This document shows positions 1 through 64,000 of a DNA stretch of 64,000 nt, piece by piece (within the stretch, counting starts at the first letter, position 1; every line of letters begins with the position of its first letter). Below the pieces are notes generated by a model. The model was not told where the DNA came from, did not search any database, and was given only the letters and a program-made list of their open reading frames with translations. The position numbers and the translations under genes were made by a program. This DNA is from Lysobacterales bacterium (GTDB lineage Bacteria; Pseudomonadota; Gammaproteobacteria; Xanthomonadales; SZUA-38). The stretch spans positions 1-64,000 of the forward strand of contig JANQOZ010000103.1 of the NCBI GenBank assembly GCA_028285525.1, given 5' to 3'.

Positions 1-1
1 C

Positions 2-322
2 CCAGACGCCCCCTACAAAATCTACTCGGACTCAGACCTCAGCGCAGCGCGGGCCTTTGGGATCGCCTACCAGCTTTCACAGACGACGCTGGAGCGCTAC
101 TTTGAGGGCGGTCGGCTGCTGGCCAGCTACAGCGGGCTGGACACCGGCACACTGCCCGTCCCGTCCAGCTTCCTTATTTCGAAAAACGGCGAGGTGGTTT
201 TTCAATATTCGAGTCCGGACCACACGCGTCGGATTCAGCCAGAGCTGCTGCTGGCCGCGGCCCGCCTGAACGTGGAAAACATGGCGTCGCGCTCGCTCAG
301 CGATTTTGTCGACGGTGAGTAG
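2..322 (+). CDS. Redoxin (AhpC/TSA-like) family protein, C-terminal part only
   Basis: The reading frame is open from the left edge to a TAG stop, giving about 106 residues with no start in the window. The segment holds a thioredoxin-fold ending: YKIYSD, an ARAFGIAYQL stretch, then VPSSFLISKNGEVVF, the usual cis-Pro loop plus the beta strand ending in G-E/K-V-V-F. This is typical of AhpC/TSA redoxins. The resolving or peroxidatic cysteines would lie upstream and cannot be judged. It ends 26 bp before the Crp/Fnr gene on the same strand, so the two may be co-transcribed. The family assignment is fairly good; the substrate is unknown. Confidence 0.7.
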   Translation, partial: PDAPYKIYSDSDLSAARAFGIAYQLSQTTLERYFEGGRLLASYSGLDTGTLPVPSSFLISKNGEVVFQYSSPDHTRRIQPELLLAAARLNVENMASRSLSDFVDGE

Positions 323-348
323 GCTCCTGCGCCTGTTAAAGTAGGCGC

Positions 349-1035
349 ATGACACCTCGGGAAATCCTCGAACACAGCCTGGTTTTCGGCAATCTCCCGG
401 GCGAACGGCTGGACCAGGTCGCCGCGCTGGCGCAGTCGAGAGATGTTGGCAAAGGCACGCTGCTGTTCAACCAGGGAGATCCCGGGGATGCGCTCTACGG
501 CATCGCCAGCGGCAAGGTCCTGGTGTACATCACGGGTACCGATGGGCGCGAGTTTTCTCTCACGGTGCTCGAAACCGGAGACGTGCTGGGCGAAGTTGCT
601 CTGATCGACGGGCGGCCGCGCACCGCCGCGGCCCGCACCATGGAAAAGTGCCGTCTGCTGGTCATCCAGCGCAGCCACTTCACCCCGCTCCTCGACGAAA
701 ACCCGCAGCTGGCCCGGGATCTGCTGACGCTGCTGTGCGATCGGCTGCGCTGGTCGTCACAGCTCATCGAAGAGTTCTCACTCATGCCGGTTGAAGGCCG
801 ACTGGCGCGTCGCCTGCTGACGCTGGCGGAGCTACTCGGTAAAACGAGCAGCGAAGGGGTACAGCTGGAAATCTCGCAAAGCGAGCTGGCCCAGTTCCTC
901 GGGATTTCGCGGCAGATTGTCAATCAGTACCTGCAGGAGTGGCGCCAGGCGGGATGGCTGGAGCTGTCCCGAGGCCGGGTGCTTATCAGGGACTGGGACG
1001 CGGTCCACGAGGTGTGTTTTCAGTCCACCCGGTAG
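349..1035 (+). CDS. Crp/Fnr family transcriptional regulator
   Basis: A 228-residue protein of normal Crp/Fnr length. Residues about 15-130 form a cyclic-nucleotide-binding beta-roll (KGTLLFNQGDPGDALYGI, then GDVLGEVALIDGRPRTAAAR, which keeps the G-E-x-A-L and R-T/S-A elements of the phosphate-binding cassette). The C-terminus (about 165-215) is a winged helix with ISQSELAQFLGISRQIVNQYL as recognition helix. No Fnr-type N-terminal cysteine cluster is present, so it is more CRP-like than a [4Fe-4S] Fnr sensor. The ligand is unknown. The last 16 bp overlap the 3' end of the convergent cysteine-rich lipoprotein gene. Confidence 0.9.
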   Translation: MTPREILEHSLVFGNLPGERLDQVAALAQSRDVGKGTLLFNQGDPGDALYGIASGKVLVYITGTDGREFSLTVLETGDVLGEVALIDGRPRTAAARTMEKCRLLVIQRSHFTPLLDENPQLARDLLTLLCDRLRWSSQLIEEFSLMPVEGRLARRLLTLAELLGKTSSEGVQLEISQSELAQFLGISRQIVNQYLQEWRQAGWLELSRGRVLIRDWDAVHEVCFQSTR

Positions 1036-1421
1036 TCGTCGTCGTCCTCACCAACGATGCGTCCTCCGCAGCCGATAAAACACTGATCGTACCCCTCGCT
1101 ACAGCCGCTGTAGTTGGGCACCGGACAGTTGCCCGGTCTCACGCAGCCGCCACGATTGCCCCGAATCTCCAGGCAGCGCAAAAACTGGGCGTAGACGATG
1201 CGGTAGCGGTACTGACAGTCTTCGTCACGACGCTGGATGGGGGTTCGGCAGACAAAGCGCTCTCGCTGGCAGAACTGCAGGCACTGCTCCGCCTCCGCGC
1301 CCTGGGGTTGAACATAGTCCTTTTTCTCTGGACCCGCGCAGCCGGCCAGACCGACAACGAGCAGCACGAGCTGAATCGAAGCACCGGTGAGTAACCGCCT
1401 TTTGAAGCCGCAAGCTGTCAT
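1020..1421 (-). CDS. Ten-cysteine putative lipoprotein (paralogue of the next gene upstream)
   Basis: A 133-residue protein. The N-terminus has Arg/Lys, a hydrophobic run, then VVGLAGC, a plausible lipobox with Cys about 28 as the lipidated residue. The mature part contains ten cysteines spaced C-x3-C-x6-C-x10-C-x13-C-x9-C-x5-C-x7-C-x6-C-x3-C, including CVRPGNCPVP and YDQCFIGCGG. The neighbouring 142-aa protein has the same ten cysteines at the same spacings except one loop. I do not recognise the family. The cysteine number and export signal suggest a disulfide-stabilised envelope protein. The two genes lie 83 bp apart on the same strand and the 3' end overlaps the Crp/Fnr gene. Confidence 0.75.
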   Translation of the reverse strand: MTACGFKRRLLTGASIQLVLLVVGLAGCAGPEKKDYVQPQGAEAEQCLQFCQRERFVCRTPIQRRDEDCQYRYRIVYAQFLRCLEIRGNRGGCVRPGNCPVPNYSGCSEGYDQCFIGCGGRIVGEDDDDYRVD

Positions 1422-1504
1422 CGTTGTTGCGCTCTCATCACCGCAGGATGGCCTTTACGCTACTGACGCGCGGTTGGTCAGCCGATTCGACCACAGCGCG
1501 CTTG

Positions 1505-1933
1505 CTAGCCCGACGGATCGTCTTTGCCCGCTTCACGGGCGGCTTTCGCTTCCGCTTTCTGACGCTTCTTGAGCTCTTTGCTGTCCTCGATCACGCCGCC
1601 GCACGATTCAAAGCAAAGGTCGTAATTGATGGTGCAGCCTTTGGTCTGCAGTACCGGACACCGCTGCGGGCGGATACAGTTGCCGCCCTGACGTCGGCAC
1701 CAGTTGTACTGGCGCTGCTGCTCCCGAAAAACCGACTTACAGTAGTCGTACTGATCCTTTGCAGCCGCGCGGCACTGCATTTTCACCACGTTGCACTGAT
1801 CGGCGCACTGGGCCACCGCTTCGTTGGGTTCGATGTAGACTTTTTTTGCGGAGGCACTGCCGGCAAACAGCAGCAATCCCGCCAGCACAACCAAAAACAG
1901 CGACAGCGGAATGGATTGACGAGCTTTGACCAT
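1505..1933 (-). CDS. Ten-cysteine secreted protein, paralogue of the adjacent lipoprotein
   Basis: The start was set at the third in-frame ATG (1933): GGAA lies 7 nt upstream, and the protein then begins with a clean signal peptide (MVKARQSIPLSLFLVVLAGL) ending in a GSASA-KK type I cleavage site. The mature part has ten cysteines (C-x3-C-x6-C-x10-C-x13-C-x6-C-x5-C-x7-C-x6-C-x3-C) with CIRPQRCPV and YDLCFESCGG, matching the downstream lipoprotein residue for residue in spacing except the fifth gap. The C-terminal 25 residues are a highly charged Lys/Glu/Ala tail absent from the paralogue. The function is unknown. Confidence 0.75.
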   Translation of the reverse strand: MVKARQSIPLSLFLVVLAGLLLFAGSASAKKVYIEPNEAVAQCADQCNVVKMQCRAAAKDQYDYCKSVFREQQRQYNWCRRQGGNCIRPQRCPVLQTKGCTINYDLCFESCGGVIEDSKELKKRQKAEAKAAREAGKDDPSG

Positions 1934-2140
1934 GGCCATATTCCTACGGAAACACCGCCATTTCACCACGCGGCCGCGCTGCGGAACAAGCGGCGATGGT
2001 CCCAGGACCAGACCGCGTCACTTCGCTTGTCTCGAGCCGCGCCCCGAGCGAATTTCAGTCTGAGTCCGTCCCAGGCTAACCGGTTACAAGAGAGCCGCGT
2101 CCAACAGGCATGATCGAACTTGCACCAGCGGAACAGCGTT

Positions 2141-2680
2141 GTGTCGGACGCTGAGATTGTCGACCGGGCGCGCCGCGGAGACCGAATGGCGTTTCGGACG
2201 CTGGTGCTCGACCACTCCGAGGCGATGCACCGGCTGGCGCTGCGCCTGACCGGCAACGAAGCGGCGGCACAGGACGCCGTGCAGGAGGCCTGGATCAAGG
2301 CCCACCGCAGTATGGAAAAGTTCGACGGCCGCGCCCGGTTCGGCACCTGGGTTCACCGCATTACGGTGAACACGGCGCTCGACCTGCTGCGCAAGCAGAA
2401 GAGCCGGCAGCGTTTTGAGGTCGATGAACCGCCTGAACTTCCGCCGGAGCCCCGAAACGCCGAGAGCTGCCCGGCGGAGAGTGAAGACCTGCTGCGCCGC
2501 ACGATGGCCGCGCTCCAGCGACTCAGCGATATGGAGCGCACCGCCTTTACGCTGCGGCACTTTGAAGGCCACTCGATCAATGAAATCTGCGAACTGCTCG
2601 AGATCGGGAACAGCGCCTGTAAACAGGCCATATTTCGGGCGGTTCACAAAATGCGCGAACAGCTGGAGGCGCTTGCGTGA
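2141..2680 (+). CDS. ECF-type sigma-70 family RNA polymerase sigma factor
   Basis: About 179 residues. Region 2 is seen in LALRLTGNEAAAQDAVQEAW through FGTWVHRITVNTALDLLRK. Region 4 is ERTAFTLRHFEGHSINEICE followed by ALFRAVHKMRE-like helix residues, and a Pro/Glu-rich linker joins them. The frame is open back to a TTG at 2120, but the GTG at 2141 has GGAA 7 nt upstream and gives the usual short ECF N-terminus (SDAEIVDRARRGD). A putative membrane anti-sigma gene follows 28 bp downstream and a HEAT-repeat gene after that, so this looks like a sigma/anti-sigma operon. The signal sensed is unknown. Confidence 0.9.
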   Translation: MSDAEIVDRARRGDRMAFRTLVLDHSEAMHRLALRLTGNEAAAQDAVQEAWIKAHRSMEKFDGRARFGTWVHRITVNTALDLLRKQKSRQRFEVDEPPELPPEPRNAESCPAESEDLLRRTMAALQRLSDMERTAFTLRHFEGHSINEICELLEIGNSACKQAIFRAVHKMREQLEALA

Positions 2681-2708
2681 AGCCGAGCGCCCTGGAGATC
2701 CTCGATAG

Positions 2709-3431
2709 ATGACCAAACCTGACGCAAAGATCGAAGATATCGACCTGCTCATGCTCTATTACGGTGAGCACGACGACCCGACGCTCGGCGCCAAAGTGGC
2801 GAGCGACGCTGAGCTCTCCGCTCGGATGGAGCAGCTCAGCCAGGGCCTGGCCCAACTCGAACAGGCGCCGCTTCCCGACCCCGGTCCGAACTATCCGCAG
2901 CAGGTATGGCAGCGCCTGGTTCCAGAACTGGGCTCAGGAGCCGCCGCTGCGGCCGCGCCCGCGTCCCGCTGGCATCAGCTGCTGCTGGCCCCGCGCTTTT
3001 CCCTGGCCGGAATCGCCGCGCTGCTGGTGGTGGCGGTGGTGGCCTTCATGATGGGGCAGACCATGAACCGGCCTTCCCAGCCAACCCTGGCGCTCGACGC
3101 GGAGACGCTGCTGATGCGGGAGCTGGCGCTGCATCTCCAGCAGGCGGAGCTGCTGCTGACCGAGGTGGCCAACAGCGGGACAGCGACAACGGCGGTCAGC
3201 GCGAGCGCGCAGCCGCTGCTGCAGGCGAACCGACTCTATCGCATGGCCGGCGGCGCGAAGGTCAGCCAGCCGCTCAATCAGCTGCTGCAGGACATGGAGA
3301 CACTGCTGCTGGAATTGTCCAACGCCCAGGACACACAGGATCTCGGCCCGGTCCAGGACTACGTCGACAGCGACCTGCTTTTCCGGGTGCGGGCGCTGCG
3401 TCATTCGCTGACGGAAGAAAATCGAATTTAA
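2709..3431 (+). CDS. Membrane protein, probable anti-sigma factor
   Basis: A 240-residue protein with no zinc-type HxxxCxxC motif. The acidic N-terminus (IEDIDLLMLYYGEHDDPTLG, then DAELSARMEQL) resembles the cytoplasmic domain of membrane anti-sigma proteins. A single transmembrane helix (about 100-120, AGIAALLVVAVVAFMMG) follows, then a Leu/Gln-rich, probably coiled-coil periplasmic part. Its position directly after an ECF sigma gene is the main argument for an anti-sigma role. No sequence-level proof of sigma binding is visible. The HEAT-repeat gene starts 9 bp after its stop. Confidence 0.65.
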   Translation: MTKPDAKIEDIDLLMLYYGEHDDPTLGAKVASDAELSARMEQLSQGLAQLEQAPLPDPGPNYPQQVWQRLVPELGSGAAAAAAPASRWHQLLLAPRFSLAGIAALLVVAVVAFMMGQTMNRPSQPTLALDAETLLMRELALHLQQAELLLTEVANSGTATTAVSASAQPLLQANRLYRMAGGAKVSQPLNQLLQDMETLLLELSNAQDTQDLGPVQDYVDSDLLFRVRALRHSLTEENRI

Positions 3432-3440
3432 GGAAGCGTT

Positions 3441-5135
3441 ATGAAGACTCTATGCACGATATCGTTGCTGTTTACACTCCTTGGCTTGTCGGCTCAGGCC
3501 GCGGCTGACGCCTACGAGCGGGGTCAGGAGGCGCTGCGAGAGAAGGACTGGAGCGCGGCGGTGGAAGCGTTTCGGGACGCCGAACGCCGGCGCGAACGCG
3601 TGGACGCGGCGCTCTACTGGCGCGCCTTCGCGCTGCATCAGCTCGGGCGCGAGCGAGAGGCCGGCGGTGTCGCCAAGCAGGTGCTGCGGAGATATCCGGA
3701 CAGTCCGTGGACGGATGATGCAGAGGCGCTGCTCGACGAGCTCGGGCAGCGCGACCCCGGCGCGGGCGACGACGCGGAGCTGCGGCTCTATGCGCTGCAG
3801 CGCCTGATCGACAGCAACCCCGATCGCGCCCTGCCGCTGATCAGGGACATGCTGGCGGCAAACCCCGATCCCGACACCCGCCGGCAGCTGCTGTTTATCC
3901 TCGCCGCCAGCGACAGCGCGGAGGCCAACGAGCTGGTGCTGCGGACCGCCCTGGACAGCAACGAACCCGACCTGCAGATTCAGGCGATCCACATGATTGG
4001 CGTGGGCTCAGACGGCGCGGCAATTCCCCAGCTGACCGAGGTCTACCGGGCTACTTCGTCCGAGTCGGTGCGCCGCGCGATTATCGACGCGCACCTGATG
4101 GCCGACGAGCCGGCAGCGCTGGCCAGACTCATTGGGCAGGAAAAAAGCGCTGACCTGCAGCGCCACGGCATTGTGACGCTGGGCGGCATGGGAGCCGTTG
4201 AGGAGCTCAAAGCCATCTACCGGAATCTGCCGGGAACCCGGGAACGAGCGGCTGTGCTCGAGGCGCTGGCAATCAGCGGCGACGTGTCTGAGCTGGCCGG
4301 CATCATCGAGTCGGAAACGGATCCGGAGCTGCGCGTCACCGCAACCCGCAGCCCCGGCACCGCCGGCGATGACGGCGACAGCGAAGGGATGCTGGCAGGG
4401 CTGGCCGCCACCGCCACCAGCCCGGAGGAGCTGATCGCCATTCTCGAGGCGGTCACGATCATGGACTCGGGCGCAGAGACGGTCCTGGCGGTCGCCCGGC
4501 GCAGCACGAGTCCGGAAGTCTCGCGCAGAGCCATCCAGACGCTGGCCATACTGGACGAAAGCGAGGCGGTCATGGATCTGTATCGGGAGCTTCGCGGTCA
4601 ATCGCCTGAGGTCGACCGCGCCATGCTGGAAGCGCTGATGCTGCTGGACGACGGCGAGGAGATCGCGGTGGATATTATTCGGAGCAACAGCAACCCCGAG
4701 ATTGTGCGAATGGCGATTCAAACGCTCGGGATGCTCGATGCGGGCGAACTGCTCACGAACCTTTACCCTAATCTGTCGACGCCCGAGCAGAAGCGTATCG
4801 CTCTGCAGCACATGATGGCCGGCGACAACGAGGAAGGGCTGCGCGGCATCCTCGAGACGGAGAACGATCCGCAGCTACGGGCGGAGGCCATTCGGGCTAT
4901 GGCGGTGATGGACGTGAGTGCTGACGACGAACTCCTGCGGATTTACCGCAGCGGCACGCCCGAGGAAAAGCTGGTTGTGGTGGAGACCTGGATGATTCAG
5001 GAGTCCGACGATGCGGTGGTAAGCGCGCTGGAGGAGGAAACCGATCCGACCTTTAAGCGCCGCCTGATCGAAGCACTGGTAGTGATGGACTCAGAAAAGG
5101 CGGATGAGTATCTGTTCGAGTGGCTGGAGCGCTGA
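3441..5135 (+). CDS. Secreted TPR/HEAT-repeat protein
   Basis: A 564-residue protein preceded by AAGGA 6 nt before the ATG. Residues 1-22 are a signal peptide (MKTLCTISLLFTLLGLSAQA, cut near AAADA). Residues about 24-95 look like two TPR-type helical pairs (AYERGQEALREKDWSAAVEA). The rest is a run of about 30-residue HEAT-like repeats with recurring x-Glu-x-Asp-Pro-x-[Leu/Ile]-[Arg]-x-x-Ala-Ile-x-x-Leu units. One repeat near residue 300 is degenerate (Pro/Gly/Asp-rich). It is the third gene of the sigma/anti-sigma unit and so may act in the periplasm as a scaffold or sensor for that system; that is inference. Confidence 0.75.
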   Translation: MKTLCTISLLFTLLGLSAQAAADAYERGQEALREKDWSAAVEAFRDAERRRERVDAALYWRAFALHQLGREREAGGVAKQVLRRYPDSPWTDDAEALLDELGQRDPGAGDDAELRLYALQRLIDSNPDRALPLIRDMLAANPDPDTRRQLLFILAASDSAEANELVLRTALDSNEPDLQIQAIHMIGVGSDGAAIPQLTEVYRATSSESVRRAIIDAHLMADEPAALARLIGQEKSADLQRHGIVTLGGMGAVEELKAIYRNLPGTRERAAVLEALAISGDVSELAGIIESETDPELRVTATRSPGTAGDDGDSEGMLAGLAATATSPEELIAILEAVTIMDSGAETVLAVARRSTSPEVSRRAIQTLAILDESEAVMDLYRELRGQSPEVDRAMLEALMLLDDGEEIAVDIIRSNSNPEIVRMAIQTLGMLDAGELLTNLYPNLSTPEQKRIALQHMMAGDNEEGLRGILETENDPQLRAEAIRAMAVMDVSADDELLRIYRSGTPEEKLVVVETWMIQESDDAVVSALEEETDPTFKRRLIEALVVMDSEKADEYLFEWLER

Positions 5136-5158
5136 GCGACCGGCACAGGCCGGTCGCT
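5135..5158. terminator. Hairpin between convergent genes (HEAT protein / msrB)
   Basis: A perfect 10-bp inverted repeat (AGCGACCGGC, loop acag, GCCGGTCGCT) starts on the last base of the HEAT-gene stop codon and lies before the convergent msrB stop. There is no T-tract on either side, so intrinsic termination is only possible. It may instead protect the 3' end of the mRNA. Confidence 0.45.
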
Positions 5159-5169
5159 GCCGCAGGAGG

Positions 5170-5739
5170 TTACGAGTCGAGCGGGACAAACTTCAGCGCA
5201 ACGCCGTTGTTGCAAAACCGCTGGCGGGTCGGAGCCGGCCCGTCGTCAAACACGTGCCCCTGGTGTCCGCCGCACCGAATGCAGTGATACTCCGTGCGAG
5301 GCCAGACAAGCTTGAAATCTCGCTTGGTGGCCAGGTGGCCGGGAATCTCGGTGAAAAAGCTCGGCCAGCCGGTGCCGCTGTCATACTTCATCTCCGAGGT
5401 AAACAGCGGCAGACCACAGCCGGCGCACGCAAATACGCCCGGCCGCTTCTCGACGTTATACGGATGAGAGCCGGCGCGTTCCGTACCCTCGCGGCGCAGC
5501 ACGTTGTACGCCAGATCCGACTCAAGCCGCTCGCGCCACTGCGCGTCGGTCAGCTCGAACGGATCGAGTGAGAGATCCAGACCGTGGTTTTCCGGCAGAA
5601 AATCCTGCCAGCGCGCCTGCATTTCCTCGATATCACTGTCGGTCATCGGTACCCTTCGCTGATTGGCGGCCCAGCCGCTGATGCTGGCAGCACCTACGGC
5701 GGCGGTCACCGCTGTCGCAACAAACTTTCGACGTTTCAT
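5170..5739 (-). CDS. msrB: Peptide-methionine (R)-S-oxide reductase MsrB, Tat-exported form
   Basis: A 189-residue protein that reduces methionine-R-sulfoxide in proteins. The N-terminus is MKRRKFVATAVTAAVGAAS, a twin-arginine-type leader followed by an Ala-rich hydrophobic stretch, so the enzyme is probably exported folded. The MsrB domain (about 60-185) has two zinc CxxC pairs (CAGC, CIRC), the GTGWPSF motif, GHVFDDGPAP and the catalytic Cys in RFCNNGVALKF. The usual Asn-Ser after this Cys is Asn-Gly here. The resolving cysteine was not assigned. The context is single-gene, convergent with the HEAT-protein operon. Confidence 0.92.
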   Translation of the reverse strand: MKRRKFVATAVTAAVGAASISGWAANQRRVPMTDSDIEEMQARWQDFLPENHGLDLSLDPFELTDAQWRERLESDLAYNVLRREGTERAGSHPYNVEKRPGVFACAGCGLPLFTSEMKYDSGTGWPSFFTEIPGHLATKRDFKLVWPRTEYHCIRCGGHQGHVFDDGPAPTRQRFCNNGVALKFVPLDS

Positions 5740-5817
5740 TCAATCTTCCTAATTCTCGCAGGTCCCATAGTAGACCGCGTTAAGTGAAGAAAAATTGCAG
5801 AGAAGCAGAGAGTTAGC

Positions 5818-6732
5818 TTAAGGCTCGGTTGGGGGCCCAGGAAGCAGCTCGAGATGGCTGGTGTCGATCGAGGGCGCTGGGTCGCGCTCATCTGGGTCCA
5901 GGCTGTCGAATTCTTCGGCGACCGACAGGCTGCTGGTATCGATGTTTGGAGCTTCGGGACGCTCAGCGGAGTCCACCGGCCCCTCATCGCTGGCGACGTC
6001 AAAGCCGGTGAGGTCGATCTCCGGCGGTGCGGGCGCCTCCTGCTCGTCCAGCGCGTCAAAAGCCTCGCTGGCGCTCAGTCCGCTCGTATCCACCTCCAGG
6101 GGCGGCGGCGGAGCCGTGTCGTCGACCACCTCACCCGCCTCGGCGAGCTCGATGTCGGCCAAGTCGAAGGTCAGCGGCTCGACCACCTCGGGCGCAACCA
6201 GCTGCACGCCAACCGGTGCGAGGTCCGCAGACGCGGCTTCCTCTTCCACCGTGACGTCAGCTTCGCTGACCTGCGGCGCTTTATCTGCCGGCGACGGTTC
6301 GGCGGCTGCAGCAGTTTCCTGTGCCTCGACCGGTAAGTCGTCAACCTGAAACACTGCTTTTCCGGCGCTGACCGCCTCAGCGGGGTCGTCAATAGCGAAG
6401 CTGGCGCGCCCGGGCGATGGTGCCGCTTCGGGTGCGGGCGGGCTGCTCGGCGCCTCCTCAGGCGGCTGCGCGACGCGGGCCTGCGCGCTCCGCTCGGTTT
6501 CCGCGCTGACGACCGACACGATGAGCCCGGCTTTCCGGAGCGCCGCCCGATAGCGATCGGCCGCCTCCCGTTCCAGTCCTTTCTTCAGGACCTGGCGGCG
6601 ACCGTCGAAGAGTTTTTCGACCTGCTCGGGCTGAGCCTTGAACAGCTTGGCCAGGTTTGCCCTCGCCTGCTCGGGGGCTGTTCCCGGCGCCACCCGGCCG
6701 CGAAAGACGATCTGGTAATCGCGCGACGGCAT
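5818..6732 (-). CDS. Hypothetical protein with N-terminal conserved domain and repeated I-D-T-S-x-L tail
   Basis: A 304-residue acidic protein. The first 70 residues form a conserved unit (YQIVFRGRVAPGTAPEQARA, VEKLFDGRRQVLKKGL, AADRYRAALRKAGL) that I know as an uncharacterised N-terminal domain of several proteobacterial membrane-associated proteins. The remainder is low-complexity Ala/Pro/Glu/Asp sequence. Within it a short motif recurs: VDTSGLSASEAFDALD, IDLTGFDVASDE, IDTSSLSVAEEFDSLD, IDTSHLELL. There is no membrane segment. Its ATG overlaps the stop of the DUF4404-like gene (TGATG), so the two are translationally coupled. Confidence 0.7.
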   Translation of the reverse strand: MPSRDYQIVFRGRVAPGTAPEQARANLAKLFKAQPEQVEKLFDGRRQVLKKGLEREAADRYRAALRKAGLIVSVVSAETERSAQARVAQPPEEAPSSPPAPEAAPSPGRASFAIDDPAEAVSAGKAVFQVDDLPVEAQETAAAAEPSPADKAPQVSEADVTVEEEAASADLAPVGVQLVAPEVVEPLTFDLADIELAEAGEVVDDTAPPPPLEVDTSGLSASEAFDALDEQEAPAPPEIDLTGFDVASDEGPVDSAERPEAPNIDTSSLSVAEEFDSLDPDERDPAPSIDTSHLELLPGPPTEP

Positions 6733-7001
6733 CAGATGCCCAGATTGCTCAACATGTTGATCAGCGTACGTACAGTCGCCACGGTGTCAGGATGTTCGAC
6801 CTCGAGATGGGTTGCCTCACGATTCAGCTCATCGAGCAGATCGGGGTGGACCGACGGGTCATCTTCCGCCGGGATCTGCTCTTCCATCGCGTCGATCAGA
6901 CGCGTTAGCTCGCTGGCCCGGGCGTCATCGAGCGTGACCTGCGCCAGCTCGCTGCGCAGCGATTCCAGAAGTGTCAGCAGCTGTTGACGGCGTTGACTCA
7001 T
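6732..7001 (-). CDS. DUF4404-like small protein
   Basis: An 89-residue protein starting at an internal ATG (7001, MSQRRQQLLTLLESLRSELA). The longer reading frame adds 15 poorly conserved residues and runs into a hairpin. It is a short helical protein with a central acidic segment (AEDDPSVHPDLLDELN) and the ending VRTLINMLSNLGI, consistent with the DUF4404 family. The family has no known function. It is the first gene of a two-gene unit with the 304-aa protein. Confidence 0.7.
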   Translation of the reverse strand: MSQRRQQLLTLLESLRSELAQVTLDDARASELTRLIDAMEEQIPAEDDPSVHPDLLDELNREATHLEVEHPDTVATVRTLINMLSNLGI

Positions 7002-7020
7002 AATGGCGTCTATAGTAGCA

Positions 7021-7044
7021 GCGCTCCTCCACGACGAGGAGCGC
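7021..7044. repeat. 9-bp inverted repeat upstream of the DUF4404-like gene
   Basis: GCGCTCCTC and GAGGAGCGC flank a 6-nt loop, 20 bp upstream of the 7001 start. Read on the minus strand, the right arm carries GGAGGAGC. No T-tract follows. It may be a leader hairpin or an operator. Confidence 0.4.
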
Positions 7045-7117
7045 ATTTACGGCATTCTGTTAAGAGTTGTTCATCGGTATCGCCGCCAACTACTTGAGCA
7101 TTAATATGTTTCACTTC

Positions 7118-7152
7118 TTGTCCACAAAGCCTGTGGATAAGTTTGTGGACAT
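7118..7152. promoter_or_regulatory. Cluster of three DnaA-box-like 9-mers
   Basis: Within 35 bp are TTGTCCACA (7118-7126, one mismatch to consensus), TGTGGATAA (7132-7140, the exact reverse complement of the consensus box TTATCCACA) and TGTGGACAT (7144-7152, two mismatches, same orientation as the second). They lie in the 450-bp gene-free stretch 7002-7450, which is AT-richer than its flanks and also contains a TTTGATCAAA palindrome at about 7202. No dnaA, dnaN, gyrB or gidA gene is nearby. A DnaA-titrating or regulatory locus is as likely as an origin. Confidence 0.55.
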
Positions 7153-7274
7153 CCTCCCCGCGCGGCGACTCAAAGCGACCAACTACGTGGGCCCGCTGCA
7201 CTTTGATCAAATTTTGCTCACCGCGTTTACGTTCTAAGAATCAATCACTTACGGCTTACGAAGCGAGCGCTGTG

Positions 7275-7304
7275 ACAAATGTGAAAGCCATGTTTCACAT
7301 TTGT
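7275..7304. repeat. 12-bp perfect inverted repeat
   Basis: ACAAATGTGAAA and TTTCACATTTGT flank a 6-nt centre (gccatg). Outside these, GTG/GAC gives partial extension. TGTGA and TCACA are 10 nt apart, too far for a standard CRP site (6 nt). It is probably a protein-binding dyad or a structured RNA element. Nothing else recognisable lies between it and the terminator at 7404. Confidence 0.5.
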
Positions 7305-7403
7305 GACGGCCCAAATCCGGGTGTGCATAAGGCCATTTGGCAAATCAGACACTTACATTGACACTCAAAAAGCCCGAGTACAAAAAGGCCGCAAAAACCG
7401 CAT

Positions 7404-7428
7404 AAAAAAAGGGCGTCCGAGGACGCCC
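7404..7428 (-). terminator. Intrinsic terminator of the hsp20 gene
   Basis: An 8-bp stem (GGGCGTCC / GGACGCCC, 7411-7428) is followed on the minus strand by seven T residues, 23 bp after the hsp20 stop codon. The plus strand also has a short T4 run after the stem, so the element may work weakly in both directions. Confidence 0.85.
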
Positions 7429-7450
7429 TTTTGGTCTGGTCAATGCTCGA

Positions 7451-7906
7451 TCAGGCGGCTTCTTGATCGCCCTCAAGCAAATTTTTTGAACCTTCGATCC
7501 GCACCTTCTGCGGCTTCATCGCCTCCGGGACTTCCCGGACGAGGTCGATGTGCAGAAGCCCGTTTTCCAGTCGGGCACCGTTGACCCGGACGTGGTCGGC
7601 AAGCTGGAAGCGACGCTCAAAGGATCGCTCCGCGATACCGCGATACAGAAACTCACGCTGGTCGTTCTGCTGCTTGCGGGCACCGACGACGGTCAGGGTG
7701 TTCTGCTCAGAGGTGATATCGAGGTCTTCCTCCGAGAAGCCGGCTACCGCCATGGTGATCCGGTAGTGGTCTTCGCCGGTGGATTCGATGTTGTAGGGGG
7801 GGAAGCTGCTGGTCTGCTCGACGCGGCTGGCGTTGCTCAACAGGTTTGCCATGCGCTCAAAGCCAATAGCGGAGCGATACAGCGGGCTGAAGTCAAAAGA
7901 AGTCAT
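7451..7906 (-). CDS. ibpA: Small heat-shock protein, IbpA-like (Hsp20)
   Basis: A 151-residue holdase chaperone. The start was set at the second ATG (7906), because MTSFDFSPLYRSAIGFERM aligns with the IbpA N-terminus and the upstream ATG (7918) overlaps the Shine-Dalgarno GGAG. The alpha-crystallin domain (about 35-130) runs from PPYNIESTGEDHYRI through ERSFERRFQL to LENGLLHIDL. The C-terminal V-R-I-E carries the I/V-x-I anchor expected for oligomerisation. Regulation is visible: a sigma-32-like promoter (7995-8023) and an SD-masking hairpin with a bulged G (7908-7929). A strong terminator follows, so the gene is monocistronic. Confidence 0.93.
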   Translation of the reverse strand: MTSFDFSPLYRSAIGFERMANLLSNASRVEQTSSFPPYNIESTGEDHYRITMAVAGFSEEDLDITSEQNTLTVVGARKQQNDQREFLYRGIAERSFERRFQLADHVRVNGARLENGLLHIDLVREVPEAMKPQKVRIEGSKNLLEGDQEAA

Positions 7907-7907
7907 A

Positions 7908-7929
7908 CTATTCTCCATAGAAGCAATAG
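7908..7929 (-). promoter_or_regulatory. ROSE-like RNA thermometer hairpin at the hsp20 start
   Basis: On the minus strand the leader reads CTATTGCTTCTATGGAGAAT and then AG before the start. CTATT pairs with AATAG, and CTTC pairs with the Shine-Dalgarno GGAG (one U-G pair) across a 3-nt loop. The G of TTGCT is left bulged opposite the SD helix. A U-U/C-G-C-U motif with a bulged G facing the SD is the hallmark of ROSE elements in front of small heat-shock genes. The helix would hide the SD at low temperature and melt on heating. Confidence 0.7.
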
Positions 7930-7994
7930 GTTGTCGTTTGGCCCACGTCTTCGTGCGGCCGGTTTTGTGGCCCCATCAGGCGACCACGTAAGAA

Positions 7995-8023
7995 AGGTGG
8001 GAATCTGACGCAAATTTTTCAAG
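7995..8023 (-). promoter_or_regulatory. Sigma-32-like heat-shock promoter
   Basis: On the minus strand CTTGAA (8018-8023) is followed after 15 nt by TCCCACCT (7995-8002). This compares with the heat-shock consensus CTTGAA and CCCCATNT. The -10 match is partial. It would give a leader of about 80 nt carrying the thermometer hairpin. Confidence 0.6.
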
Positions 8024-8095
8024 GGGTAGCGAAGCGACCTTTTCGCGGGCTGCGCTGCGCCCGGGCTAAACCGATTGGAAGGCGCGACTGGCCGG

Positions 8096-8980
8096 CTACT
8101 CGAGCTCGTCGATACTGCGCGGCCAGCTGCTCTTGAGCAGGCGGGCCAGCACCCGGTCCGACAGCAGCCGCCCCCCGGTCTGGCAGCGCGCACAGTAGTT
8201 GGCCTCATTGCTGGCGTACTGAATCCGCTGCACGGGGCTGTCGCAAACCAGGCACGGCTCGCCATAGCGACCATGCACGGCCATCTCGGGCCGAAAGGCG
8301 GTGACCTTGGCGGGAAACTTGTCTCCCGCCTCTTTGGCGAGACGCTCGATCCATACGTTTAGGGTCCGCTGTGTGGCCCGGTAGAGCCGCTGCCACTCCT
8401 CATCGCTGAGGTTCCGCGTGAGCTGAAGCGGGGACAGCCGGGCCGCAAAAAGGATTTCATCTGAGTAGGCGTTGCCGATGCCGGCAAGCAGACGCTGGTC
8501 GGTGAGCGCGCGCTTGAGCGTGTGTCCAATCTCGGTCAGACGGGCCTGGAACGCGTCGAAGCTGCAGGTGAGCGGGTCCAGACCGCCCCGGTCGAAAGGC
8601 GCCAAAGCCTCGCGCCCCGACAGGAGATGAATCGACGCCCGCTTCTTTTTGCTCACCTCCGTGAGGATGAGCGTTCCCTGTTCCAGGTCCCAGGCCGCGA
8701 GACCGCTGCCTCGCGGAATGGCCGCACCGGCTTTGGCCCACCTGAAGCGCCCGGCAATCATCAGGTGAATCAGGACGTAGTGCTCATCTTCAAGCGTCAG
8801 CAGCAGCTGTTTCGCCATATGGCTTACGTCCAGGATCTTTCGATTCGCAAGGTCGGCGGGGCTGGGCTCCACGCTGCGGAGCACAAACGGCGAGCCGACG
8901 CGCATGCCCAGCAGCCGTCTGCCGACCAGTCGGGCGGCGAGCGCGTCGCGGTAAAGCTTGATGTCAGGTATTTCGGGCAC
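8096..8980 (-). CDS. Fpg/Nei family DNA glycosylase
   Basis: A 294-residue base-excision repair enzyme. The start is the GTG at 8980: GGAGG lies 5 nt upstream, and the mature protein then begins Pro-Glu (PEIPDIKLYRDAL), the N-terminal proline nucleophile required by this family. The H2TH part is in the LLAGIGNAYSDEILF region. The zinc finger near the C-terminus has CLVC and CARC pairs and ends in TGGRLLSDRVL. The PEIPDI N-terminus differs from PELPEV of MutM and PEGPEI of Nei, so the lesion specificity is uncertain. Confidence 0.88.
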   Translation of the reverse strand: MPEIPDIKLYRDALAARLVGRRLLGMRVGSPFVLRSVEPSPADLANRKILDVSHMAKQLLLTLEDEHYVLIHLMIAGRFRWAKAGAAIPRGSGLAAWDLEQGTLILTEVSKKKRASIHLLSGREALAPFDRGGLDPLTCSFDAFQARLTEIGHTLKRALTDQRLLAGIGNAYSDEILFAARLSPLQLTRNLSDEEWQRLYRATQRTLNVWIERLAKEAGDKFPAKVTAFRPEMAVHGRYGEPCLVCDSPVQRIQYASNEANYCARCQTGGRLLSDRVLARLLKSSWPRSIDELE

Positions 8981-9159
8981 GCATGCCTCCAGGCTGCCGC
9001 AGGGAACTATGCCAAAACACCCGTCAATCTGCCCAGGGTCAAACTTGCGGAACCCGGCAGCGCGGCGGACAAAGCCCGCGGAAAGGCACAGCGGCGCCAC
9101 AGGAATACCCGACGGCCGGTGCAGGCTGACGGCTCGTCAACTCGCGGCCGGAGCCACTG

Positions 9160-10290
9160 ATGCGCGCGTTCTTTTTGTTTTTTTCCCTTTACTGGCTGGC
9201 AGCTTCCGCCGCCGCCCAGGCACAGACCCAATCTTCGCAGCGCGACTTTCGCCACAGAGCTGCCGAGTCGACGGACCAGCCTGCCGCCAGCGCGGCCCGC
9301 TACCGGCAGGTGGACGCCTGTTTTGTTCTGGACACCACGGGCTCCATGTCGGCGGCGATTCAGACGGCCAAAGAAAAGGTGTGGTACATCGCCAATCAGA
9401 TCGCCCGGTCCACAGCCCGGCCTCGGCTGCGCTTGTGCCTGATGGCTTACCGCGACCGCGACGACAGCTACGTGACGCAGCTTCACCCGTTGACCCAAGA
9501 TCTCGACCACATCCACGCGCGGCTGTCGGACCTCACCGCTGACGGCGGCGGCGACACGCCGGAAGCCGTGCACCAGGCGCTGTATGAAACCGTTCAGGAA
9601 GCCGGCTGGACCCCGGGCGACACAACGCTGCGCGTGATTTTTCTGATCGGCGATGCCCCGCCCAAGGTCTATCCCGACGAGCCGCAGTATCCTGAGATCC
9701 TCGCTGAAGCCCACCACAGGGGCGTGGTGATCAACCCGGTGTTGATCGGCAACGCTGACGAAACCCGGCGCAGCTTCCGAGAGCTTGAGAACCTCGGCGA
9801 AGGACAACTGCTGCACCTGCCTGACGGTCGAGACCAGCCCGAGCCGGTCACGCCGATGGATCAGGACCTGGTTGCGCTGAGCGCCCGGCTCAACGCCACC
9901 ATTGTGCCCTACGGCACCGACACCGACCGCGACGAAACGCGCAGCCGGGCCCGCGGGACCGAGAGCCTGAAGGACGGCGAGCAGATCGAACGGCTGGCGT
10001 TCGGCAACGCGTCAGATCGCGTTTTGCACCGTGACGGCGACCTGATTCAGGACGTTGACCAAGGCCGTGCCAGCGTCGACTCGGTCACACCTGAGCAGCT
10101 TCCACCGTCGTTGCGGAGTTTGAGTCCGCAGGAGCTCCGCAACGCGCTGGGTGAGATTCGGGCTGAGCGTCAGGCGCTGCAGTCGCTCATCAGCCAGCTG
10201 CTCGAGGAGCGACGGACGCTGATCGAAGGCAAGCGCTCGAAAGAGAGTTTTTCCGCGCAGGTCAGCCAGGTTTTGCTGCGTCAACTGTAG
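9160..10290 (+). CDS. Secreted von Willebrand factor A domain protein (copy 1)
   Basis: A 376-residue protein with a signal peptide (MRAFFLFFSLYWLAASAAA). The VWA domain spans about 50-250 and carries the MIDAS motif D-T-T-G-S (FVLDTTGSMSAA), a conserved Thr in GGGDTPEAVHQAL and Asp in FLIGDAPP. The C-terminal 90 residues are helical (LPPSLRSLSPQELRNALGEI, RQALQSLISQLLEERRTLI). The same layout and C-terminal signature occur in the VWA protein at 26973-28154, so the two are paralogues. It lies 31 bp upstream of a MscS-type channel gene. Metal-dependent ligand binding in the periplasm is likely; the partner is unknown. Confidence 0.85.
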   Translation: MRAFFLFFSLYWLAASAAAQAQTQSSQRDFRHRAAESTDQPAASAARYRQVDACFVLDTTGSMSAAIQTAKEKVWYIANQIARSTARPRLRLCLMAYRDRDDSYVTQLHPLTQDLDHIHARLSDLTADGGGDTPEAVHQALYETVQEAGWTPGDTTLRVIFLIGDAPPKVYPDEPQYPEILAEAHHRGVVINPVLIGNADETRRSFRELENLGEGQLLHLPDGRDQPEPVTPMDQDLVALSARLNATIVPYGTDTDRDETRSRARGTESLKDGEQIERLAFGNASDRVLHRDGDLIQDVDQGRASVDSVTPEQLPPSLRSLSPQELRNALGEIRAERQALQSLISQLLEERRTLIEGKRSKESFSAQVSQVLLRQL

Positions 10291-10321
10291 GCTGGCCGCG
10301 GCAGTGCTATTCTTAAGCCCT

Positions 10322-12577
10322 ATGACGTGGGGCCGCGCTGCCAACCAGAATCAAGTCGGGGTCTCTTCGCTGGCGCTGATCGTGGCGCTGTTCGTGGTAC
10401 TCGGACTGCTGCCTGCCATCACCCTGGGCCAAAGTCTGCCCCTCGGCGGCACGGAAAGTGAGACCGCCGAAATTCCCATGCCCGAGGTCGGGCGACTTCA
10501 GCCTGGCTGGTGGAACGCCATCTCGGGACCTGATGTCGATCGCGCGGCGCGGGTCGCGCAGCTCAAAACCGCCATCGACGAGGCGGTGCTGTCTCTGTCT
10601 GTGGCCGACAGTGGAGACATCCCGCAGCGGGCCGAAGTCGCCAAGGAGCGGCTGGACGCGTTCGCTGAGGAGCTCGGTCGTGCGCCCGAAGACACCCGCG
10701 ATATCCTCGTGCGGACGGACGGCGCGTTCAGCCTGACCGATCTGTTCAACATCGCCGACGAGATTCGCACGCGCGAAATCGCGCTGACCGACCTGAACGA
10801 AAACCTCACCGGCTCCAAAGACCTGCTGGCCCAGTCGAGGAGCCGCTACGACGCCGATATCCTCAAGCACCGGGCTGAAGACGAAGGATCGATCGGCGCT
10901 CTGAGCACCTCGATCGACGCGATCGCCAGCCGCGCCGGACTGGCGGTGCTCGAGCTGCGGGACGCGCGGGCAGAGGCCAGACAAAAGCGGCTTGAGCGGG
11001 AGATCAACCAGTTCCGTCAGCAGCTTGTGGTCGGCCGCACCCAGCTGTCCCCAGAGGGCTTTGATCTCGAGGTCGCGCAGCAGGAGCTGGATTCGCTGGC
11101 TGAGCAGCTGGCCGAGGCGCAGACGTCCCTGGACGTCCGGCGGCGGGAGGTGCTGGAGGTTGACGAAACCACGCCGGAGGGCCAGGTCCGGGCTCAGCTG
11201 ATACGCCAGCAGCTGCTGGCGGCACTGATTAAGACCACCCGTTTGGACCTGACCCGCATGCGCCAGCAGGGAGTCATCCTATGGCACGAGGGCCAGACCG
11301 AAGAAGGCGTCGACCCGGCGGTTCTACAGGAACACTTAGAAGAGCTGCGGGCGCTGCTGGACCAGAGCGAGGGGGAATTCAACGGCTGGCAACGGTTGAC
11401 CGTCTCCTTCCTGCTGGACCCGCCCAGCGACGCCATCACTGCGCGGGCCAGGGACCTGCGTAACGCCGATCAGCAGGCGCGGGAGCTGGCCGTCAACAAC
11501 CTTCGGGAGATCAAAGAGCTCAGCAGCCTGCTGTCGCAGGAGCGACTGCTCGATGAGCTGCTGTCCCGTGAGCTGGCTGGCACCGATACGGGCTGGGCGG
11601 CCGTCTGGCTGAGTATCCGTCTCGCTTTTGACAGCATGACGGACACCGCCAGCCAGTGGGTCAACTTAACGCCTTTCAATATCGGCGATGACCCGGTGAC
11701 GCTCGGCGAGCTGCTGAAGGTTGCGCTGATTCTGATCGCGACCTATCTGCTGTCCTGGCTGGTCCGCAAAGCCCTGCAGCGGATGAAAGACCGCCGGCAT
11801 ATCACCCAGACCCACTCGCTGTATGCCGCCAGCCGGATTCTGCACTACCTGATCATCACCGTCGGCGTGCTGATCGGCCTGTCGACGCTCGGTCTCAACT
11901 TCACCTCGATCGCGCTGATCGCCGGTGCCCTGTCGGTCGGTATCGGTTTTGGCCTGCAGACCACGGTCAACAACTTTGTGTCCGGTTTGATCCTGCTGTT
12001 TGACCGCAGTCTCAAGGTGGGCGACTACGTTGAGCTCGACTCTGGCCTGCGAGGGACGGTTCGGGAGATCAGCGTGCGCGCCACCCGCATCAACACCAAC
12101 GACAACGTGGACGTTGTTGTACCCAACTCTGAGTTTGTCAGCACGCGCCTGGTGAACTGGACCATGGTGGAAGGTTTTGCCCGGCTGCGGGTCAACTTTG
12201 GCGTCGCCTACGGCACCGACAAGGACCTGGTCAAGAAGGTGGCGCTGGAGGCTACCGAACGGGTCGACTACACGCTGAAACACATACCGGCTCATGAGCC
12301 CCAAATCAGGCTGGTGAACTTCGGCGACAACTCCCTCGACTTCCAGCTCCTGGTCTGGGTCAACCGCAGTGGCGTTCAGCGTCCCGGCCGAGCGCGGGCG
12401 GCCTACATGTGGGAACTTGAGAGTGGCCTGTCACAGGCCGGCATCGAGATTCCTTTCCCGCAGCGGGATCTGCACATCCGCAGCAACAGCACCGGCAGCG
12501 GTATCGCGATGGATCCCGAGCCAGGCAACGTCATTCAGCTCGATTCGGGGGCGGAAACCGGCAGAGTCAGCGACTAA
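10322..12577 (+). CDS. MscS-type mechanosensitive channel with large periplasmic N-terminus
   Basis: A 751-residue protein from the ATG at 10322 (an upstream GTG at 10304 is possible). A signal-like segment is followed by about 380 residues of Glu/Gln/Arg-rich coiled coil, in the style of MscK/YjeP but shorter. The C-terminal third has transmembrane helices (LLKVALILIATYLLSWLV, ILHYLIITVGVLIGLSTLG) and the pore helix signature AGALSVGIGFGLQTTVNNFV followed by FDRSLKVGDYVEL. A beta domain with VPNSEFVSTRLVNWT follows. It likely releases solutes on hypo-osmotic shock. It is downstream of the VWA gene in the same direction. Confidence 0.88.
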   Translation: MTWGRAANQNQVGVSSLALIVALFVVLGLLPAITLGQSLPLGGTESETAEIPMPEVGRLQPGWWNAISGPDVDRAARVAQLKTAIDEAVLSLSVADSGDIPQRAEVAKERLDAFAEELGRAPEDTRDILVRTDGAFSLTDLFNIADEIRTREIALTDLNENLTGSKDLLAQSRSRYDADILKHRAEDEGSIGALSTSIDAIASRAGLAVLELRDARAEARQKRLEREINQFRQQLVVGRTQLSPEGFDLEVAQQELDSLAEQLAEAQTSLDVRRREVLEVDETTPEGQVRAQLIRQQLLAALIKTTRLDLTRMRQQGVILWHEGQTEEGVDPAVLQEHLEELRALLDQSEGEFNGWQRLTVSFLLDPPSDAITARARDLRNADQQARELAVNNLREIKELSSLLSQERLLDELLSRELAGTDTGWAAVWLSIRLAFDSMTDTASQWVNLTPFNIGDDPVTLGELLKVALILIATYLLSWLVRKALQRMKDRRHITQTHSLYAASRILHYLIITVGVLIGLSTLGLNFTSIALIAGALSVGIGFGLQTTVNNFVSGLILLFDRSLKVGDYVELDSGLRGTVREISVRATRINTNDNVDVVVPNSEFVSTRLVNWTMVEGFARLRVNFGVAYGTDKDLVKKVALEATERVDYTLKHIPAHEPQIRLVNFGDNSLDFQLLVWVNRSGVQRPGRARAAYMWELESGLSQAGIEIPFPQRDLHIRSNSTGSGIAMDPEPGNVIQLDSGAETGRVSD

Positions 12578-12623
12578 CGACTGACCCGGTCGGTCTGAAA
12601 TACGCCGCCAACCGCCCTGCCCT

Positions 12624-13391
12624 TCATTCGGCCTTACTCAATGTCGCTTGCCGCATGCGGTCGATCTCGCCGAGGTCCTGGGGTGCCTGCATCCACAGCG
12701 GCGCCTCGGATCGAACGATATCGGTGATCTCCTTCGGCATTGCGTCAAAGCTCGAATATCTCCAGGCGACCGCGCTGGACATGATTGGCCCTACCCCATA
12801 GGAGGTCCAGGCGTGCTGGTAGCGCTGCTGATCCGGCTGCCCCTGATCGGGCTGGACGAAGAAGTCTGAGTTTTCGAACTTTCCGCTGCCGCGCTGAATG
12901 AAGACCGAGTAGTTGAACCAGTGAACATCTCCAATGCGCTTTGCGGTGTAGTTCTTCAGCGGACCCAACGTATAGACCGAGCGCCCATTGTTCGACTCAA
13001 CGGTGTAAACGATTTCGTCGCCCACCAGCTCGTAGGTCTTAAGCTGATGCGGATAGGCGATCGGTGCACGATCCAAACGAGCGCCGGTCTCGGGATCGAA
13101 GAAGTAGAAGATCTTTCGGGAAAGGTGCTGTACCCGATTGGGGTTTTTCGGATCGCGCAGCAGCTTGCCGGCATCAAAACCGATCATTTTTGCCGTCACC
13201 TCACCGCCCGGAAAGTCGCGAAAGATACCTTCCGAGTACCAGTAGACGTCAGACTTGCCACCGCCGACGCGCATGTCCAGCCAGGACTCGAAAAGCTCAC
13301 GATCGAAGCCACCACCGAGGGCAACGGGCGCCGTCAGCAAACCGCCAAGACAGGCGACGAGCATTCCAGCACGAGACAAATATTTCATCAT
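12624..13391 (-). CDS. Secreted DUF1838 family protein
   Basis: A 255-residue protein from the ATG at 13391, with GGGAG 5-6 nt upstream (a second ATG follows directly). The signal peptide is MMKYLSRAGMLVACLGGL, cut near ALG-GG. The mature protein has the DUF1838 features: VYWYSEGIFRDFPGGE, ARLDRAPIAYPHQLKTYELV, then a Trp/Tyr-rich C-terminal half. The family has no assigned reaction. It lies 25 bp downstream of the bioA stop on the same strand and could be co-transcribed, although no functional link to biotin is evident. Confidence 0.75.
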   Translation of the reverse strand: MMKYLSRAGMLVACLGGLLTAPVALGGGFDRELFESWLDMRVGGGKSDVYWYSEGIFRDFPGGEVTAKMIGFDAGKLLRDPKNPNRVQHLSRKIFYFFDPETGARLDRAPIAYPHQLKTYELVGDEIVYTVESNNGRSVYTLGPLKNYTAKRIGDVHWFNYSVFIQRGSGKFENSDFFVQPDQGQPDQQRYQHAWTSYGVGPIMSSAVAWRYSSFDAMPKEITDIVRSEAPLWMQAPQDLGEIDRMRQATLSKAE

Positions 13392-13416
13392 AGATACTCC
13401 CAAACCTCCGGTCCGG

Positions 13417-14754
13417 CTAAGACCGAACCACCTCACAAACGGCGCCGCACAGCGCATCCAGGTCGCTGTCGTTGATGATGTACGGCGGCATAAGATAAAC
13501 CAGTCGACCAAACGGGCGAACCCAGACGCCTCGTGCCACCAGCGCAGCCTGTAGCGCCGCGACGTCCACCGGCTCTGCCATTTCAACGACACCAATCGCT
13601 CCGAGCGTTCTCACGTCAGCCACGCCCGCGAAGGCCCGGCATGTCGCCAGGCCGTGTTCCAGGCCGCGACCAATCCGCTCGATGTTGTCCTTCCATGGTC
13701 CGCTGAGCAGCAGATCAATACTCGCGGACCCAACCGCACAGGCCAGCGGGTTGGCCATGTACGTTGGACCATGCATCAGCACACCGCCGTTCAGCCGGCT
13801 GCTGGAAATACCGTCCGCCACCCGGCCGCTCGCCAGCGTTGCGGCGAGCGTCAGGTAGCCGCCGGTCAGCGCTTTGCCGACCGCCATGATGTCGGGCGTA
13901 ACCCCCGCATGCTCGCAGGCAAAAAGTTTTCCGCTGCGGCCAAAGCCGGTAGCGATTTCGTCGGCGATCAGCAGCAGATCGAGCTCGTCGCAAAGCTCCC
14001 GGACCTGCCTGAGATACCGCGGATGATAGAACCACATGCCTCCAGCGCCCTGCACAATCGGCTCGAGCACCACAGCCGCCAGCTCCTGTCGATGTTCGCG
14101 GGCGAGTTTCTCGAACGGCGCAAAATCCGCGGGGTTGTACTCGTCGCCAAAGCGGCAGCGCGGGTTGGGTGCAAAGAGCCGCTTTGGGAGCACATCGCTG
14201 AAAATCTCGTGCATGCCCGTGACCGGATCACAGACGGACATGGCCTGAAAGGTATCGCCGTGGTAACCGGATCGGATCGTAAGCAGCTGGCTGCGTCCCG
14301 ATTCCCCCGCGGCGAACCAGTACTGAAAGGCCATCTTGATGGCCACCTCCATCGCGACCGACCCCGAGTCGCAGAAGAACACATGGTCCAGTCCCTCGGG
14401 AGACAGATCCACCAGCCGTCGCGCCAGATCGATTGCCGGCTGATGCGTGATGCCGCCAAACATCACGTGTGACATCCGGTCGGCCTGATTCTTCAGAGCC
14501 CGATTCAGGTGTGGGTGGTTGTAGCCGTGGATCGCGGCCCACCAGGAAGACATACCGTCGATCAGCTGGCGTCCATCGCTCAGTTCGAGCCTGACGCCGT
14601 CCGCACCGACCACCGGGTAAACGGGGAGCGGCTCGTTCATCGACGTATACGGGTGCCAGATATGCCGCCGATCGAATTCGAGGTCCTCTGGTCCCAGCGT
14701 CGGTGCGGCGCCCGCCGGTAGCTCATCCGCCGCTGCTGTCTCCGGTTGCGTCAT
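13417..14754 (-). CDS. bioA: Adenosylmethionine-8-amino-7-oxononanoate aminotransferase BioA
   Basis: A 445-residue PLP enzyme converting KAPA to DAPA in biotin synthesis with SAM as amino donor. Recognised from RHIWHPYTSMNEPLP at the N-terminus (the HPYT/S signature of BioA), GMSSWWAAIHGYNHPHLN, the SGYHGDTFQAMSV loop, LIADEIATGFGRSGKLFA with the cofactor Asp, and the Schiff-base Lys in VGKALTGGYLTL. The gene is alone: no bioB, F, C or D in the window. A strong terminator for the upstream TonB-receptor gene lies directly before its start, so it needs its own promoter within a very short space or readthrough. Confidence 0.93.
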   Translation of the reverse strand: MTQPETAAADELPAGAAPTLGPEDLEFDRRHIWHPYTSMNEPLPVYPVVGADGVRLELSDGRQLIDGMSSWWAAIHGYNHPHLNRALKNQADRMSHVMFGGITHQPAIDLARRLVDLSPEGLDHVFFCDSGSVAMEVAIKMAFQYWFAAGESGRSQLLTIRSGYHGDTFQAMSVCDPVTGMHEIFSDVLPKRLFAPNPRCRFGDEYNPADFAPFEKLAREHRQELAAVVLEPIVQGAGGMWFYHPRYLRQVRELCDELDLLLIADEIATGFGRSGKLFACEHAGVTPDIMAVGKALTGGYLTLAATLASGRVADGISSSRLNGGVLMHGPTYMANPLACAVGSASIDLLLSGPWKDNIERIGRGLEHGLATCRAFAGVADVRTLGAIGVVEMAEPVDVAALQAALVARGVWVRPFGRLVYLMPPYIINDSDLDALCGAVCEVVRS

Positions 14755-14760
14755 GAATCA

Positions 14761-14789
14761 AAAAAAATGGCCCGCAGTTGCGGGCCATT
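14761..14789 (-). terminator. Intrinsic terminator after the TonB-receptor gene
   Basis: An 11-bp perfect inverted repeat (AATGGCCCGCA, gt, TGCGGGCCATT) is followed on the minus strand by an uninterrupted T-run reaching the bioA start codon region. It separates the TonB-receptor gene from bioA. Confidence 0.9.
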
Positions 14790-14846
14790 TTGGCAGATTC
14801 CCACCCGGGAGAAAGCCTCCCGGGCGGATGTTTGCAAGCAATCGAC

Positions 14847-17288
14847 CTACTGGCCGAACGCCATGTTGAACACCAGACCGATCGTCCGCGGCTGGTTGAC
14901 CCGATAGCCGAAACGGCCAGCGCCGCCCAGCTCACGGTCCAGCGAGAGCAGAGCGTTCTCGTCGGTAGCGTTGTTGACGTACAGCGCCACGTCCCAGGTC
15001 TCGTTGCGAGCACCGAGGCGCAGGTTGTAGATCTCGTACGACGGCAGCTCCGGTTCAACAAACACCGTAGCGCCAGGCAGCGGGTTGCCGATGTTGGCAA
15101 CCGCCGGTCCTGTGACACCAACACCCGGCTCCTGATCCACCAGCTGGGTGAAGCGTGAACCGACGTGCTGCGCCGTAGCGGTGAAGTAGCCATCCCAGTT
15201 TTCGTTCCACTGGAACTCGTAGGTGCCGGACAGGGCCAGCTGGAACTCCGGAACGCTGGGCAGGCGGTTGCCGTCGCGTACGCCGCCGAGCACGGTGGTA
15301 TTGCCGTCCGTGTCGGTGGAGATCAGCGTTGATTCAACCTCTGCCTCGACGTAACTGCCGGCGGCCGACAGGAAGAAGCTGTCGGTGATGTTGGCCGAGT
15401 ACTCGAACTCGATACCGGTCGCCTGCGCGTCGGGCACGTTAAACACGATTCGCGAAGAGCAGGTTCCGGCGTCGATGGTGGCCTGCAGGTTTTCGATGTC
15501 AGCGAGGAAGGCCGACACGTTCAGCACGCCGGCACCGCCCATCACTTCGGTCTTCAGGCCGATCTCGTAGTTGGTCAGCTCCTCGTCGTCGAAGCGGCCT
15601 TCCAGGGGCTGGAAGGTGGCGAAGTCGGCGGGGCTGCAGGCGCCGGTGTTGAGCGGGTCGTTGACGCCGCCCAGCCGGAAACCTTCCGAGATCTGCGCGT
15701 TGATCTGCGTACCTTCGCTCAGATCGTAGCTGGCCATGATGCGCGGGTTGATGCCGTCGCTGTCGGTATCTCCCGGAACGCCGATGGACTGGCTGGCGAA
15801 GAGACCGTCGAAGTTCAGCACCCGGCTTTCCTCGAAGTCGTAATAGCGCGCACCCGCGGTCAGCGTGAACTGATCGGTGATGTAGTAGCTGAACTCACCA
15901 AAAAACGCGATCTGCTCAAAGTTGTACGGAATGCGCGAGAAAAACAGCGTATCGGTCGGGTTGATCACCCCAGCGGTCGGAATACCGGTCAGCGCTTCAA
16001 AGCCGTTCACCGGCAGCGTCTGGCCGTAGTCGCGATCGATGTCGCTGTAGAACGCGCCGATCACCCAGTCAAAGTCCCGGTCGCCTTCATAAGCGGAGGA
16101 CAGCCGGATTTCCTGAGTGAACATCTCGACGGTGGTTTCGTCGAACAGCGGGCCGTCCAGCGTCTCCACGGCGGCGTCAGCAATATCCCGCGGCAGGCCC
16201 AGCAGACCGCTGATCACGCCGAGGGTAAGCGCTGAGGCGTCGCGAAGCACGAGCAGGTCGCGGTCCGTGTACGAGGTGATGGAGGTCAGCGTCGTGTTGT
16301 CGAAGTCGTAGTCGACCTGCGCATCAACCAGCAGGAACTCGTCCTCAAACTTCTCCTGAAGCTGCGTGTACTGCTCGCGCTCGCCGGGGCTGATGGCGGG
16401 ACGGGTCGTCGTGAACGGGTTTGCCAGCACGTTAAAGGCGTCCTGACGGTTGAAGCCGTCCATATCGACTTCCTGGTAGATGATTCGCGGCGTGATGGTC
16501 AGACGATCGTTGGGCTGAAACTTCAGCGACGCGCGAATACCGGACCGGCTGCCTTCGTTGACGTCTTCGTTGACGCCGCCGCCAGGCTGCAGGGCATCAA
16601 TGAAGCCGGCGTACTCGGTGTGGTAAGCCACAATGCGGGCAGCGGCTGTCTCACCCAGCGGGATGTTGATGGCACCTTTTGCGTCGAAGCCAAAATCACC
16701 GTTTTCCACCGAGCTCAGGCCCAGCTGCAGGGAGCCTTCGTTGGAGCCGATCTCGGGCTGGTTGCTGATGTAGCGTACCGTGCCGGACAGAGAGCCGGAG
16801 CCAAACAGCGTGCCTTGAGGGCCACGCAGGACCTCCACCCGGTTCATGTCGTAAAAGTCGAGATCGGGGGTGAACAGGGAGAGGGAGATAACCGACTCGT
16901 CGAAGTACACACCGACCTGCTCTTTGACGCCTGGCTGGTCGCGCACGATCTGGCCGGCCGAAATGCCGCGGATGGACACCTGGCTCTGGCCGGGGCCCAG
17001 GTTCTGCACGGAGAAGCCCGCGACGTTCTGCGACAGGTCTTCCAGACTGTTGATGCCGCGTGCCTGAATCTGGTCGCCGCTGAGAGCCTGTACCGCAAAG
17101 GGCACGTCTTGCAGCGTTTCCTCGCGCTTCCGCGCGGTCACGACAATCTCTTCCAGAGCCTGCGCGTGCGCGACCCCGGACATACCCGGGACCACTTCAG
17201 CGCCCAGCAGGGACACGGTGCCGGCAATCAGGCCCAGGCGAATCGCCTGACCCAGGGATTTCTTTTGTAATAGGGATTGGTTGTTCAT
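14847..17288 (-). CDS. TonB-dependent outer-membrane receptor
   Basis: An 813-residue protein from the ATG at 17288. The N-terminal leader (SLGQAIRLGLIAGTVSLL) ends near VAHAQA. The TonB box/plug start is LEEIVVTARKREETLQDVPF, the plug continues VSIRGISAGQ and VEVLRGPQGTLFGSGSLSGT, and the barrel fills the rest with strand-like segments down to a Phe/Gln end (LVFNMAFGQ). It has the length and LEEIVVTA opening common among marine gamma- and alphaproteobacterial receptors of unknown ligand. There is no STN signalling domain, so no direct anti-sigma link. A 9-bp inverted repeat lies around a promoter-like sequence just upstream. Confidence 0.93.
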   Translation of the reverse strand: MNNQSLLQKKSLGQAIRLGLIAGTVSLLGAEVVPGMSGVAHAQALEEIVVTARKREETLQDVPFAVQALSGDQIQARGINSLEDLSQNVAGFSVQNLGPGQSQVSIRGISAGQIVRDQPGVKEQVGVYFDESVISLSLFTPDLDFYDMNRVEVLRGPQGTLFGSGSLSGTVRYISNQPEIGSNEGSLQLGLSSVENGDFGFDAKGAINIPLGETAAARIVAYHTEYAGFIDALQPGGGVNEDVNEGSRSGIRASLKFQPNDRLTITPRIIYQEVDMDGFNRQDAFNVLANPFTTTRPAISPGEREQYTQLQEKFEDEFLLVDAQVDYDFDNTTLTSITSYTDRDLLVLRDASALTLGVISGLLGLPRDIADAAVETLDGPLFDETTVEMFTQEIRLSSAYEGDRDFDWVIGAFYSDIDRDYGQTLPVNGFEALTGIPTAGVINPTDTLFFSRIPYNFEQIAFFGEFSYYITDQFTLTAGARYYDFEESRVLNFDGLFASQSIGVPGDTDSDGINPRIMASYDLSEGTQINAQISEGFRLGGVNDPLNTGACSPADFATFQPLEGRFDDEELTNYEIGLKTEVMGGAGVLNVSAFLADIENLQATIDAGTCSSRIVFNVPDAQATGIEFEYSANITDSFFLSAAGSYVEAEVESTLISTDTDGNTTVLGGVRDGNRLPSVPEFQLALSGTYEFQWNENWDGYFTATAQHVGSRFTQLVDQEPGVGVTGPAVANIGNPLPGATVFVEPELPSYEIYNLRLGARNETWDVALYVNNATDENALLSLDRELGGAGRFGYRVNQPRTIGLVFNMAFGQ

Positions 17289-17350
17289 GGCGTTGCTCGC
17301 TATGTGATTGGAATTGGTCGGCGCGTTCGGACGGTCCTGCATCCGGACAT

Positions 17351-17394
17351 AGCGATACAAAAAAGATTGGTCAAAAGCCTTGTTGTGTATCGCT
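17351..17394 (-). promoter_or_regulatory. Promoter-like sequence flanked by 9-bp inverted repeat before the TonB receptor
   Basis: AGCGATACA (17351-17359) and TGTATCGCT (17386-17394) are perfect inverted copies 26 bp apart. Between them on the minus strand is TTGACC, which could be a -35 with TATGTC as a weak -10 about 17 nt on. The geometry suits an operator that brackets the -35 region. No regulator gene is adjacent. Confidence 0.45.
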
Positions 17395-17489
17395 TTACAT
17401 CGACCGACGCCAGTCTATGCCATCCACATGCTCAGTTACAACGGCGGAAGGTCAGGATCTGTACACGCTTTGATCCCATTTTTCGCTGG

Positions 17490-17510
17490 AAAAACCGCGG
17501 AAAATCGCGG
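17490..17510 (-). terminator. Intrinsic terminator after the PII-like gene
   Basis: On the minus strand CCGCG, a 6-nt loop and CGCGG are followed by TTTTT, about 50 nt after the stop codon of the PII-like gene. Closer to the stop lies another inverted repeat (GTGTCCTG / CAGGACAC, 17532-17573). Confidence 0.65.
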
Positions 17511-17561
17511 ATTTGGATGGCCGTCAGCCAGTGTCCTGCTGAACTACAACGAACTGCTGAC

Positions 17562-18737
17562 TCAGGACACGGGGCGGATGTAAGTGAAGGCGCGGGAGAC
17601 CGGCTGGCTGTAGACGCAGACGTTGGTCATCTCCAGCGATTCGACGCAGGCCTTCAGCGCTGCCTTGATTGGGTCGAGCTGCTGCTCTGAGACGATCGCG
17701 TGGATGATGCTGCGCTCCACGTTGATCCGCACCCCGTGGCTGTTGGGCTGGGCGTCGGCTTCGATAAATTTCGCCTGCGCGGCGTTGGCGCCGGGCGCGC
17801 CGGCCGCCAGCAGCGCGTCCATCACCGTTTCGGTATGTTTACGTGACGCGACGCAAGACAGAATCACCAGCCCATCCAGCGACTGGCGCTGCCGCAGCTT
17901 GCCGAACAGATTGAGCCCCGCTCCGCGAGCGGCGGCACCCTGCTGGACGCTCTGCTCGCGCCAGCCGGTGCCCCCCTTCAGGCCGTCGATAGCGGCGATC
18001 ATCTGCTGCATCGTCGCCGGCTGTCGGCGCCCGCCGAACGTGCTGGCGATACTCACCAGGCCCTTCTGCACCGGCATCCGGTAGAGAAAACCGCGTCCGG
18101 GGGTGTCGATCCGCCCGGCGGCCACCATGGCTTCCACGACCGCATCAGCGTCAGCGTTGTCCACCACCACAATCATCACTTCCTTGGTGGGCTTCTTGGT
18201 GATCTTCAGCCACCCGAGCCTGTCGCGAAGGCCGCGGCCCTCGCAGTAGTGAATGATCGGCCCATGGGTTCCCGCCTGGAGCGCCGCGCGCGAGATCACG
18301 TCGGTTTGCTCGGGCTGAACGATGCAGAAAATAGCCGTCAGGTTTTCCTTCAGCCCGTCGGAGGCGTCCGGCGCGTCGTCAAAGTCCTGGCCGCCGGACC
18401 AGAGGGCGAAATCCTCGGAATAGGCAAAGTCCATACAGGGCACCGAAAACACCGCGCCGGCGCCGGCCTGCTGCAGCCCACCGCTGGCGATGATCTCCTC
18501 GATGATGTGATCCACCTCGGGATCCGGAACAAAAAACTGCAGGAGCGTTTTTTCCGGGCTGATGGTCGGCAGGAACGACTGATACCAGGTGTCTTTAATA
18601 AGCGTGCCCCTGGCGCTGAGCAGCAGCACGTTGGGGTCGCCCTCGTTAAATACCCGCTCGATGACCGGGTCAGCGGACATGCGCGGCAGCAGGGCGGTCA
18701 CCACCGAGACCTTGTTGTTGGTGATGAGCCGGGTCAA
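17562..18737 (-). CDS. Protein with three tandem PII-like (GlnB-fold) domains
   Basis: A 391-residue protein. Three segments of about 110-130 residues look like repeated PII-type ferredoxin folds. The first begins VSVVTALLPRMSADPVIERV. The second begins LTAIFCIVQPEQTDVISRAA and closes with EVMIVVVDNADADAVVEAMV plus GRGFLYRMPVQKGL. The third begins LDGLVILSCVASRKHTETVM. The GRIDTPGRGFLYRMPV stretch resembles the C-loop strand of GlnB proteins. No Tyr T-loop of canonical GlnB/GlnK is evident. The start overlaps the upstream DUF1538 gene by 4 bp (ATGA). This mirrors amtB-glnK coupling, so I infer control of that membrane protein. Confidence 0.7.
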   Translation of the reverse strand: MTRLITNNKVSVVTALLPRMSADPVIERVFNEGDPNVLLLSARGTLIKDTWYQSFLPTISPEKTLLQFFVPDPEVDHIIEEIIASGGLQQAGAGAVFSVPCMDFAYSEDFALWSGGQDFDDAPDASDGLKENLTAIFCIVQPEQTDVISRAALQAGTHGPIIHYCEGRGLRDRLGWLKITKKPTKEVMIVVVDNADADAVVEAMVAAGRIDTPGRGFLYRMPVQKGLVSIASTFGGRRQPATMQQMIAAIDGLKGGTGWREQSVQQGAAARGAGLNLFGKLRQRQSLDGLVILSCVASRKHTETVMDALLAAGAPGANAAQAKFIEADAQPNSHGVRINVERSIIHAIVSEQQLDPIKAALKACVESLEMTNVCVYSQPVSRAFTYIRPVS

Positions 18738-20656
18738 GGTGTCTCCCTCACCGGCGCGCTGGTGCCCTCACGAGCCTGGCGCCCGGCAACCACACGTCCG
18801 ATCAGCAGCACGGTGATGATCGGACCGACCGACGCCAGCGCCAGAATGCCGAAGCCGTCGATAATGCCGGGCACATTGGCGCCGATCCCAAGCCCCATGG
18901 CCAGCACCAGCGGCACGGTGATCGGGCCGGTCGTCACCCCGGCGGAGTCCCAGCCAAAGTTGACGAATTCCTCGGATGAAACAAGAGTGAGAATCACCAG
19001 CCCCAGATAGGACGGGAGCAGCATCCAGGCCAGCGGGATGTTGTAGGCAATCTTGCAGACCCCCGCGGCGATACCGAGTCCAACCCCGAACGCCACCGAC
19101 TGCATCAGCAGCTTTTTCTTGAACGCGCCAACGGTGATTTTCTCAACCGTGTTGCCCAGCGCGTTGAGAGCCGGCTCCGCCAGGGTTGCCCCATAGCCCA
19201 GGAAAAAGCCGAACAGCGCCGCGAGCGCCTTGCCGGCGTTGTCTGACTCAAAAAGCGGCCCCTCAATGCCCTCCATACCCCAGGGCGTGATGGCCGCAAA
19301 CGTCCCCGGGACGTTGCTGCCGAGCTGCGAACCCAGCGGCGTCAGGCCAAGCGAGATACCCAGGACAAACAGGCACATGCCCAGGACCGCAAAGGTGATG
19401 CCGATTGTGATCTCGTCGAGTCGCTGGACCTTTTCCCGCAGCACCAGGCGCAGCGTCAGGAACAGAAACAGGCAAAGCGGAATGATCGCCCGCAGGGCTT
19501 CGAGCATCGCGTCAGCCAGCCCCTGCAGGATGCTCTTGCTGCCGTCCCACTGCGTATCGCTGATCATCGCCGGGCGCTCCACGAGAGGCCTGGAGAGCAC
19601 AACGGTCGGGTTGGTGAGCACTATTTCGCCGTCACGAAGCTCGGGCTGCCCACCCTCAAAGCGGATGTTGAGCTCACCGAGCGCGTCGGGGTTTTCGACG
19701 AAGCGCGCAAACTCCTCTTCGGTAATCATCGATCGGCCGTCGGCGCTCTCATCCCCTGCCGCCGCTGCCGGCGCATTGATCGCCGCCGACCCCGTGTAGT
19801 TCTCCGCGCCCCAGTAGTCTTTGGCCTGGTAGTGGTACATCCCCAGCAGCAGCACCGCGAGAATCGGAAACAGCGACGCCAGCGTGACGATGCCGAAGCC
19901 GGCGTTACTCGATTCACCGCTACCCACGATGCGGCAGACCCCGACGCCCAGCGCCAGCACCAGCGGTACCGTCACCGGCCCGGTGGTCACCGCCCCGCAG
20001 TCCCAGGCCAGCGCCAGAATCGGCTGGGTCACCGGATCCAGGTTTAAAACGAAGGTCAGCCCGCAGAGGATCAAAACGCCCGGGATGATCAGCAGCTTCA
20101 GCGACCAGCCGTAGAAAAAGCGCAGTACCCCAAGCAGCACGGCGGCGCCCACGCCCAGCCCCACCGACAGTACGAGCTGGCCCGAAAAGTCGTTGAGCAG
20201 GCTGAACAGGAGCGGCGCCTGATCGGGCGCGACCCCGGAGCCGGCCGCTTTCAGGACGGAGATGGCGGGTTCCGCAAACGTCGCGCCAAGACCGAGCACA
20301 AAGGCAAAACCCAGAATCACCGGCAGCGGTGAGTTGCGTGGCAGAACCGCACCGATGGTTTCGCCCAGCGGCATGAGGCCCAGGCGCAGCCCCTCCATAA
20401 AAAACATCAGGCCTACCGCCACAATGACAATGCCAACGCCGATCATGCTGGCGTAGACGATCGGCAGCCCCAGCACCAGGATCTGGAAAACGACGAGGTA
20501 AACCACGATGAACCAGACGCTGCGCACCTGTTCCATGAAGTTCTCGGCGAAATAGGGGTAGAGGATCCGCAGCGAGTCGGACCACCCCAGACGGGTGGTG
20601 CCGGACGCGTTACCGTCGGGTGGGTTTACCCCTGCGGGCTGCATTTGTGAAGCCAT
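18734..20656 (-). CDS. DUF1538 family membrane protein with internal duplication
   Basis: A 640-residue protein from the ATG at 20656 (start uncertain; no ideal SD). It has many hydrophobic helices in two homologous halves. Half 1 has LGLMPLGETIGAVLPR, GLGATFAEPAISVLKAAGS and AWDCGAVTTGPVTVPLVLAL. Half 2 has LGLTPLGSQLGSNVPG, GYGATLAEPALNALGNTV and GWDSAGVTTGPITVPLVLAM. The repeated GATxAEP and TTGPxTVPLVLA motifs look like inverted or tandem pore loops of a transporter. The substrate is unknown. A PII-like gene overlaps its stop. Confidence 0.82.
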   Translation of the reverse strand: MASQMQPAGVNPPDGNASGTTRLGWSDSLRILYPYFAENFMEQVRSVWFIVVYLVVFQILVLGLPIVYASMIGVGIVIVAVGLMFFMEGLRLGLMPLGETIGAVLPRNSPLPVILGFAFVLGLGATFAEPAISVLKAAGSGVAPDQAPLLFSLLNDFSGQLVLSVGLGVGAAVLLGVLRFFYGWSLKLLIIPGVLILCGLTFVLNLDPVTQPILALAWDCGAVTTGPVTVPLVLALGVGVCRIVGSGESSNAGFGIVTLASLFPILAVLLLGMYHYQAKDYWGAENYTGSAAINAPAAAAGDESADGRSMITEEEFARFVENPDALGELNIRFEGGQPELRDGEIVLTNPTVVLSRPLVERPAMISDTQWDGSKSILQGLADAMLEALRAIIPLCLFLFLTLRLVLREKVQRLDEITIGITFAVLGMCLFVLGISLGLTPLGSQLGSNVPGTFAAITPWGMEGIEGPLFESDNAGKALAALFGFFLGYGATLAEPALNALGNTVEKITVGAFKKKLLMQSVAFGVGLGIAAGVCKIAYNIPLAWMLLPSYLGLVILTLVSSEEFVNFGWDSAGVTTGPITVPLVLAMGLGIGANVPGIIDGFGILALASVGPIITVLLIGRVVAGRQAREGTSAPVRETP

Positions 20657-20927
20657 CCTGGCAGTCTTCCCCCTGCGTTGACCGAGCGGCTGCGCCGAAG
20701 CGCCAAAAAACCTCGACTTCGGACATAACGTTCTGCTGGCCTTGGTTATGCCATAATCCGCCGGCACGAGCAAAGCGCGGTTGCGCTAACCCCGCGGCCA
20801 GCAAGCAAATTTGAGCCATCGCTGCCTGGTCGGCCGTGCGATTATCCTGTCCGGTTAGCGAGCGTGTCAGGCGGCAGGCCAAGGCATTCGACAGCACCCA
20901 TTTCCCAACGCGTCAGAAGGAGAAAAC

Positions 20928-21698
20928 ATGCTTCGCTTTGCAACGGCACTGCTGACAGGTTTGCTCGGCACGGGCTGCGCGGTAGCCCCGTCTGACCCCC
21001 GGACGCCGTCAACGCCCGACGGTCTTGCTCTGGTTATCGACAATCCGATCGCAGAACCTGAGCCCATCGATCCGGCGCTGCTGTCGGCCGCAGCCTGCGA
21101 AGCGCTGCTGGAGCAGCTGCAGCAGTCAGAGCAGCTGATGGGCCGCCTGAACAGCCAGCTCGATGGTCACGCCGCGCGGGTGGAAGCAACGGTGAAGTCA
21201 TTGAAGCCAGCGCCTGCTCCTGCACCACAGGACTGCCCCGAGCCCGCCGCCGCGCTGCCCGAAGGCAAACAGCTCATCGGGGGGCTGGAATGGATTTACA
21301 TGGAGCCACCCGGACGCCATTACCGAGCCCGTGTCGACAGCGGTGCGGACACTTCATCGATCAGCGCCAGCGACATCACCGAATTTGAGCGCGATGGCGA
21401 CGATTGGGTGCGATTTACTTTTCAGCACGACAGCCCCGAAGAGGCAGTGGAATTTGAGCTGCCCGTGGTGCGCACCGCAATGATTCGGCAGGCCTCGGTA
21501 AAAGAGGCCGAGCGGCGCGTGGTGGTTGAGATCGACATTCGTCTCGGCGATCAGCTGCAAACCACCGAATTCAACCTGGCCGACCGGAGCGAGATGACCT
21601 ACCCCGTGCTGCTGGGCCGGGCGTTTCTGATGGATCTCTACCTGGTCGACGTGTCCCGGTCCTACACGCAGCAGCGCTATCGGCCGGCGCGCCCCTGA
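20928..21698 (+). CDS. Retropepsin-like 'ATP-dependent zinc protease' family protein
   Basis: A 256-residue protein with a strong SD (AAGGAG, 5 nt). The N-terminal hydrophobic stretch ends in GTGCAV, a possible but non-ideal lipobox. Residues about 35-95 form a short helical/coiled region. The protease-like domain starts at LIGGLEWIYMEPPGRHYRAR and has the aspartyl-protease-type motif VDSGADTSSISA. It ends TYPVLLGRAFLMDLYLVDVS. Despite the family name, the fold resembles single-Asp retropepsins. It is gene 1 of a three-gene set with the transglutaminase-7TM and RimK-like genes, separated by 2-4 bp. Confidence 0.82.
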   Translation: MLRFATALLTGLLGTGCAVAPSDPRTPSTPDGLALVIDNPIAEPEPIDPALLSAAACEALLEQLQQSEQLMGRLNSQLDGHAARVEATVKSLKPAPAPAPQDCPEPAAALPEGKQLIGGLEWIYMEPPGRHYRARVDSGADTSSISASDITEFERDGDDWVRFTFQHDSPEEAVEFELPVVRTAMIRQASVKEAERRVVVEIDIRLGDQLQTTEFNLADRSEMTYPVLLGRAFLMDLYLVDVSRSYTQQRYRPARP

Positions 21699-21700
21699 TC

Positions 21701-23254
21701 ATGCGTGTCGCTTCTCGAACCCGTCGTCGCATCTCGCTGATCGGTATCGTCGGCGCGCTCGTCATCGTGGGCGTCAGCATGTCGGTGCACCGTCACTACA
21801 CCGCTGACGTCCCGTGGTTGCCGGGAGAAGAAAAACTCATCTGGTCGATCGAAGCGAGCGTCGAGTTTGTCGGCAACGGCAGACCGGCGAAGGTCACCCT
21901 GCGTCGCCCGACCGACCAGCAGGGCTTCTCCGTCCTCAGTGAAAGCGGCGCATCGCCGGGCTACGGGCTCGCGTTCCTCGACGACGGTGATCTGCCGGCA
22001 GCGCAATGGACCACCCGCGAAGCGCGCGGGCTGCAGCGGCTCTACTATCGGGCAGAGGTGCTGCAGCGCAGCGCAGGGGGCATCGAAGACAACGTCCCGG
22101 CGCCGGCGCTGCGCTCACCGTCCTGGGAAGAGCCTTTTTCGACAGCCGTCAACGCCATTCTCGACAAGGCCTACCAGCAGTCTTCCGATCCGTTCACGAT
22201 GGCCCGGCAGCTGACCGCCCTGTTTCAGGCTCGCGAGCCGGCGCAGGACGTGCAGCTGCTGATCAACGGTGTCGGCAGTGAAAACCTGACTGCCCTGCTG
22301 GCGGATATGCTGCAGAGCCGTGACATCCCCGCCGCAACCGTCTACGGACTGCTGCTGGAGGACGGTCGGCGTCGCCAGCGCCTGCGTCCGCTGCTGAGAG
22401 TCTGGTCGGGAGATGAGAGCCAGGTTTTCAGGCTCGATCAGGAGCCCGCGGAGTCACGTCGTCCGCTACTGCTGTGGCAACCCACTCGCGGCTATACGCT
22501 AGAGGTCGAAGGCGGCAGCAGTTCAGAGCTGTTTTTCTCCATGATCCGGTCAGAGCAAACAGACTATGGGCAGGTGGCTCGCGCTCTGGGTACCGCGAAC
22601 GGTTGGCTGGGCTTTTCGATTCACGATCTGCCGATCGAAGAACAGGCCATGTTCAAAACGATCCTGCTGCTGCCCGTCGGCGCTCTGGTTGTCTGCCTGC
22701 TGAGAATACTCGTCGGGCTGCGGACCTCCGGCACGTTTATGCCGGTGCTGATTGCGCTGGCTTTTATAGAAACCAGCCTGCTGACGGGGCTCATCGGATT
22801 CCTGCTGGTGGTGTCGGTGGGTCTGATGATCCGGTCCTACATGTCTCATCTGAACCTGCTGCTGGTGGCCCGAATATCAGCGGTCATCATTACAGTCATC
22901 GCCATCATCGCGCTGTTCAGCGTGTTTAGCTACGAGGTCGGGCTGACCGAGGGTCTGAAGATCACCTTCTTTCCGATGATCATCCTCTCCTGGACCGTCG
23001 AACGGATGTCCATCCTCTGGGAAGAGGAAGGCTGGAAGGAGGTGGCGATTCAGGGTTCCGGCAGCCTCCTGACGGCCGTTGCGGCTTATCTGGCCATGAC
23101 CAACCCCTGGATCCGGCATCTGAGCTTCAATTTTATCGGCCTCCAGCTGGTGGTGCTGGCGCTGATTATTCTGCTGGGCAACTACAGCGGCTATCGGCTG
23201 CTGGAGCTGCGTCGCTTCCGCGCAATGGTGGGCCCAAAGCCCGACGCGAGCTGA
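21701..23254 (+). CDS. Inactive transglutaminase-like domain fused to seven transmembrane helices
   Basis: A 517-residue protein. A signal-anchor lies at about 10-28 (ISLIGIVGALVIVGVSMSV). The periplasmic part (about 30-320) contains a transglutaminase-like segment where the expected catalytic Cys is replaced (VQLLINGVGSENLTALLADM). Seven hydrophobic helices follow (about 325-505), among them TILLLPVGALVVCLLRILV and TSGTFMPVLIALAF. The Arg-Thr-Ser/Phe-Gly-Thr-Phe motif before helix 2 is typical of this family. It starts 2 bp after the protease gene and ends 4 bp before the ligase gene, so the three are an operon. Confidence 0.85.
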   Translation: MRVASRTRRRISLIGIVGALVIVGVSMSVHRHYTADVPWLPGEEKLIWSIEASVEFVGNGRPAKVTLRRPTDQQGFSVLSESGASPGYGLAFLDDGDLPAAQWTTREARGLQRLYYRAEVLQRSAGGIEDNVPAPALRSPSWEEPFSTAVNAILDKAYQQSSDPFTMARQLTALFQAREPAQDVQLLINGVGSENLTALLADMLQSRDIPAATVYGLLLEDGRRRQRLRPLLRVWSGDESQVFRLDQEPAESRRPLLLWQPTRGYTLEVEGGSSSELFFSMIRSEQTDYGQVARALGTANGWLGFSIHDLPIEEQAMFKTILLLPVGALVVCLLRILVGLRTSGTFMPVLIALAFIETSLLTGLIGFLLVVSVGLMIRSYMSHLNLLLVARISAVIITVIAIIALFSVFSYEVGLTEGLKITFFPMIILSWTVERMSILWEEEGWKEVAIQGSGSLLTAVAAYLAMTNPWIRHLSFNFIGLQLVVLALIILLGNYSGYRLLELRRFRAMVGPKPDAS

Positions 23255-23258
23255 AGTG

Positions 23259-24230
23259 ATGGCGCTTCTCAGTCGGTTTTTCGCAAGTCCTGGGAGCCTT
23301 CGTGAGCTTGGCATCGTCGGCATGAACGGACGCAACATCGACCTGATCGCCAGGCTCAATCCGCGCCGGCTTTATCCATTGGTGGACAACAAGCTGAAGA
23401 CCAAACAGCTCGCCGAGCAGCACGGGATCCCCGTTCCCGGCCTGATTCATGCGGTCGACACACAGCGCGACATTCGGGAACTGCCCAGGCTGCTGGCCCG
23501 GCGCAGCGGTTTTGCCGTGAAGCCGGCCAAGGGCAGCGGCGGCAAGGGCATTTTGGTCATCACCGGCCGCAGACCCGGCGAATTTATCAAGAGCAGCGGC
23601 ATGAGCCTGCGCCTGCGGGACATATCGCACCACGTCAGCAACATCCTGTCGGGCCTCTTCAGCCTTGGCGGCAGCCCGGACACCGCGGTGATCGAAGAGC
23701 TGATCGAGCCCGACCCGCTCTACGACGACCTGTCGGTTGAGGGTGTACCTGACATTCGGATTATCGTTTACCGCGGTATTCCCATCATGGCCATGATGCG
23801 GCTTTCCACCCGCGCCTCTGACGGCAAAGCCAATCTCCACCAGGGTGCGGTCGGGGTCGGTCTATGCATTCAGACCGGGCGATCGGTGAACGCGGTTCAG
23901 TTCAGCGACCTGGTCACGTCTCACCCGGACTCAGGGGCGGATCTGCGATCGATCGAGATTCCCAACTGGCCCGACATGCTGGAGCTTTCGGCCCGCTGCG
24001 CAGACGCGACCGGCCTCGGCTACCTCGGATGCGATGTGGTGCTGGACGTCAATCGTGGGCCGCTACTGCTGGAGCTGAATGCTCGCCCCGGGCTGGCGAT
24101 CCAGATCTCCAACGGCAGCGGTTTGGCGCCGAGGGTCGCAGCGGTGGACGCCCTGCCCTCGTCCGCGCTCCTGGAAGCGCCGGCTGACCGTGCCCACCGA
24201 GCGCAGTCGATGTTTGCGGCGTCGGCCTGA
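23259..24230 (+). CDS. Alpha-L-glutamate ligase-like protein (RimK-type ATP-grasp)
   Basis: About 323 residues from ATG 23259 (an in-frame GTG directly precedes it). ATP-grasp motifs are visible: the lysine strand GFAVKPAKGSGGKGILVI, the hinge VIEELIEPD, DIRIIVYRGIPIMAMMRLST, and the metal-binding end GYLGCDVVLDVNRGPLLLEL followed by NARPGLAIQ. RimK-type enzymes join amino acids to a carboxylate, often glutamates to proteins or small acceptors. The acceptor here is unknown. It is third gene of the protease / inactive transglutaminase-7TM / ligase set; the convergent Ada-like gene follows 2 bp after its stop. Confidence 0.87.
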   Translation: MALLSRFFASPGSLRELGIVGMNGRNIDLIARLNPRRLYPLVDNKLKTKQLAEQHGIPVPGLIHAVDTQRDIRELPRLLARRSGFAVKPAKGSGGKGILVITGRRPGEFIKSSGMSLRLRDISHHVSNILSGLFSLGGSPDTAVIEELIEPDPLYDDLSVEGVPDIRIIVYRGIPIMAMMRLSTRASDGKANLHQGAVGVGLCIQTGRSVNAVQFSDLVTSHPDSGADLRSIEIPNWPDMLELSARCADATGLGYLGCDVVLDVNRGPLLLELNARPGLAIQISNGSGLAPRVAAVDALPSSALLEAPADRAHRAQSMFAASA

Positions 24231-24232
24231 GC

Positions 24233-25114
24233 TCAGCCGGGTTCCGTTCTGACCTGTTCCCGGCGCAGCAGCTCCGCCTTCCGATCAACGCCCCAGCGAT
24301 AGCCCGACAAAGAACCGTCAGACCGGACCACCCGATGACACGGGATGGCCACCGCCAGAGGGTTGGCGGCACAGGCAGCGGCGACGGCGCGTGACGCTCG
24401 GGGCTGCCCGATCGCTTCGCTGATCTCTCGGTAGGTGCGAGTTTCGCCGCGGGGAATCTGCGTCAGGGCCTGCCAGACGCGCTGCTGAAAGGCTGTGCCC
24501 CGAATGTCCAGCGGCAGCTCCGAGCTGCTGTCGCCTTGCTCGATCAGACCAGCCACCTGAGCGACCAGCCCCTCAAACTCGGCGTCACCGCCGCGCAGCT
24601 CAGCGCGCGGGAAGCGCCGCTCAAGATCCGCCAGCAACGGTTCAGGCTCGTCCCCCAGCGCGATGGCGCAGACGCCCTGCTCGGTCGCCGCCACCAGCAG
24701 GCAGCCGAGCGAACATTGGCCCAGCGCAAAGTAGACCGAATGGCCGTCGCCGCCGGCACGGTAGGCGGTCGGCTTCATGCCCAGCGTTTTGCTGGCGGTC
24801 GCGTAGAAACGGGCGCCGGAGTTGTAGCCGGCCTCAAGCGCCGCTTCGGTGACGGTTGGCGCCTGGGGCAGAGCATTGCGCAGCCTTCGCTGGCGCTGCG
24901 CCTCCCAATAGGCCTTCGGAGAAATCCCGAGCGCACGCTTAAACAGCCGATGAAAGTGAAACGGACTGAGATGCGCCGCCGCCGCCATGTCGTCGAGCGC
25001 CGGCATTTCGCTGGCCGACTCGATCAAGCGGCAGACGTTGGCGATTGCCGTGCGCTGGCGATCGGTGAGCGGTTTTTGATCTGACCTTGGCTTAGACACC
25101 CCGACATTCTCCAC
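24233..25114 (-). CDS. AraC-type regulator fused to O6-methylguanine-DNA methyltransferase (Ada-like, no N-terminal metal domain)
   Basis: About 293 residues from a GTG at 25114 (a second GTG at 25099 has GGAG 9 nt upstream and is also plausible). Order: an AraC-type double helix-turn-helix (about 20-115: LDDMAAAAHLSPFHFHRLFK, then TEAALEAGYNSGARFYAT), a methyltransferase N-lobe (VYFALGQCSLGCLLVA), and the catalytic domain with the acceptor Cys in the PCHRVV motif (AVAIPCHRVVRSDGSLSGYR). E. coli Ada has an extra N-terminal Cys4-zinc phosphotriester-repair domain. That domain is absent here, so phosphotriester-triggered activation cannot work in the same way. Confidence 0.88.
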   Translation of the reverse strand: MENVGVSKPRSDQKPLTDRQRTAIANVCRLIESASEMPALDDMAAAAHLSPFHFHRLFKRALGISPKAYWEAQRQRRLRNALPQAPTVTEAALEAGYNSGARFYATASKTLGMKPTAYRAGGDGHSVYFALGQCSLGCLLVAATEQGVCAIALGDEPEPLLADLERRFPRAELRGGDAEFEGLVAQVAGLIEQGDSSSELPLDIRGTAFQQRVWQALTQIPRGETRTYREISEAIGQPRASRAVAAACAANPLAVAIPCHRVVRSDGSLSGYRWGVDRKAELLRREQVRTEPG

Positions 25115-25210
25115 TGGCTGAGCCGCAACGCAATGGACGCTATCGTAGAGTTGTCGAAGCGCGCGATCATCTCGCTTCTTGCGCAGCTTCGATGGGGGTT
25201 GGTGCGGGGC

Positions 25211-25260
25211 AAAAAAAAGGCCTGCGCGGCGAGGAGGGGTGCCCTCGACAGCGCAGGCCT
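25211..25260 (-). terminator. Strong minus-strand intrinsic terminator with no gene ending at it
   Basis: AGGCCTGCGC (25218-25227) and GCGCAGGCCT (25251-25260) form a perfect 10-bp stem, with CGAGG/CCTCG pairing inside the loop. On the minus strand it is followed by eight T residues. It sits about 100 bp upstream of the Ada-like start and there is no minus-strand protein gene above it. It therefore ends either an untranslated RNA or readthrough from elsewhere. Confidence 0.75.
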
Positions 25261-25558
25261 GAAGATAACGAAACGCGGGGGAGGCAATCCCGGCGCTTCT
25301 GAGGCAAAACGCGAAGCTCGCGAAGTGCAGGTGAAAAAACTTCCCTGTTGTCGCGGCGAATCCGTTCGGCCGTGTGGCGCGTTAGCGCCGACGGATGCAG
25401 ATTCCCGCAATTGCCCCATCAGAAACGTGATCCAGCTCACGCAAGTCCCGCAGTTCGGCCTGAGTTGACGTTTGTTGACACAAAAGGTTGATGACTTTCG
25501 GGGCTTGCAGTCCCTCAGCATCGGGAATATGTTCCTGGGATGCACGAGGGAGTCCGCC
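25261..25558. other. Gene-free stretch; candidate small RNA on the minus strand
   Basis: No convincing protein gene lies between the Ada-like start and the SEL1 gene (25115-25558). On the minus strand the sequence ends in a strong terminator and contains further self-complementary parts, such as GGCGCgttaGCGCC near 25377-25390 flanked by AATCCG/CGGAT. I could not identify a minus-strand promoter or match a known RNA class (it does not look like 6S, 4.5S or RNase P). On the plus strand TTGACG and TTGACA occur near 25465-25480 but without a good -10. Confidence 0.25.
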
Positions 25559-26209
25559 ATGAATAGCCCGCATTTTCCATTTAAGTCATTGTTTTTAATG
25601 GTTTTAGCGTGCAGTTTCGGTACGCTTTTAGCGGCCGGACCGCCCGTTTTCGATACGCCCGACCGAAAAAGTCTCGGCCGCGGTGCCCATGCGTTAAAAA
25701 AAGGCTTTCCGGAAGACGCGGTCAAAAACTTCGAGCAGGCGGCGCGTTACGGCAATAAGGACGCTCAATTCACCCTCGGCATGATGTACATCCGCGGAAC
25801 GGGCGTGGAGATGGACTGGGCCCACGGTTACGCCTGGCTCAAGCTCTCGGCAAGCCACGGCAAGCCCGAAGCGGTTGAAGCCAGCAAACAGGTACTGGAG
25901 CAGCTGAAGCCCGAAGAATTACTCAAGGCTGAGCAGTGGACGGCAAAACTAGCGCCGGAGTTTGGCGACGTCGCTGCCGTCGAACGACGGGAGGAGTGGG
26001 TTCGCAAAGAGCGGCGCAAGGTCACCGGGTCGCGGACCGGACGCACCGCTGCGGTCCAAATCCAGGTGGCAGACGCCACGGGCTATGCATGGCAGGTCGC
26101 CGGGCCCAAATACTTTGAGCTGCTCGAAGGCAGCTATATCCTCGCTTTTCGCCAGCAGATGGGTGAGGTCACCATCGGCGAGCTGAAGGTCATCGAAGAC
26201 GAACCCTGA
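25559..26209 (+). CDS. Exported SEL1/TPR-like repeat protein
   Basis: A 216-residue protein from ATG 25559, with GGGAG 6 nt upstream (the frame is open further 5' but without support). The signal peptide FPFKSLFLMVLACSFGTLLA ends at AAG. Repeat units have the SEL1 pattern: AVKNFEQAARYGNKDAQFTL, GMMYIRGTGVEMDWAHGYAW, LKLSASHGKPEAVEAS. After about residue 130 the sequence is basic, then ends in a small beta-rich segment (AVQIQVADATGYAW to GEVTIGELKVIED). Such proteins commonly act as periplasmic protein-interaction scaffolds; the partner is unknown. Confidence 0.78.
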   Translation: MNSPHFPFKSLFLMVLACSFGTLLAAGPPVFDTPDRKSLGRGAHALKKGFPEDAVKNFEQAARYGNKDAQFTLGMMYIRGTGVEMDWAHGYAWLKLSASHGKPEAVEASKQVLEQLKPEELLKAEQWTAKLAPEFGDVAAVERREEWVRKERRKVTGSRTGRTAAVQIQVADATGYAWQVAGPKYFELLEGSYILAFRQQMGEVTIGELKVIEDEP

Positions 26210-26334
26210 CGCCCTCGCCCGAAGCCGCTCACAGGCCTGTCGATAGCGCATTGACGCGGTCGACAGACGACCCTTCTGTTCCGTGGTAGCATCGCGACTC
26301 CTCCATAAGTGTGCTCTTTTAGGAGTAATTCCAC

Positions 26335-26925
26335 ATGAAGTTTAAGGGTCAAAACCTCATCATTGTTTCACTGTCCATCCTGCTCGGCGCCTGCAGCCAG
26401 TACGTCAAGCGGGATGAGTTTGACGCTGCGGTGGCCGATTTGCGCGCCGCAGACCGCGCCAACCAGGAAGAGCTGGCGGTGCTCGGCACGCGGTTTGGCG
26501 AGCTGACCGAAGACCTTTCGGCAAGATTTGAAGACTACAACGCCCGAATCCAGCAGCTTTCAGGCCGCCTCCGGGTGGACATGACTGCCAACTTTGCCTA
26601 CGACGACGCCACCCTGCGGGAGCAGGACAAAGAGGCTCTGGGGGCGTTTGCTGAAGTGATTCGGGTGCATCACCCCGACGTGATGGTGACCGTCGAAGGG
26701 TTCACCGACTCCGCCGGCTCCGCCGAGTACAACCAGTGGCTGGGCATGGAGCGGGCCAAGGCGGCACGCCAGTTTCTCGTTGACGAGGGTGGCCTCGACT
26801 CAAGCCGGGTCCGCGCCGTTAGCTATGGCGAGGACGCCAATCGGCAAATTGCTCCCGGTGAGTGGGGCGACTCCGGCTCCGCCAACCGCCGTGTAGCGCT
26901 GGTCATCGACCACGTTCCAGGCTAA
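26335..26925 (+). CDS. OmpA-family peptidoglycan-binding lipoprotein
   Basis: A 196-residue protein. The N-terminal hydrophobic stretch ends in the lipobox LLGAC (Cys about 20). A short Ala/Arg/Glu helical spacer (about 25-85) resembles a coiled coil. The OmpA-C domain (about 85-195) contains VTVEGFTDSAGSAEYNQWLG, RAKAARQFLVDEGGLDSSRV and the final NRRVALVID. These supply the Asp and Arg that bind diaminopimelate in Pal/OmpA domains. It should tether the outer membrane to peptidoglycan. It is monocistronic, with a hairpin after the stop. Confidence 0.88.
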   Translation: MKFKGQNLIIVSLSILLGACSQYVKRDEFDAAVADLRAADRANQEELAVLGTRFGELTEDLSARFEDYNARIQQLSGRLRVDMTANFAYDDATLREQDKEALGAFAEVIRVHHPDVMVTVEGFTDSAGSAEYNQWLGMERAKAARQFLVDEGGLDSSRVRAVSYGEDANRQIAPGEWGDSGSANRRVALVIDHVPG

Positions 26926-26940
26926 GAACTAAACCGCGAC

Positions 26941-26974
26941 GCGGACCGGGCGACCGCCCGGTCCGCAGCGTTTT
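26941..26974 (+). terminator. Terminator between ompA-like and VWA genes
   Basis: A 12-bp GC-rich inverted repeat (GCGGACCGGGCG / CGCCCGGTCCGC) with a very short centre is followed by agcg and TTTT on the plus strand. The T-run touches the end of the convergent VWA gene. Confidence 0.65.
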
Positions 26975-28154
26975 ACTCGTCTTCTTCGAAGGCAAACCCC
27001 TTCTTCTCGGCGGCTGCTCGCAGCCCTGACCGGATGGCGTCGTCCAGGCCGTCGGTCTCGATCCGCTTGGTCTTTTCCTCGGCGATAAACTGCTGCCGCT
27101 GTCGGTTGAGCGCCGTGATCTCTTCCTTGAGCCTTGCACGCTGGTGCTGCTTTTCTTCGAGGTAATCCGCCCGCTGCTCAAGACTCATGTCCTGCATCGG
27201 CTCTGGCAGCTCGGCTTCCGGCACCTCGGCCAGCGACTTGCCGTCCGCGACCGCATCCACCAGATCCCAGCTTTCGGCACGATAGAGCGATCCAGCCTTA
27301 GCGGCCACGCGGCTGGCCGCCGCCGGCGCGCTCATGCCGTACGCGTTGGCATCCTGTGCCTCCTGGTTCTTGCGACCCTGCTCGCCGGCTGTGCCAAAAG
27401 CGACGTAGGTTTCGTTCAGCTGTTGGTTGAGGGACAGCAACGCCTCGTCAACCGGCGTGGCCACGTTGGCCACTGCCGCGGCGCTCTGATCGATGCTGGC
27501 AAAGACGCCCTCGCTGAGAGTTGCCACGCTGGCCCAGCCGCTGGCGTCACTGTCCAGCGGACCGCCGCAGTAGATCGTATTCACCACAATATCTTTATCC
27601 AGCGCCGCTCTGACGGCCGTTTCCACGCTGATCTTTGGATCCTGGTGGGCGCCTTCATTACCGGCCACAAACAGCATCCGCAGGGCGTCAGCGTCATGGC
27701 TCCAGTCGAGCTGCCTCACCGCCGTGTCGATGGCTCGGGCAACGTACTCATCGCCACCGTTGGTCTGAAAAGCGAACAGCGTCTGGTTGACCCGATCAAG
27801 ATCGCGCGTAAACGGCTGATCGAGTCTGACGAATCCCTGTTCCGCCGGGTAGCTCGGGCTGCCGAAGCTGATGACCGCAACGCGCAGATCCGGCTGCGGC
27901 GAGGCGCTGCCGAGGTCATTGACGATGTCCCACAGCCGCTGGCGTGCCGAATTGAGCAGCCCGCTCATGGAGCCGCTGACGTCGAGAGCAATCACCAGAT
28001 CCACGGATCTGTACGAGGGATTCGTCTCTAGCTCGGCAACAGTCCGCGCATTAGCGCAGGTGCCAGCGAACAGCGAAAAAGTCAGCAGGGGCGCCAGCAG
28101 TTGACGGGTGAAACTGCCGACTCCCAGGGTCGAAAAACTGGACAGTTTGCTCAT
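26973..28154 (-). CDS. Secreted von Willebrand factor A domain protein (copy 2)
   Basis: A 393-residue protein with GGAGA 6 nt before the ATG and a signal peptide (LLAPLLTFSLFAGTCANA). The VWA domain (about 50-240) has a complete MIDAS Asp-x-Ser-x-Ser (IALDVSGSMSGLLNSARQRL), a later conserved Thr/Asp region and NEGAHQDPK. The tail is LNQQLNETYVAFGT, then LPEPMQDMSLEQRADYLEEK and a charged coiled coil (ARLKEEITALNRQRQQFIAE) ending in a Lys/Glu-rich segment. Layout and tail match the 376-aa VWA protein at 9160. Short blocks suggest clear but distant paralogy. No chaperone or ATPase partner is adjacent. Confidence 0.85.
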   Translation of the reverse strand: MSKLSSFSTLGVGSFTRQLLAPLLTFSLFAGTCANARTVAELETNPSYRSVDLVIALDVSGSMSGLLNSARQRLWDIVNDLGSASPQPDLRVAVISFGSPSYPAEQGFVRLDQPFTRDLDRVNQTLFAFQTNGGDEYVARAIDTAVRQLDWSHDADALRMLFVAGNEGAHQDPKISVETAVRAALDKDIVVNTIYCGGPLDSDASGWASVATLSEGVFASIDQSAAAVANVATPVDEALLSLNQQLNETYVAFGTAGEQGRKNQEAQDANAYGMSAPAAASRVAAKAGSLYRAESWDLVDAVADGKSLAEVPEAELPEPMQDMSLEQRADYLEEKQHQRARLKEEITALNRQRQQFIAEEKTKRIETDGLDDAIRSGLRAAAEKKGFAFEEDE

Positions 28155-28352
28155 GGGTATTCTCCGTGGTTTGAGTGAGACCAGTGTGCCGGCGGCACCC
28201 GCAGACTGAAGACGCGCGAGCGTAAAACCTGACGTTTGCGGTTTACCTTCCGGTTACCTTTCCCTAGTCAGTCGCCCGTAGTTCGTTGGTTGGGTTCTCT
28301 TTGCAGGGCAATTGCATTAGCTTTCAAGCACCTCTTTGTGGGTTTATCGACC

Positions 28353-29267
28353 TTGCTGACCGCTACCTCCCTGAACAAATCTTTCGGTGACCTTAAGGCC
28401 GTCCGAGACCTGTCGCTGTCCGTAAAAAGCGGAGAGATCGTTGCGCTGCTGGGCCCCAACGGCGCCGGCAAGACGACCACGCTGCGGATGCTCATTGGAC
28501 TTGCCGCCAGAGACTCGGGCACCATCGAGTACGTGGACCGCACAGGCAAGTCGCACGACAGCCTGCCGCCCGCGGAAATCGGCTACCTGCCGGAGGAACG
28601 AGGGCTGTATATCGATCGCCGGGTGATCGACGGATTGGTCTACTTCGCGCGGCTGCGCGGCCGCAGCAAGTCTGAAGCGCTTGAGTCCGCCCAGCACTGG
28701 CTGGAGCGGTTCGATCTGTGGGACCGCCGCGCCGACGAGGTCAAAACGCTTTCCAAGGGCAACCAGCAGAAGGTGCAGTTCATTTCAGCCGTGATCCATC
28801 GGCCGCAGCTCGCGATTATCGACGAGCCGTTCTCCGGTTTTGACCCGATCAACCAGGAAAGGATGCTGGGGTTTTTGGAAGAGCTGCGAAAGGCCGGGAC
28901 GTCCATTCTGTTCAGCGCGCATCAGATGGATCTGGTTCAGCGCCTCGCTGACCGGATCCTGTTGATGTCGAGGGGCGAGCTGGTGGCTGAGGGCACCCTC
29001 AGCGAAATCCGACGGCGGGCCGGCAGCGGAAATGCCCAAACGGTTGAGGTCGAGTACCAGCTTCCACCCGATGCCCAGCAGCTCGAGCAGGCGCCGTCGA
29101 ACTGTCGGCTGGAGGGCAACACGGTCGAAATGACGGTGGCGGGTGACCAGACCATCAACGATGCCGTCCATTGGCTGAGTTCGCTCGGCACCATCACCAC
29201 CATGACTACCCGCGAGCCCAGTCTGCACGACATCTACCTGGATCAGCTGAAGGAGTCCACGACTTGA
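28353..29267 (+). CDS. ABC transporter ATP-binding protein (NatA-like)
   Basis: About 304 residues from a TTG at 28353; a GTG at 28338 or a longer start is possible, since no clear SD exists. Walker [11 protein letters not shown], a Q-loop-like region (IGYLPEERGLY), signature LSKGNQQKVQFISAV (LSKGN variant), Walker B LAIIDEPFSGFDP and the switch His in SAHQM. The C-terminal 80 residues are the DUF4162-type extension of export-type (NatA/YhaQ-like) ATPases. It pairs with the overlapping permease gene: AAGGAG near its end is the SD for the TTG of the permease. Confidence 0.9.
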   Translation: MLTATSLNKSFGDLKAVRDLSLSVKSGEIVALLGPNGAGKTTTLRMLIGLAARDSGTIEYVDRTGKSHDSLPPAEIGYLPEERGLYIDRRVIDGLVYFARLRGRSKSEALESAQHWLERFDLWDRRADEVKTLSKGNQQKVQFISAVIHRPQLAIIDEPFSGFDPINQERMLGFLEELRKAGTSILFSAHQMDLVQRLADRILLMSRGELVAEGTLSEIRRRAGSGNAQTVEVEYQLPPDAQQLEQAPSNCRLEGNTVEMTVAGDQTINDAVHWLSSLGTITTMTTREPSLHDIYLDQLKESTT

Positions 29268-30448
29268 GCAGCCGCATGACCATCGCCCGCTGGGAGTTTT
29301 TTCGATTCTTCAAATGGAAGTCAGAGCTCATCGGCCTGCTGATCACCGCGCTGCTTTTCAGCGCAGGATTTCTGGTCAAGCCGCTGATGGAATGGGTCCG
29401 AAGCACCGATCGTCAGGTGCTCGAGATCAGCGATAACCTGCCTTCACCCGAGGCGTTTGGCCAGCTCTCGCTGGCGGTTGAGACGTTCGCCGACGACAGC
29501 TACGAGGAGCGCGTCGATGCGCTGGCGGCGGGCGAGATCGACGGCCTGGCCCGCTGGAATTCTCAGCGTCAGGAGACGGAGCTCATGGTGATGCGCGAGC
29601 CCGGCTGGCTGGCAGAATTCGAGGCCGCAGCGGCGGGTCAGGCGCTGCCCGGGCGGCTGGCGGAGTCACCGGCCGATGAGGCGGAGCTGGGCCGGCTGCT
29701 GGCGCCGTCAGGCACGGTTCTCAGCTACCATCCCGACGCCAGGCCTCCCGGCGGCAAGCTGCAAAAGCTGCTGGGCATCGCCGCTATCGCGCTGCCGATG
29801 ATCGGCGTGTTTACCGCGTTCAGCTATTTCTTTGTTTCGATTACCGCGGAAAAGCAGAATCGGCTCGGAGAGCAGCTGCTGTCCGCGGTGGGTGAGAGCC
29901 AGTGGCTCGACGGAAAGCTGATTGGCCTGACCGCGCTGTGCATCAAATCGATGCTGACCATCGCTCTGCTGGGGATCGTCGGTACTAGCGTCTATCTAAA
30001 AATGACCGGCAAGGAGATCGACGCGGGTTACATCAACTGGCTGAACTGCGCCTGGGCCTTTGCCTACAGCTTTCTGGCGGTCGCCTTCTGGAGCGCCTTC
30101 ATGGCGGCGGTTGCGACCACCATCAATGACCCGAACAGCTCAAGCCGATCGAGCATCATGCTGCTGCCAGGCCTGTTTATGCTGCTGCCGGTGCTGGCCC
30201 TGGATCTGCCGGACTCCCTGGGTGTGGCCGTGCTGTCGATTGTGCCGGTCACCAGCACCGCCTTCATGCCCATCCGCCTGGTGCTGAGCGACGTTCCCCT
30301 GTGGCAGCTCCTGCTGAGTGTCGCTCTGATGGTGGCCAGCATCGCCGCAATGCGCCTGGCGGCACGCCGGATCCTGAAGATGTCGATCCTGATGTATGGC
30401 CGGGAGCCGAGTTTCAACGAGCTGTGGAAAGCCGTGAAGCTCAGCTGA
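29264..30448 (+). CDS. ABC-2 type permease (NatB-like)
   Basis: About 394 residues. The start was set at TTG 29264, 8 nt after AAGGAG, overlapping the ATPase stop by 4 bp (TTGA); ATG 29276 is an alternative. An N-terminal helix (ELIGLLITALLFSAGFLV) precedes a large extracytoplasmic domain (about 45-175). Five further helices follow, among them AIALPMIGVFTAFSYFFV, LTIALLGIVGTSVYL and SIMLLPGLFMLLPVLAL. This one-plus-five arrangement is that of NatB/DrrB-like ABC-2 exporters. The substrate is unknown. The LytS/LytTR pair lies convergent immediately downstream. Confidence 0.85.
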   Translation: MSSRMTIARWEFFRFFKWKSELIGLLITALLFSAGFLVKPLMEWVRSTDRQVLEISDNLPSPEAFGQLSLAVETFADDSYEERVDALAAGEIDGLARWNSQRQETELMVMREPGWLAEFEAAAAGQALPGRLAESPADEAELGRLLAPSGTVLSYHPDARPPGGKLQKLLGIAAIALPMIGVFTAFSYFFVSITAEKQNRLGEQLLSAVGESQWLDGKLIGLTALCIKSMLTIALLGIVGTSVYLKMTGKEIDAGYINWLNCAWAFAYSFLAVAFWSAFMAAVATTINDPNSSSRSSIMLLPGLFMLLPVLALDLPDSLGVAVLSIVPVTSTAFMPIRLVLSDVPLWQLLLSVALMVASIAAMRLAARRILKMSILMYGREPSFNELWKAVKLS

Positions 30449-30455
30449 CCTGACG

Positions 30456-31280
30456 CTACGGCACGGCCGCCTGCTGCTGCAGCCGACCGGCGACGTCCCG
30501 GTGGCTGCGGCTCATCTTCACCTCATGATCGTTTTCCAGTCGGATGAAGTACTCGCCGTTGGTGTGGGCGCGCAGCGATCGAACGCGATCAACGTTGACG
30601 ATCGTCGAGCGGTGGACCCGCGCGAACTGCGCCTTTGGCAGCACCTTCTCGATCTTTTTCATGGTGCCTCGCAGCACGTGCGTCTGGCCGGCGGCATGGA
30701 TACAGAGATAGTCGCCGGCGGCCTCGACGCAGACGATGTCATTCATGTCGACGTAGGTCACGTCCCTGCCCTCACGGATCGCCAGCCGCTCCGGGCTCAG
30801 ATGCTCAGGCTGTTTGCCCGGCTGGCTCTGCCTGAGCGCATCGTCCAGCGTCAGCGCTTCGCCGCTTAGATCGCAAACCAGGTTCAGCAGCCGACTGCGG
30901 TGGTCGCGGGCCTGGCGCTGGTCCAGCGTTGCCCGAACGCGACGGAGTGCGCGCGCCAGACGCAGGTCGTCGATCGGCTTGAGCAGATAGTCGAGCGCGT
31001 TGGCTTCGAAGGCTTTTACCGCGTAGTCGGCAAAAGCTGTTACGAACACCACCAGCGGCATGTGGCGCCCGGCCATGGCTTTCAGGGTTTCAAAGCCGTC
31101 GAGCCCGGGCATCTGGATATCGAGGAACACCAGGTCGGGCTGCTGCTCGCGCACGGCCACCAGTGCCTCCCGACCGTTGCCACACTGGCCACAGATCTGA
31201 ATGTCGCTCTCGGCGGCAAGGCGCAGCTCCAGGCCGCGTCGCGCCAGCTCCTCGTCATCAACAATCAGGGTCCGGATCAT
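30456..31280 (-). CDS. LytTR-family response regulator
   Basis: A 274-residue protein. The receiver domain (1-120) has the acidic pair in IVDDEE, the phosphoacceptor Asp in LVFLDIQMPGLDGFE, Thr in FVTAFADYAVKAF and Lys in YLLKPI. The LytTR DNA-binding domain (about 165-270) contains YVDMNDIVCVEAAGDYLCIH, FARVHRSTIVNVDRV and a final RSHRDVAGRL. It forms a two-component pair with the histidine kinase whose stop lies 2 bp before its start. LytTR regulators often control envelope or exopolysaccharide genes. The convergent ABC exporter or the upstream RND genes are candidate targets by position only. Confidence 0.92.
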   Translation of the reverse strand: MIRTLIVDDEELARRGLELRLAAESDIQICGQCGNGREALVAVREQQPDLVFLDIQMPGLDGFETLKAMAGRHMPLVVFVTAFADYAVKAFEANALDYLLKPIDDLRLARALRRVRATLDQRQARDHRSRLLNLVCDLSGEALTLDDALRQSQPGKQPEHLSPERLAIREGRDVTYVDMNDIVCVEAAGDYLCIHAAGQTHVLRGTMKKIEKVLPKAQFARVHRSTIVNVDRVRSLRAHTNGEYFIRLENDHEVKMSRSHRDVAGRLQQQAAVP

Positions 31281-31282
31281 CG

Positions 31283-32371
31283 TCAGGCTCCTTGCTTGGC
31301 CAATTCCAGCGGTATGTCCAGCGGTATGTTGATCGTCACGACCAGGCCTCGCGGGCTGTTGGGCGCCAGCGCCAGCGCCTGCTCGTCGCCGTAAAGCTGC
31401 TTCAGCCGCTCCCGCGTGTTCGACAGGCCAACGCCGCAGGAGGCTTTCGGCGGCGCGTGACCGTTTCCGAGCCCAGGCCCGTTGTCGGCAACCGTCATCA
31501 TGAGCTGCTCACCATGGGCGCGGGCGGTGATCCATATCGTGCCGCCGTCCTCCTCCGGGGTTACCGCATACTTGATCGCGTTCTCGATCAGCGGCTGCAG
31601 AATCAGGCTTGGCACCAGCGCCTGCAGCGCGCGGGTTTCGAGCTCCTTCTTCACCTCGAGCCGGTCGCCAAAACGCACCTTTTCGATTTCCAGGTAAAGA
31701 TCCAGCGCTTCGAGCTCCTGACCGAGGTTCACGCGCTTCATCGGATCGTTGTCCAGCGAGTAGCGCAGAAAGTCGCTGAGGCGCGTTACGGCCAGATTGG
31801 CAGTCGCGTTTTGCCTGTCAAGTACCAGAGTGGATATCGCGTTGAGCGTATTGAACAGAAAGTGCGGATTGAGCTGGTATCGCAACATCTTAAGCTGCGC
31901 CTGGTGCGCCGCTGCGGTGGCGGCCAGGGTGGCCTGAGTCTGCTGCTGAAGCTGCTGATAGTACTTGATGCCGAAGTACAGGCCGCTCCAGCACAGCAGG
32001 ACATAGAACGATCCCATGACGCCGCCGAACTGATTCATCCAGTCACTCGGCTGCCAGCCGTTTTTTACCCAGGCCCAGTACGCCCGATTTTCGAGCGAGG
32101 TCCAGCCCATCGCCAGGACATAGCAGAGCACCAGACACACCAGCGCAATCTGGGCCGGCGGTCGATTCCAGAGCCGATGGAAGACGAAGCGGATAGGAAT
32201 AGTGAGCGCAAAGCCTATGGCGGCGGTCAGCGTGATCACCGCCAGATAGGAGTCCGGTTTTTCGTGCACCAGCGCGCCGAGGTAGGCGGCGAGCACGTAG
32301 CCGCCCCACCCGCCGATGTTCAGCACCCAAAAAAAGCGCCGCCGATCAAACAGCAGCTCAGTCAACGTCAT
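31283..32371 (-). CDS. LytS/YehU-type sensor histidine kinase
   Basis: A 362-residue membrane kinase. Hydrophobic segments fill about 1-150 (WVLNIGGWGGYVLAAYLGAL, LALVCLVLCYVLAMG-like). A coiled stretch (LQQQTQATLAATAAAHQAQL) leads to the His-kinase motif LRYQLNPHFLFNTLNAIS. The ATPase part has LILQPLIENAIKYA, VADNGPGLG and GVGLSNTRERL. There is no separate periplasmic sensory domain, so the signal is probably read within the membrane helices. It is gene 1 of a two-gene operon with the LytTR regulator. Confidence 0.9.
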   Translation of the reverse strand: MTLTELLFDRRRFFWVLNIGGWGGYVLAAYLGALVHEKPDSYLAVITLTAAIGFALTIPIRFVFHRLWNRPPAQIALVCLVLCYVLAMGWTSLENRAYWAWVKNGWQPSDWMNQFGGVMGSFYVLLCWSGLYFGIKYYQQLQQQTQATLAATAAAHQAQLKMLRYQLNPHFLFNTLNAISTLVLDRQNATANLAVTRLSDFLRYSLDNDPMKRVNLGQELEALDLYLEIEKVRFGDRLEVKKELETRALQALVPSLILQPLIENAIKYAVTPEEDGGTIWITARAHGEQLMMTVADNGPGLGNGHAPPKASCGVGLSNTRERLKQLYGDEQALALAPNSPRGLVVTINIPLDIPLELAKQGA

Positions 32372-32456
32372 ATTCGTGTCGTCCCAAAATCATTGTCCGG
32401 TTTCCCGGAGCCCGTGCCGTCAGGACCTTAGGCTGGTGTCCTGTTTGGAAAGCATT

Positions 32457-33551
32457 TCACGAATCGGAAAAGACTTCGACCTGCTGTCCCTGCCGGAGAG
32501 CCTCGGCGCCCCGCAGCGCCAGCCGATCTCCGGCCGCTAATGCACCCCGCACAATCACCCGCTGCTGGCCGGCGTCCCCCAGCTCAACAGCCACCTCTTC
32601 AATCTTCTCGAAAGGATCAATGCGCATCACGTAGGCCCCGTCCGCTCGCAGCACCACCGCATCCCGCGGCACGGTCAGCGCAGCCTGGGCGTCGAGCGCC
32701 AGCCTGACGCTGACCAGCTGGCCGGCGGCCAGCAGCGCCGGCGCTTCCGGCGGCAGATCGATCCGAACCTCGAAAGTCTGAGACAGCGGATCTGCGGCGG
32801 GGACAACGGTGCGAACCGTACCCGCCAGCACGCTGCCGTCGAGCCGAACCTCCGTCGGCGCCCCCGTGCTCATCCGGGGGAGGTAGCGCACCGGCATCGC
32901 GGCCCGAACTTCCAGGTTGGCGGTATCGGTGACGGCTGCCAGCACGGCCCCGACGCCCACGTCTTCGCCGACCTGGAAACCGTTCATCGTTACCACGCCG
33001 CTGACCGGAGCACGGGCGACACATCGGGTCAGCTCCTGGTCGGTTTGCTGTACGCGCACCTGAGCCATCGCTTCGGCGTTCCTCGCGAGGTCGCGGCTGG
33101 CCCGAACCTGATCGATGCGCAGCTCAGAGATCAGGCCCGGCATTTTTTCCAGCCTGGCGAGCTCCTGACTGAGCGCGTCAAAGTTGATCTGCTCGCGCTC
33201 GGCGGCCAGCGCCTGCTCCTGGCGACGAAGCTTCATGGCGCTGCAGTCAAAACGCGCCAGCACGCCGTTGCGCTCCACCCGGTCGCCGGGCTGCGCGATG
33301 TACGTCAGCCGACCGGCGATCCCTGCGGTGACCTGTCCGCCGTACCGATTGAAGACGGTGCCTGCGCTCGGGACGGTCGGCCGCACCGCCTCATGCCGGA
33401 CTTCGGTACTCGTCACCAGCACCGGCGCGTCGTCAGACTGCTGGCCGACCGCCAGGCTCTCGGTGCTCCCAGTGACAAGGGCCCCAACCAGCACCGCTCT
33501 CAGGAGCGCCATGCCGGTACCACACGATGGTTCTTTCATTAGATCGGTCAT
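32457..33551 (-). CDS. RND efflux periplasmic adaptor subunit (membrane fusion protein)
   Basis: A 364-residue protein with GAGGAG before the ATG and a hydrophobic leader (ALLRAVLVGALVTGSTESLA). Barrel-sandwich/lipoyl halves flank a short coiled hairpin: GTVFNRYGGQVTAGIAGRLT, GDRVERNGVLARFDC, then RAPVSGVVTMNGFQVGEDV. A beta-barrel and membrane-proximal part follow (RYLPRMSTGAPTEVRLDGSV, VLRADGAYVMRIDPFEKIEE). The start overlaps the permease stop by 4 bp (ATGA), so the order is permease then adaptor. No outer-membrane TolC gene is adjacent. Confidence 0.9.
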   Translation of the reverse strand: MTDLMKEPSCGTGMALLRAVLVGALVTGSTESLAVGQQSDDAPVLVTSTEVRHEAVRPTVPSAGTVFNRYGGQVTAGIAGRLTYIAQPGDRVERNGVLARFDCSAMKLRRQEQALAAEREQINFDALSQELARLEKMPGLISELRIDQVRASRDLARNAEAMAQVRVQQTDQELTRCVARAPVSGVVTMNGFQVGEDVGVGAVLAAVTDTANLEVRAAMPVRYLPRMSTGAPTEVRLDGSVLAGTVRTVVPAADPLSQTFEVRIDLPPEAPALLAAGQLVSVRLALDAQAALTVPRDAVVLRADGAYVMRIDPFEKIEEVAVELGDAGQQRVIVRGALAAGDRLALRGAEALRQGQQVEVFSDS

Positions 33552-36500
33552 GATGATCTCCTCAAGGCAGTCCTGGACAGCACAACCGTCGGCTCGCGAG
33601 CCGTTTTGCTCGCCTCGCCGACGCGCAAAATGGCGGGGAGCAGGATCAGCGTAAAAACTGAGCTCAACGACATGCCTCCGACAATCACGGTGGCAAGCCC
33701 TCGGTAGATTTCGCTGCCGGCACCGGGGATGAGCATCAGCGGCAGCATGCCGAACACCGAGGTGAGCGTGCTCATAAAGATGGGCCTCGCGCGAATGCGT
33801 ACCGCCTGCGCAACCGCCACATCCAGCGGCTGACCGGCACGCTGGCCGGCCCGGGTCTGATGGACCAGCAGGATTGCGTTATTAACCACCAGCCCCAGTA
33901 CGATGATCAGGCCGACCATCGTCAGAAGCTCCAGCGCCTGGTAGGTGAAGAGGTTCAGCAGCCGAAGGCCCGCTATGCCACCGGCCATGGCCAGCGGCAT
34001 GATCAGCAGCACCATCAGACTGTCTCGCAGCGAGCGGAACATCGCCGCCATAATCAGCGCCAGAATCAGCAGAGCGACAAGAAAGTTGCCCGCCATCTTG
34101 GTCACCGCCGCGCTCAGGTCATCGGCGGTTCCCCGGAAATAGAGCTCCGCGTTAGCGGGCAGCGAGGCTCGCAGCACGGGCTCAAGCTCTTGCCGCAGCA
34201 CCGACAGAGCCTCTTCGAGCGTCATCGTGTCCGGCGGCAGCACCTGCAGGGTCACTGTTCTCTGACCATCAACCCGCCGCAGCCGGGTTGGGCCTACCCG
34301 CCGAGTCAGCGGCGCCAGCTCCCCCATCACCTGCACGCCGGAGCTCGGGGTGGACATGGGGAGCGCGGCGAGCTCCTCGGGGGTTTCCCAGCCCCCACCC
34401 CAGAGGATGACGTCCAGTCCCTCATTGCCGTCGAAGTAACGACCGGTGTAGAGGCCACCGGTGAACGCCCGGATGGTGTCGCCGACGTCGCTCCGGTCGA
34501 GCCCCGCCTGGCTGATGCGAAGATCGTCCGGCGACAGCTGGAGCTCGGGCTTTGACAGAACAACGCCGGGCAACGCCCTGACCGACCACCCCGGGAGCGT
34601 CGACTCGATCAGCGACAGGCCGCTGTCAGCCGCGGCCATCAGTGGCCCAAGCTCCGGCCCCTGCAGGTCAACGTTGATGTTGCGACCGCCGGATACCCCG
34701 ACGTTGAGCAGCGAGGCCCGGGATACAAACGGCCTCACGCCCGGCAGGCCTGTCAGCACCTCATCACGGAGCAGGTCGATCAGCTCGGGCGCCTGACGCG
34801 GGTCATCCGGGTAAATGTAGATTCCTGTCGAGTCCGTACCGTAGGAGTACAGGTTGTAGCCGTGGATACCGGGGCTGACGTCACCGTCCACATGAGGCTG
34901 AAGCCGCCGGATCACCTCCCGGACCAGCTCGTTCTCAATTGTGCCCAGCGGGATTCCCTCGGGCATGGAAAAGGACACCTCAATGCCGTCCGCATCCGCC
35001 TGCGGCAGGAAGTCCAGGCGGGGCAGCAACAGCCAGGTGCCGGCCACCGGCGTAATAATCAGCGTCGCGATCCAGGCGCTGCGGCGCAGCGGCGTTGCGG
35101 TCATGCTCATCACTCGCTGGCTGATGCGCTCCCAGACGCGCGCCAGCGGGTCCTCAGGGGCGTCATCGACCAGCAGGCGTCGGCCGGCGGCCGGCAAAAG
35201 AGTTACGGCCGCCACGGCCGAGGCCGCAACGGCCACCGATAGCGTCACGGCAAGATCGGTGAACAGCTGCCCCTCAATGCCCTGCATAAAAACGATCGGC
35301 AGAAAGATCGCCACCGAGGTGATCGTTGAGGTAAACAGCGCCCCGACCACCTGAGCGGGCCCGCGGCGACTCGCCTCGGGCAACGACATGCCGCCCTGGC
35401 GAAGGCGGACGATGTTTTCCTGCACGATGATGGCCGCATCCAGGACGAGTCCAACGGCAAACGCCAGCCCGGCCAGCGAGATGACATTAATGCTCCGCCC
35501 TAGCAGCTTCAGCGCAATAAAAGCGGCCGCCAGCGAGAACGGGATGGTCAGCGCGATCAGCGCGGTGGCGCCGAGGCGCCGCAGAAACAGCCACAGCATC
35601 CCCAGCGCGAGCAGCACGCCGAGCAGGAGATTGGTGTTGACCAGCGCCAGCGCCCGGCGGATGTGCACCGAGGCGTCGAAGCTCAACACCAGCGTCAGGT
35701 CCCGCTCGGCCAGCGGGCCTGCGTTCAGTTCGTCGATCGTTGCGTTGATCCGATCGAGCACCGCAACGGAGTTAGCGCCGTAGCGCCCCTGCAGTCGGAT
35801 GTAGTAAGCGGGATAACCCGTGCGGTACATAAAGCCGGTGCGGGGATACAGCACCTCGCGAACGTCGGCGATGTCCCGCAGATACACCGGGTTGCCCGCC
35901 CGGCGGGCCACCACCAGCTCCCCCCACTGGTCACGATCGAAGCTGCCCAGGAACCGCACCGTGTACTGACGGCGCCCGACGCTCGCCAGTCCGCCGGTGC
36001 TGTTCACCGCGCGGCTCAGCGTGTCGGCAATTTCGCCGACCGCGAGTCCCTGCGAGGCGGTGCGATAGGGGTCGAAGGTGACCAGCAGCATAGGCTCTCG
36101 CTCGCTGGTCAGATCAACCCGGGCGATGCCCTCGATATTTCGCAGCGCCGGCGCAACAACCGCGTCCATCAGATCCTGGTACCGCGTCACGTCGATGCCG
36201 GGCGAAGGGTTTTTCGGGTGCAGCAGCAGGGTCGCCAGCGGATTGGTCCAGCCACCCACCTGAATGGATGGTTCCTGCGCGTCGATGGGCAGCGGATCAG
36301 AATTGTTCAACGCGCCCAGCACGTCGACCATGGCCTGCTGCAGGTCGACGTTGAGGTCGAACTGGAGCTGAATATTGCCACCTCCGGCCCGCACGTTGCT
36401 GGTCATCGCAACCACGCCGGGCACGTTGCGCAACGCGGTTTCCTGAGGCTGGATGATGCTGGCCTCAACCTCCTGCGGCGCTGCTGAGCGCCAGCCGGTG

Positions 36501-36643
36501 TTGATGTTGATCTGGGGATACTCGAGGTTTGGGAGCATCTGGATCGGCAGCGACCAGACCGCCAGCGCGCCAAATACCAGGGCCAGAACACCCGCTGCAG
36601 CGAGCGCTGCCGGGTTGGCGCTCGACCATCGAATCAATGACAC
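33548..36643 (-). CDS. RND family efflux transporter permease
   Basis: A 1031-residue inner-membrane pump subunit. The start was set at GTG 36643 with GGAGA 7 nt upstream. The frame remains open for another 130 codons, but that region overlaps the GGDEF-EAL gene and looks non-coding. Transmembrane and porter domains follow RND order: SSANPAALAAAGVLALVFGA at TM1, TM4 with FAVGLVLDAAIIVQENIVRL, and a second half from RSAWIATLIITPVAGTWLLL to IVLGLVVNNAILLVHQTRAG. The proton-relay TM4 has one Asp (LDAA, CusA-like VDAA) instead of the AcrB-type VDDA pair. The substrate is unknown; metal efflux is possible but no Met-rich site was seen. Confidence 0.92.
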   Translation of the reverse strand: MSLIRWSSANPAALAAAGVLALVFGALAVWSLPIQMLPNLEYPQININTGWRSAAPQEVEASIIQPQETALRNVPGVVAMTSNVRAGGGNIQLQFDLNVDLQQAMVDVLGALNNSDPLPIDAQEPSIQVGGWTNPLATLLLHPKNPSPGIDVTRYQDLMDAVVAPALRNIEGIARVDLTSEREPMLLVTFDPYRTASQGLAVGEIADTLSRAVNSTGGLASVGRRQYTVRFLGSFDRDQWGELVVARRAGNPVYLRDIADVREVLYPRTGFMYRTGYPAYYIRLQGRYGANSVAVLDRINATIDELNAGPLAERDLTLVLSFDASVHIRRALALVNTNLLLGVLLALGMLWLFLRRLGATALIALTIPFSLAAAFIALKLLGRSINVISLAGLAFAVGLVLDAAIIVQENIVRLRQGGMSLPEASRRGPAQVVGALFTSTITSVAIFLPIVFMQGIEGQLFTDLAVTLSVAVAASAVAAVTLLPAAGRRLLVDDAPEDPLARVWERISQRVMSMTATPLRRSAWIATLIITPVAGTWLLLPRLDFLPQADADGIEVSFSMPEGIPLGTIENELVREVIRRLQPHVDGDVSPGIHGYNLYSYGTDSTGIYIYPDDPRQAPELIDLLRDEVLTGLPGVRPFVSRASLLNVGVSGGRNINVDLQGPELGPLMAAADSGLSLIESTLPGWSVRALPGVVLSKPELQLSPDDLRISQAGLDRSDVGDTIRAFTGGLYTGRYFDGNEGLDVILWGGGWETPEELAALPMSTPSSGVQVMGELAPLTRRVGPTRLRRVDGQRTVTLQVLPPDTMTLEEALSVLRQELEPVLRASLPANAELYFRGTADDLSAAVTKMAGNFLVALLILALIMAAMFRSLRDSLMVLLIMPLAMAGGIAGLRLLNLFTYQALELLTMVGLIIVLGLVVNNAILLVHQTRAGQRAGQPLDVAVAQAVRIRARPIFMSTLTSVFGMLPLMLIPGAGSEIYRGLATVIVGGMSLSSVFTLILLPAILRVGEASKTAREPTVVLSRTALRRSS

Positions 36644-36771
36644 AGGTTCGTCTCCGCAAGCCGCGATCGGTCCATATCCTGCGGTGTACGGAATAGAAAT
36701 GGGAGTCGCTTGCGCCCAACGGTTGAGCTGCTGCGGCGGCCTGAGAATCGATAAGGCGAGGAGCGATAGGC

Positions 36772-38571
36772 TCAGCAGGTAAAGGTGGATCGGGCCTGCT
36801 GGGCGGGCCACTGTTCCTGATTCGCGGCAGGGCTGATCGCAAGCAGGCCCTTTTGGATCTGGCCGGAATCCAGGGGCTTGTAGTAAAGGTATCCCTGGTG
36901 ATTCACGCACTGGTTGTCGCGCAGGAATTGGGCCTGCTGCTCCGTTTCCACACCCTCCGCGATCAGCTCGAGGCCCATGCTGGCGGCGATGCCGATGGTT
37001 GCCACAATGATCGTCTCGTCGTCCGGATTGACGCCGATACCCCAAATGAACGAGCGATCGAGTTTGAGAACCCTGACCGGCAGCTGGCGCAGATTGGCGA
37101 GCGACGAATAGCCGGTGCCAAAATCGTCGATGGCGAACCGCACGCCAAAGCGATTCAGCTCCTGGAGCTTGCGCACCACCTCTTCGGGGTTTTCCATCAC
37201 CGTGGTCTCGGTGATCTCAAGCTCGATGCTGGAGGGATCCACCCCGCTGTCGGTAATGATCTGCTTGACGCCGTCGAGAAACCATTTGTTTTCCAGGTGC
37301 CTGGGCGAAATGTTCACCGCCAGGCGCAGACCCGGCCGGACCTTCTGCCACTGAGCCAGCTGCCGGCACCCCTCGGCCAGCACCCAGTCCCCGATTCGGC
37401 AAATCATCTGCGTCGACTCGGCCAATGGAATGAACTCGGCCGGCGACAGGAACCCGAGCGTGGGATGGTTCCATCGCACCAGGGCCTCGACCGCCTTTAC
37501 ACTGCCCGTGCTCGCATCCACCTGCGGCTGGTAGTGCAGCCGAAGCTGGCCGCGGCTGATGGCCAGGCGCAGGTCTGATTCGATCTGTGCCCGGCGGGCG
37601 GCTTCGGCCTGCATGTTGCCGTCGAAGTAACAATACTGATTGCGGCCGCGCTTTTTGGCTTCGTACATGGCCATATCGGCGGCCTCGAACGTCTGGCTCG
37701 CCGACATCCGGCCATCACCGATCGCAATGCCCAGCGATGCGCTGACGGTGACCTGATTGCCCTGGTATTCAAACGGAGCGCTCAGCGCGCGCAGCACCTT
37801 TTCTGCCACCACCGAAGCTGACATCGGGTCCACGATGTCGTTCAGCAGCAGCGCAAACTCATCGCCCCCCAGCCGCGCCACCAGATCCTCGGTGCGGACC
37901 ACTTCGGCCAGGCGCCGGGCCACCTGATAGAGCACCTGGTCACCAAAACCGTGTCCCAGCGAATCGTTGACGTCCTTGAACTTATCCAGATCGATATACA
38001 GCAGCGCCAGCTTCCGGTTGTGCCTGGCAGCGCTGGAAATACCCGCCGCCAGCATTTCCTGGAAACTCAGTCGATTGGCGATTCCGGTGAGCGTGTCGGT
38101 TTTTGACAGGCTGTGGAGCCGCTTCACCAGCCGATGTTTTTCCAGGCCGTAGCGAATCGCGCGCTCCAGGAGTGGCCCGTTCAGCAGGTCCTTCTCAAGA
38201 TAGTCCGAGACGCCGCTCTGCATTGCCTTCAGATCAGTGGCGCGGGTGCCCCGATCGGTCAACATCAGAATGGGGATGTCGCAGGCGCCCAGGTCACGCT
38301 TCGCAATCCAGTCGAGCCCCTCTGCCTCGCCCAGGCAATCGTTGACCAGGCAGACGTCGTGAGCGCCGGTGGCGTAGGCGCTAAGCCCTTCGTCGAAGTC
38401 TCGGACCCAGTGAATTCGATACTCCGTGCCCGGCACGGCGGCCAGCCACTCCCGCGTCAGCTGGTAATCATCCTCACTGTCATCGATCAGCAGCACGTGA
38501 ACCGTGCCGGGCTCGATGCTGCGGCGTGAGCTGGGCTTGAGCTGTGACAAATCGTGTTCCGGCGAATTCAT
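36772..38571 (-). CDS. Receiver-like / GGDEF / EAL protein
   Basis: A 599-residue cyclic-di-GMP enzyme, starting at ATG 38571 (AGGG 5 nt upstream). Residues about 20-140 resemble a response-regulator receiver (VLLIDDSEDDYQLTREWL), but the expected phosphoacceptor region reads CLVNDCLGEAEGLDW, with Asn where Asp is usual. The GGDEF domain (about 165-325) has RLGGDEFALLL and an upstream RxxD (RTED) inhibitory site. The EAL domain (about 340-590) has VEALVRW, LEITETTVMENPEE, IDDFGTGYSSL and LIAEGVETEQQAQF. Both catalytic sites look intact, so synthesis and hydrolysis are both possible. Confidence 0.92.
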   Translation of the reverse strand: MNSPEHDLSQLKPSSRRSIEPGTVHVLLIDDSEDDYQLTREWLAAVPGTEYRIHWVRDFDEGLSAYATGAHDVCLVNDCLGEAEGLDWIAKRDLGACDIPILMLTDRGTRATDLKAMQSGVSDYLEKDLLNGPLLERAIRYGLEKHRLVKRLHSLSKTDTLTGIANRLSFQEMLAAGISSAARHNRKLALLYIDLDKFKDVNDSLGHGFGDQVLYQVARRLAEVVRTEDLVARLGGDEFALLLNDIVDPMSASVVAEKVLRALSAPFEYQGNQVTVSASLGIAIGDGRMSASQTFEAADMAMYEAKKRGRNQYCYFDGNMQAEAARRAQIESDLRLAISRGQLRLHYQPQVDASTGSVKAVEALVRWNHPTLGFLSPAEFIPLAESTQMICRIGDWVLAEGCRQLAQWQKVRPGLRLAVNISPRHLENKWFLDGVKQIITDSGVDPSSIELEITETTVMENPEEVVRKLQELNRFGVRFAIDDFGTGYSSLANLRQLPVRVLKLDRSFIWGIGVNPDDETIIVATIGIAASMGLELIAEGVETEQQAQFLRDNQCVNHQGYLYYKPLDSGQIQKGLLAISPAANQEQWPAQQARSTFTC

Positions 38572-38704
38572 TCCAGCCCTAAACATCGACGCTCAGCAGC
38601 AGAACTTGAGGAAAAAACGAATATTTTCCCGAAGCCATCGAGAGTGAAACAAGATGAAACAAGCGTGGTGAATAGACCGTGCGGTCTCGGCCGGCTTTTC
38701 TGCC

Positions 38705-39850
38705 TCAGCGCGCGCTCAGCCAGCGCGCGTACCAGCGATCAAAATCGTGAACGCATTTCTCGGCGGGATGGTAAACGCCGCCGCCAAAACTGCCGTCCGC
38801 ATGGCCCAGCTGCGCTGCCTCACAAAGCTCCCAGTCCTGTTTATTGGTTTCGTCCCAGAAACTGATGACCTCAGTGGGATCGAAGTCTGCACGCTCCGTC
38901 TCCTCGGCCTGAAACAGCCACTGGGTCTCGACGGCAACGCGATCGACGCTGAGCGGCGTGAGCAGATGCAGCATCACGTAATCCGGGACCAGGCTCAGAA
39001 ACAGGTTGGGAAAAAGGTGGTAGTAGTGCACCAATCCATCGTCTTGTGCAGGCCAGCCCGCCAGCGGACGACGCGAGGTGCTCCCGCTGGTGCTCATCGT
39101 GTTGTGGCCGGGCCGCAGCATCATTGGCCCGCCGGTGAACCCACCCCCGCTGGCCTGCCGGCTATTGTCTGGCGCTGGCCCGGTCAGCTGATGAAGCCGG
39201 CGATGCGCGCCGGCGCAGTGGTAGCACTCGTTGTAGTTATCACCGAGAAGCTTCCAGTTGGCGTTCACCTCGTAGGTCTCGCGGCCGGCAAGTCGGAGGT
39301 CAGCGAGTTCGGGGCCGATCGCAGGGAAATCGTCGAAGGACTCTCCACGGTTTGCCGCTGGACCGTCGATATTGACAAACACCAGCCCGTTCCAGGTGTC
39401 TAGCGCCACTTCTCTCAGCGGATGATCGGCGCGCTCAAAGCAGGCCACCTCCTCCATGCCGGGCGCCGCGCGCAGGGTGCCGTCGAGCTCATATGACCAC
39501 CCGTGGTAGGGACATACCATCAGCGGCCCGCTGCAATTTGGTGCACCTACGAGTCGAGTGCCCCGGTGGCGGCACACGTTGCGGAATGCGCGGAGCTGCC
39601 CGTCCCCGGCGCGGCTCAGCAGGAGGGAATGCACACCGATATCTACACGTCGAACCTCGCCAGGCTCGAAGCCGGCCTGATGACCGACGCAGAGCCACCG
39701 GCACGACAGAAGTTCGCGCAGCTCTCGATCAAAAAGTGCCGGATCGGTAAAAACCCAGGAAGGCAACGTCCGAGCACTGGAGAAATCTGCGCAGGTGGCG
39801 TGAAGCTGGGCACGCTGCGCAGTCGACAGATCAAAATTATTGCTTGGCAT
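38705..39850 (-). CDS. Rieske [2Fe-2S] aromatic ring-hydroxylating oxygenase, large subunit-like
   Basis: A 381-residue protein. The Rieske domain (about 45-155) has CRHRGTRLV and CPYHGWSYELDG, giving Cys-x-His and Cys-x2-His ligands. The catalytic domain has the mononuclear-iron motif NYNECYHCAGAHRRLH, plus a later region (SFWDETNKQDWELCE) where the third ligand is expected. It belongs to the AntA/CntA-like single-subunit style group; the substrate is unknown. The upstream MFS gene ends 14 bp before it on the same strand, so uptake and oxidation of a compound are probably coupled. No small subunit or reductase gene is in the window. Confidence 0.9.
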   Translation of the reverse strand: MPSNNFDLSTAQRAQLHATCADFSSARTLPSWVFTDPALFDRELRELLSCRWLCVGHQAGFEPGEVRRVDIGVHSLLLSRAGDGQLRAFRNVCRHRGTRLVGAPNCSGPLMVCPYHGWSYELDGTLRAAPGMEEVACFERADHPLREVALDTWNGLVFVNIDGPAANRGESFDDFPAIGPELADLRLAGRETYEVNANWKLLGDNYNECYHCAGAHRRLHQLTGPAPDNSRQASGGGFTGGPMMLRPGHNTMSTSGSTSRRPLAGWPAQDDGLVHYYHLFPNLFLSLVPDYVMLHLLTPLSVDRVAVETQWLFQAEETERADFDPTEVISFWDETNKQDWELCEAAQLGHADGSFGGGVYHPAEKCVHDFDRWYARWLSAR

Positions 39851-39864
39851 GCCCGCCTTTCATA

Positions 39865-41160
39865 TCAGGTAGCGGAGCGAAACTCCTTTTTGACGTAGAA
39901 GCTGCCGATGAGATACACGATCGCGGAGAGGGCGCTGAAGCCGCAGGCGATCACCAGCAGTGACAGCCTGAGACCTTCGTCTCCATATTGTTCCGTCAGG
40001 CGATCACTGACCAGGCCGACCAGCGGCGGCCCCAGCCCCCCGCCGATCAGATTGGTGATCAGCAGCAGCACCGCCGCCGCCATGGCCCGCATGGAGGGCG
40101 GCACCAAACCCTGAATGCCGGCAAACGTTGCCGGTCCCTGCATGACGCTGATCATGAACGTCGGAAACAGCAGCGCGAGACCCAGCCAGGGATTTTTTGT
40201 CATGAATACGGCGGCGAAGATCGGTATGGAAACGCCGATCGCGATCGCCGGAATCAACGCATAGAACCGTACGCTGCGGGTGACCAGAGAATCGGTCACC
40301 CAGCCGCTGGCGAGCATGCCGAAGATCTGGGAGAACCCCAGCACCAGCGCCAGCCAGAACCCCACCTGCGTCAAACTCATGTCGAACGATCGGGTGAAGT
40401 AAGAAGGCAACCACTGAACCGCGCCCAGCCAGACGACGGTGTAGAGCCCGGTGCCGACCGAAAACATCACAAACGACCGCGAGCGCAGCAGAATCGAGGA
40501 AGCCTCTCGGAAGCTGACCCGCGCCTTGTCCGCGCTTGAGGCCTGCTCCGAAGCGCCGCGCGGCGCTTCGAAGAGAAAGCGCCAGACCAGCAGAGCCAGC
40601 AGCAGCCCGGGAACGCCCACAACAAACAGAGCGATGCGCCAGCTGTAGTTTTCCGCCAGCCAGCTGCCGGCGATAAAGCCGACGAGAATGCCGACCGGAG
40701 CGCCCAGACTGTAGATGGCGATGCCCTTGCCACGCCTGGCGACCGGATAGTAGTCCGCGATCAGCGAGTGGGAGGGTGGCGTCGCGCCGGCTTCACCAAC
40801 CCCTACCAGCACGCGCGCCAGGGCCAGCTGTACAAAATTTTGCGCAAGACCGCAGATCGCCGTCATCACGCTCCACACAGCAAGCGCGATCGAAATAATG
40901 TTGCGCCGCGAAAAGTGGTCAGCCAGCCGGGCGATCGGTACGCCGAGCGTGGCGTAAAACAGCGTAAAGGCAAAACCTGAGATGATCCCGAGCTGCGCGT
41001 CACTCAGCGACAGCTCTTCCTTGATCGACGGCAGCAGGACCGCCAGCATGTAACGGTCCATGTAGTTGAAGAATGACACCAGAAACAGCAGCACCATCGA
41101 CCATCTGAGGACGCTGCCGGAGCGGGCAGCGAAGTCGTTTTCCGTATTTGCCGTGACCAC
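39865..41160 (-). CDS. MFS transporter (spinster/ACS-like)
   Basis: About 431 residues from a GTG at 41160 with GGAA 5 nt upstream. Twelve hydrophobic helices are evident. The first contains VLLFLVSFFNYMDRYMLAVL, typical of the MFS anion/spinster-like families. The A-motif-like loop after TM2 is GVPIARLADHFSRRN, and GVGEAGATPPSHSLIADYYP lies in the TM4-5 region. A cytosolic loop (about 190-225) is rich in charged residues. The Rieske oxygenase gene follows after 14 bp, so it may import that enzyme's substrate. Confidence 0.9.
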   Translation of the reverse strand: MVTANTENDFAARSGSVLRWSMVLLFLVSFFNYMDRYMLAVLLPSIKEELSLSDAQLGIISGFAFTLFYATLGVPIARLADHFSRRNIISIALAVWSVMTAICGLAQNFVQLALARVLVGVGEAGATPPSHSLIADYYPVARRGKGIAIYSLGAPVGILVGFIAGSWLAENYSWRIALFVVGVPGLLLALLVWRFLFEAPRGASEQASSADKARVSFREASSILLRSRSFVMFSVGTGLYTVVWLGAVQWLPSYFTRSFDMSLTQVGFWLALVLGFSQIFGMLASGWVTDSLVTRSVRFYALIPAIAIGVSIPIFAAVFMTKNPWLGLALLFPTFMISVMQGPATFAGIQGLVPPSMRAMAAAVLLLITNLIGGGLGPPLVGLVSDRLTEQYGDEGLRLSLLVIACGFSALSAIVYLIGSFYVKKEFRSAT

Positions 41161-41406
41161 TGAGATTCCGATTCAGGCGCGGTTGCGCGGGGGCTGGGAC
41201 GGCCACTTTACTGCATTTTTGTCGCTGACCGGTATCTCGCCAAAGGCTGCACGCCGGAAGATCGACGAGGGGTCGCTCGAAGGCAGAGTATGCAAAACGT
41301 GCCGCGCTTCGAAAGGACGAGGCCGGAACGTTGTAAAACTGCGTTTTTCCTCAGGGCACTTGCTGGTATCCTGCTGATGAAGCTCCCATAACTCCGACAC
41401 AACCGC

Positions 41407-42150
41407 ATGACCACCCACTGTGATTTTTTTGGTGCCACCCACCAAGGCCAGAAGCGTTCGGTAAATCAGGATCGGATCCTGGTGCGCCAGGCCCAGGCCA
41501 GCGACGTTGCGCTGCTGGCGGTGGCTGACGGGATGGGCGGGGAGGCCGCCGGCGACCGCGCCGCAGAGCTGGTTGTGGGTGCTATCGCCAACGCGTTGGG
41601 TGAGGGACTGAAACCCAAGCACTACTTCGATCAGCTCGACGCCATGGTTGAGGCTGCTCACGCGGCGGTCCGCGAAGCAGTCGAGGCTCAGCCGGAGCTA
41701 ACCACCATGGGCACAACGCTGACGATGGCCTGCTGCGACTGGCCGAGGCTGTTTGTGGTGCACGTCGGTGACAGCCGCTGCTATCGGCTGCACAACGGGG
41801 AGCTCACAAGGCTGACCAACGATCATACGGTTGCCCAGCGCTTCGTTGACGAAGGCGTCATGTCAGAAGACGAGGCGGAAAACTCGCCGATGGCCCATCA
41901 GCTCTGGAACGTGATCACCAGCAGTCGGGACATCCGACCCGAACGCGTAGAAATTCAGCTCACCGCCGGCGACGCGATCCTGCTCTGCAGCGATGGGCTC
42001 ACGAAGCACGTCAGTGATGACGCGATAACGGCCACAATCGCCGCCGCCAAGAGCGCAAAAGACGCGTGTCGCGAATTGATCTCCCAGGCCAACAGCGACG
42101 GCGGCACGGACAACATTTCGGTCATTGTCGGCCGCTTTACCAATTCTTGA
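41407..42150 (+). CDS. PP2C-family Ser/Thr protein phosphatase (Stp1/PrpC-like)
   Basis: A 247-residue single-domain phosphatase. Metal-binding and catalytic motifs are in order: THQGQKRSVNQD, LLAVADGMGGEAAGD, TTLTMACCD, VVHVGDSRCYRL, LLCSDGLTKHVSDD and GGTDNISVIVGRF. It should remove phosphate from Ser/Thr residues placed by kinases such as the one at 47977-50457, but the two genes are not adjacent, so a pairing is only inferred. A 246-bp stretch with the divergent MFS gene lies upstream. Confidence 0.93.
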   Translation: MTTHCDFFGATHQGQKRSVNQDRILVRQAQASDVALLAVADGMGGEAAGDRAAELVVGAIANALGEGLKPKHYFDQLDAMVEAAHAAVREAVEAQPELTTMGTTLTMACCDWPRLFVVHVGDSRCYRLHNGELTRLTNDHTVAQRFVDEGVMSEDEAENSPMAHQLWNVITSSRDIRPERVEIQLTAGDAILLCSDGLTKHVSDDAITATIAAAKSAKDACRELISQANSDGGTDNISVIVGRFTNS

Positions 42151-42257
42151 GCACCGAAGCGCCCGACGGCCGGCGGTTTCTTCGACAAATCACGCTTTTT
42201 TCATCGAAATTTGGTAGATTACGCCCACGTCAAAAAACGGTTTCTTGAGACAAATCC

Positions 42258-42584
42258 ATGAAAACACTGATTTTAGTTGCCGCCACGCTGCTCAGCTCTA
42301 CCGCGATTGCCGCTGGCGACGCCGAAAAAGGTAAAGCCCTGTACGCCACCTGTGTGGCATGCCACGGTCCTAACGGTAAGGGAATGGACGCACTGAGCGC
42401 CCCCAATCTGACCGGACTGCAGGAGTGGTACTTCGTTCGTCAGCTGAATAACTTCAAGGCTGGCATTCGCGGCGCCAACCCTGAAGACGTGTACGGCGCG
42501 CAAATGCGTCCGATGTCAATGACGCTGGCCGACGATCAGGCCATGAAAGACGTCTGGGCGTACATCCAAACGCTGAACGACTGA
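42258..42584 (+). CDS. Small periplasmic c-type cytochrome
   Basis: A 108-residue protein with a signal peptide (MKTLILVAATLLSSTAIA, cut before AGDAEKG). The haem motif CVACH is at about 32-36 and the likely Met ligand is in QMRPMSMTL. Size and layout match class I cytochrome c5/c553-type electron carriers. It is followed by a hairpin and then the DPP IV gene on the same strand, so co-transcription is possible but not required. Confidence 0.92.
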   Translation: MKTLILVAATLLSSTAIAAGDAEKGKALYATCVACHGPNGKGMDALSAPNLTGLQEWYFVRQLNNFKAGIRGANPEDVYGAQMRPMSMTLADDQAMKDVWAYIQTLND

Positions 42585-42591
42585 TTTTGCC

Positions 42592-42616
42592 GGGCCGCTG
42601 CGTCTTGCAGCGGCCC
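42592..42616 (+). terminator. Hairpin after the cytochrome c gene
   Basis: A perfect 10-bp stem (GGGCCGCTGC, loop gtctt, GCAGCGGCCC) starts 7 bp after the stop codon. Only scattered T residues follow, so termination is likely partial. Confidence 0.55.
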
Positions 42617-42720
42617 ATTCCTCCCGCGGCTCTCGCCGCACCGTGCTGTCTGGTTGTTCATGCCACTGCACTCGCACTTTTACTCCAAACCTCACCGCTT
42701 CCGTCTCGCGGAGACAAGCC

Positions 42721-44964
42721 ATGAAGAATCTTTGCCTTACTCTGTCAGCGCTTCTGCTGGCGGCCACCGGACCCGTGCGCGCTGAAAGGCTGACCATCGA
42801 GCGGCTTTATGCCAGCCCTGACCTGTCGGGGACCGCCCCGGTTGCGCTGAAGTTCTCACCGGACGGAAAGCGGGTCAGCTACCTGAAGGGCAAGCCGGAC
42901 GACTCTCGGCAGCAGGACCTGTGGGAGTACCACCTCGCGGATCGTCAACATCAGCTGCTGGTGGACTCCAGCGCGCTGACGCCTGACGGTGAACAGCTCG
43001 ATGAGGTGGAAAAGGCCCGCAGGGAACGTATGCGCATTCGCGGGAAAGGAATCGTCGAGTATTTTTGGTCGCCGGACGGCCAGCTGCTGCTGTTTCCGCT
43101 CGGCGGAGACCTGTATCTGTATCGGCTGGCCGATCAGGCGGTCAGTCGGCTGACCCAAAGCGACGCGTTCGAGACCGACCCCAAGGTATCCCCCGGCGGC
43201 AGCCTCGTGTCCTTTGTTCGGGAGCAGGATCTCTGGGTGGTCAACGCAGACGGGACCGGGGAGAAACAGCTGACGCACGACGGCGACGGACCGGTGCGAA
43301 ACGCGATGGCCGAGTTCATCGCCATGGAGGAGATGGACCGCGACACCGGCTATTGGTGGTCACCCGATGATCGATTCATCGCCTTCACCCAGATCGACGA
43401 AAGCCCGGTCGAGGTGGCGAGCCGCTACCAGATTTTCGACGACAGCTTCCGCGTGACCAATGAGCGCTACCCCTTCGCCGGCGAGAAAAACGCCACGATT
43501 CGGCTGGGAATTGTTGAGGTGGCAACCGGCGAAGTGACCTGGGCAGATCTCGGCGCCGAGGCTGATATCTACCTGGCCCGGGTCAACTGGTCGCCCGAGG
43601 GACGACTGCTGGCGCAGCGGCAAAGCCGCGATCAGAAAACCCTGGACCTGCTCGAAATCGATATCGACGACGGGTCGTCGCGCACCATTCTCACCGAAAG
43701 ATCGGACGTCTGGCTCAACCTCCACCACAATCTCACCTTCCTGGATTCAGCCCCGGACCAGTTTCTCTGGACCTCGGAACGGAGCGGATTTCAGCATATC
43801 TACCGCTACGACATGAACGGCGAGATGCGGGGCCAGCTGACCAGCGGCAGCTGGGCGGTGAGCGAAATCAAGGCCGTCGACGAGTCGCGCAATCGGGTCC
43901 TGTTTGACGGCTTCCAGGAAGGCGTGCTGGAAAAACACCTTTACGAAGCGCCGCTGGACGCCAGCACCGCAGAAGCGAGTGTTCCGAAACTGCGGCGGGT
44001 GACCAGCGTCTCAGGCTGGCATGAGACCGTGGTGAGCAACAGCGGCGCGTTTATCGACAACTTCTCCAGCCGCGGTCAGCCGCCCCAGGTCAGCGTGAAC
44101 GGACCCGGCGGTGAGCGGCTGACCTGGCTGGCTGAGAATGCGCTGGTCGAGGGACATCCATATCATCCTTTTGTTCAGGCCCATGCGTTGCCCGAGTTTG
44201 GCACGCTTGAGGCGACCGACGGCCAGACGCTCCACTATTCACTACTGAAGCCGTCGGACTTTGATCCGAAGAACACCTATCCGGCCATCGTCTACGTTTA
44301 TGGCGGGCCCCACGTGCAGATGGTCAACAACCAGTGGGGGCGCGATTTTGTGTTCCATCAGTATCTGCAGCAGCAGGGCTACGTGGTGTTCAGCCTCGAC
44401 AACCGCGGCAGCGCCAATCGCGGCACCGCGTTCGAGTTTCCGATCCACAGACAGATGTCGATGGTTGAAGTAGCCGATCAGAAGGCCGGGGCCGAGTTTC
44501 TGAAGCAGCTCGACTATGTCGACGCCGACCGAGTCGGCATCTACGGCTGGTCTTACGGGGGCTACATGACCCTTATGGCGCTAATGCAGGAACCCGGCGT
44601 TTGGGCCGCCGGCGTGTCCGGTGCGCCGGTGACGGACTGGGCGCTTTACGATACCCATTACACCGAGCGCTACATGGCGACGCCAGCCGACAATCCGAAT
44701 GGCTACAAGAAATCCAACGTGCTCAGCTACGTGGATCAGCTCGCTGATCCGCTGCTGTTGATCCACGGGATGGCTGACGACAACGTACTGCTGAATCACT
44801 CCACTGCCCTCCTCCGAGCCCTTCAGCTCGGCGGCAAGTCGTTTGAAACCATGCTGTATCCCAACGAGACACATGGCTTTCGCGACCCGGCCATCAACAC
44901 CCATCGGACGACGCTGATGATGGATTTTTTTGATCGCCACCTGAAGCCTCAGTCCGCGCCCTAA
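42721..44964 (+). CDS. Dipeptidyl peptidase IV-type S9 serine peptidase
   Basis: A 747-residue protein from ATG 42721 (GGAGA 6 nt upstream) with a signal peptide (MKNLCLTLSALLLAATGPVRA). The N-terminal beta-propeller (about 40-480) includes the DPP IV helix with paired acidic residues EEMDRDTGYWWSPDD. The alpha/beta-hydrolase domain has the nucleophile in YGWSYGGYMTLMAL, Asp in IHGMADDNV and His in NETHGFRD. It should release Xaa-Pro or Xaa-Ala dipeptides from peptides in the periplasm. The order of triad residues is intact. Confidence 0.93.
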   Translation: MKNLCLTLSALLLAATGPVRAERLTIERLYASPDLSGTAPVALKFSPDGKRVSYLKGKPDDSRQQDLWEYHLADRQHQLLVDSSALTPDGEQLDEVEKARRERMRIRGKGIVEYFWSPDGQLLLFPLGGDLYLYRLADQAVSRLTQSDAFETDPKVSPGGSLVSFVREQDLWVVNADGTGEKQLTHDGDGPVRNAMAEFIAMEEMDRDTGYWWSPDDRFIAFTQIDESPVEVASRYQIFDDSFRVTNERYPFAGEKNATIRLGIVEVATGEVTWADLGAEADIYLARVNWSPEGRLLAQRQSRDQKTLDLLEIDIDDGSSRTILTERSDVWLNLHHNLTFLDSAPDQFLWTSERSGFQHIYRYDMNGEMRGQLTSGSWAVSEIKAVDESRNRVLFDGFQEGVLEKHLYEAPLDASTAEASVPKLRRVTSVSGWHETVVSNSGAFIDNFSSRGQPPQVSVNGPGGERLTWLAENALVEGHPYHPFVQAHALPEFGTLEATDGQTLHYSLLKPSDFDPKNTYPAIVYVYGGPHVQMVNNQWGRDFVFHQYLQQQGYVVFSLDNRGSANRGTAFEFPIHRQMSMVEVADQKAGAEFLKQLDYVDADRVGIYGWSYGGYMTLMALMQEPGVWAAGVSGAPVTDWALYDTHYTERYMATPADNPNGYKKSNVLSYVDQLADPLLLIHGMADDNVLLNHSTALLRALQLGGKSFETMLYPNETHGFRDPAINTHRTTLMMDFFDRHLKPQSAP

Positions 44965-45062
44965 GCCTGAGGATCGTCAATTCTGGCGTGCAGACTCCCG
45001 TATCTGGACCTGTTGCGACCGCCCTGCAGCGTTAAACTGGCGCAAAAAATGAGGGCGCTGAG

Positions 45063-46412
45063 ATGGAAGAACTGCTCCGGGAAACCGCGCAAAGAGCTGC
45101 CGCCTACCTGAAACAATGCGGCGATCGCGCCGTTGCGCCGTCCGCCACGGCGGTTGAGGCTTTATCCAGCCTGGCAGAACCGCTGCCTGAAGCTCCAACA
45201 GACCCGCAGCAGGTTCTCACGCTGCTCGACGACCTGGTCTCCCCGGCTACGGTGACCATGACAGGTCCACGGTTTTTCGGGTTTGTCATCGGTGGCGCTC
45301 TGCCGGCGACCGTGGCGGCAAAATGGCTTGCTACCGCGTGGGACCAGAACGCTGCTCTCCACAACGTGACGCCCGGTCCAGCGGTTCTCGAACAGATAGC
45401 GCTGGACTGGCTCTTAGAGCTGCTCGGCTTTGATCCGGACTGTGGCGGCGCACTGGTCACCGGCGCCACGGTCGCCAACTTCACAGCGCTGGCCGCGGCA
45501 CGAAATCAGGTGCTGGCTCAGGCGGGCTGGGATGTCGAGGCTGATGGACTCTGCGGCGCGCCGGAAATCACCGTACTCGCTGGCGAGGAAGCCCATCCTT
45601 CCATGCTGAAGTCTCTGGGCATGCTCGGGCTGGGGCGCAACCGGGTCACTCGAGTTCCGGTTGACGATCAGGGGCGCATGCGCGCGGATCGGCTGCCGGA
45701 GATATCCGGTCCAACGATCGTCTGCACGCAGGCAGGAAACGTGAACACCGGCGCGTTCGACCCGATTGGGGAGATCTGCATCGCAGTTCGCCCTGCTGGC
45801 GCCTGGGTGCATGTCGATGCCGCTTTTGGCCTCTGGGTCGGCGCGGTGCCGTCGCTGCAGGCGCTGTGTCCGGGACTGGCTGAGGCTGATTCCTGGGCGA
45901 CCGACTGCCACAAGATGCTCAACGTGCCCTACGACTCCGGGCTGGCGCTGGTACGCGACCCGAAACCGCTGCAGCGGGCTATGGCCATCACCGCGGAATA
46001 CCTGCCGACAAACTCAACCAAACGAAACCCCTCAGACTTTACGCCTGAATTATCGCGCCGGGCTCGGGGCGTGGAAGTGTGGGCAGCACTCAAGTCGCTG
46101 GGGCGTTCCGGCCTGATCAACATGGTCGAGGAAATGTGTCGCCTCGCCCGGCTATTTGCCACGAGGCTCGCCGACGCCGGTTTTCACATCCTCAACGACG
46201 TCGAGTTCAACCAGGTGCTGGTGAGCTTCGGCAGCAGCGAGCGGACGCTGGCGGTTGTTGAGGCTGTGCAGCAGGACGGCACGTGCTGGTGTGGTAGTAC
46301 CGTCTGGCAGGGTCATACCGCGATGCGGATCAGCGTCTGCTGCTGGGCCACAACCGACCAGGATGTCGATCTGAGCGTCGCGGCTATCCTCCGCTGCGCT
46401 GAGGCCGGCTAA
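45063..46412 (+). CDS. Pyridoxal-phosphate group II decarboxylase-like protein
   Basis: A 449-residue PLP-dependent enzyme of the aromatic-L-amino-acid/tyrosine decarboxylase superfamily. Motifs: SPATVTMTGPRFFGFVIGG, TPGPAVLEQIALDWLLELLG, ALVTGATVANFTALAAARN, TQAGNVNTGAFDPI, VDAAFGLWVG and the Schiff-base Lys in ATDCHKMLNVPYDSG. Known relatives decarboxylate aromatic amino acids or act on other PLP substrates; the reaction here is unproven. The stop overlaps by 4 bp the convergent secreted-protein gene. Confidence 0.87.
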   Translation: MEELLRETAQRAAAYLKQCGDRAVAPSATAVEALSSLAEPLPEAPTDPQQVLTLLDDLVSPATVTMTGPRFFGFVIGGALPATVAAKWLATAWDQNAALHNVTPGPAVLEQIALDWLLELLGFDPDCGGALVTGATVANFTALAAARNQVLAQAGWDVEADGLCGAPEITVLAGEEAHPSMLKSLGMLGLGRNRVTRVPVDDQGRMRADRLPEISGPTIVCTQAGNVNTGAFDPIGEICIAVRPAGAWVHVDAAFGLWVGAVPSLQALCPGLAEADSWATDCHKMLNVPYDSGLALVRDPKPLQRAMAITAEYLPTNSTKRNPSDFTPELSRRARGVEVWAALKSLGRSGLINMVEEMCRLARLFATRLADAGFHILNDVEFNQVLVSFGSSERTLAVVEAVQQDGTCWCGSTVWQGHTAMRISVCCWATTDQDVDLSVAAILRCAEAG

Positions 46413-47935
46413 AGCGCCAGGGCCTCGAAACCGTCTTTGAACAGCAGGTCTGGCAACTCAATGCTCACCGTCGACAGCGCTACGCCATTTTCACCGCTGT
46501 CCAGCGTGAACGAAAACGCCACCTGGCCAGCGTCGTTCAAACCTGTCTGCGCGTTGCCGAGGGTGTTCGCCTCCAGCGGCCACAGTGGCAACGCGGCACC
46601 CAGGGAAGTGATCGTGCCACCCGCCAGTGGCTGCCCAACCCGGACAACTTCAGCCAGCCCGGCGACCGGGTCAAAGACATACAGGCCGAGCGCCTGGGGC
46701 AGCCCTGGCCGAACCACGGTGGCAAAGATCAGCACCTGGCCCGCGTCATTCAAACTGTGGCCGTTGAAGCTGTTGATCAGCCCCCCTTCCTCGGGAACAA
46801 CCAGATCGCCTTCGCTCGCAACCGCCAGCTCCGCCCCATTCCGGCGAAGAACAAGGCGCTGAATCCGGTTGTTGTCAGACGACAGCAGCGCATAAAGCAA
46901 GTCACCGCGATCGTTAAGCTGTAGACCTGACGCGAAAGCCAGCAGGCTGCCGCCGACAGTATCGTTGCCGGTTCGGGTCAGCTCCGCCAGGCCGCTGCCG
47001 TCATCCAGGAATAAGCCGACATAGTCGGAGGTGACGTCATCAACGCCACCGACAAGCGCGACAGAAGAACCGTCGTTAATGGCCGGCGGGAGGCGCGGGT
47101 CGACGATGAAGGTGCCGAGTCCATCGGGTGCAGCCGCGCCGGTCTGATTGATCTGTCGCACGTTCGCGGGGTCGCCGACAAAGTGACCGAAGGCGTCACT
47201 CGCAACGTTGAGGCGGGCCACAACCTCCCCTCCGTTGTTCATGCCGAATGCCCGCAGCGCGATCAGCGTGTTCGATCCCGGCAACGCCTGGCCGGTACCA
47301 AAGACCGCCTCGGTATTCAGACCGTCGGAACGCACGAGCAGGTTCTGCGTGCTGCTGTCCAGCAGATACGCCAGCTGCCCGACGTCGTTCATGAGAAATC
47401 CGAGCACCGCCGCACCGATTCGGAGATCGTCGCCGAACGGCAGATTCTGGCCCTGCTGAACCACCGTCGTCAGCGACTGTCCGTCGCTGCGGTAGATCGC
47501 GTCCTGGTTATCGTCGTCGGTCGCCAGAAAAGCCACCTCACCGACCTGGTCGATCCCCAGCAGCTGACGACGGGTCAGCTGGCCTGCCACTCGCAGGATA
47601 TCCAGATCCAGAAGATTTCCAGCGGCCGAGGTCTGGCCGCCGCGGGCCATAGTGCTCACCTCGCCCAGGCTCGCGCGATATAGGCCGAGATCATCGATCG
47701 GGTCGGGATTTGCGGTGGCGAGCAGGCTCGCGACAAACAGCGCCTGGCCGCTGTTATTCAGCACCGGCGGCGTAAACTGGTCGCCGAAGACGCCGTTGCC
47801 GTCCGGAGACGGCGTGCCGGAGCTGACCAGTACCTCGGTCTCAACGGTGAATTGAGGTACGTCGCCTGCGATTGATGGACTGATGCCTGCGCTGAGCGAC
47901 AGGGCCAGCAAAAACGAAATCCTGCTTCTGACCAT
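46409..47935 (-). CDS. Secreted repeat protein with C-terminal DGFE tail
   Basis: A 508-residue protein with a signal peptide (MVRSRISFLLALSLSAGISP, cut near IAG). The body is beta-strand repeats each carrying a LNDAGQVAF-like core: LNNSGQALFVASLL, MNDVGQLAYLL, MNNGGEVVARL, LNDRGDLLYALL, LNDAGQVLIFATV, LNDAGQVAFSFTL. This suggests a propeller-like fold. It ends LLFKDGFEAL, the F-x-D-G-F-E tail found at the end of many secreted Xanthomonadales-type proteins. I think this is a sorting signal, but the function is unproven. The 3' end interlocks by 4 bp with the PLP decarboxylase gene. Confidence 0.72.
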   Translation of the reverse strand: MVRSRISFLLALSLSAGISPSIAGDVPQFTVETEVLVSSGTPSPDGNGVFGDQFTPPVLNNSGQALFVASLLATANPDPIDDLGLYRASLGEVSTMARGGQTSAAGNLLDLDILRVAGQLTRRQLLGIDQVGEVAFLATDDDNQDAIYRSDGQSLTTVVQQGQNLPFGDDLRIGAAVLGFLMNDVGQLAYLLDSSTQNLLVRSDGLNTEAVFGTGQALPGSNTLIALRAFGMNNGGEVVARLNVASDAFGHFVGDPANVRQINQTGAAAPDGLGTFIVDPRLPPAINDGSSVALVGGVDDVTSDYVGLFLDDGSGLAELTRTGNDTVGGSLLAFASGLQLNDRGDLLYALLSSDNNRIQRLVLRRNGAELAVASEGDLVVPEEGGLINSFNGHSLNDAGQVLIFATVVRPGLPQALGLYVFDPVAGLAEVVRVGQPLAGGTITSLGAALPLWPLEANTLGNAQTGLNDAGQVAFSFTLDSGENGVALSTVSIELPDLLFKDGFEALAL

Positions 47936-47976
47936 TGAACTGCCTCACCCTGACGAAGTTGTTACTGATAATTTCG

Positions 47977-50457
47977 TCAAAGTGGAAAGGATTGCGTCAC
48001 TTTTTTTTCGGTACAGGACTGGAGCCACTCGGTCACAGCCCGCCCGGCGGCCGGGCCCATGGCTCGGAGCGGCTGCCAGTGGCTATCCGACCGAGCCAGA
48101 ACCCTCTGAGCGGAGCGACAGAGCTGGTCATCGTCACCCCGGCCCTCACGGCCTTCGGAAAGCTGAGAGCTCAGCAGTAGAAATCGAAGGCGCAGGATGC
48201 TGCCCCCCTTTTCAGGAGGGCTTGACGGAAGACCCAGTAGAGGATTGAGCGCGGCGAGCCGCTCCGCGGTTTCGGCGCGCTTGTCCACGGCCCAGGCGAG
48301 TTCAGCCCGGGTCAGCTGACTTTCGAGGCGATCGATGTTGTCGTACGGCAACACCGCCAGGCGCCGATCCGCCTCATCGAGCAGGCGCTTAGCCGCCTGT
48401 AGATCTGGTGAAGCCTGCTGACCGTTGAGCTGCGCCAGGCGAACCAGATGAATAGCGAGGACCGGCGAGGTGTCCCCGAGCAATGAGCGCAGCTCGGCGA
48501 CCTTAGTCGACAAGCCGGTATCAGCCGGGGACACTCCGGTCAGGTAATCGAGCCAGGACTGCTCCGCGGCGAGCAGCACGCTGCGGTAATGCGCCGCGCC
48601 GTAAGAATCGGCAAAAAACGCGGTCAGGGTTGCGGTTCGTTGGTTGGCTTCGTCCAGCTCCCCCTGCTGGATCAGCCGCTGATAGTCACGGAACTGCACG
48701 TCAGCCACCGGCGCAGAGTCAGCCCCAAACACCTCGCCGTAGATCGTATGGGCAGCCGCAAAATCGGCGGCCGCCTCCGTGAAACGTTCGAGCCCGGTCA
48801 GGGCGATACCACGCATATAGTGAATGTTGCCCCGGACGCTTTGCCGATCGGTGGGCAGCGATTCAATCACGTCGAAAAGATCGACCACCTCGGTCCATCG
48901 CTTCATCGCTACCAGCGTTTGCATCGTCGCAAGGTACGTCCAGGGCAATCGCCAGTGATCCACCGATAAGGCAAGCGCGCGGGCGGTTTCCGCCGCCTCA
49001 AGCGCCAGCTCGTAGCGATGGGCGACGCCCGCGGTCAGCGCCCGCTGAGTCCAGTGGGCGATATCGTCCTCCAGCTCCTCACTGCGTTCAGCCGAGGCCA
49101 CGGCCATCTCGCTCGCCGCCAGCGCAGCATCCATCTCACCCAGACCGGTAAAAACCGCCGCCAGATCGCTGGCCAGCCAGGACTTGGAGCGCGGCGACAT
49201 GTCCTCCTCGGCCGGAAGGTTTTCCAGCATGCTGTGCATCAGCTCAGCGACCGTCATTTGACCATCGCCGCCGGCAAAAACGCTTGCTTCTCGCAGGCTG
49301 AGGGTGACAAAGCTGGAGGTGGCTCGCTCGCTGGCGAGAAGCTCCAGCGCCCGGTCACGCTCCTGTTCAATCGCCTGGTTTTGTCGGTGCACGCTGAGCA
49401 GACCGGCGACCAGAATGGCAACGGTCAACGCCGCCAGGCTGGTTGGCAGCCATTGGCGCCGGAGAAACCGCGACCAGCGATAGAGCCGTCGCTGCGCCAG
49501 CGGCGTTACCGGACGCCGAGCCTGCAGCGCCTGGATATCCAGCTTCAGCGCGAGCACCGAGGGGTAACGCTCCCGGGGGTCGGCGCGCGTCGCCATCTCA
49601 ACGATCGCCGCGAGCTCCGCGCTGCCAACCGATGGTTCGCAGCTGACGATCAGTTCAAGGATCTTTCCAAGCGCATAGATGTCCGCCGCGACTGTGACCG
49701 GCTGCCCCGCCAGCTGCTCGGGGCTGGCATAAGCCTGGGTGAAACCAGCCGGCCTCTCACCCCCGAGGCCGGACAGCCCAAAATCGATCAGCTTGACCTG
49801 ACCGGAATCTGTCACCAGGACGTTGTCGGGTTTTAGATCGAGATGCAGGACAAGATTGGCGTGCGCCGCAATCACCGCATTGAGCAGCTGCTCGAACAGC
49901 GCGAGCCGACGGTTTCGGTCAAGCCGGCGACTGCTGAGATAGCTCAGCAGAGCCGTGCCCTCAACATACTCGGAGACCACAAACGGCAGACCCTGCTCGT
50001 CGGCGCCAAAATCGAGCAGCCGGGCGATGTTGCCGTGCTGAAGTCCACTCAGCGCTCCGGCTTCGCGCTGGACAGCGGCGAGGGCAGCGGCTGACTGAAT
50101 CTGACTGTGCCCCCGCTTGGCGGCCCCTTCGTGCACAATCCCCAGCTCTTCGCGAGTCACCAGGTATACCGAGCCCATACCACCCTGACCCAGGGGCCGC
50201 TGTACCCGCCATCGGCCGAGGTTGGGCGGTACCTCCCGACGCAGCAGCTCCTGCGCAACCGTCACGCCCGCCAGCTCGCTCAGGTCAACCGCGCTGCTCT
50301 CAAACGCCAGCAACTCCCGCAATTCTTCGGCCGTCGCCTGATCCAGAGCGCCCAGATATCGGTCGCGCTGATCGCTTGGCAGAGGAAGCAGCTCCGAGAC
50401 GTGATGCGCTATGCTGTCCTGGCCGCTGGCAAGGGATTGTCGGCGATCGTTAGACAT
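47977..50457 (-). CDS. Transmembrane Ser/Thr protein kinase with TPR-like extracytoplasmic part
   Basis: About 826 residues from ATG 50457 (AAGG 4 nt upstream, not strong). Kinase domain (about 75-330): glycine loop LGQGGMGSVYL, a Lys in HEGAAKRGHS, LQHGNIARLLDFG, catalytic HLDLKPDNVLV (HLD in place of HRD) and IDFGLSGLGG with activation segment AYASPEQLAGQPV. A single membrane helix follows (about 360-380, LAALTVAILVAGLL). The C-terminal half has helical repeats, partly TPR-like (ALALSVDHWRL, TEAAADFAAAHTIYGEVFG). It lies divergent from an ECF sigma gene with 17 bp between the starts. Confidence 0.88.
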   Translation of the reverse strand: MSNDRRQSLASGQDSIAHHVSELLPLPSDQRDRYLGALDQATAEELRELLAFESSAVDLSELAGVTVAQELLRREVPPNLGRWRVQRPLGQGGMGSVYLVTREELGIVHEGAAKRGHSQIQSAAALAAVQREAGALSGLQHGNIARLLDFGADEQGLPFVVSEYVEGTALLSYLSSRRLDRNRRLALFEQLLNAVIAAHANLVLHLDLKPDNVLVTDSGQVKLIDFGLSGLGGERPAGFTQAYASPEQLAGQPVTVAADIYALGKILELIVSCEPSVGSAELAAIVEMATRADPRERYPSVLALKLDIQALQARRPVTPLAQRRLYRWSRFLRRQWLPTSLAALTVAILVAGLLSVHRQNQAIEQERDRALELLASERATSSFVTLSLREASVFAGGDGQMTVAELMHSMLENLPAEEDMSPRSKSWLASDLAAVFTGLGEMDAALAASEMAVASAERSEELEDDIAHWTQRALTAGVAHRYELALEAAETARALALSVDHWRLPWTYLATMQTLVAMKRWTEVVDLFDVIESLPTDRQSVRGNIHYMRGIALTGLERFTEAAADFAAAHTIYGEVFGADSAPVADVQFRDYQRLIQQGELDEANQRTATLTAFFADSYGAAHYRSVLLAAEQSWLDYLTGVSPADTGLSTKVAELRSLLGDTSPVLAIHLVRLAQLNGQQASPDLQAAKRLLDEADRRLAVLPYDNIDRLESQLTRAELAWAVDKRAETAERLAALNPLLGLPSSPPEKGGSILRLRFLLLSSQLSEGREGRGDDDQLCRSAQRVLARSDSHWQPLRAMGPAAGRAVTEWLQSCTEKKVTQSFPL

Positions 50458-50474
50458 GGAACCTTCATAGTACC

Positions 50475-51029
50475 TTGACCGCATCCGATGACCCCAAACA
50501 ACTCGTTGAGCTGATCTCGCGCTGGGCGTCTGGCGATGAATCGGTCCGCGAAGCGCTTTTCCAGTCGCTGGCGCCCCTGATGATGAGTCTGGCCCGCCAG
50601 CAGCTCAATCGCAGCGGCAGGCAGCTATCGCTGGAATCGCGCGACCTGGCGAATGAAGCCAGCATCAGGCTGCTGAAGCTGATGAACCGACCGGCGTCCG
50701 AGCCGCACCTCGTCAGGCTGGTGGCAAAAATGATCCGCTCGACCTGCGTCGATCTCGCCCGGGAACGGGGCGCCGCCAAACGTCGAGGTCAGCAGGTCAG
50801 CCTCAGTCTGGCCGGCCCTGTCGGGGACGCACCGCTGGACCTGCTGGATCTGGATCAGGCGATCGGCAAGCTGGCCCTTCGAGACCCCCTCGCGGCTGAT
50901 GTGACGGAGCTGCGCTTTTTCTCAGGACTCAGCGAATCAGAGACGGCTGATGTTCTGGATATTTCCCGGGCGACCGTCACCCGAAAGTGGAAATTTGCAC
51001 GACTGTTCCTGCGTCGAGCCCTGGACTGA
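50475..51029 (+). CDS. ECF-like sigma factor (kinase-associated type)
   Basis: A 184-residue protein starting at a TTG (50475), since no ATG is available nearby in frame. Region 2 is RDLANEASIRLLKLMNRPAS through MIRSTCVDLARERGAAKR, and region 4 is VTELRFFSGLSESETADVLD with recognition helix ISRATVTRKWKFARL. This is the PF07638-type group frequently encoded beside Ser/Thr kinases in Xanthomonadales and related bacteria. In such pairs phosphorylation of sigma by the kinase can replace anti-sigma control, which would fit the divergent kinase here. No anti-sigma gene is adjacent. Confidence 0.82.
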   Translation: MTASDDPKQLVELISRWASGDESVREALFQSLAPLMMSLARQQLNRSGRQLSLESRDLANEASIRLLKLMNRPASEPHLVRLVAKMIRSTCVDLARERGAAKRRGQQVSLSLAGPVGDAPLDLLDLDQAIGKLALRDPLAADVTELRFFSGLSESETADVLDISRATVTRKWKFARLFLRRALD

Positions 51030-51046
51030 AGCCGATTGCGATAGCG

Positions 51047-51595
51047 TCAACGGGCTTTGAGCCCTGGCAGCCCGTCGAGACTGGCGGCGTTATTTTTGGC
51101 CCGATACGCCTGCATTTCCTCCTCGGTCTTGCTCTCGACCCAGGTCTCCATGGCGGTGCGTTCCCCGGTGTGCTCGTAAAGCGGCACCGCATACCCGCAG
51201 GAGTCGGCGATTCGATTGACGTTGACGCGGATGATGTTGCGGCAGGTACAGTGTGGCGGAAACTTCGCCTTCAGGTCGTCGAACTCGTCGTCGCCGGGTT
51301 CAATCACCTCGCCCTCGCCGTAGAAGCGAAAGATCTTGGGCGGTCCGTCGAACGCGCAGAACATGACGACAATGCGGCCGTTTTCCTTGAGATGGGCGAC
51401 CGTCTCAATCCCGCTGCCGCCATAGTCCAGATAGGCAATCTGCTTTGGACCCAGCACCAGAAAGGTGTCGCCACCCTTGGGTGAGCAGTTGACCAGCCCG
51501 TCAGCACTCAGCGGCGCGGTGGCGACAAAAAACATCTTCTGTCGGCCCAGCCATCGCTGAACCTTTTCGTCGATCTCCGAGTACTCTTTGCCCAT
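51047..51595 (-). CDS. Pyridoxamine 5'-phosphate oxidase-like flavoprotein family protein
   Basis: A 182-residue protein with the split-barrel pattern: KMFFVATAPLSADGLVNCSP, GGDTFLVLGPKQIAYLDYGG, GSGIETVAHLKENGRIVVMF, then IFRFYGEGEVIEPGDDEF. This group includes PNPOx-like proteins with FMN or other cofactors, often of unknown reaction. The C-terminal tail (HTGERTAMETWVESKTEEEM) is charged and includes a Trp. A single gene between the sigma factor and ggt; no functional tie is visible. Confidence 0.8.
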   Translation of the reverse strand: MGKEYSEIDEKVQRWLGRQKMFFVATAPLSADGLVNCSPKGGDTFLVLGPKQIAYLDYGGSGIETVAHLKENGRIVVMFCAFDGPPKIFRFYGEGEVIEPGDDEFDDLKAKFPPHCTCRNIIRVNVNRIADSCGYAVPLYEHTGERTAMETWVESKTEEEMQAYRAKNNAASLDGLPGLKAR

Positions 51596-51698
51596 GGGTG
51601 CCCTCCGGTTTGGTCCGGCCCAGCATACCGTTTTTCGCGCAATCCGCCCTACTCAGAATTGCTCCAGGCGCTAAACATATTGGTGCCGATCGGTTTGC

Positions 51699-54212
<2,514 letters not shown>

Positions 54213-54220
54213 CTAAAGGC

Positions 54221-54802
54221 TTAAGGAGACCCTGCCCACCCAAGAAGCCGCAACCTGGCCTCCCCCACCCGGCTTTCCTTCTGCAGTGAAAACGCATCCG
54301 GCCAGAGCCAGGGTTGATCCGCAGGAGACTCGACGTAAACCCGGGCGCCGGCACGAAGCCTGGCCGTCAGACCGGTCAACACGGTCGCCCAATTGCCGTC
54401 CGAAAACGGCGGGTCGACAAACACCAGGTCGAAGCTGGTCCCGCCGCCCGCCAACCATTGATCAACGGACTGCTGAAGTATTTGAATTTGCTCGGGATTT
54501 TCGACAAGTTTGCCGGCCGTGGCGCGCAGCGACGCAACCGCGATGCCGCTGCTCTCGACAAACACGCAGGTGTCAGCGCCGCGCGACAGCGCTTCCAGGC
54601 CCAGCACACCGGTGCCGGCGAACAGGTCGGCACAGGCCAGGCCGGTGAGGTCGTGGCCCAGCCAGTTGAACAGCGTCTCCCGGGTTCGATCGCTGGAGGG
54701 CCGAAGGGCAGCAACCTCCGGCACGGACAGGCGACGACTACGCCACCGTCCGCCCGTGATGCGTATCTGCCCGGCGGGCTTTTTGCGAGGTTTTTTTGCC
54801 AT
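54221..54802 (-). CDS. rsmD: 16S rRNA (guanine(966)-N2)-methyltransferase RsmD
   Basis: A 193-residue SAM-dependent rRNA methyltransferase, from ATG 54802 (the longer frame has no homology). N-terminal basic segment KKPRKKPAGQIRITGGRWRS is typical of RsmD. SAM-binding: LRPSSDRTRETLFNWL, CADLFAGTGVLGLEALSRGA. Catalytic motif IV is VFVDPPF (usual DPPF/Y). The C-terminal part gives LRAGARVYVESPADQPW. It is divergent from ftsY with 130 bp between, as in many gammaproteobacteria, and first in the operon with coaD. Confidence 0.95.
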   Translation of the reverse strand: MAKKPRKKPAGQIRITGGRWRSRRLSVPEVAALRPSSDRTRETLFNWLGHDLTGLACADLFAGTGVLGLEALSRGADTCVFVESSGIAVASLRATAGKLVENPEQIQILQQSVDQWLAGGGTSFDLVFVDPPFSDGNWATVLTGLTARLRAGARVYVESPADQPWLWPDAFSLQKESRVGEARLRLLGWAGSP

Positions 54803-54933
54803 CGTTGCACGTCCAAAGTGTGACCGCCTTGACCGAGGTTTGAGCAATAGAACGGCCGCTGGTTCGAAGTGGTATTGTACGTCTCCTGTCCCCATATCCA
54901 TGCGCTTACGCCACAGGTTTTAGACAGTCCCGC

Positions 54934-55890
54934 ATGTTTGGATTCGGCAAAAAAGACAAGACTCAAGAGGCCTCGGCGCCCGCCGGCGCCACACCGCTGG
55001 AAAAGCAGCTCGAAAGGCCCAGGGCCGGTTTCGGCAAGCGTCTTCGGCAGATGTTTTCCTTTGGCCGCAAGATCGACGACGAGCTCCTCGAGGAGCTGGA
55101 AACGCTCCTGCTGACCGCTGACGTTGGCGCGGAAACCACCACGGCAATCATCGATGACCTGACCGGACGGGTAAAACGCAAGGAGCTGGACGATTCCGAA
55201 CGGCTGATGGCAGCCCTTCGTGAGCTCCTGATTCAGCGCCTGACGCCGGTGGCCAAGCCGCTTGACCCGACCGCCGCGGATGGCCCCTTCGTTGTGATGG
55301 TGGTCGGGGTAAACGGCGCCGGCAAGACCACAACCATCGGCAAGCTGGCCCAGCGGCTCGGCAGCGACGGAAAAAGCGTGCTGCTCGCTGCCGGCGACAC
55401 CTTCCGAGCCGCCGCCGTCGAACAGCTCAAGACCTGGGGTGAGCGGATCGGCGTTCCGGTGATCGCGCAGGATACGGGCTCCGACTCGGCCTCCGTCTGC
55501 TTCGACGGCCTGCAGGCCGCCGGGGCGAGAGGCGTTGACGTCATGATCGCCGACACCGCCGGGCGGCTGCATACGCAGTCGAACCTCATGGAGGAGCTCA
55601 AGAAGATCAAGCGCGTCATGGGCAAGCTGGACCCTAGCGCTCCCCACGAGGTGCTTCTCGTGCTGGACGGCACCGCCGGTCAGAACGCGCTGAATCAGGC
55701 TGCCGACTTCGGCGAAGCGGTTGGCGTCACCGGCCTCGTGGTCACCAAACTCGACGGCACCGCGAAAGGCGGCATGGTGTTTGCGCTGGCGCAGAAGCTC
55801 GGCGTTCCGATCCGGTTTATCGGTGTTGGAGAACGCGCGGCCGATCTTCGGGTCTTCGAGCCGGAGGCGTTTGTCGACGCGCTGCTCTAG
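54934..55890 (+). CDS. ftsY: Signal recognition particle receptor FtsY
   Basis: A 318-residue SRP GTPase. The N-terminal A region is short (about 25 residues) compared with the long acidic domain of E. coli FtsY. N domain: [39 protein letters not shown]. GTPase motifs: [15 protein letters not shown] (G1), [30 protein letters not shown] (G3), [10 protein letters not shown] (G4), and [20 protein letters not shown] at the end. It delivers ribosome-nascent-chain-SRP complexes to the inner membrane translocon. The ftsE-ftsX-rpoH genes often seen downstream are absent; mutY follows instead. Confidence 0.97.
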
Positions 55891-55926
55891 CCCGGCGACG
55901 GAGCAACTCCTGGTGAACGCCCTGCG

Positions 55927-56952
55927 GTGACCGACGCTTTCGCCCAAAAGCTGCTGGCTTGGCACGAGGTCCACGGTCGCCACGACCTGCCCTGGCAGCA
56001 CCCACGTACGGCTTACCGGGTGTGGCTGTCGGAGGTGATGCTCCAGCAAACCCAGGTAGCCACCGTCATTGGCTACTTTGAGCGTTTCGTCGAACGTTTC
56101 CCCACGCTGCCCGACCTGGCCGCCGCCCCTGACGACGAGGTGATGGCGCTGTGGGCGGGTCTTGGCTACTACAGTCGCGCCAGGAATCTGCACAAAACGG
56201 CCCAGCTTTGTGTAGCTCAGCACAATGGGGATCTTCCGCGGGATATCGACGAGCTGATCAAGCTGCCGGGTATCGGGCGCTCAACGGCAGGCGCGATTCT
56301 TGCCCAGGCCCACGGGCTGCCTTATCCGATCCTGGACGGAAACGCCAAGCGGGTGCTCGCGCGGTACCACGCGGTGGCCGGCTGGCCTGGAAAGTCCGAG
56401 GTTCTAAAGACCCTTTGGAACCTGGCGGAGCTGCACACACCCGCTGAGAATGTGACTGACTACACGCAGGCGATCATGGACCTTGGCGCCAGCCTGTGCC
56501 GCGGTCGCCAGCCTGACTGTGAGGCCTGCCCGCTGGCCTCGGGATGTCAGGCCCATGCTGACGGCAACCCGGCTGGCTACCCGGGAAAAAAGCCCAGGCG
56601 CGAGATCCCCAGGCGCAGCGCCGTACTGAGCGTGTGTCTTTCCGACGAGGGTGCGGTCCTGCTCGAGAAACGGCCGCCGTCGGGCATCTGGGGCGGTCTC
56701 TGGAGCCTCCCGATGAACGACAGCGAGCCGGCCAGCGTGACTGCTGACGCACCGGTCATCCACCACACCTTCAGCCATTTCAAGCTCGCCATGAAGCCGG
56801 TGCTGCTCGAGCCCATCAGCACAGACGAGGTTTCAGACAGGCAAACCCGCTGGTGTGGTGCGGAAGAAGTTGCGCAACTTGGCCTGCCTCGGCCTGTACA
56901 ATCGTTTCTGGACGAATACTTCAGCGGTTTGGTGACATGGCAAGAACGGTGA
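55927..56952 (+). CDS. mutY: A/G-specific adenine DNA glycosylase MutY
   Basis: A 341-residue enzyme that removes A paired with 8-oxoG, starting at GTG 55927. HhH-GPD core: [20 protein letters not shown] with the catalytic Glu, [19 protein letters not shown] as helix-hairpin-helix, and the catalytic Asp in [14 protein letters not shown]. The [4Fe-4S] loop is [17 protein letters not shown] (C-x6-C-x2-C-x5-C). The NUDIX-like C-terminal domain starts about residue 230 ([35 protein letters not shown]) and recognises 8-oxoG. The yggX gene starts inside its 3' end, as in E. coli gene order. Confidence 0.96.
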
Positions 56953-57206
56953 ACTGTGTGCTCATGGGTGAAGAGGGTGAAGGGCTGGACCGGGTGCCCT
57001 ACCCTGGCGAACTCGGCCAGCGAATCTACGACCAGGTGTGCAAGAAGGCCTGGAGCCAGTGGCTTGCGCATCAAACGATGTTGATCAACGAAAATCGCTG
57101 GACGCCGATCAACCCCGACCACCGCAAGCTGCTCGAGCGTGAGATGGAAGACTTTTTCTTCGGCGCAGGCGGCGCCAAGCCAGCCGGCTATGTGCCCCCC
57201 GAGTGA
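56937..57206 (+). CDS. yggX: Probable Fe(2+)-trafficking protein YggX
   Basis: An 89-residue protein from ATG 56937, overlapping mutY by 16 bp. It matches YggX throughout: [66 protein letters not shown]. The N-terminal Cys is conserved. YggX protects iron-sulfur proteins against oxidation; coupling with MutY (an Fe-S enzyme for oxidised DNA) makes functional sense. Confidence 0.96.
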
Positions 57207-57209
57207 ACG

Positions 57210-57917
57210 TCAGTTTGGGCGCGCGGGCTCAGGCCGAAAATAGTAGTTAAACGGCTGCCCATTCAGCCGCGCGTTGAACCAAAGCACGAGCATCCCTTCC
57301 AGCTCCCGGGCGTAGCGGACCGGACCTAAGTCAGCGGTGTCGAAACCCATACCCTGGGCCAGCTCAGCCACCGTAGCCTTGGCGGCCTTATCGTCACCCA
57401 CCATCGGAATGGTCATCGGGCCGCCGGCGAGTTCCGGTTCGATCATGACCCGCCAGTTCAGGACGTGAAAAGCCTTCACGACGTGCGCGCCAGGAAGGGC
57501 TTTTTGAAGGGCGACAGCAACCGGCTCCAGCGATTTGGCGACCACCAGCCGGTCTTCGGTAAAGCTGAACGCGTTGGTTGGGTCGATGAGGACCTTCCCA
57601 GTGAGGTCTCCGAGGGACTGCGCCACGGAAACCACGACGCCCGCGGGAACCGCCAGGACGACAATCTCGGCATCCTTGGCCGCCTCAGCGGGCGTTGTTG
57701 CCGAAGAGCCAGCGGTACGCGCAACAAGCTGCTGCGCCTTGTCGGCCGCGGGGTTCCGTGAGCCGTAAACAATGGTGTGGCCCAGCGAAGCAAACCGGGG
57801 CCCCAGCGCACCAGCAACGTCACCGGTCCCGATCACGGCGATCGTTGCGGCGCTCGAAGCCAGGGAGAAAGACAGGCAAATCCAGGCGCCAAAGGCGAGC
57901 AGGCAGCGGTTTTTCAT
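57210..57917 (-). CDS. NADPH-dependent F420 reductase-like protein with signal peptide
   Basis: A 235-residue protein, start set at ATG 57917 (GGAG 6 nt upstream; a further ATG at 57923). The first about 22 residues are a signal peptide (NRCLLAFGAWICLSFSLASS, cleaved near SAA-T). The mature part begins with the Rossmann motif IAVIGTGDVAGALGPRFASL, then GSRNPAADKAQQLV, AEIVVLAVPAGVV, KVLIDPTNAF, HVVKAFHVLNWRVM and RYARELEGMLVLW. This is the F420:NADP oxidoreductase / 8-OH-5-deazaflavin reductase-like family. Such proteins normally work in the cytoplasm, so an exported form is odd. Confidence 0.78.
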   Translation of the reverse strand: MKNRCLLAFGAWICLSFSLASSAATIAVIGTGDVAGALGPRFASLGHTIVYGSRNPAADKAQQLVARTAGSSATTPAEAAKDAEIVVLAVPAGVVVSVAQSLGDLTGKVLIDPTNAFSFTEDRLVVAKSLEPVAVALQKALPGAHVVKAFHVLNWRVMIEPELAGGPMTIPMVGDDKAAKATVAELAQGMGFDTADLGPVRYARELEGMLVLWFNARLNGQPFNYYFRPEPARPN

Positions 57918-58073
57918 GGGCATCTCCACAGCTTCAGACGGGGCGTGTGACCTCACCATGGAAAGGACCAGGAATCAACCGCCCGCGCTGTGGATGATCC
58001 GACCACCTCAACCTTGACGCCCTGCCGCGCAACAGGTCTAATAGCGCCCCTCGCGTCACCCTCCAACACCGAT

Positions 58074-58149
<76 letters not shown>

Positions 58150-58377
58150 TTAAACTCCAGATTTCAAAGCTTTCCTCTTCTTCCGCGTATTCCCGGGATC
58201 TGCAAAAACCGAGTGTTGTCACAGAAGGAGCTTATCGGACCGGCTTAACCGGTCTGGTCTTGCGGCTACCTTGGCGTTCATAGACATTGAGGCTCTGCAA
58301 CTGCGACGTTCGTGGACCGCGCCACTACACGCTTCGCTGGTAGTGACCCGGTTGATTATTCGTTCTTTGCTGTTCCG

Positions 58378-59094
58378 TTAGCGCAAAAACACAATCGAGA
58401 ATTCACAGCCAAACAAGGCCGGCTCGGCCGTTGGCTTCAACGTGACTCTTCGAGTGATGCCATATCGGTCCTTCGAGTCGACTGGCTCAATGATGAAATC
58501 TGCCGTCTGACCATCTGCGAGGCCGAGGGTCAGGCTTTCAGGGCTCCAGGTTGCCGGGCCCTTTAGGAATACCGTGTCTTCGGTGCCTTTCGGGCTGTAC
58601 TCAAAAGTGAATTCTTGCCCTCGGGGGAATTCCAGTGTGGCCTCGCCGTCGGGACAACTCCCGCGAAAGTAACCGGGCATATCGTCAGGCATCTTGTGAG
58701 GATCTTTCGGCCGGGGGCGTGGATACACGCCGATGTTGTTTCCCGAGTAGACATGGTTCTCTACGTCGTAAGCCTGGTACTCCACCGTGGAATATCCGAG
58801 AGATTTCATGATTCGCCCGATTTGAGTGACGACGTCCAGATCTTCGTGGGCCGGAGAGTAAACAATCAATGGGCCAGTAATCCCCTGGGGTATCTCTTGA
58901 TTGTTGAGCTGGACTCGAAACCCCGCCTCCCTCAACACCTCCGTGAACTCAGAGGTTTCGGCAGCGGTCAGCGACGTGGCGTATAGGTGAACGCGGGTGC
59001 TGTTGCACGCAGTCGCGCAAATCGCCATTAGCGACGCCACCACATTGGGCAACACACGGAAACCGCTAGCTCGGGTCAATTCAGATTTTCTCAT
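58378..59094 (-). CDS. Hypothetical exported protein, possible lipoprotein
   Basis: A 238-residue protein from ATG 59094 with AAAGG 5 nt upstream (the frame is open to 59196 but the extra N-terminus is unsupported). A hydrophobic stretch (VLPNVVASLMAICATAC) may end in a lipobox-like CATAC. Next comes a segment predicted to alternate beta and alpha elements (RVHLYATSLTAAETSEFTEV, AGFRVQLNNQEIPQGITGP, LIVYSPAH), then a region rich in Tyr/Pro, and a beta-rich C-terminus (GEATLEFPRGQEFTFEYSPK). I recognise no family. The upstream 211-aa gene lies on the same strand, 128 bp away. Confidence 0.6.
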   Translation of the reverse strand: MRKSELTRASGFRVLPNVVASLMAICATACNSTRVHLYATSLTAAETSEFTEVLREAGFRVQLNNQEIPQGITGPLIVYSPAHEDLDVVTQIGRIMKSLGYSTVEYQAYDVENHVYSGNNIGVYPRPRPKDPHKMPDDMPGYFRGSCPDGEATLEFPRGQEFTFEYSPKGTEDTVFLKGPATWSPESLTLGLADGQTADFIIEPVDSKDRYGITRRVTLKPTAEPALFGCEFSIVFLR

Positions 59095-59217
59095 CAATAC
59101 CTTTGATGGTGGATCAGCCAGAACCACGCGCGGAACCCGTCTGGTGCTCCGTGGGAATTCCAATTTAACAATCTGAGTTCGGTCAGGAAGAGGCATTCAT
59201 CAGTTGTTTTCCTCCAT

Positions 59218-59257
59218 TGAATCTATCCGACCGACAGTGAATCTATCCAATCGACAG
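59218..59257 (-). repeat. 20-bp imperfect tandem duplication at the end of the 211-aa gene
   Basis: TGAATCTATCCGACCGACAG (59218-59237) is followed directly by TGAATCTATCCAATCGACAG (59238-59257), 18 of 20 identical. Twenty is not a multiple of three, so in the minus-strand gene the second copy is read in a different frame and supplies the TAG stop. With one copy only, the frame would continue a few codons further and end in ...DSMEENN. Confidence 0.85.
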
Positions 59258-59858
59258 CGATTTCATGGAAGTCACGGCCGAGATGTCTTTGCTTGTGAGC
59301 TGATTTCACCGATCCGTCTGCATAAGCAACTGCCGCTTGTCTCGCGGCCTTGAAATTGCCTTCCGCAATTAGGGAGGTGACATAGGTGATAGCGTATGTC
59401 CCTCGTTCAACGTGATTAGGATGTCTTGCGACTGCACTGGAAAAGCTCTCAGCCCTCAGTCTGTGCAACGCCGTTTCAACTTGAGAGTCGGCCCACTCCA
59501 AAAGCTTTCTCGCCAGCACATCCGCGCCCATTCCTTCATCGGGGATTGATTCCCGGCTCAATGGCAGCCCGGGACAAGTAAACGCACCCCAACTTCGAAA
59601 TGACAGAGGTTGGGAATTATTGGCTTCCAGACCAGTGATGTTCCAATAGTGCGTGTCTAACGTCATCGGCTTTGCCGACATCGCAAAAGTCGTTTTTCGG
59701 TCGTTAACAAATACACTGACAAATACATCAAAGTAGAACCCAAGTAACTCGCAAAAGATCGCATTTTGCTTCTTCTTCCATCGAGACCCCTTTAGTTTGG
59801 TAGGGAGGACCTTCAGAAGGTCTTTCTCAAAAGACCGGCGTTCCGAGCTGAATGTCAC
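59223..59858 (-). CDS. Hypothetical protein, unrecognised
   Basis: A 211-residue, probably cytoplasmic protein: no signal peptide or membrane helix. The N-terminal half is basic, then mixed beta (SSERRSFEKDLLKVLPTKLK, RWKKKQNAIFCELLGFYFDV, FVSVFVNDRKTTFAMSAKPM). The C-terminal half is helical (ADVLARKLLEWADSQVETAL, NFKAARQAAVAYADGSVKSA). A 20-bp tandem duplication at the 3' end has changed its last residues. No database family is claimed. It lies between the M56/BlaI unit and the putative lipoprotein, all on the minus strand. Confidence 0.55.
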   Translation of the reverse strand: MTFSSERRSFEKDLLKVLPTKLKGSRWKKKQNAIFCELLGFYFDVFVSVFVNDRKTTFAMSAKPMTLDTHYWNITGLEANNSQPLSFRSWGAFTCPGLPLSRESIPDEGMGADVLARKLLEWADSQVETALHRLRAESFSSAVARHPNHVERGTYAITYVTSLIAEGNFKAARQAAVAYADGSVKSAHKQRHLGRDFHEIAVDWIDSLSVG

Positions 59859-60046
59859 GAATCAATCACCAAACGTCTTATATATCCTGAAGCACGAGCG
59901 AGTGGCTTCGGCAGATTTCATTGGTCAACCTATCCAGCAAGAGAACATAGCGCTGTCTGCTGATGTTGCGGACGTGATGTCTAAACTCTTTAATGGCGCT
60001 TCGGTTGCATGAGATTATCACCGCCGAATGCGATGCATCCCGGCGT

Positions 60047-61624
60047 TTACGCCGAGGTAAGAAGCCGAGGCGTCACTTCAACACGGATTATTGTCTCATC
60101 CGTACCAATCTCCACAATCGCATCTTTCTCCGGAAGCGTGAGTAAAGAAGGCGTGGCGACTAGTTTTCCTGAATCGATCTCGCTAATTCGAAATTCGATG
60201 AGAATCTGGTCACCTTCCAGGATCGTGGGTTTAACATTGACTTCGAAACCAGCCTGGCGGACGCCAAACCAGTTCTTGTTGACGAGCAGTAAATCGGGAC
60301 GCTGCATTTCGATATCGTCGATTCTTACCAAGAGATCCGCGGAAACTCTCGGCAGGGACAGATCATCGGGAGCAGGTTTCATATGCCCCATAATTAACGC
60401 GACGCCCAGCCATGTCCGGTTGTCGGGCTCAAGTAACTCTTTGGCGGCTAGCAAAAGGTTTTCACCTTCTCTGGCAACACCAAATCGGTCACCAAAATCA
60501 GGGTTGGCGTTGAGAAGCGCATTAACACCGTCCATCCAATTCTCCGTTGTACCGACAATCGTTACGGTGATCCTATGGTGATTAATCTCAGGATGGGCGA
60601 GCACGTGGAGCCGACCGAGGCTCGCTAGCATCTGAATCGCGGCGCCATAGTGAGCGTTGTCAAGACGAAGCTCGTAACTACCGTCATCCGCGATTGAAAG
60701 CGAAGTGCTCGCTGATTGCCCCAACGGCGACGGTTGCCTTTCCTCAGCCTGCAAAACCACTGAGATTAGTAGGGCCAGCGCCGCTCCGATCACCGCAAGA
60801 TGTCGGGCCGTGAGTCTGGGGTCGGACGCCAGGTGTTCGATTCGGCCCACAATGGCTTTCCGACCGGCAATGGCAGACGCACCGAACGCGTTTTGGGTCG
60901 GTAAAAACTGTGCTAGCTGGGTGACCTGTCGCAGGTAGTGGCCCGTCGCCAATTTGGTGGCGCTCGCCTCATCGCAGGACATTTCGAGCCGCGTCCTGGC
61001 CAGGTTAGCCAGAATCCAAACCAGCGGGTTCCACCACAGCGCATGACGGACCATTTCTATCGCGAGAACCCAAATATTATCCAGCCGCCTTGCATGGGTC
61101 AGTTCATGGGCCAGGACTGACTCAACTTCGGTTCTCGCCAGGAGCTCCTCGCCGATCCAGACAGTTGGCCGAAAAAGCCCTGATGTCATCGCTATCCGAC
61201 CAGGTACGACCCTGATTCGACTGGCGGACACCGCGAATGACCGTGGCAAATCCTCGATGGCTACTGGCCGGCTTTGCATATGCAGACGCCGCACCAGAAT
61301 CAAGCTCTGCCAACCTCTAAAGCACAGAACCAGAAGTCCGATGAACGCTGACGACAGCAGCGCGATAGCCCAGAAGTCGACTTCACTAGTCGCTTTTACT
61401 GGCACCGTGGATTCTAGTAGCGCTGGACCGATGGGCACGATGTCGTAGTCTGTGACCATCTGTGGCGCCTCAGTCACAACAATTGGCTGTAGCGGGAGAC
61501 ACCAGCAAGCAAGAGCCCCACAAGCAGCGAAAAATCCAATCTGCGCTGGCGCGTTTTTCAGCAGCCTGACTACCAGCAGAGTGATTAAGCTGATCGAGCA
61601 GTTCAACGTGAGCCAGGCAATCAT
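60047..61624 (-). CDS. M56/BlaR1-family metallopeptidase fused to a secretin-like C-terminus
   Basis: A 525-residue protein. The N-terminal half is a BlaR1/MecR1-type M56 membrane peptidase: helices at 1-20, 30-50 and 85-105, then VWIGEELLARTEVESVLAHE followed by the zinc motif HELTH and a downstream acidic EMSCDEA that could supply the third ligand. A last helix at about 275-295 (HLAVIGAALALLISVVLQAE) leads outside. Instead of a penicillin-binding domain, the C-terminal part resembles secretin N and beta domains: YELRLDNAHYGAAIQMLASL, AHPEINHHRITVTI, WMDGVNALLNAN, then VNVKPTILEGDQILIEFRIS and KLVATPSLLTLPEKDAIVEI. It overlaps blaI by 4 bp. Confidence 0.82.
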   Translation of the reverse strand: MIAWLTLNCSISLITLLVVRLLKNAPAQIGFFAACGALACWCLPLQPIVVTEAPQMVTDYDIVPIGPALLESTVPVKATSEVDFWAIALLSSAFIGLLVLCFRGWQSLILVRRLHMQSRPVAIEDLPRSFAVSASRIRVVPGRIAMTSGLFRPTVWIGEELLARTEVESVLAHELTHARRLDNIWVLAIEMVRHALWWNPLVWILANLARTRLEMSCDEASATKLATGHYLRQVTQLAQFLPTQNAFGASAIAGRKAIVGRIEHLASDPRLTARHLAVIGAALALLISVVLQAEERQPSPLGQSASTSLSIADDGSYELRLDNAHYGAAIQMLASLGRLHVLAHPEINHHRITVTIVGTTENWMDGVNALLNANPDFGDRFGVAREGENLLLAAKELLEPDNRTWLGVALIMGHMKPAPDDLSLPRVSADLLVRIDDIEMQRPDLLLVNKNWFGVRQAGFEVNVKPTILEGDQILIEFRISEIDSGKLVATPSLLTLPEKDAIVEIGTDETIIRVEVTPRLLTSA

Positions 61625-61998
61625 TTGCTTCGCCTCTCTTGGGCTTCGCTAACCATTCTCTGGATCTCGGCGATTTCTTCCCGCGAGAGTTCAGTGTCCT
61701 CCATGAGATAGGAAAAAAGCGTCGACCGATCAGCACCAAAGACCCGTTCAACAAAACTCTTCAGCATCGGACGCCGAACGCTATCCTGATCCACAGCCGC
61801 GGCATAAATGATGGTCCGCCCATGCTGCTCCACCCGAGAGAGCGCGCCCTTACCCTCCAGTCGGTCGACGATCGTCTTGACGGTAGAGTAGGTAACGTCG
61901 CGAGTACGACGAACCTGTTCATGAACCTTTGGAACCGAAAGCTCTCCGAATTTCCAAAAGATCTGCAGTACCTCAAGCTCAAACTCAGAAAGTGTCAT
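61621..61998 (-). CDS. blaI: BlaI/MecI/CopY-family transcriptional repressor
   Basis: A 125-residue winged-helix repressor with a strong SD (AAGGAGG, 5 nt). Typical motifs: LSEFELEVLQIFWKFGELSV, PKVHEQVRRTRDVTYSTVKT (recognition helix), IVDRLEGKGALSRVEQHGRT and the dimerisation/cleavage region MLKSFVERVFGADRSTLFSY. In BlaR1/BlaI systems the peptidase cuts or triggers cutting of the repressor to release target genes. It is encoded upstream of and overlaps the M56 gene. An operator-like TACAATTGTA lies on its own promoter, so autorepression is likely. Confidence 0.93.
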   Translation of the reverse strand: MTLSEFELEVLQIFWKFGELSVPKVHEQVRRTRDVTYSTVKTIVDRLEGKGALSRVEQHGRTIIYAAAVDQDSVRRPMLKSFVERVFGADRSTLFSYLMEDTELSREEIAEIQRMVSEAQERRSK

Positions 61999-62013
61999 AC
62001 CGGCCTCCTTTCT

Positions 62014-62046
62014 CTACAATTGTAGATTAACCTCTACGTCTGTCAA
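62014..62046 (-). promoter_or_regulatory. blaI promoter with BlaI-type operator over the -10
   Basis: On the minus strand TTGACA (62041-62046) is followed after 16 nt by TACAAT (62019-62024), a near-consensus sigma-70 promoter. The -10 is part of the 12-bp palindrome CTACAATTGTAG (62014-62025), which contains TACA-N2-TGTA, the core of BlaI/MecI operators. The palindrome ends 16 nt before the ATG. A weaker inverted repeat CTCTA...TAGAG (62032-62053) lies around the -35. The divergent gene at 62086 could share this control. Confidence 0.75.
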
Positions 62047-62085
62047 TATAGAGTTCTTTTCTTGTTCTCTGACACACGAATTTTT

Positions 62086-62802
62086 ATGGAATATTGGATG
62101 TCCAAACACCCAGGAATCGAAGGGAGCATCCCCATTCACACCTTTTGCCTGGCATTTATCCTCGCCATTTCCTCAGAGGGGTTTGAGCGCAAATATGTTT
62201 TTGGTGGCGAACTGACAGCGCGCCAGGAAGCAGACGTACTAGAACTTGCGCGACTTGCCGGCGTGAACTCGGTTGCAGAGATTCAGACCTACTATCTGAG
62301 GCGCGATGGGGTTGGCATTGTCGCGAAAGAAAAAGAGTCAGTGACCGGGAGGCGAGTCAGGTACCGCGTAGTGCGAATGGTCGAGAAGAAGTGGACGACC
62401 GGCTGGCCTTTTTTTCCAGCACCGGACACTCTTCGGGTTGGGGAATTCTTGCTGCAGTCGGTAAACCATCAGGATTTAACGACGGTCTTCGTTGGCGGGT
62501 CAGAATTCAGAATCGCCCTGGATGAATCAGTGACACCAGATCAAGCCGAGGTGCTGATCGAGAAACTTCAAGATCGTGCGTTCGAACTCGGGCCGCAAGT
62601 GGACCGACGAATGCTGCAGGGGCCTCCGATGGGTGCTCCGTTGGCTATCTTCGCCGTAGACGCTCCCCTCTTTCCTGACCTCGCTTTGGGCGTAACATTT
62701 GAACGAACTGAGTCGTCCGGACAAAGACAAACTAGGACCTTTTTTGTACCCAAATTTCGCGGGCCACTTCGCGTCTTGAAAGTGGTAATAACGAGTGAGT
62801 AG
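62086..62802 (+). CDS. Hypothetical protein with N-terminal hydrophobic segment
   Basis: About 238 residues from ATG 62086 (alternatively ATG 62098 with GGA 7 nt upstream). A hydrophobic stretch (IPIHTFCLAFILAISSEGFE) may be a signal peptide or anchor. The rest has alternating beta/alpha character (LTARQEADVLELARLAGVNS, TDQAEVLIEKLQ-like helix, VTFERTESSGQRQTRTFFV). No family recognised. It is divergent from blaI over 88 bp, so it may be a BlaI target. Its stop overlaps the next gene by 8 bp. Confidence 0.6.
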   Translation: MEYWMSKHPGIEGSIPIHTFCLAFILAISSEGFERKYVFGGELTARQEADVLELARLAGVNSVAEIQTYYLRRDGVGIVAKEKESVTGRRVRYRVVRMVEKKWTTGWPFFPAPDTLRVGEFLLQSVNHQDLTTVFVGGSEFRIALDESVTPDQAEVLIEKLQDRAFELGPQVDRRMLQGPPMGAPLAIFAVDAPLFPDLALGVTFERTESSGQRQTRTFFVPKFRGPLRVLKVVITSE

Positions 62803-63169
62803 CTCTTTCCGAAGTGGCCTCGGTGGATCCGTTGTCACGCTGCTCCTGCTCGCGCCGAGTGCCTGGGCGGTATGCCTCAATGTCCCGTCCCCGCATGATT
62901 CGTCACTGAGCTTTGACGGCAAGAACCCAAGACACTGTTCGGCTAACTCGGACTGCATCGTTCTTGGCTGTTTCCAGAGTTACAACCGCAAAATCATTCC
63001 GCATTTAGCTAACCAATCCGGCGTGCCCTACATCGTTAACTGCTCAAAGAAAGACTTTTCCGAAGATGGCGAATGCCGATTCAGCTCTCGTTGCAAAGAT
63101 TCAATGTGCGTAACTGTCCGGCCAGATGGAACGGAGCTTTTCTCTTACAGAACCAAGAAGCAAAATTGA
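62795..63169 (+). CDS. Small secreted cysteine-containing hypothetical protein
   Basis: A 124-residue protein starting at GTG 62795 inside the end of the preceding gene. A signal peptide (SGLGGSVVTLLLLAPSAWA) ends at AWA-V. The mature part has eight cysteines (CLN, HCS, DCIVLGC, NCSK, ECRFSSRC, MC), compatible with disulfides, but the spacing does not match the ten-cysteine pair near 1-2 kb. The function is unknown. Operon-like overlap with the upstream gene suggests a shared role. Confidence 0.6.
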   Translation: MSSSFRSGLGGSVVTLLLLAPSAWAVCLNVPSPHDSSLSFDGKNPRHCSANSDCIVLGCFQSYNRKIIPHLANQSGVPYIVNCSKKDFSEDGECRFSSRCKDSMCVTVRPDGTELFSYRTKKQN

Positions 63170-63251
63170 GGTTCAAAAGAGCGTATGACCGGTCTCTAAC
63201 GAAAGGTAGTAATCAGATTTCACTCTACTCCCTTGTTCAAGATTGACCGAT

Positions 63252-64000
63252 CTAATCAAGGATCGCATACGCCAACTCCGTTGCTTCTTCGATTTCTTCA
63301 TCCGAAAGGTCCCAAACGATCCAGCGCATTCTTCCTCTGGCATCCTCCGAGACCCCCTCAGTTCCAATGATTTCAGCGGCCTTTGCGTAGGCGTAGGCTT
63401 TGACAGCATCTTTGGGGAAGACATCGCCAATTTGGAGCATCCGGGCCATTAGCAAAAGCCCCTGAGGATGGTCGGAAGCAAGCAGTTGCCGCGCATAGTT
63501 CGCCGCGTTCCTTTGGAACACCGCGATCAGTTCTGGGTGACGAAAAACCAGATCTGCGTCATAGCCGGCAATCAGATCTCTTGCACGATAATGATAGAGC
63601 CTTTGTGCCCCCATGTGCCCAAGATCGGCTGCGTTCGTAATCCACTCTAGTGCCGCCGAATCCGCATCAAAATCCGCTCCGAGCTGGCGACAGAGTCGAT
63701 ACGATTGCATGAGGGAATCAAGGGATTGTTCGTATTGATCGACATCGATTGGCCTTGATTGATTTTCACTTCGCTGGACAACCGCTTCAATTTGCGCAAG
63801 TCGATTTTGAACATCCCAGTCCGTTCGCGGAGACTTGCGACAATAGTCGAAGAAAAAGTAAAGCCACATGGCGGCTTCAGGGTCTCCGGCTAATGCTTGC
63901 GCCTTTAGTTTTGAGAAATCAGCGGGATCTGCACTTTTGATCACCTCAGCCTGCGCAGCAGCCCAGGAGTCGATCCCGGTAGTTTCGTCAAGAACAACTT
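63252..64000 (-). CDS. SEL1/TPR-like repeat protein, 5' end cut by the window edge
   Basis: Open on the minus strand from the right edge (VVLDETTGIDSWAAAQAEVI is in frame) to a stop at 63252, so about 249 residues are seen and the start is outside. An internal GTG at 63944 is probably not the real start. Helical repeats with SEL1-like small/aromatic patterns occur: KLKAQALAGDPEAAMWLYFF, ALEWITNAADLGHMGAQRLY, GLLLMARMLQIGDVFPKDAV followed by KAYAYAKAAEI. The C-terminus is acidic (SDEEIEEATELAYAILD). It may be a distant relative of the SEL1 protein at 25559. Confidence 0.65.
   Translation of the reverse strand, partial: VVLDETTGIDSWAAAQAEVIKSADPADFSKLKAQALAGDPEAAMWLYFFFDYCRKSPRTDWDVQNRLAQIEAVVQRSENQSRPIDVDQYEQSLDSLMQSYRLCRQLGADFDADSAALEWITNAADLGHMGAQRLYHYRARDLIAGYDADLVFRHPELIAVFQRNAANYARQLLASDHPQGLLLMARMLQIGDVFPKDAVKAYAYAKAAEIIGTEGVSEDARGRMRWIVWDLSDEEIEEATELAYAILD

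Follow-up and report, generated by a model that had tools for sequence, protein, structure and literature searches.

In many phyla, the genes of the DUF1538 membrane transporter family are adjoined by a PII gene almost without exception; one clade of these loci has three PII folds joined in a single chain. Such a pair is located in the window, which is the whole analysed stretch of 64,000 nucleotides from a Lysobacterales bacterium (contig JANQOZ010000103.1, positions 1 to 64,000). Few signalling proteins are as widespread as PII, and the textbook picture is that of a symmetric homotrimer in nitrogen and carbon control. The present analysis links PII to a Na+(K+)/H+ antiporter family in many phyla, in one clade as a single and apparently asymmetric chain. 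This triple PII could well serve as a built-in control of the transporter. Two questions would become testable, namely what controls antiporters of the UmpAB type and why a sensor that is normally trimeric would abandon symmetry. With the three units covalently linked, it is moreover possible to mutate one site at a time, which homotrimers do not allow.

Both genes were found at the originally stated positions, on the reverse strand of the window, and overlap each other. The gene of the membrane protein (18734-20656, ATG start) encodes 640 residues with two fused UmpA-UmpB-like DUF1538 repeats according to Pfam and NCBIfam; an alternative in-frame TTG upstream at 20773 would give 679 residues. 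The triple-PII gene (17562-18737, TTG start) encodes 391 residues in the order D1-D2-linker-D3, as assigned from the ORF list, Pfam, a PII profile, hhalign and AlphaFold2. The shared four bases TTGA (18734-18737) comprise the DUF1538 stop TGA and the PII start TTG, and this geometry would suit translational coupling of the two genes. A terminator-like hairpin with a T run (17495-17510, same strand) lies 3' of the PII gene, although the scan reports comparable sites about as often as expected by chance. A different contig of the window's genome also carries a standard umpA-umpB-PII set (L026). A conserved association with the adjacent RloA/RloB/ATP-grasp genes did not hold up; apart from the window, only one genome of the same genus (L027) was found to have them beside the pair.

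The three PII folds proposed for the 391-residue chain were recovered by sequence profiles and by structure prediction. Pfam detects only the middle domain (residues 135-224, E 5.3e-10). A profile of 78 single-domain PII sequences, from which the window protein and its two close relatives had been excluded, matched three stretches, 11-103, 135-225 and 293-367, with i-E values among the ORFs of the searched loci of 0.011, 7e-12 and 2e-4, respectively. The domains were delimited as D1 (residues 5-107; 18417-18725), D2 (residues 130-229; 18051-18350) and D3 (residues 286-391; 17565-17882), all on the reverse strand; D2 is the most conserved and D3 the most diverged. The hhalign comparison of the domain alignments gave 99.1% for D1-D2, 98.7% for D2-D3 and 97.4% for D1-D3, and 98.3-99.0% for D1, D2 and D3 against single PIIs; the reversed or column-shuffled controls reached at most 13.8%.

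Structure prediction, which had been proposed as a check, agreed with the profiles. AlphaFold2 with an alignment of 76 sequences yielded a pLDDT of 85.8 and a pTM of 0.83; this run replaced one on the three closest sequences alone (pLDDT 43). The predicted secondary structure follows the beta-alpha-beta-beta-alpha-beta order of PII three times along the chain, each time with the T-loop between strands 2 and 3. The model implies that the three domains are packed in one confident arrangement, and a pseudo-trimer geometry is likely. The chain thus departs from the canonical GlnB/GlnK homotrimer of single domains. The Foldseek matches spanning a whole single domain were GlnK/PII chains, with TM values by target length mostly of 0.6-0.75; kinship with aspartate kinases, at the top of the Foldseek list, was rejected (TM about 0.20, rmsd near 19). 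VIA-align, which lists the AmtB-GlnK complex 2ns1 among its structures, scored AcrB-type pump domains a little higher (Z 7-8, rmsd 4-6) than PII (Z 6.7-7.2), and all of these are moderate values of the kind reached by common arrangements. Kinship with the AcrB-type porter domains, whose match is spread over two units, was rejected because PII chains fit whole single domains and the sequence profiles detect PII.

The 640-residue protein is a member of DUF1538 (PF07556; 372.7 bits against a gathering score of 22.6, E 5.3e-112) in two stretches, in agreement with the predicted two-fold repeat. Repeat 1 is UmpA-like (19838-20509) and repeat 2 is UmpB-like (18797-19471), both on the reverse strand and both identified from Pfam and NCBIfam matches; each half has an AEP and a TTGPxTVPLVLA motif. 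The repeats are separated by an acidic loop of about 114 residues (271-384; 19505-19846, reverse strand), which is predicted from its charge to be periplasmic. The mean K/R against D/E numbers in nine homologues were 7.3 against 4.2 at the N-terminus, 3.1 against 8.4 in this loop and 3.6 against 1.7 at the C-terminus. With both ends inside and the acidic loop outside, these charges are compatible with two inverted halves, and the halves are probably antiparallel in the membrane. A solved structure related to the DUF1538 protein was sought and none was found.

DUF1538 had been taken as uncharacterised in the original prediction; however, UmpA and UmpB, a split DUF1538 pair from Halomonas zhaodongensis, jointly form a hetero-dimeric Na+(Li+,K+)/H+ antiporter, according to the available text of a 2017 paper (PMC5484666). 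The same text describes a cloned 4.2-kb fragment in which the DUF1538 pair makes up the last two of four ORFs, and reports that the UmpAB plasmid, with no PII among its listed ORFs, made E. coli salt-tolerant. PII is therefore dispensable for transport, which fits a modulator and equally a bystander. The available part of a 2026 growth-pH model (PMC13255231) tabulates DUF1538 alongside ion transporter families. The window's protein scored below the NCBIfam equivalog cut-offs, with 224.9 against 490 for UmpA (NF041627) and 180.2 against 500 for UmpB (NF041628). Since these cut-offs were not reached and a long branch separates the fused from the split clade, the transported ion in the fused clade may differ. 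We infer cation/proton exchange for the fused clade, and the cargo of the window's transporter is probably a monovalent cation rather than ammonium. The predicted analogy to AmtB-GlnK therefore holds for the logic of a PII on a transporter and not for the cargo, since the partner belongs to an antiporter family (PMC5484666, available text).

The genome survey suggested along with the prediction showed that the two families occur together. A sample blind to PII comprised 60 DUF1538 loci, 59 of them from the best-scoring matches (58 genomes, with G317 twice) and one further locus (L108); because it was drawn from the best-scoring matches, the split type is favoured in it. At 56 of the 60 loci a PII gene in the same orientation lies directly downstream, no more than 240 bases from where the DUF1538 domain stops, and the remaining four (L085, L096, L097 and L102) had no adjoining PII gene. 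For the fused type, named species genomes were scanned with the transporter alignment, again blind to PII, and the best 80 of 529 relatives were inspected. A downstream triple-PII ORF of at least 350 residues was found at 74 of these 80 loci. Two others (L176 and L183) run into a triple PII at the contig end, one (L210) has the type-2 arrangement described below, and three (L157, L193 and L194) stop before the PII position. PII was present in all 77 of these fused loci with readable downstream sequence. The pairing is thus near-obligate across many phyla. Neither of the two outcomes named beforehand as refuting the original prediction, a lack of PII folds or of joint occurrence of the families, was observed.

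The 74 triple-PII loci were distributed over 15 named phyla, with eight loci lacking a phylum assignment; individual labels may be wrong because most of these genomes are metagenome-assembled. Named strains also carry the triple PII, including Sinimarinibacterium flocculans DSM 104150, Sinimarinibacterium sp. CAU 1509, Cerasicoccus arenae KCTC 12870 and Cerasicoccus maritimus NBRC 105382. When the first possible start codon was taken as the PII start, an overlap of 1 or 4 bases with the transporter gene was found in 30/72 triple loci, and 64/72 were within -60 to +20. A single-sequence triple-PII scan of the genome contigs confirmed no relative; the loci were found by the transporter-alignment scan. 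The triple form had at first appeared to be confined to the window's family, where it occurs in three of four genomes, with a full-length copy in 1/398 phylum-sample genomes searched with a three-sequence profile. This reading was overturned by the best 80 fused loci and by a class-wide search with a 76-row profile, which found the full-length triple PII in 6/369 genomes. A type-2-like single domain was found in 13 of these 369 genomes, one of which also has the full-length triple PII.

The number of PII domains tracks the transporter architecture. In type 1, split umpA and umpB are accompanied by one PII gene (66/170 classified loci), and two further loci combine the split pair with tandem PIIs; another form has a fused DUF1538 of about 500 residues with one PII. 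In type 2, a fused DUF1538 of about 570-650 residues is followed by PII-alpha and then by a weaker PII-beta (29 loci, mostly retrieved via PII-alpha and not via PII-beta). In type 3, to which the window belongs, a fused DUF1538 of about 620-730 residues is followed by one triple-PII gene. A quick tree was reconstructed from 102 of 189 DUF1538 rows, after exclusion of cut or near-duplicate loci and thinning of the split-single loci to every third and of the triple loci to about every second. The triple-PII loci lie on one side of a branch with a support of 76, which is not firm, and the tandem-PII loci were grouped at 97. The cut locus L122 falls among the latter, its label of a single PII being a contig-end effect. 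The architecture class changes nine times on this tree, against 52.9 times in shuffles. The split and fused clades are separated by a branch of 4.2 changes per column; owing to this branch and other long ones (L110, L111 and L128), the deep placement is unsure. Among the PII profiles, the type-2 PII-alpha is by far the nearest to D2 (99.9%), and D1 and D3 are nearer to PII-alpha or D2 than to PII-beta. From these profile distances it seems likely that the PII part grew around the alpha domain, rather than by a simple fusion of alpha and beta.

Conservation was computed on 76 aligned triple PIIs and is uneven among the domains, the mean share of the commonest residue being 0.57 in D2, 0.40 in D1 and 0.37 in D3. 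The T-loop of D2 (residues 169-183; 18189-18233, reverse strand) has 15 residues in all 76 sequences with a conserved GxGxRD base, and the PGxGF B-loop of D2 is also strongly conserved. The T-loops of D1 and D3 vary in length, and the conserved positions of D1 are R43, G92 and G94. The linker between D2 and D3 (residues 230-285; 17883-18050, reverse strand) contains a conserved A...Q...D...G...WR motif, in which W259 and R260 are invariant. The uneven conservation and the fixed T-loop of D2 suggest a single working site for contact and sensing in an asymmetric pseudo-trimer, which would match a transporter that lacks such symmetry. The B-loop lysine of GDGK in canonical GlnB/GlnK is missing: D1 has GAGA at the aligned positions, and the sequence of D2 reads PGRGF; canonical ATP binding is therefore doubtful, and the ligand may bind in a way different from ATP in GlnK. 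No diadenylate cyclase (DAC) domain was found in the window's own genome (98.25% complete), whereas 11 of the 14 control genomes were positive, so c-di-AMP, which is bound by the PII-like protein PstA, is unlikely as the ligand of the triple PII in this organism.

We consider it somewhat more probable than its opposite that an asymmetric single-chain PII pseudo-trimer docks at the cytoplasmic face of the fused antiporter via one T-loop and gates transport. The gene pair would then be a transporter-regulator unit, in which the 640-residue protein is a single-chain UmpAB that swaps a monovalent cation for protons. The 391-residue protein would be its dedicated cytoplasmic regulator, a PII trimer turned into one chain whose three parts are no longer equal. 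D2, with its conserved T-loop and B-loop, would be the sensing and contacting domain, whereas D1 and D3 would complete the trimer and the inter-domain clefts. A ligand in the D2 cleft would set the position of the T-loop, which would enter or leave the cytoplasmic opening of the antiporter and thereby close or open it. Gating through T-loop insertion is proposed by analogy with AmtB-GlnK and SbtA-SbtB, and the docking, the sign of the regulation and the identity of the ligand are likewise inferred. An additional suggestion, for which we would give slightly less than an even chance, is that PII copy number and fusion evolved in step with transporter symmetry, and that only D2 of the triple form still docks. 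If this suggestion is true, the triple form would be a widespread regulator type so far undescribed, in which an asymmetric PII plugs a cation/proton antiporter one to one, and it would couple the ion and pH balance of many phyla directly to a metabolic or nucleotide signal.

Other explanations of the pair were also considered. The fused DUF1538 might move another substrate, such as bicarbonate, an anion or a compatible solute, with PII reporting the carbon or nitrogen state in the manner of SbtB and GlnK. This is unlikely but deserves some weight, as the fused clade is very far from the split clade and below the UmpA and UmpB cut-offs, and the known PII-transporter pairs serve ammonium (AmtB-GlnK, 2ns1) and bicarbonate (SbtA-SbtB, available text of PMC8352866). 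Nevertheless, the two clades share one Pfam family at a very low E value, both halves contain the AEP and TTGPxTVPLVLA motifs, and DUF1538 is tabulated with ion transporter families (PMC13255231, available part). It is rather improbable that the triple PII has lost its sensing and serves the transporter as a fixed structural component or in its assembly. The degenerate D1 and D3, the missing B-loop lysine and the near-obligate pairing would fit such a role; however, D2 retains a strongly conserved T-loop and PGxGF B-loop that a mere scaffold does not need, and the split UmpAB was functional in E. coli from a plasmid without a listed PII gene.

It is very improbable that the PII works elsewhere, in transcription or metabolism, and that the gene pair is merely co-regulated. 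Many soluble targets are known for the classical PIIs, and the window's genome also encodes two strong classical PIIs; but the genes adjoin almost always, in each of the three architectures and across many phyla, and PII copy number tracks the transporter clade, which together indicate a direct partnership.

No description of the DUF1538/UmpAB-PII pairing was found among the open-access papers searched. PII terms gave no mention of PII proteins in the open-access papers that mention DUF1538; none was found in the available text of the UmpAB paper (PMC5484666), nor in that of a cable bacterium paper naming UmpAB (PMC12093952). A 'PII' match in PMC7221264 was a stretch of a peptide motif, and among the papers listed for PII in combination with UmpA, UmpB or DUF1538 none connects the proteins, the one match with both PII and UmpA being a dengue paper.

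Comparison with the known systems showed both likeness and differences. In AmtB-GlnK, a homotrimeric single-domain PII sits on a trimeric ammonium channel. It resembles the window's pair in that a PII is encoded together with a membrane transporter; whereas the window's pair has three unequal PIIs in one chain and a partner of a cation antiporter family. SbtB has one domain per chain, and SbtA belongs to a different transporter family. The likeness of SbtA-SbtB to the window's pair is a dedicated PII-like regulator of a membrane (bicarbonate) transporter (PMC8352866, available text). UmpAB of H. zhaodongensis shares the same Pfam family in both halves and the cooperation of two homologous halves; however, its halves are separate, whereas those of the window's protein are fused through the long middle loop, and the fused protein is below the NCBIfam cut-offs. 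The NifI1-NifI2 proteins of some nitrogenase clusters are two different PIIs in tandem, as in the type-2 operons, but their target is nitrogenase and not a transporter, and we know of no three-domain chain in these systems. The PDB entry 9p1x, which may be a NifI complex, contains 12 copies of one PII chain and 6 of another.

The pair of the 391-aa triple-PII gene (17562-18737, minus strand) and the 640-aa fused DUF1538 gene (18734-20656, minus strand) is adjoined by a divergent cluster on the plus strand (20928-24230), which encodes an RloA-like retropepsin, an RloB-like inactive transglutaminase and an ATP-grasp protein. The RloB-like protein has seven TM segments, and its match to the NCBIfam 'osmotic stress tolerance' family fell below the cut-off. 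Among the loci compared, the cluster adjoins the pair outside the window only in the same-genus genome.

The fused DUF1538 proteins of family f53 (L110, L111, L113, L115, L128 and L129) are evolving very fast; at the same six loci the adjoining PII-alpha, the first gene of the tandem PII pair, remains conserved. Two tandem PII genes also accompany the split umpA-umpB form at L032 (5500-6149) and L034 (683-1359), a second instance, separate from the first, of a duplicated PII next to DUF1538. At locus L089 two DUF1538 systems directly adjoin each other. The first consists of a fused DUF1538 of about 495 aa and a PII; after it come a further PII and split umpA-umpB genes.

A lone PII at L137 (4271-4588) matched the profile of domain 3 of the triple PII, and no DUF1538 match was found within the 9 kb fetched. 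Outside the window, the window's own genome also contains a third PII-like match (locus L225; G000:C98:124104-124385, plus strand; E 5.8e-15), which lies within a 253-aa open frame and is weaker than the two classical PIIs of this genome.

Follow-up and report, generated by a model that had tools for sequence, protein, structure and literature searches.

A BlaI-M56 gene pair of a Lysobacterales bacterium with a putatively secretin-related sensor

The locus described here lies in a window of 64,000 nucleotides (the whole stretch of DNA analysed) from a Lysobacterales bacterium, and raises the question of which signal may be perceived by a BlaR1-like membrane protease whose outer part is not a penicillin-binding protein (PBP) domain. 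As first described, a BlaI ORF overlaps the ORF of an M56 sensor, the overlap being 4 bases, and the genome (6.23 Mb, 98% complete) encodes seven M56 proteins and seven BlaI proteins. We regard the BlaI-M56 switch at this locus, which moves horizontally and has a secretin-related sensor, as real; in it a DNA-binding repressor is paired with a membrane protease by which it should be destroyed. The relevant features are as follows.

61621-61998, minus strand: BlaI-family repressor, 125 aa (PF03965, 2.2e-29; MecI/BlaI structures match at 1e-10)
60047-61624, minus strand: M56 membrane metalloprotease sensor, 525 aa (PF05569, 8.5e-15)
61094-61108, minus strand: HELTH zinc motif, residues 173-177 (ungapped against H201-H205 of BlaR1; invariant in alignment A1)
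60983-60985, minus strand: E214, third zinc ligand (spacing equal to that of BlaR1 E242)
60746-60802, minus strand: fourth membrane helix, residues 275-293 (hydropathy peak 2.19)
60410-60697, minus strand: tentative N0/STN-like outer module, residues 310-405 (co-linear with PilQ N0)
60050-60379, minus strand: putative secretin-like beta domain, residues 416-525 (weak PF00263 match, profile ranking, structure comparison)
62035-62044, minus strand: operator A, GACAGACGTA (overlapping the -35 element TTGACA, 62041-62046)
62015-62024, minus strand: operator B, TACAATTGTA (overlapping the -10 element TACAAT, 62019-62024)
59223-59858, minus strand: downstream gene for a 211-aa protein of no known family (93% amino acid and 96% nucleotide identity with the sister species)
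58074-58149, plus strand: tRNA-Phe gene (its 3' half recurs as the repeat of the sister-species island)

The repressor belongs to the BlaI/MecI family, scoring 102.6 bits against Penicillinase_R (PF03965; cut-off 22.6 bits), and the sensor contains, within its M56 domain, the motif HExxH and a downstream glutamate typical of peptidase family M56. In BlaR1 of Staphylococcus aureus the zinc-site residues are H201, H205 and E242 (PMC9834060); E214 of the sensor lies 37 residues past H177, which equals the H205-E242 spacing of that enzyme (PMC9834060), and the zinc-site alignment to the BlaR1 entries 8exs and 8exp is ungapped but weak (E 0.29-0.35). Hydrophobic peaks at residues 1-19, 32-50, 84-102 and 275-293 point to four membrane helices followed by an outer C-terminal domain (hydropathy only). 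Of the features claimed by the earlier note, the HELTH site is present and the BlaR1-like helices are predicted. Compared with the 95% identical orthologue of the sister species, the M56 gene carries 54 synonymous and 24 non-synonymous codon changes. The pair thus resembles BlaR1-BlaI and MecR1-MecI of S. aureus in its adjoining repressor and M56 genes, its equally spaced HExxH...E, its four predicted helices and its C-terminal sensor outside, but differs from them in having neither a PBP sensor domain nor a beta-lactamase or mecA target. The NCBIfam BlaR1 model gives 41 bits, against a cut-off of 400.

The outer part of the sensor comprises 232 residues (294-525), and all residues past the helix 275-293 are predicted to be periplasmic. 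It contains none of the motifs S..K, S.N and K[TS]G, and no transpeptidase or PBP domain is matched by Pfam in the sensor, in agreement with the proposed absence of a penicillin-binding domain; a C-terminal part of the known BlaR1 type, which would have spoken against the original reading, is likewise not indicated by motifs or Pfam. Such PBP-less M56 sensors are common, as the domain is absent from 10/10 M56 proteins scanned with Pfam and also from BlaR of Mycobacterium tuberculosis (PMC9834060). M56 proteins whose outer domain is TonB_C, ankyrin or of another kind (L015, L031, L002) share the M56 core and a variable periplasmic C-terminus with the sensor, which is distinguished from them by the type of its outer domain and by its distinct clade. 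One of these (L002:1465-3555), with ankyrin repeats at its C-terminus, is another M56 protein of the window genome.

The last ~110 residues of the sensor are probably related to the beta domain of secretins, a relationship supported by several lines of evidence from sequence profiles and modelling that are individually marginal but mutually agreeing. Like the secretins PilQ, GspD, InvG and phage pIV, this region contains a gate segment P-S/R-L..T....A and a V-x-P strand, whereas it has no barrel and no outer membrane location and consists solely of a minimal beta core attached to a protease. The Secretin model (PF00263) matches with an E-value of 0.0071 (16.4 bits), below the gathering score of 27.5. 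When a search profile built from M56 proteins of family f8, of the window and of its genus was run on 7,079 ORF frames, the M56 relatives were followed almost exclusively by secretins, most of them matching at the same gate segment with few exceptions; because secretin loci had been added deliberately to these frames, the evidence lies in the ranking and in the common position rather than in the E-values. Applied to 398 genomes of the order, the beta-domain profile picked out full-length secretins in addition to M56 proteins and small secreted proteins. Against 177,635 distinct PDB sequences, 10/10 of the matches listed for profile A3 were PilQ or GspD, while the broader profile A5 gave these secretins in 8/11 of the matches listed (best E 0.0079). 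With HH-align, a three-sequence C-terminal alignment matched full secretins only at the 25-residue gate motif, the probability of which rises from 3.7 to 30 once f8 sequences are added.

Structure prediction of the outer part, proposed earlier as a check, gave a weak model of the beta domain and a poorer one of the whole. The single-sequence model of residues 416-525 (pLDDT 63) aligns in VIA-align with InvG, pIV, PulD and GspD over 102-106/110 residues at Z 6.0-7.0, where a Z under 8 can reflect a common arrangement, and only a designed protein ranks above the secretins. Foldseek gave nothing under E 0.1 with this model, the secretin-containing entry 7ah9 standing low in the list. The single-sequence AlphaFold model of residues 293-525 (pLDDT 41) was too poor, and its Foldseek matches were discarded as meaningless.

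The upstream module, residues ~310-405, is only tentatively N0-like. It follows the PilQ N0 pattern by eye and co-linearly, but shuffled sequences score equally high, and Pfam, the PDB sequence search and profile-to-shuffle tests gave nothing significant for N0/STN in this region. Where the earlier note saw secretin N and beta domains, the likeness of the beta part is supported and the N part is weak. A family f8 M56 protein (L013:1495-2664) possesses, as its sole outer domain, an STN/N0-like one recognised by eye and not detected by Pfam.

Searches for the N0-like plus beta architecture yielded no more than three proteins, from two species that both belong to the window's genus: that of the window, its 95% identical orthologue and a 59% identical paralogue, the latter two both in the sister species. 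Compared with this paralogue, residues 294-405 are 76% identical and residues 1-293 are 51% identical, and thus the outer part, above all 294-405, is better conserved between the paralogues than the protease part. Family f8, another family of the order, contains a BlaI-M56 pair with the beta domain alone (BlaI about 40-49% identical), and the M56 parts of the window and f8 form one clade, separate from 27 other M56 proteins (support 100/100). A search for the fusion elsewhere, as suggested earlier, recovered the beta-domain version in f8 and the full architecture only in the window's genus. Beta-like modules may occur in further M56 lineages (L026, L031, L032), mostly by inspection. No relative was found on plasmids or viral contigs, and a scan of genome contigs returned M56-core relatives only, 0 with a matching outer part.

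In genus g25, small secreted proteins carrying a similar beta domain are encoded next to BlaI-M56 or in its vicinity (L214:7641-8126, by resemblance only; L234:6156-6698; L236:7031-7573; L235:7581-8132; L237:6534-7079), and they persist where the pair is missing. At L239:5416-5856, where the relative L213 has BlaI-M56, all that is left is a 146-aa protein retaining the last helix and the beta domain, as if protease and repressor had been deleted.

The proposed promoter TTGACA-16-TACAAT with TACA-N2-TGTA over its -10 element is found at 62046-62019. Operators A and B are 20 bases apart, and A is imperfect, with CGTA in place of TGTA; TACANNTGTAG has a chance expectation of 0.04 per window (shuffling). 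The putative BlaI operators are conserved, since most of 13 aligned loci have one site within TTGACA and another nearer the start, at a distance of 20 or about 36-41 bases. The core of the operator and the type of DNA-binding domain are shared with CopY/TcrY and BlaI family repressors (cop box TACANNTGTA, PMC5772342). CopY differs in that the window BlaI scores 67 bits against the CopY cut-off of 122, lacks the CxC metal pair, as its 125 residues include no cysteine, and has a membrane protease as its partner. In a genome-wide search, exact CTACANNTGTAG occurs at four places in 6.2 Mb, namely once in this promoter, twice in another BlaI promoter and once inside a coding sequence (C19). Autoregulation is thus the only output seen, and no promoter away from BlaI genes carries the exact operator in the genome.

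Neither a beta-lactamase gene, as already noted, nor a cell-wall gene was recognised near the operon. The divergent gene at 62086, suggested as a possible target, is a poor candidate, because its likeness to the sister species ends ~225 bases in (at 62312) and the start codon is lost in that species, leaving a truncated remnant. The 211-aa gene downstream, which matches nothing in Pfam or PADLOC, travelled together with the BlaI-M56 operon. Three adjoining proteins of 333-353 aa without Pfam match (two scanned) are encoded at 63252-64000 and L207:3253-6337, and immediately downstream of the paralogous BlaI-M56 operon there is a distant relative with 27-30% identity (L218:14271-15275).

The operon is situated beside tRNA-Phe, and the sister-species segment that contains it is bounded by copies, 47-49 bases long, of the 3' half of this tRNA gene. 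Besides the BlaI-M56 pair and the 211-aa gene, this island (L082:1269-11998) carries AbiEi/AbiEii, an AEP-TOTE primase-helicase and a tyrosine integrase. At fourfold sites the two species diverge by 0.31-0.53 in flanking core genes and by 0.04-0.14 in the operon and downstream gene, the latter so far below the former that the block has most likely been transferred horizontally and recently. No tRNA-Phe 3'-half repeat marking a second island end was found in C98 of the window genome up to position 156000, and no integrase or recognised defence gene lies beside the window copy.

The reading that we consider likely is a BlaI/BlaR1-type switch which regulates itself and has a sensor for something other than beta-lactams, and whose protease would cut BlaI upon a periplasmic event. 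BlaI would bind the two promoter-covering operators and shut off its own operon, as the conserved sites suggest. The M56 protein would reside in the inner membrane, its zinc site toward the cytoplasm, and carry a periplasmic sensor in two parts, of which the N0-like module is specific to the genus and the secretin-like beta domain is common to related sensors. An event at this sensor, most likely the binding of a protein or envelope ligand via the beta domain, would open the protease, and cleavage of BlaI would release the operon. What the analysis shows is the gene pair with its catalytic residues, predicted topology and operators, along with the domain relationship, the clade and the horizontal movement; repression, BlaI cleavage, the direction of signalling, the nature of the ligand and any functional link to secretins are what we infer. 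The signal is probably something other than penicillin, since the outer sensor is not a PBP and includes a secretin-related domain. In addition to this periplasmic part, the pair differs from the BlaR1 and MecR1 systems in that the BlaI position aligned with the phenylalanine expected at P1' of the cleavage site appears to be tyrosine, and this counts against the switch model.

Other explanations were weighed against this switch. The beta domain might be a generic two-hairpin module that dimerises the M56 protease, its secretin likeness being convergence of a short P-S-L..A motif; the matched stretch is indeed mostly about 35 residues, and the domain is highly variable among M56 proteins (24% mean column identity in A5). 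This is nevertheless rather doubtful, as secretins dominate the PDB matches listed for both A3 and A5, two separate segments match secretins, and structure comparison independently gives several secretin kinds over nearly the whole domain. The system may instead have remained responsive to the cell wall or beta-lactams, with a non-PBP sensor detecting peptidoglycan damage products or another beta-lactam-binding protein. BlaI-M56 pairs studied to date mostly respond to beta-lactams or wall stress, and the M. tuberculosis BlaR is tied to the beta-lactam response despite having no PBP domain (PMC9834060); we consider it unlikely here, given that the operon has no recognised beta-lactamase or wall gene beside it, the f8 loci have no common neighbour, the outer part is devoid of PBP motifs and the exact operator occurs in no promoter apart from those of BlaI genes.

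It is improbable that the operon, as cargo of the island, works on behalf of the mobile element or of its AbiE/TOTE defence genes, with the sensor watching the envelope for phage entry or assembly. The sister-species copy between tRNA-Phe repeats, together with integrase, AbiEi/AbiEii and AEP-TOTE, and the recent transfer suggested by low fourfold divergence fit this idea, but the f8 operons share no defence neighbours, the window copy has no adjoining integrase or recognised defence gene, and the sensor is unmatched in PADLOC. A bolder version of the secretin relationship, to which we give very little credence, is that the outer part acts as a minimal secretin subunit pairing with a phage secretin or with secretin monomers left stray or unfinished, the protease directly reporting the assembly failure; if true, it would be a proteolytic secretin-stress sensor distinct from the Psp response. 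No paper linking M56 and secretins was found in the open literature.

To our knowledge, nearly all study of BlaR1-type signalling has been confined to beta-lactams. A defined clade with a secretin-related sensor would show how one protease-repressor core can be turned to other envelope signals, and its clean operators and compact two-gene layout would make it a tractable system for identifying what a non-PBP M56 sensor binds.
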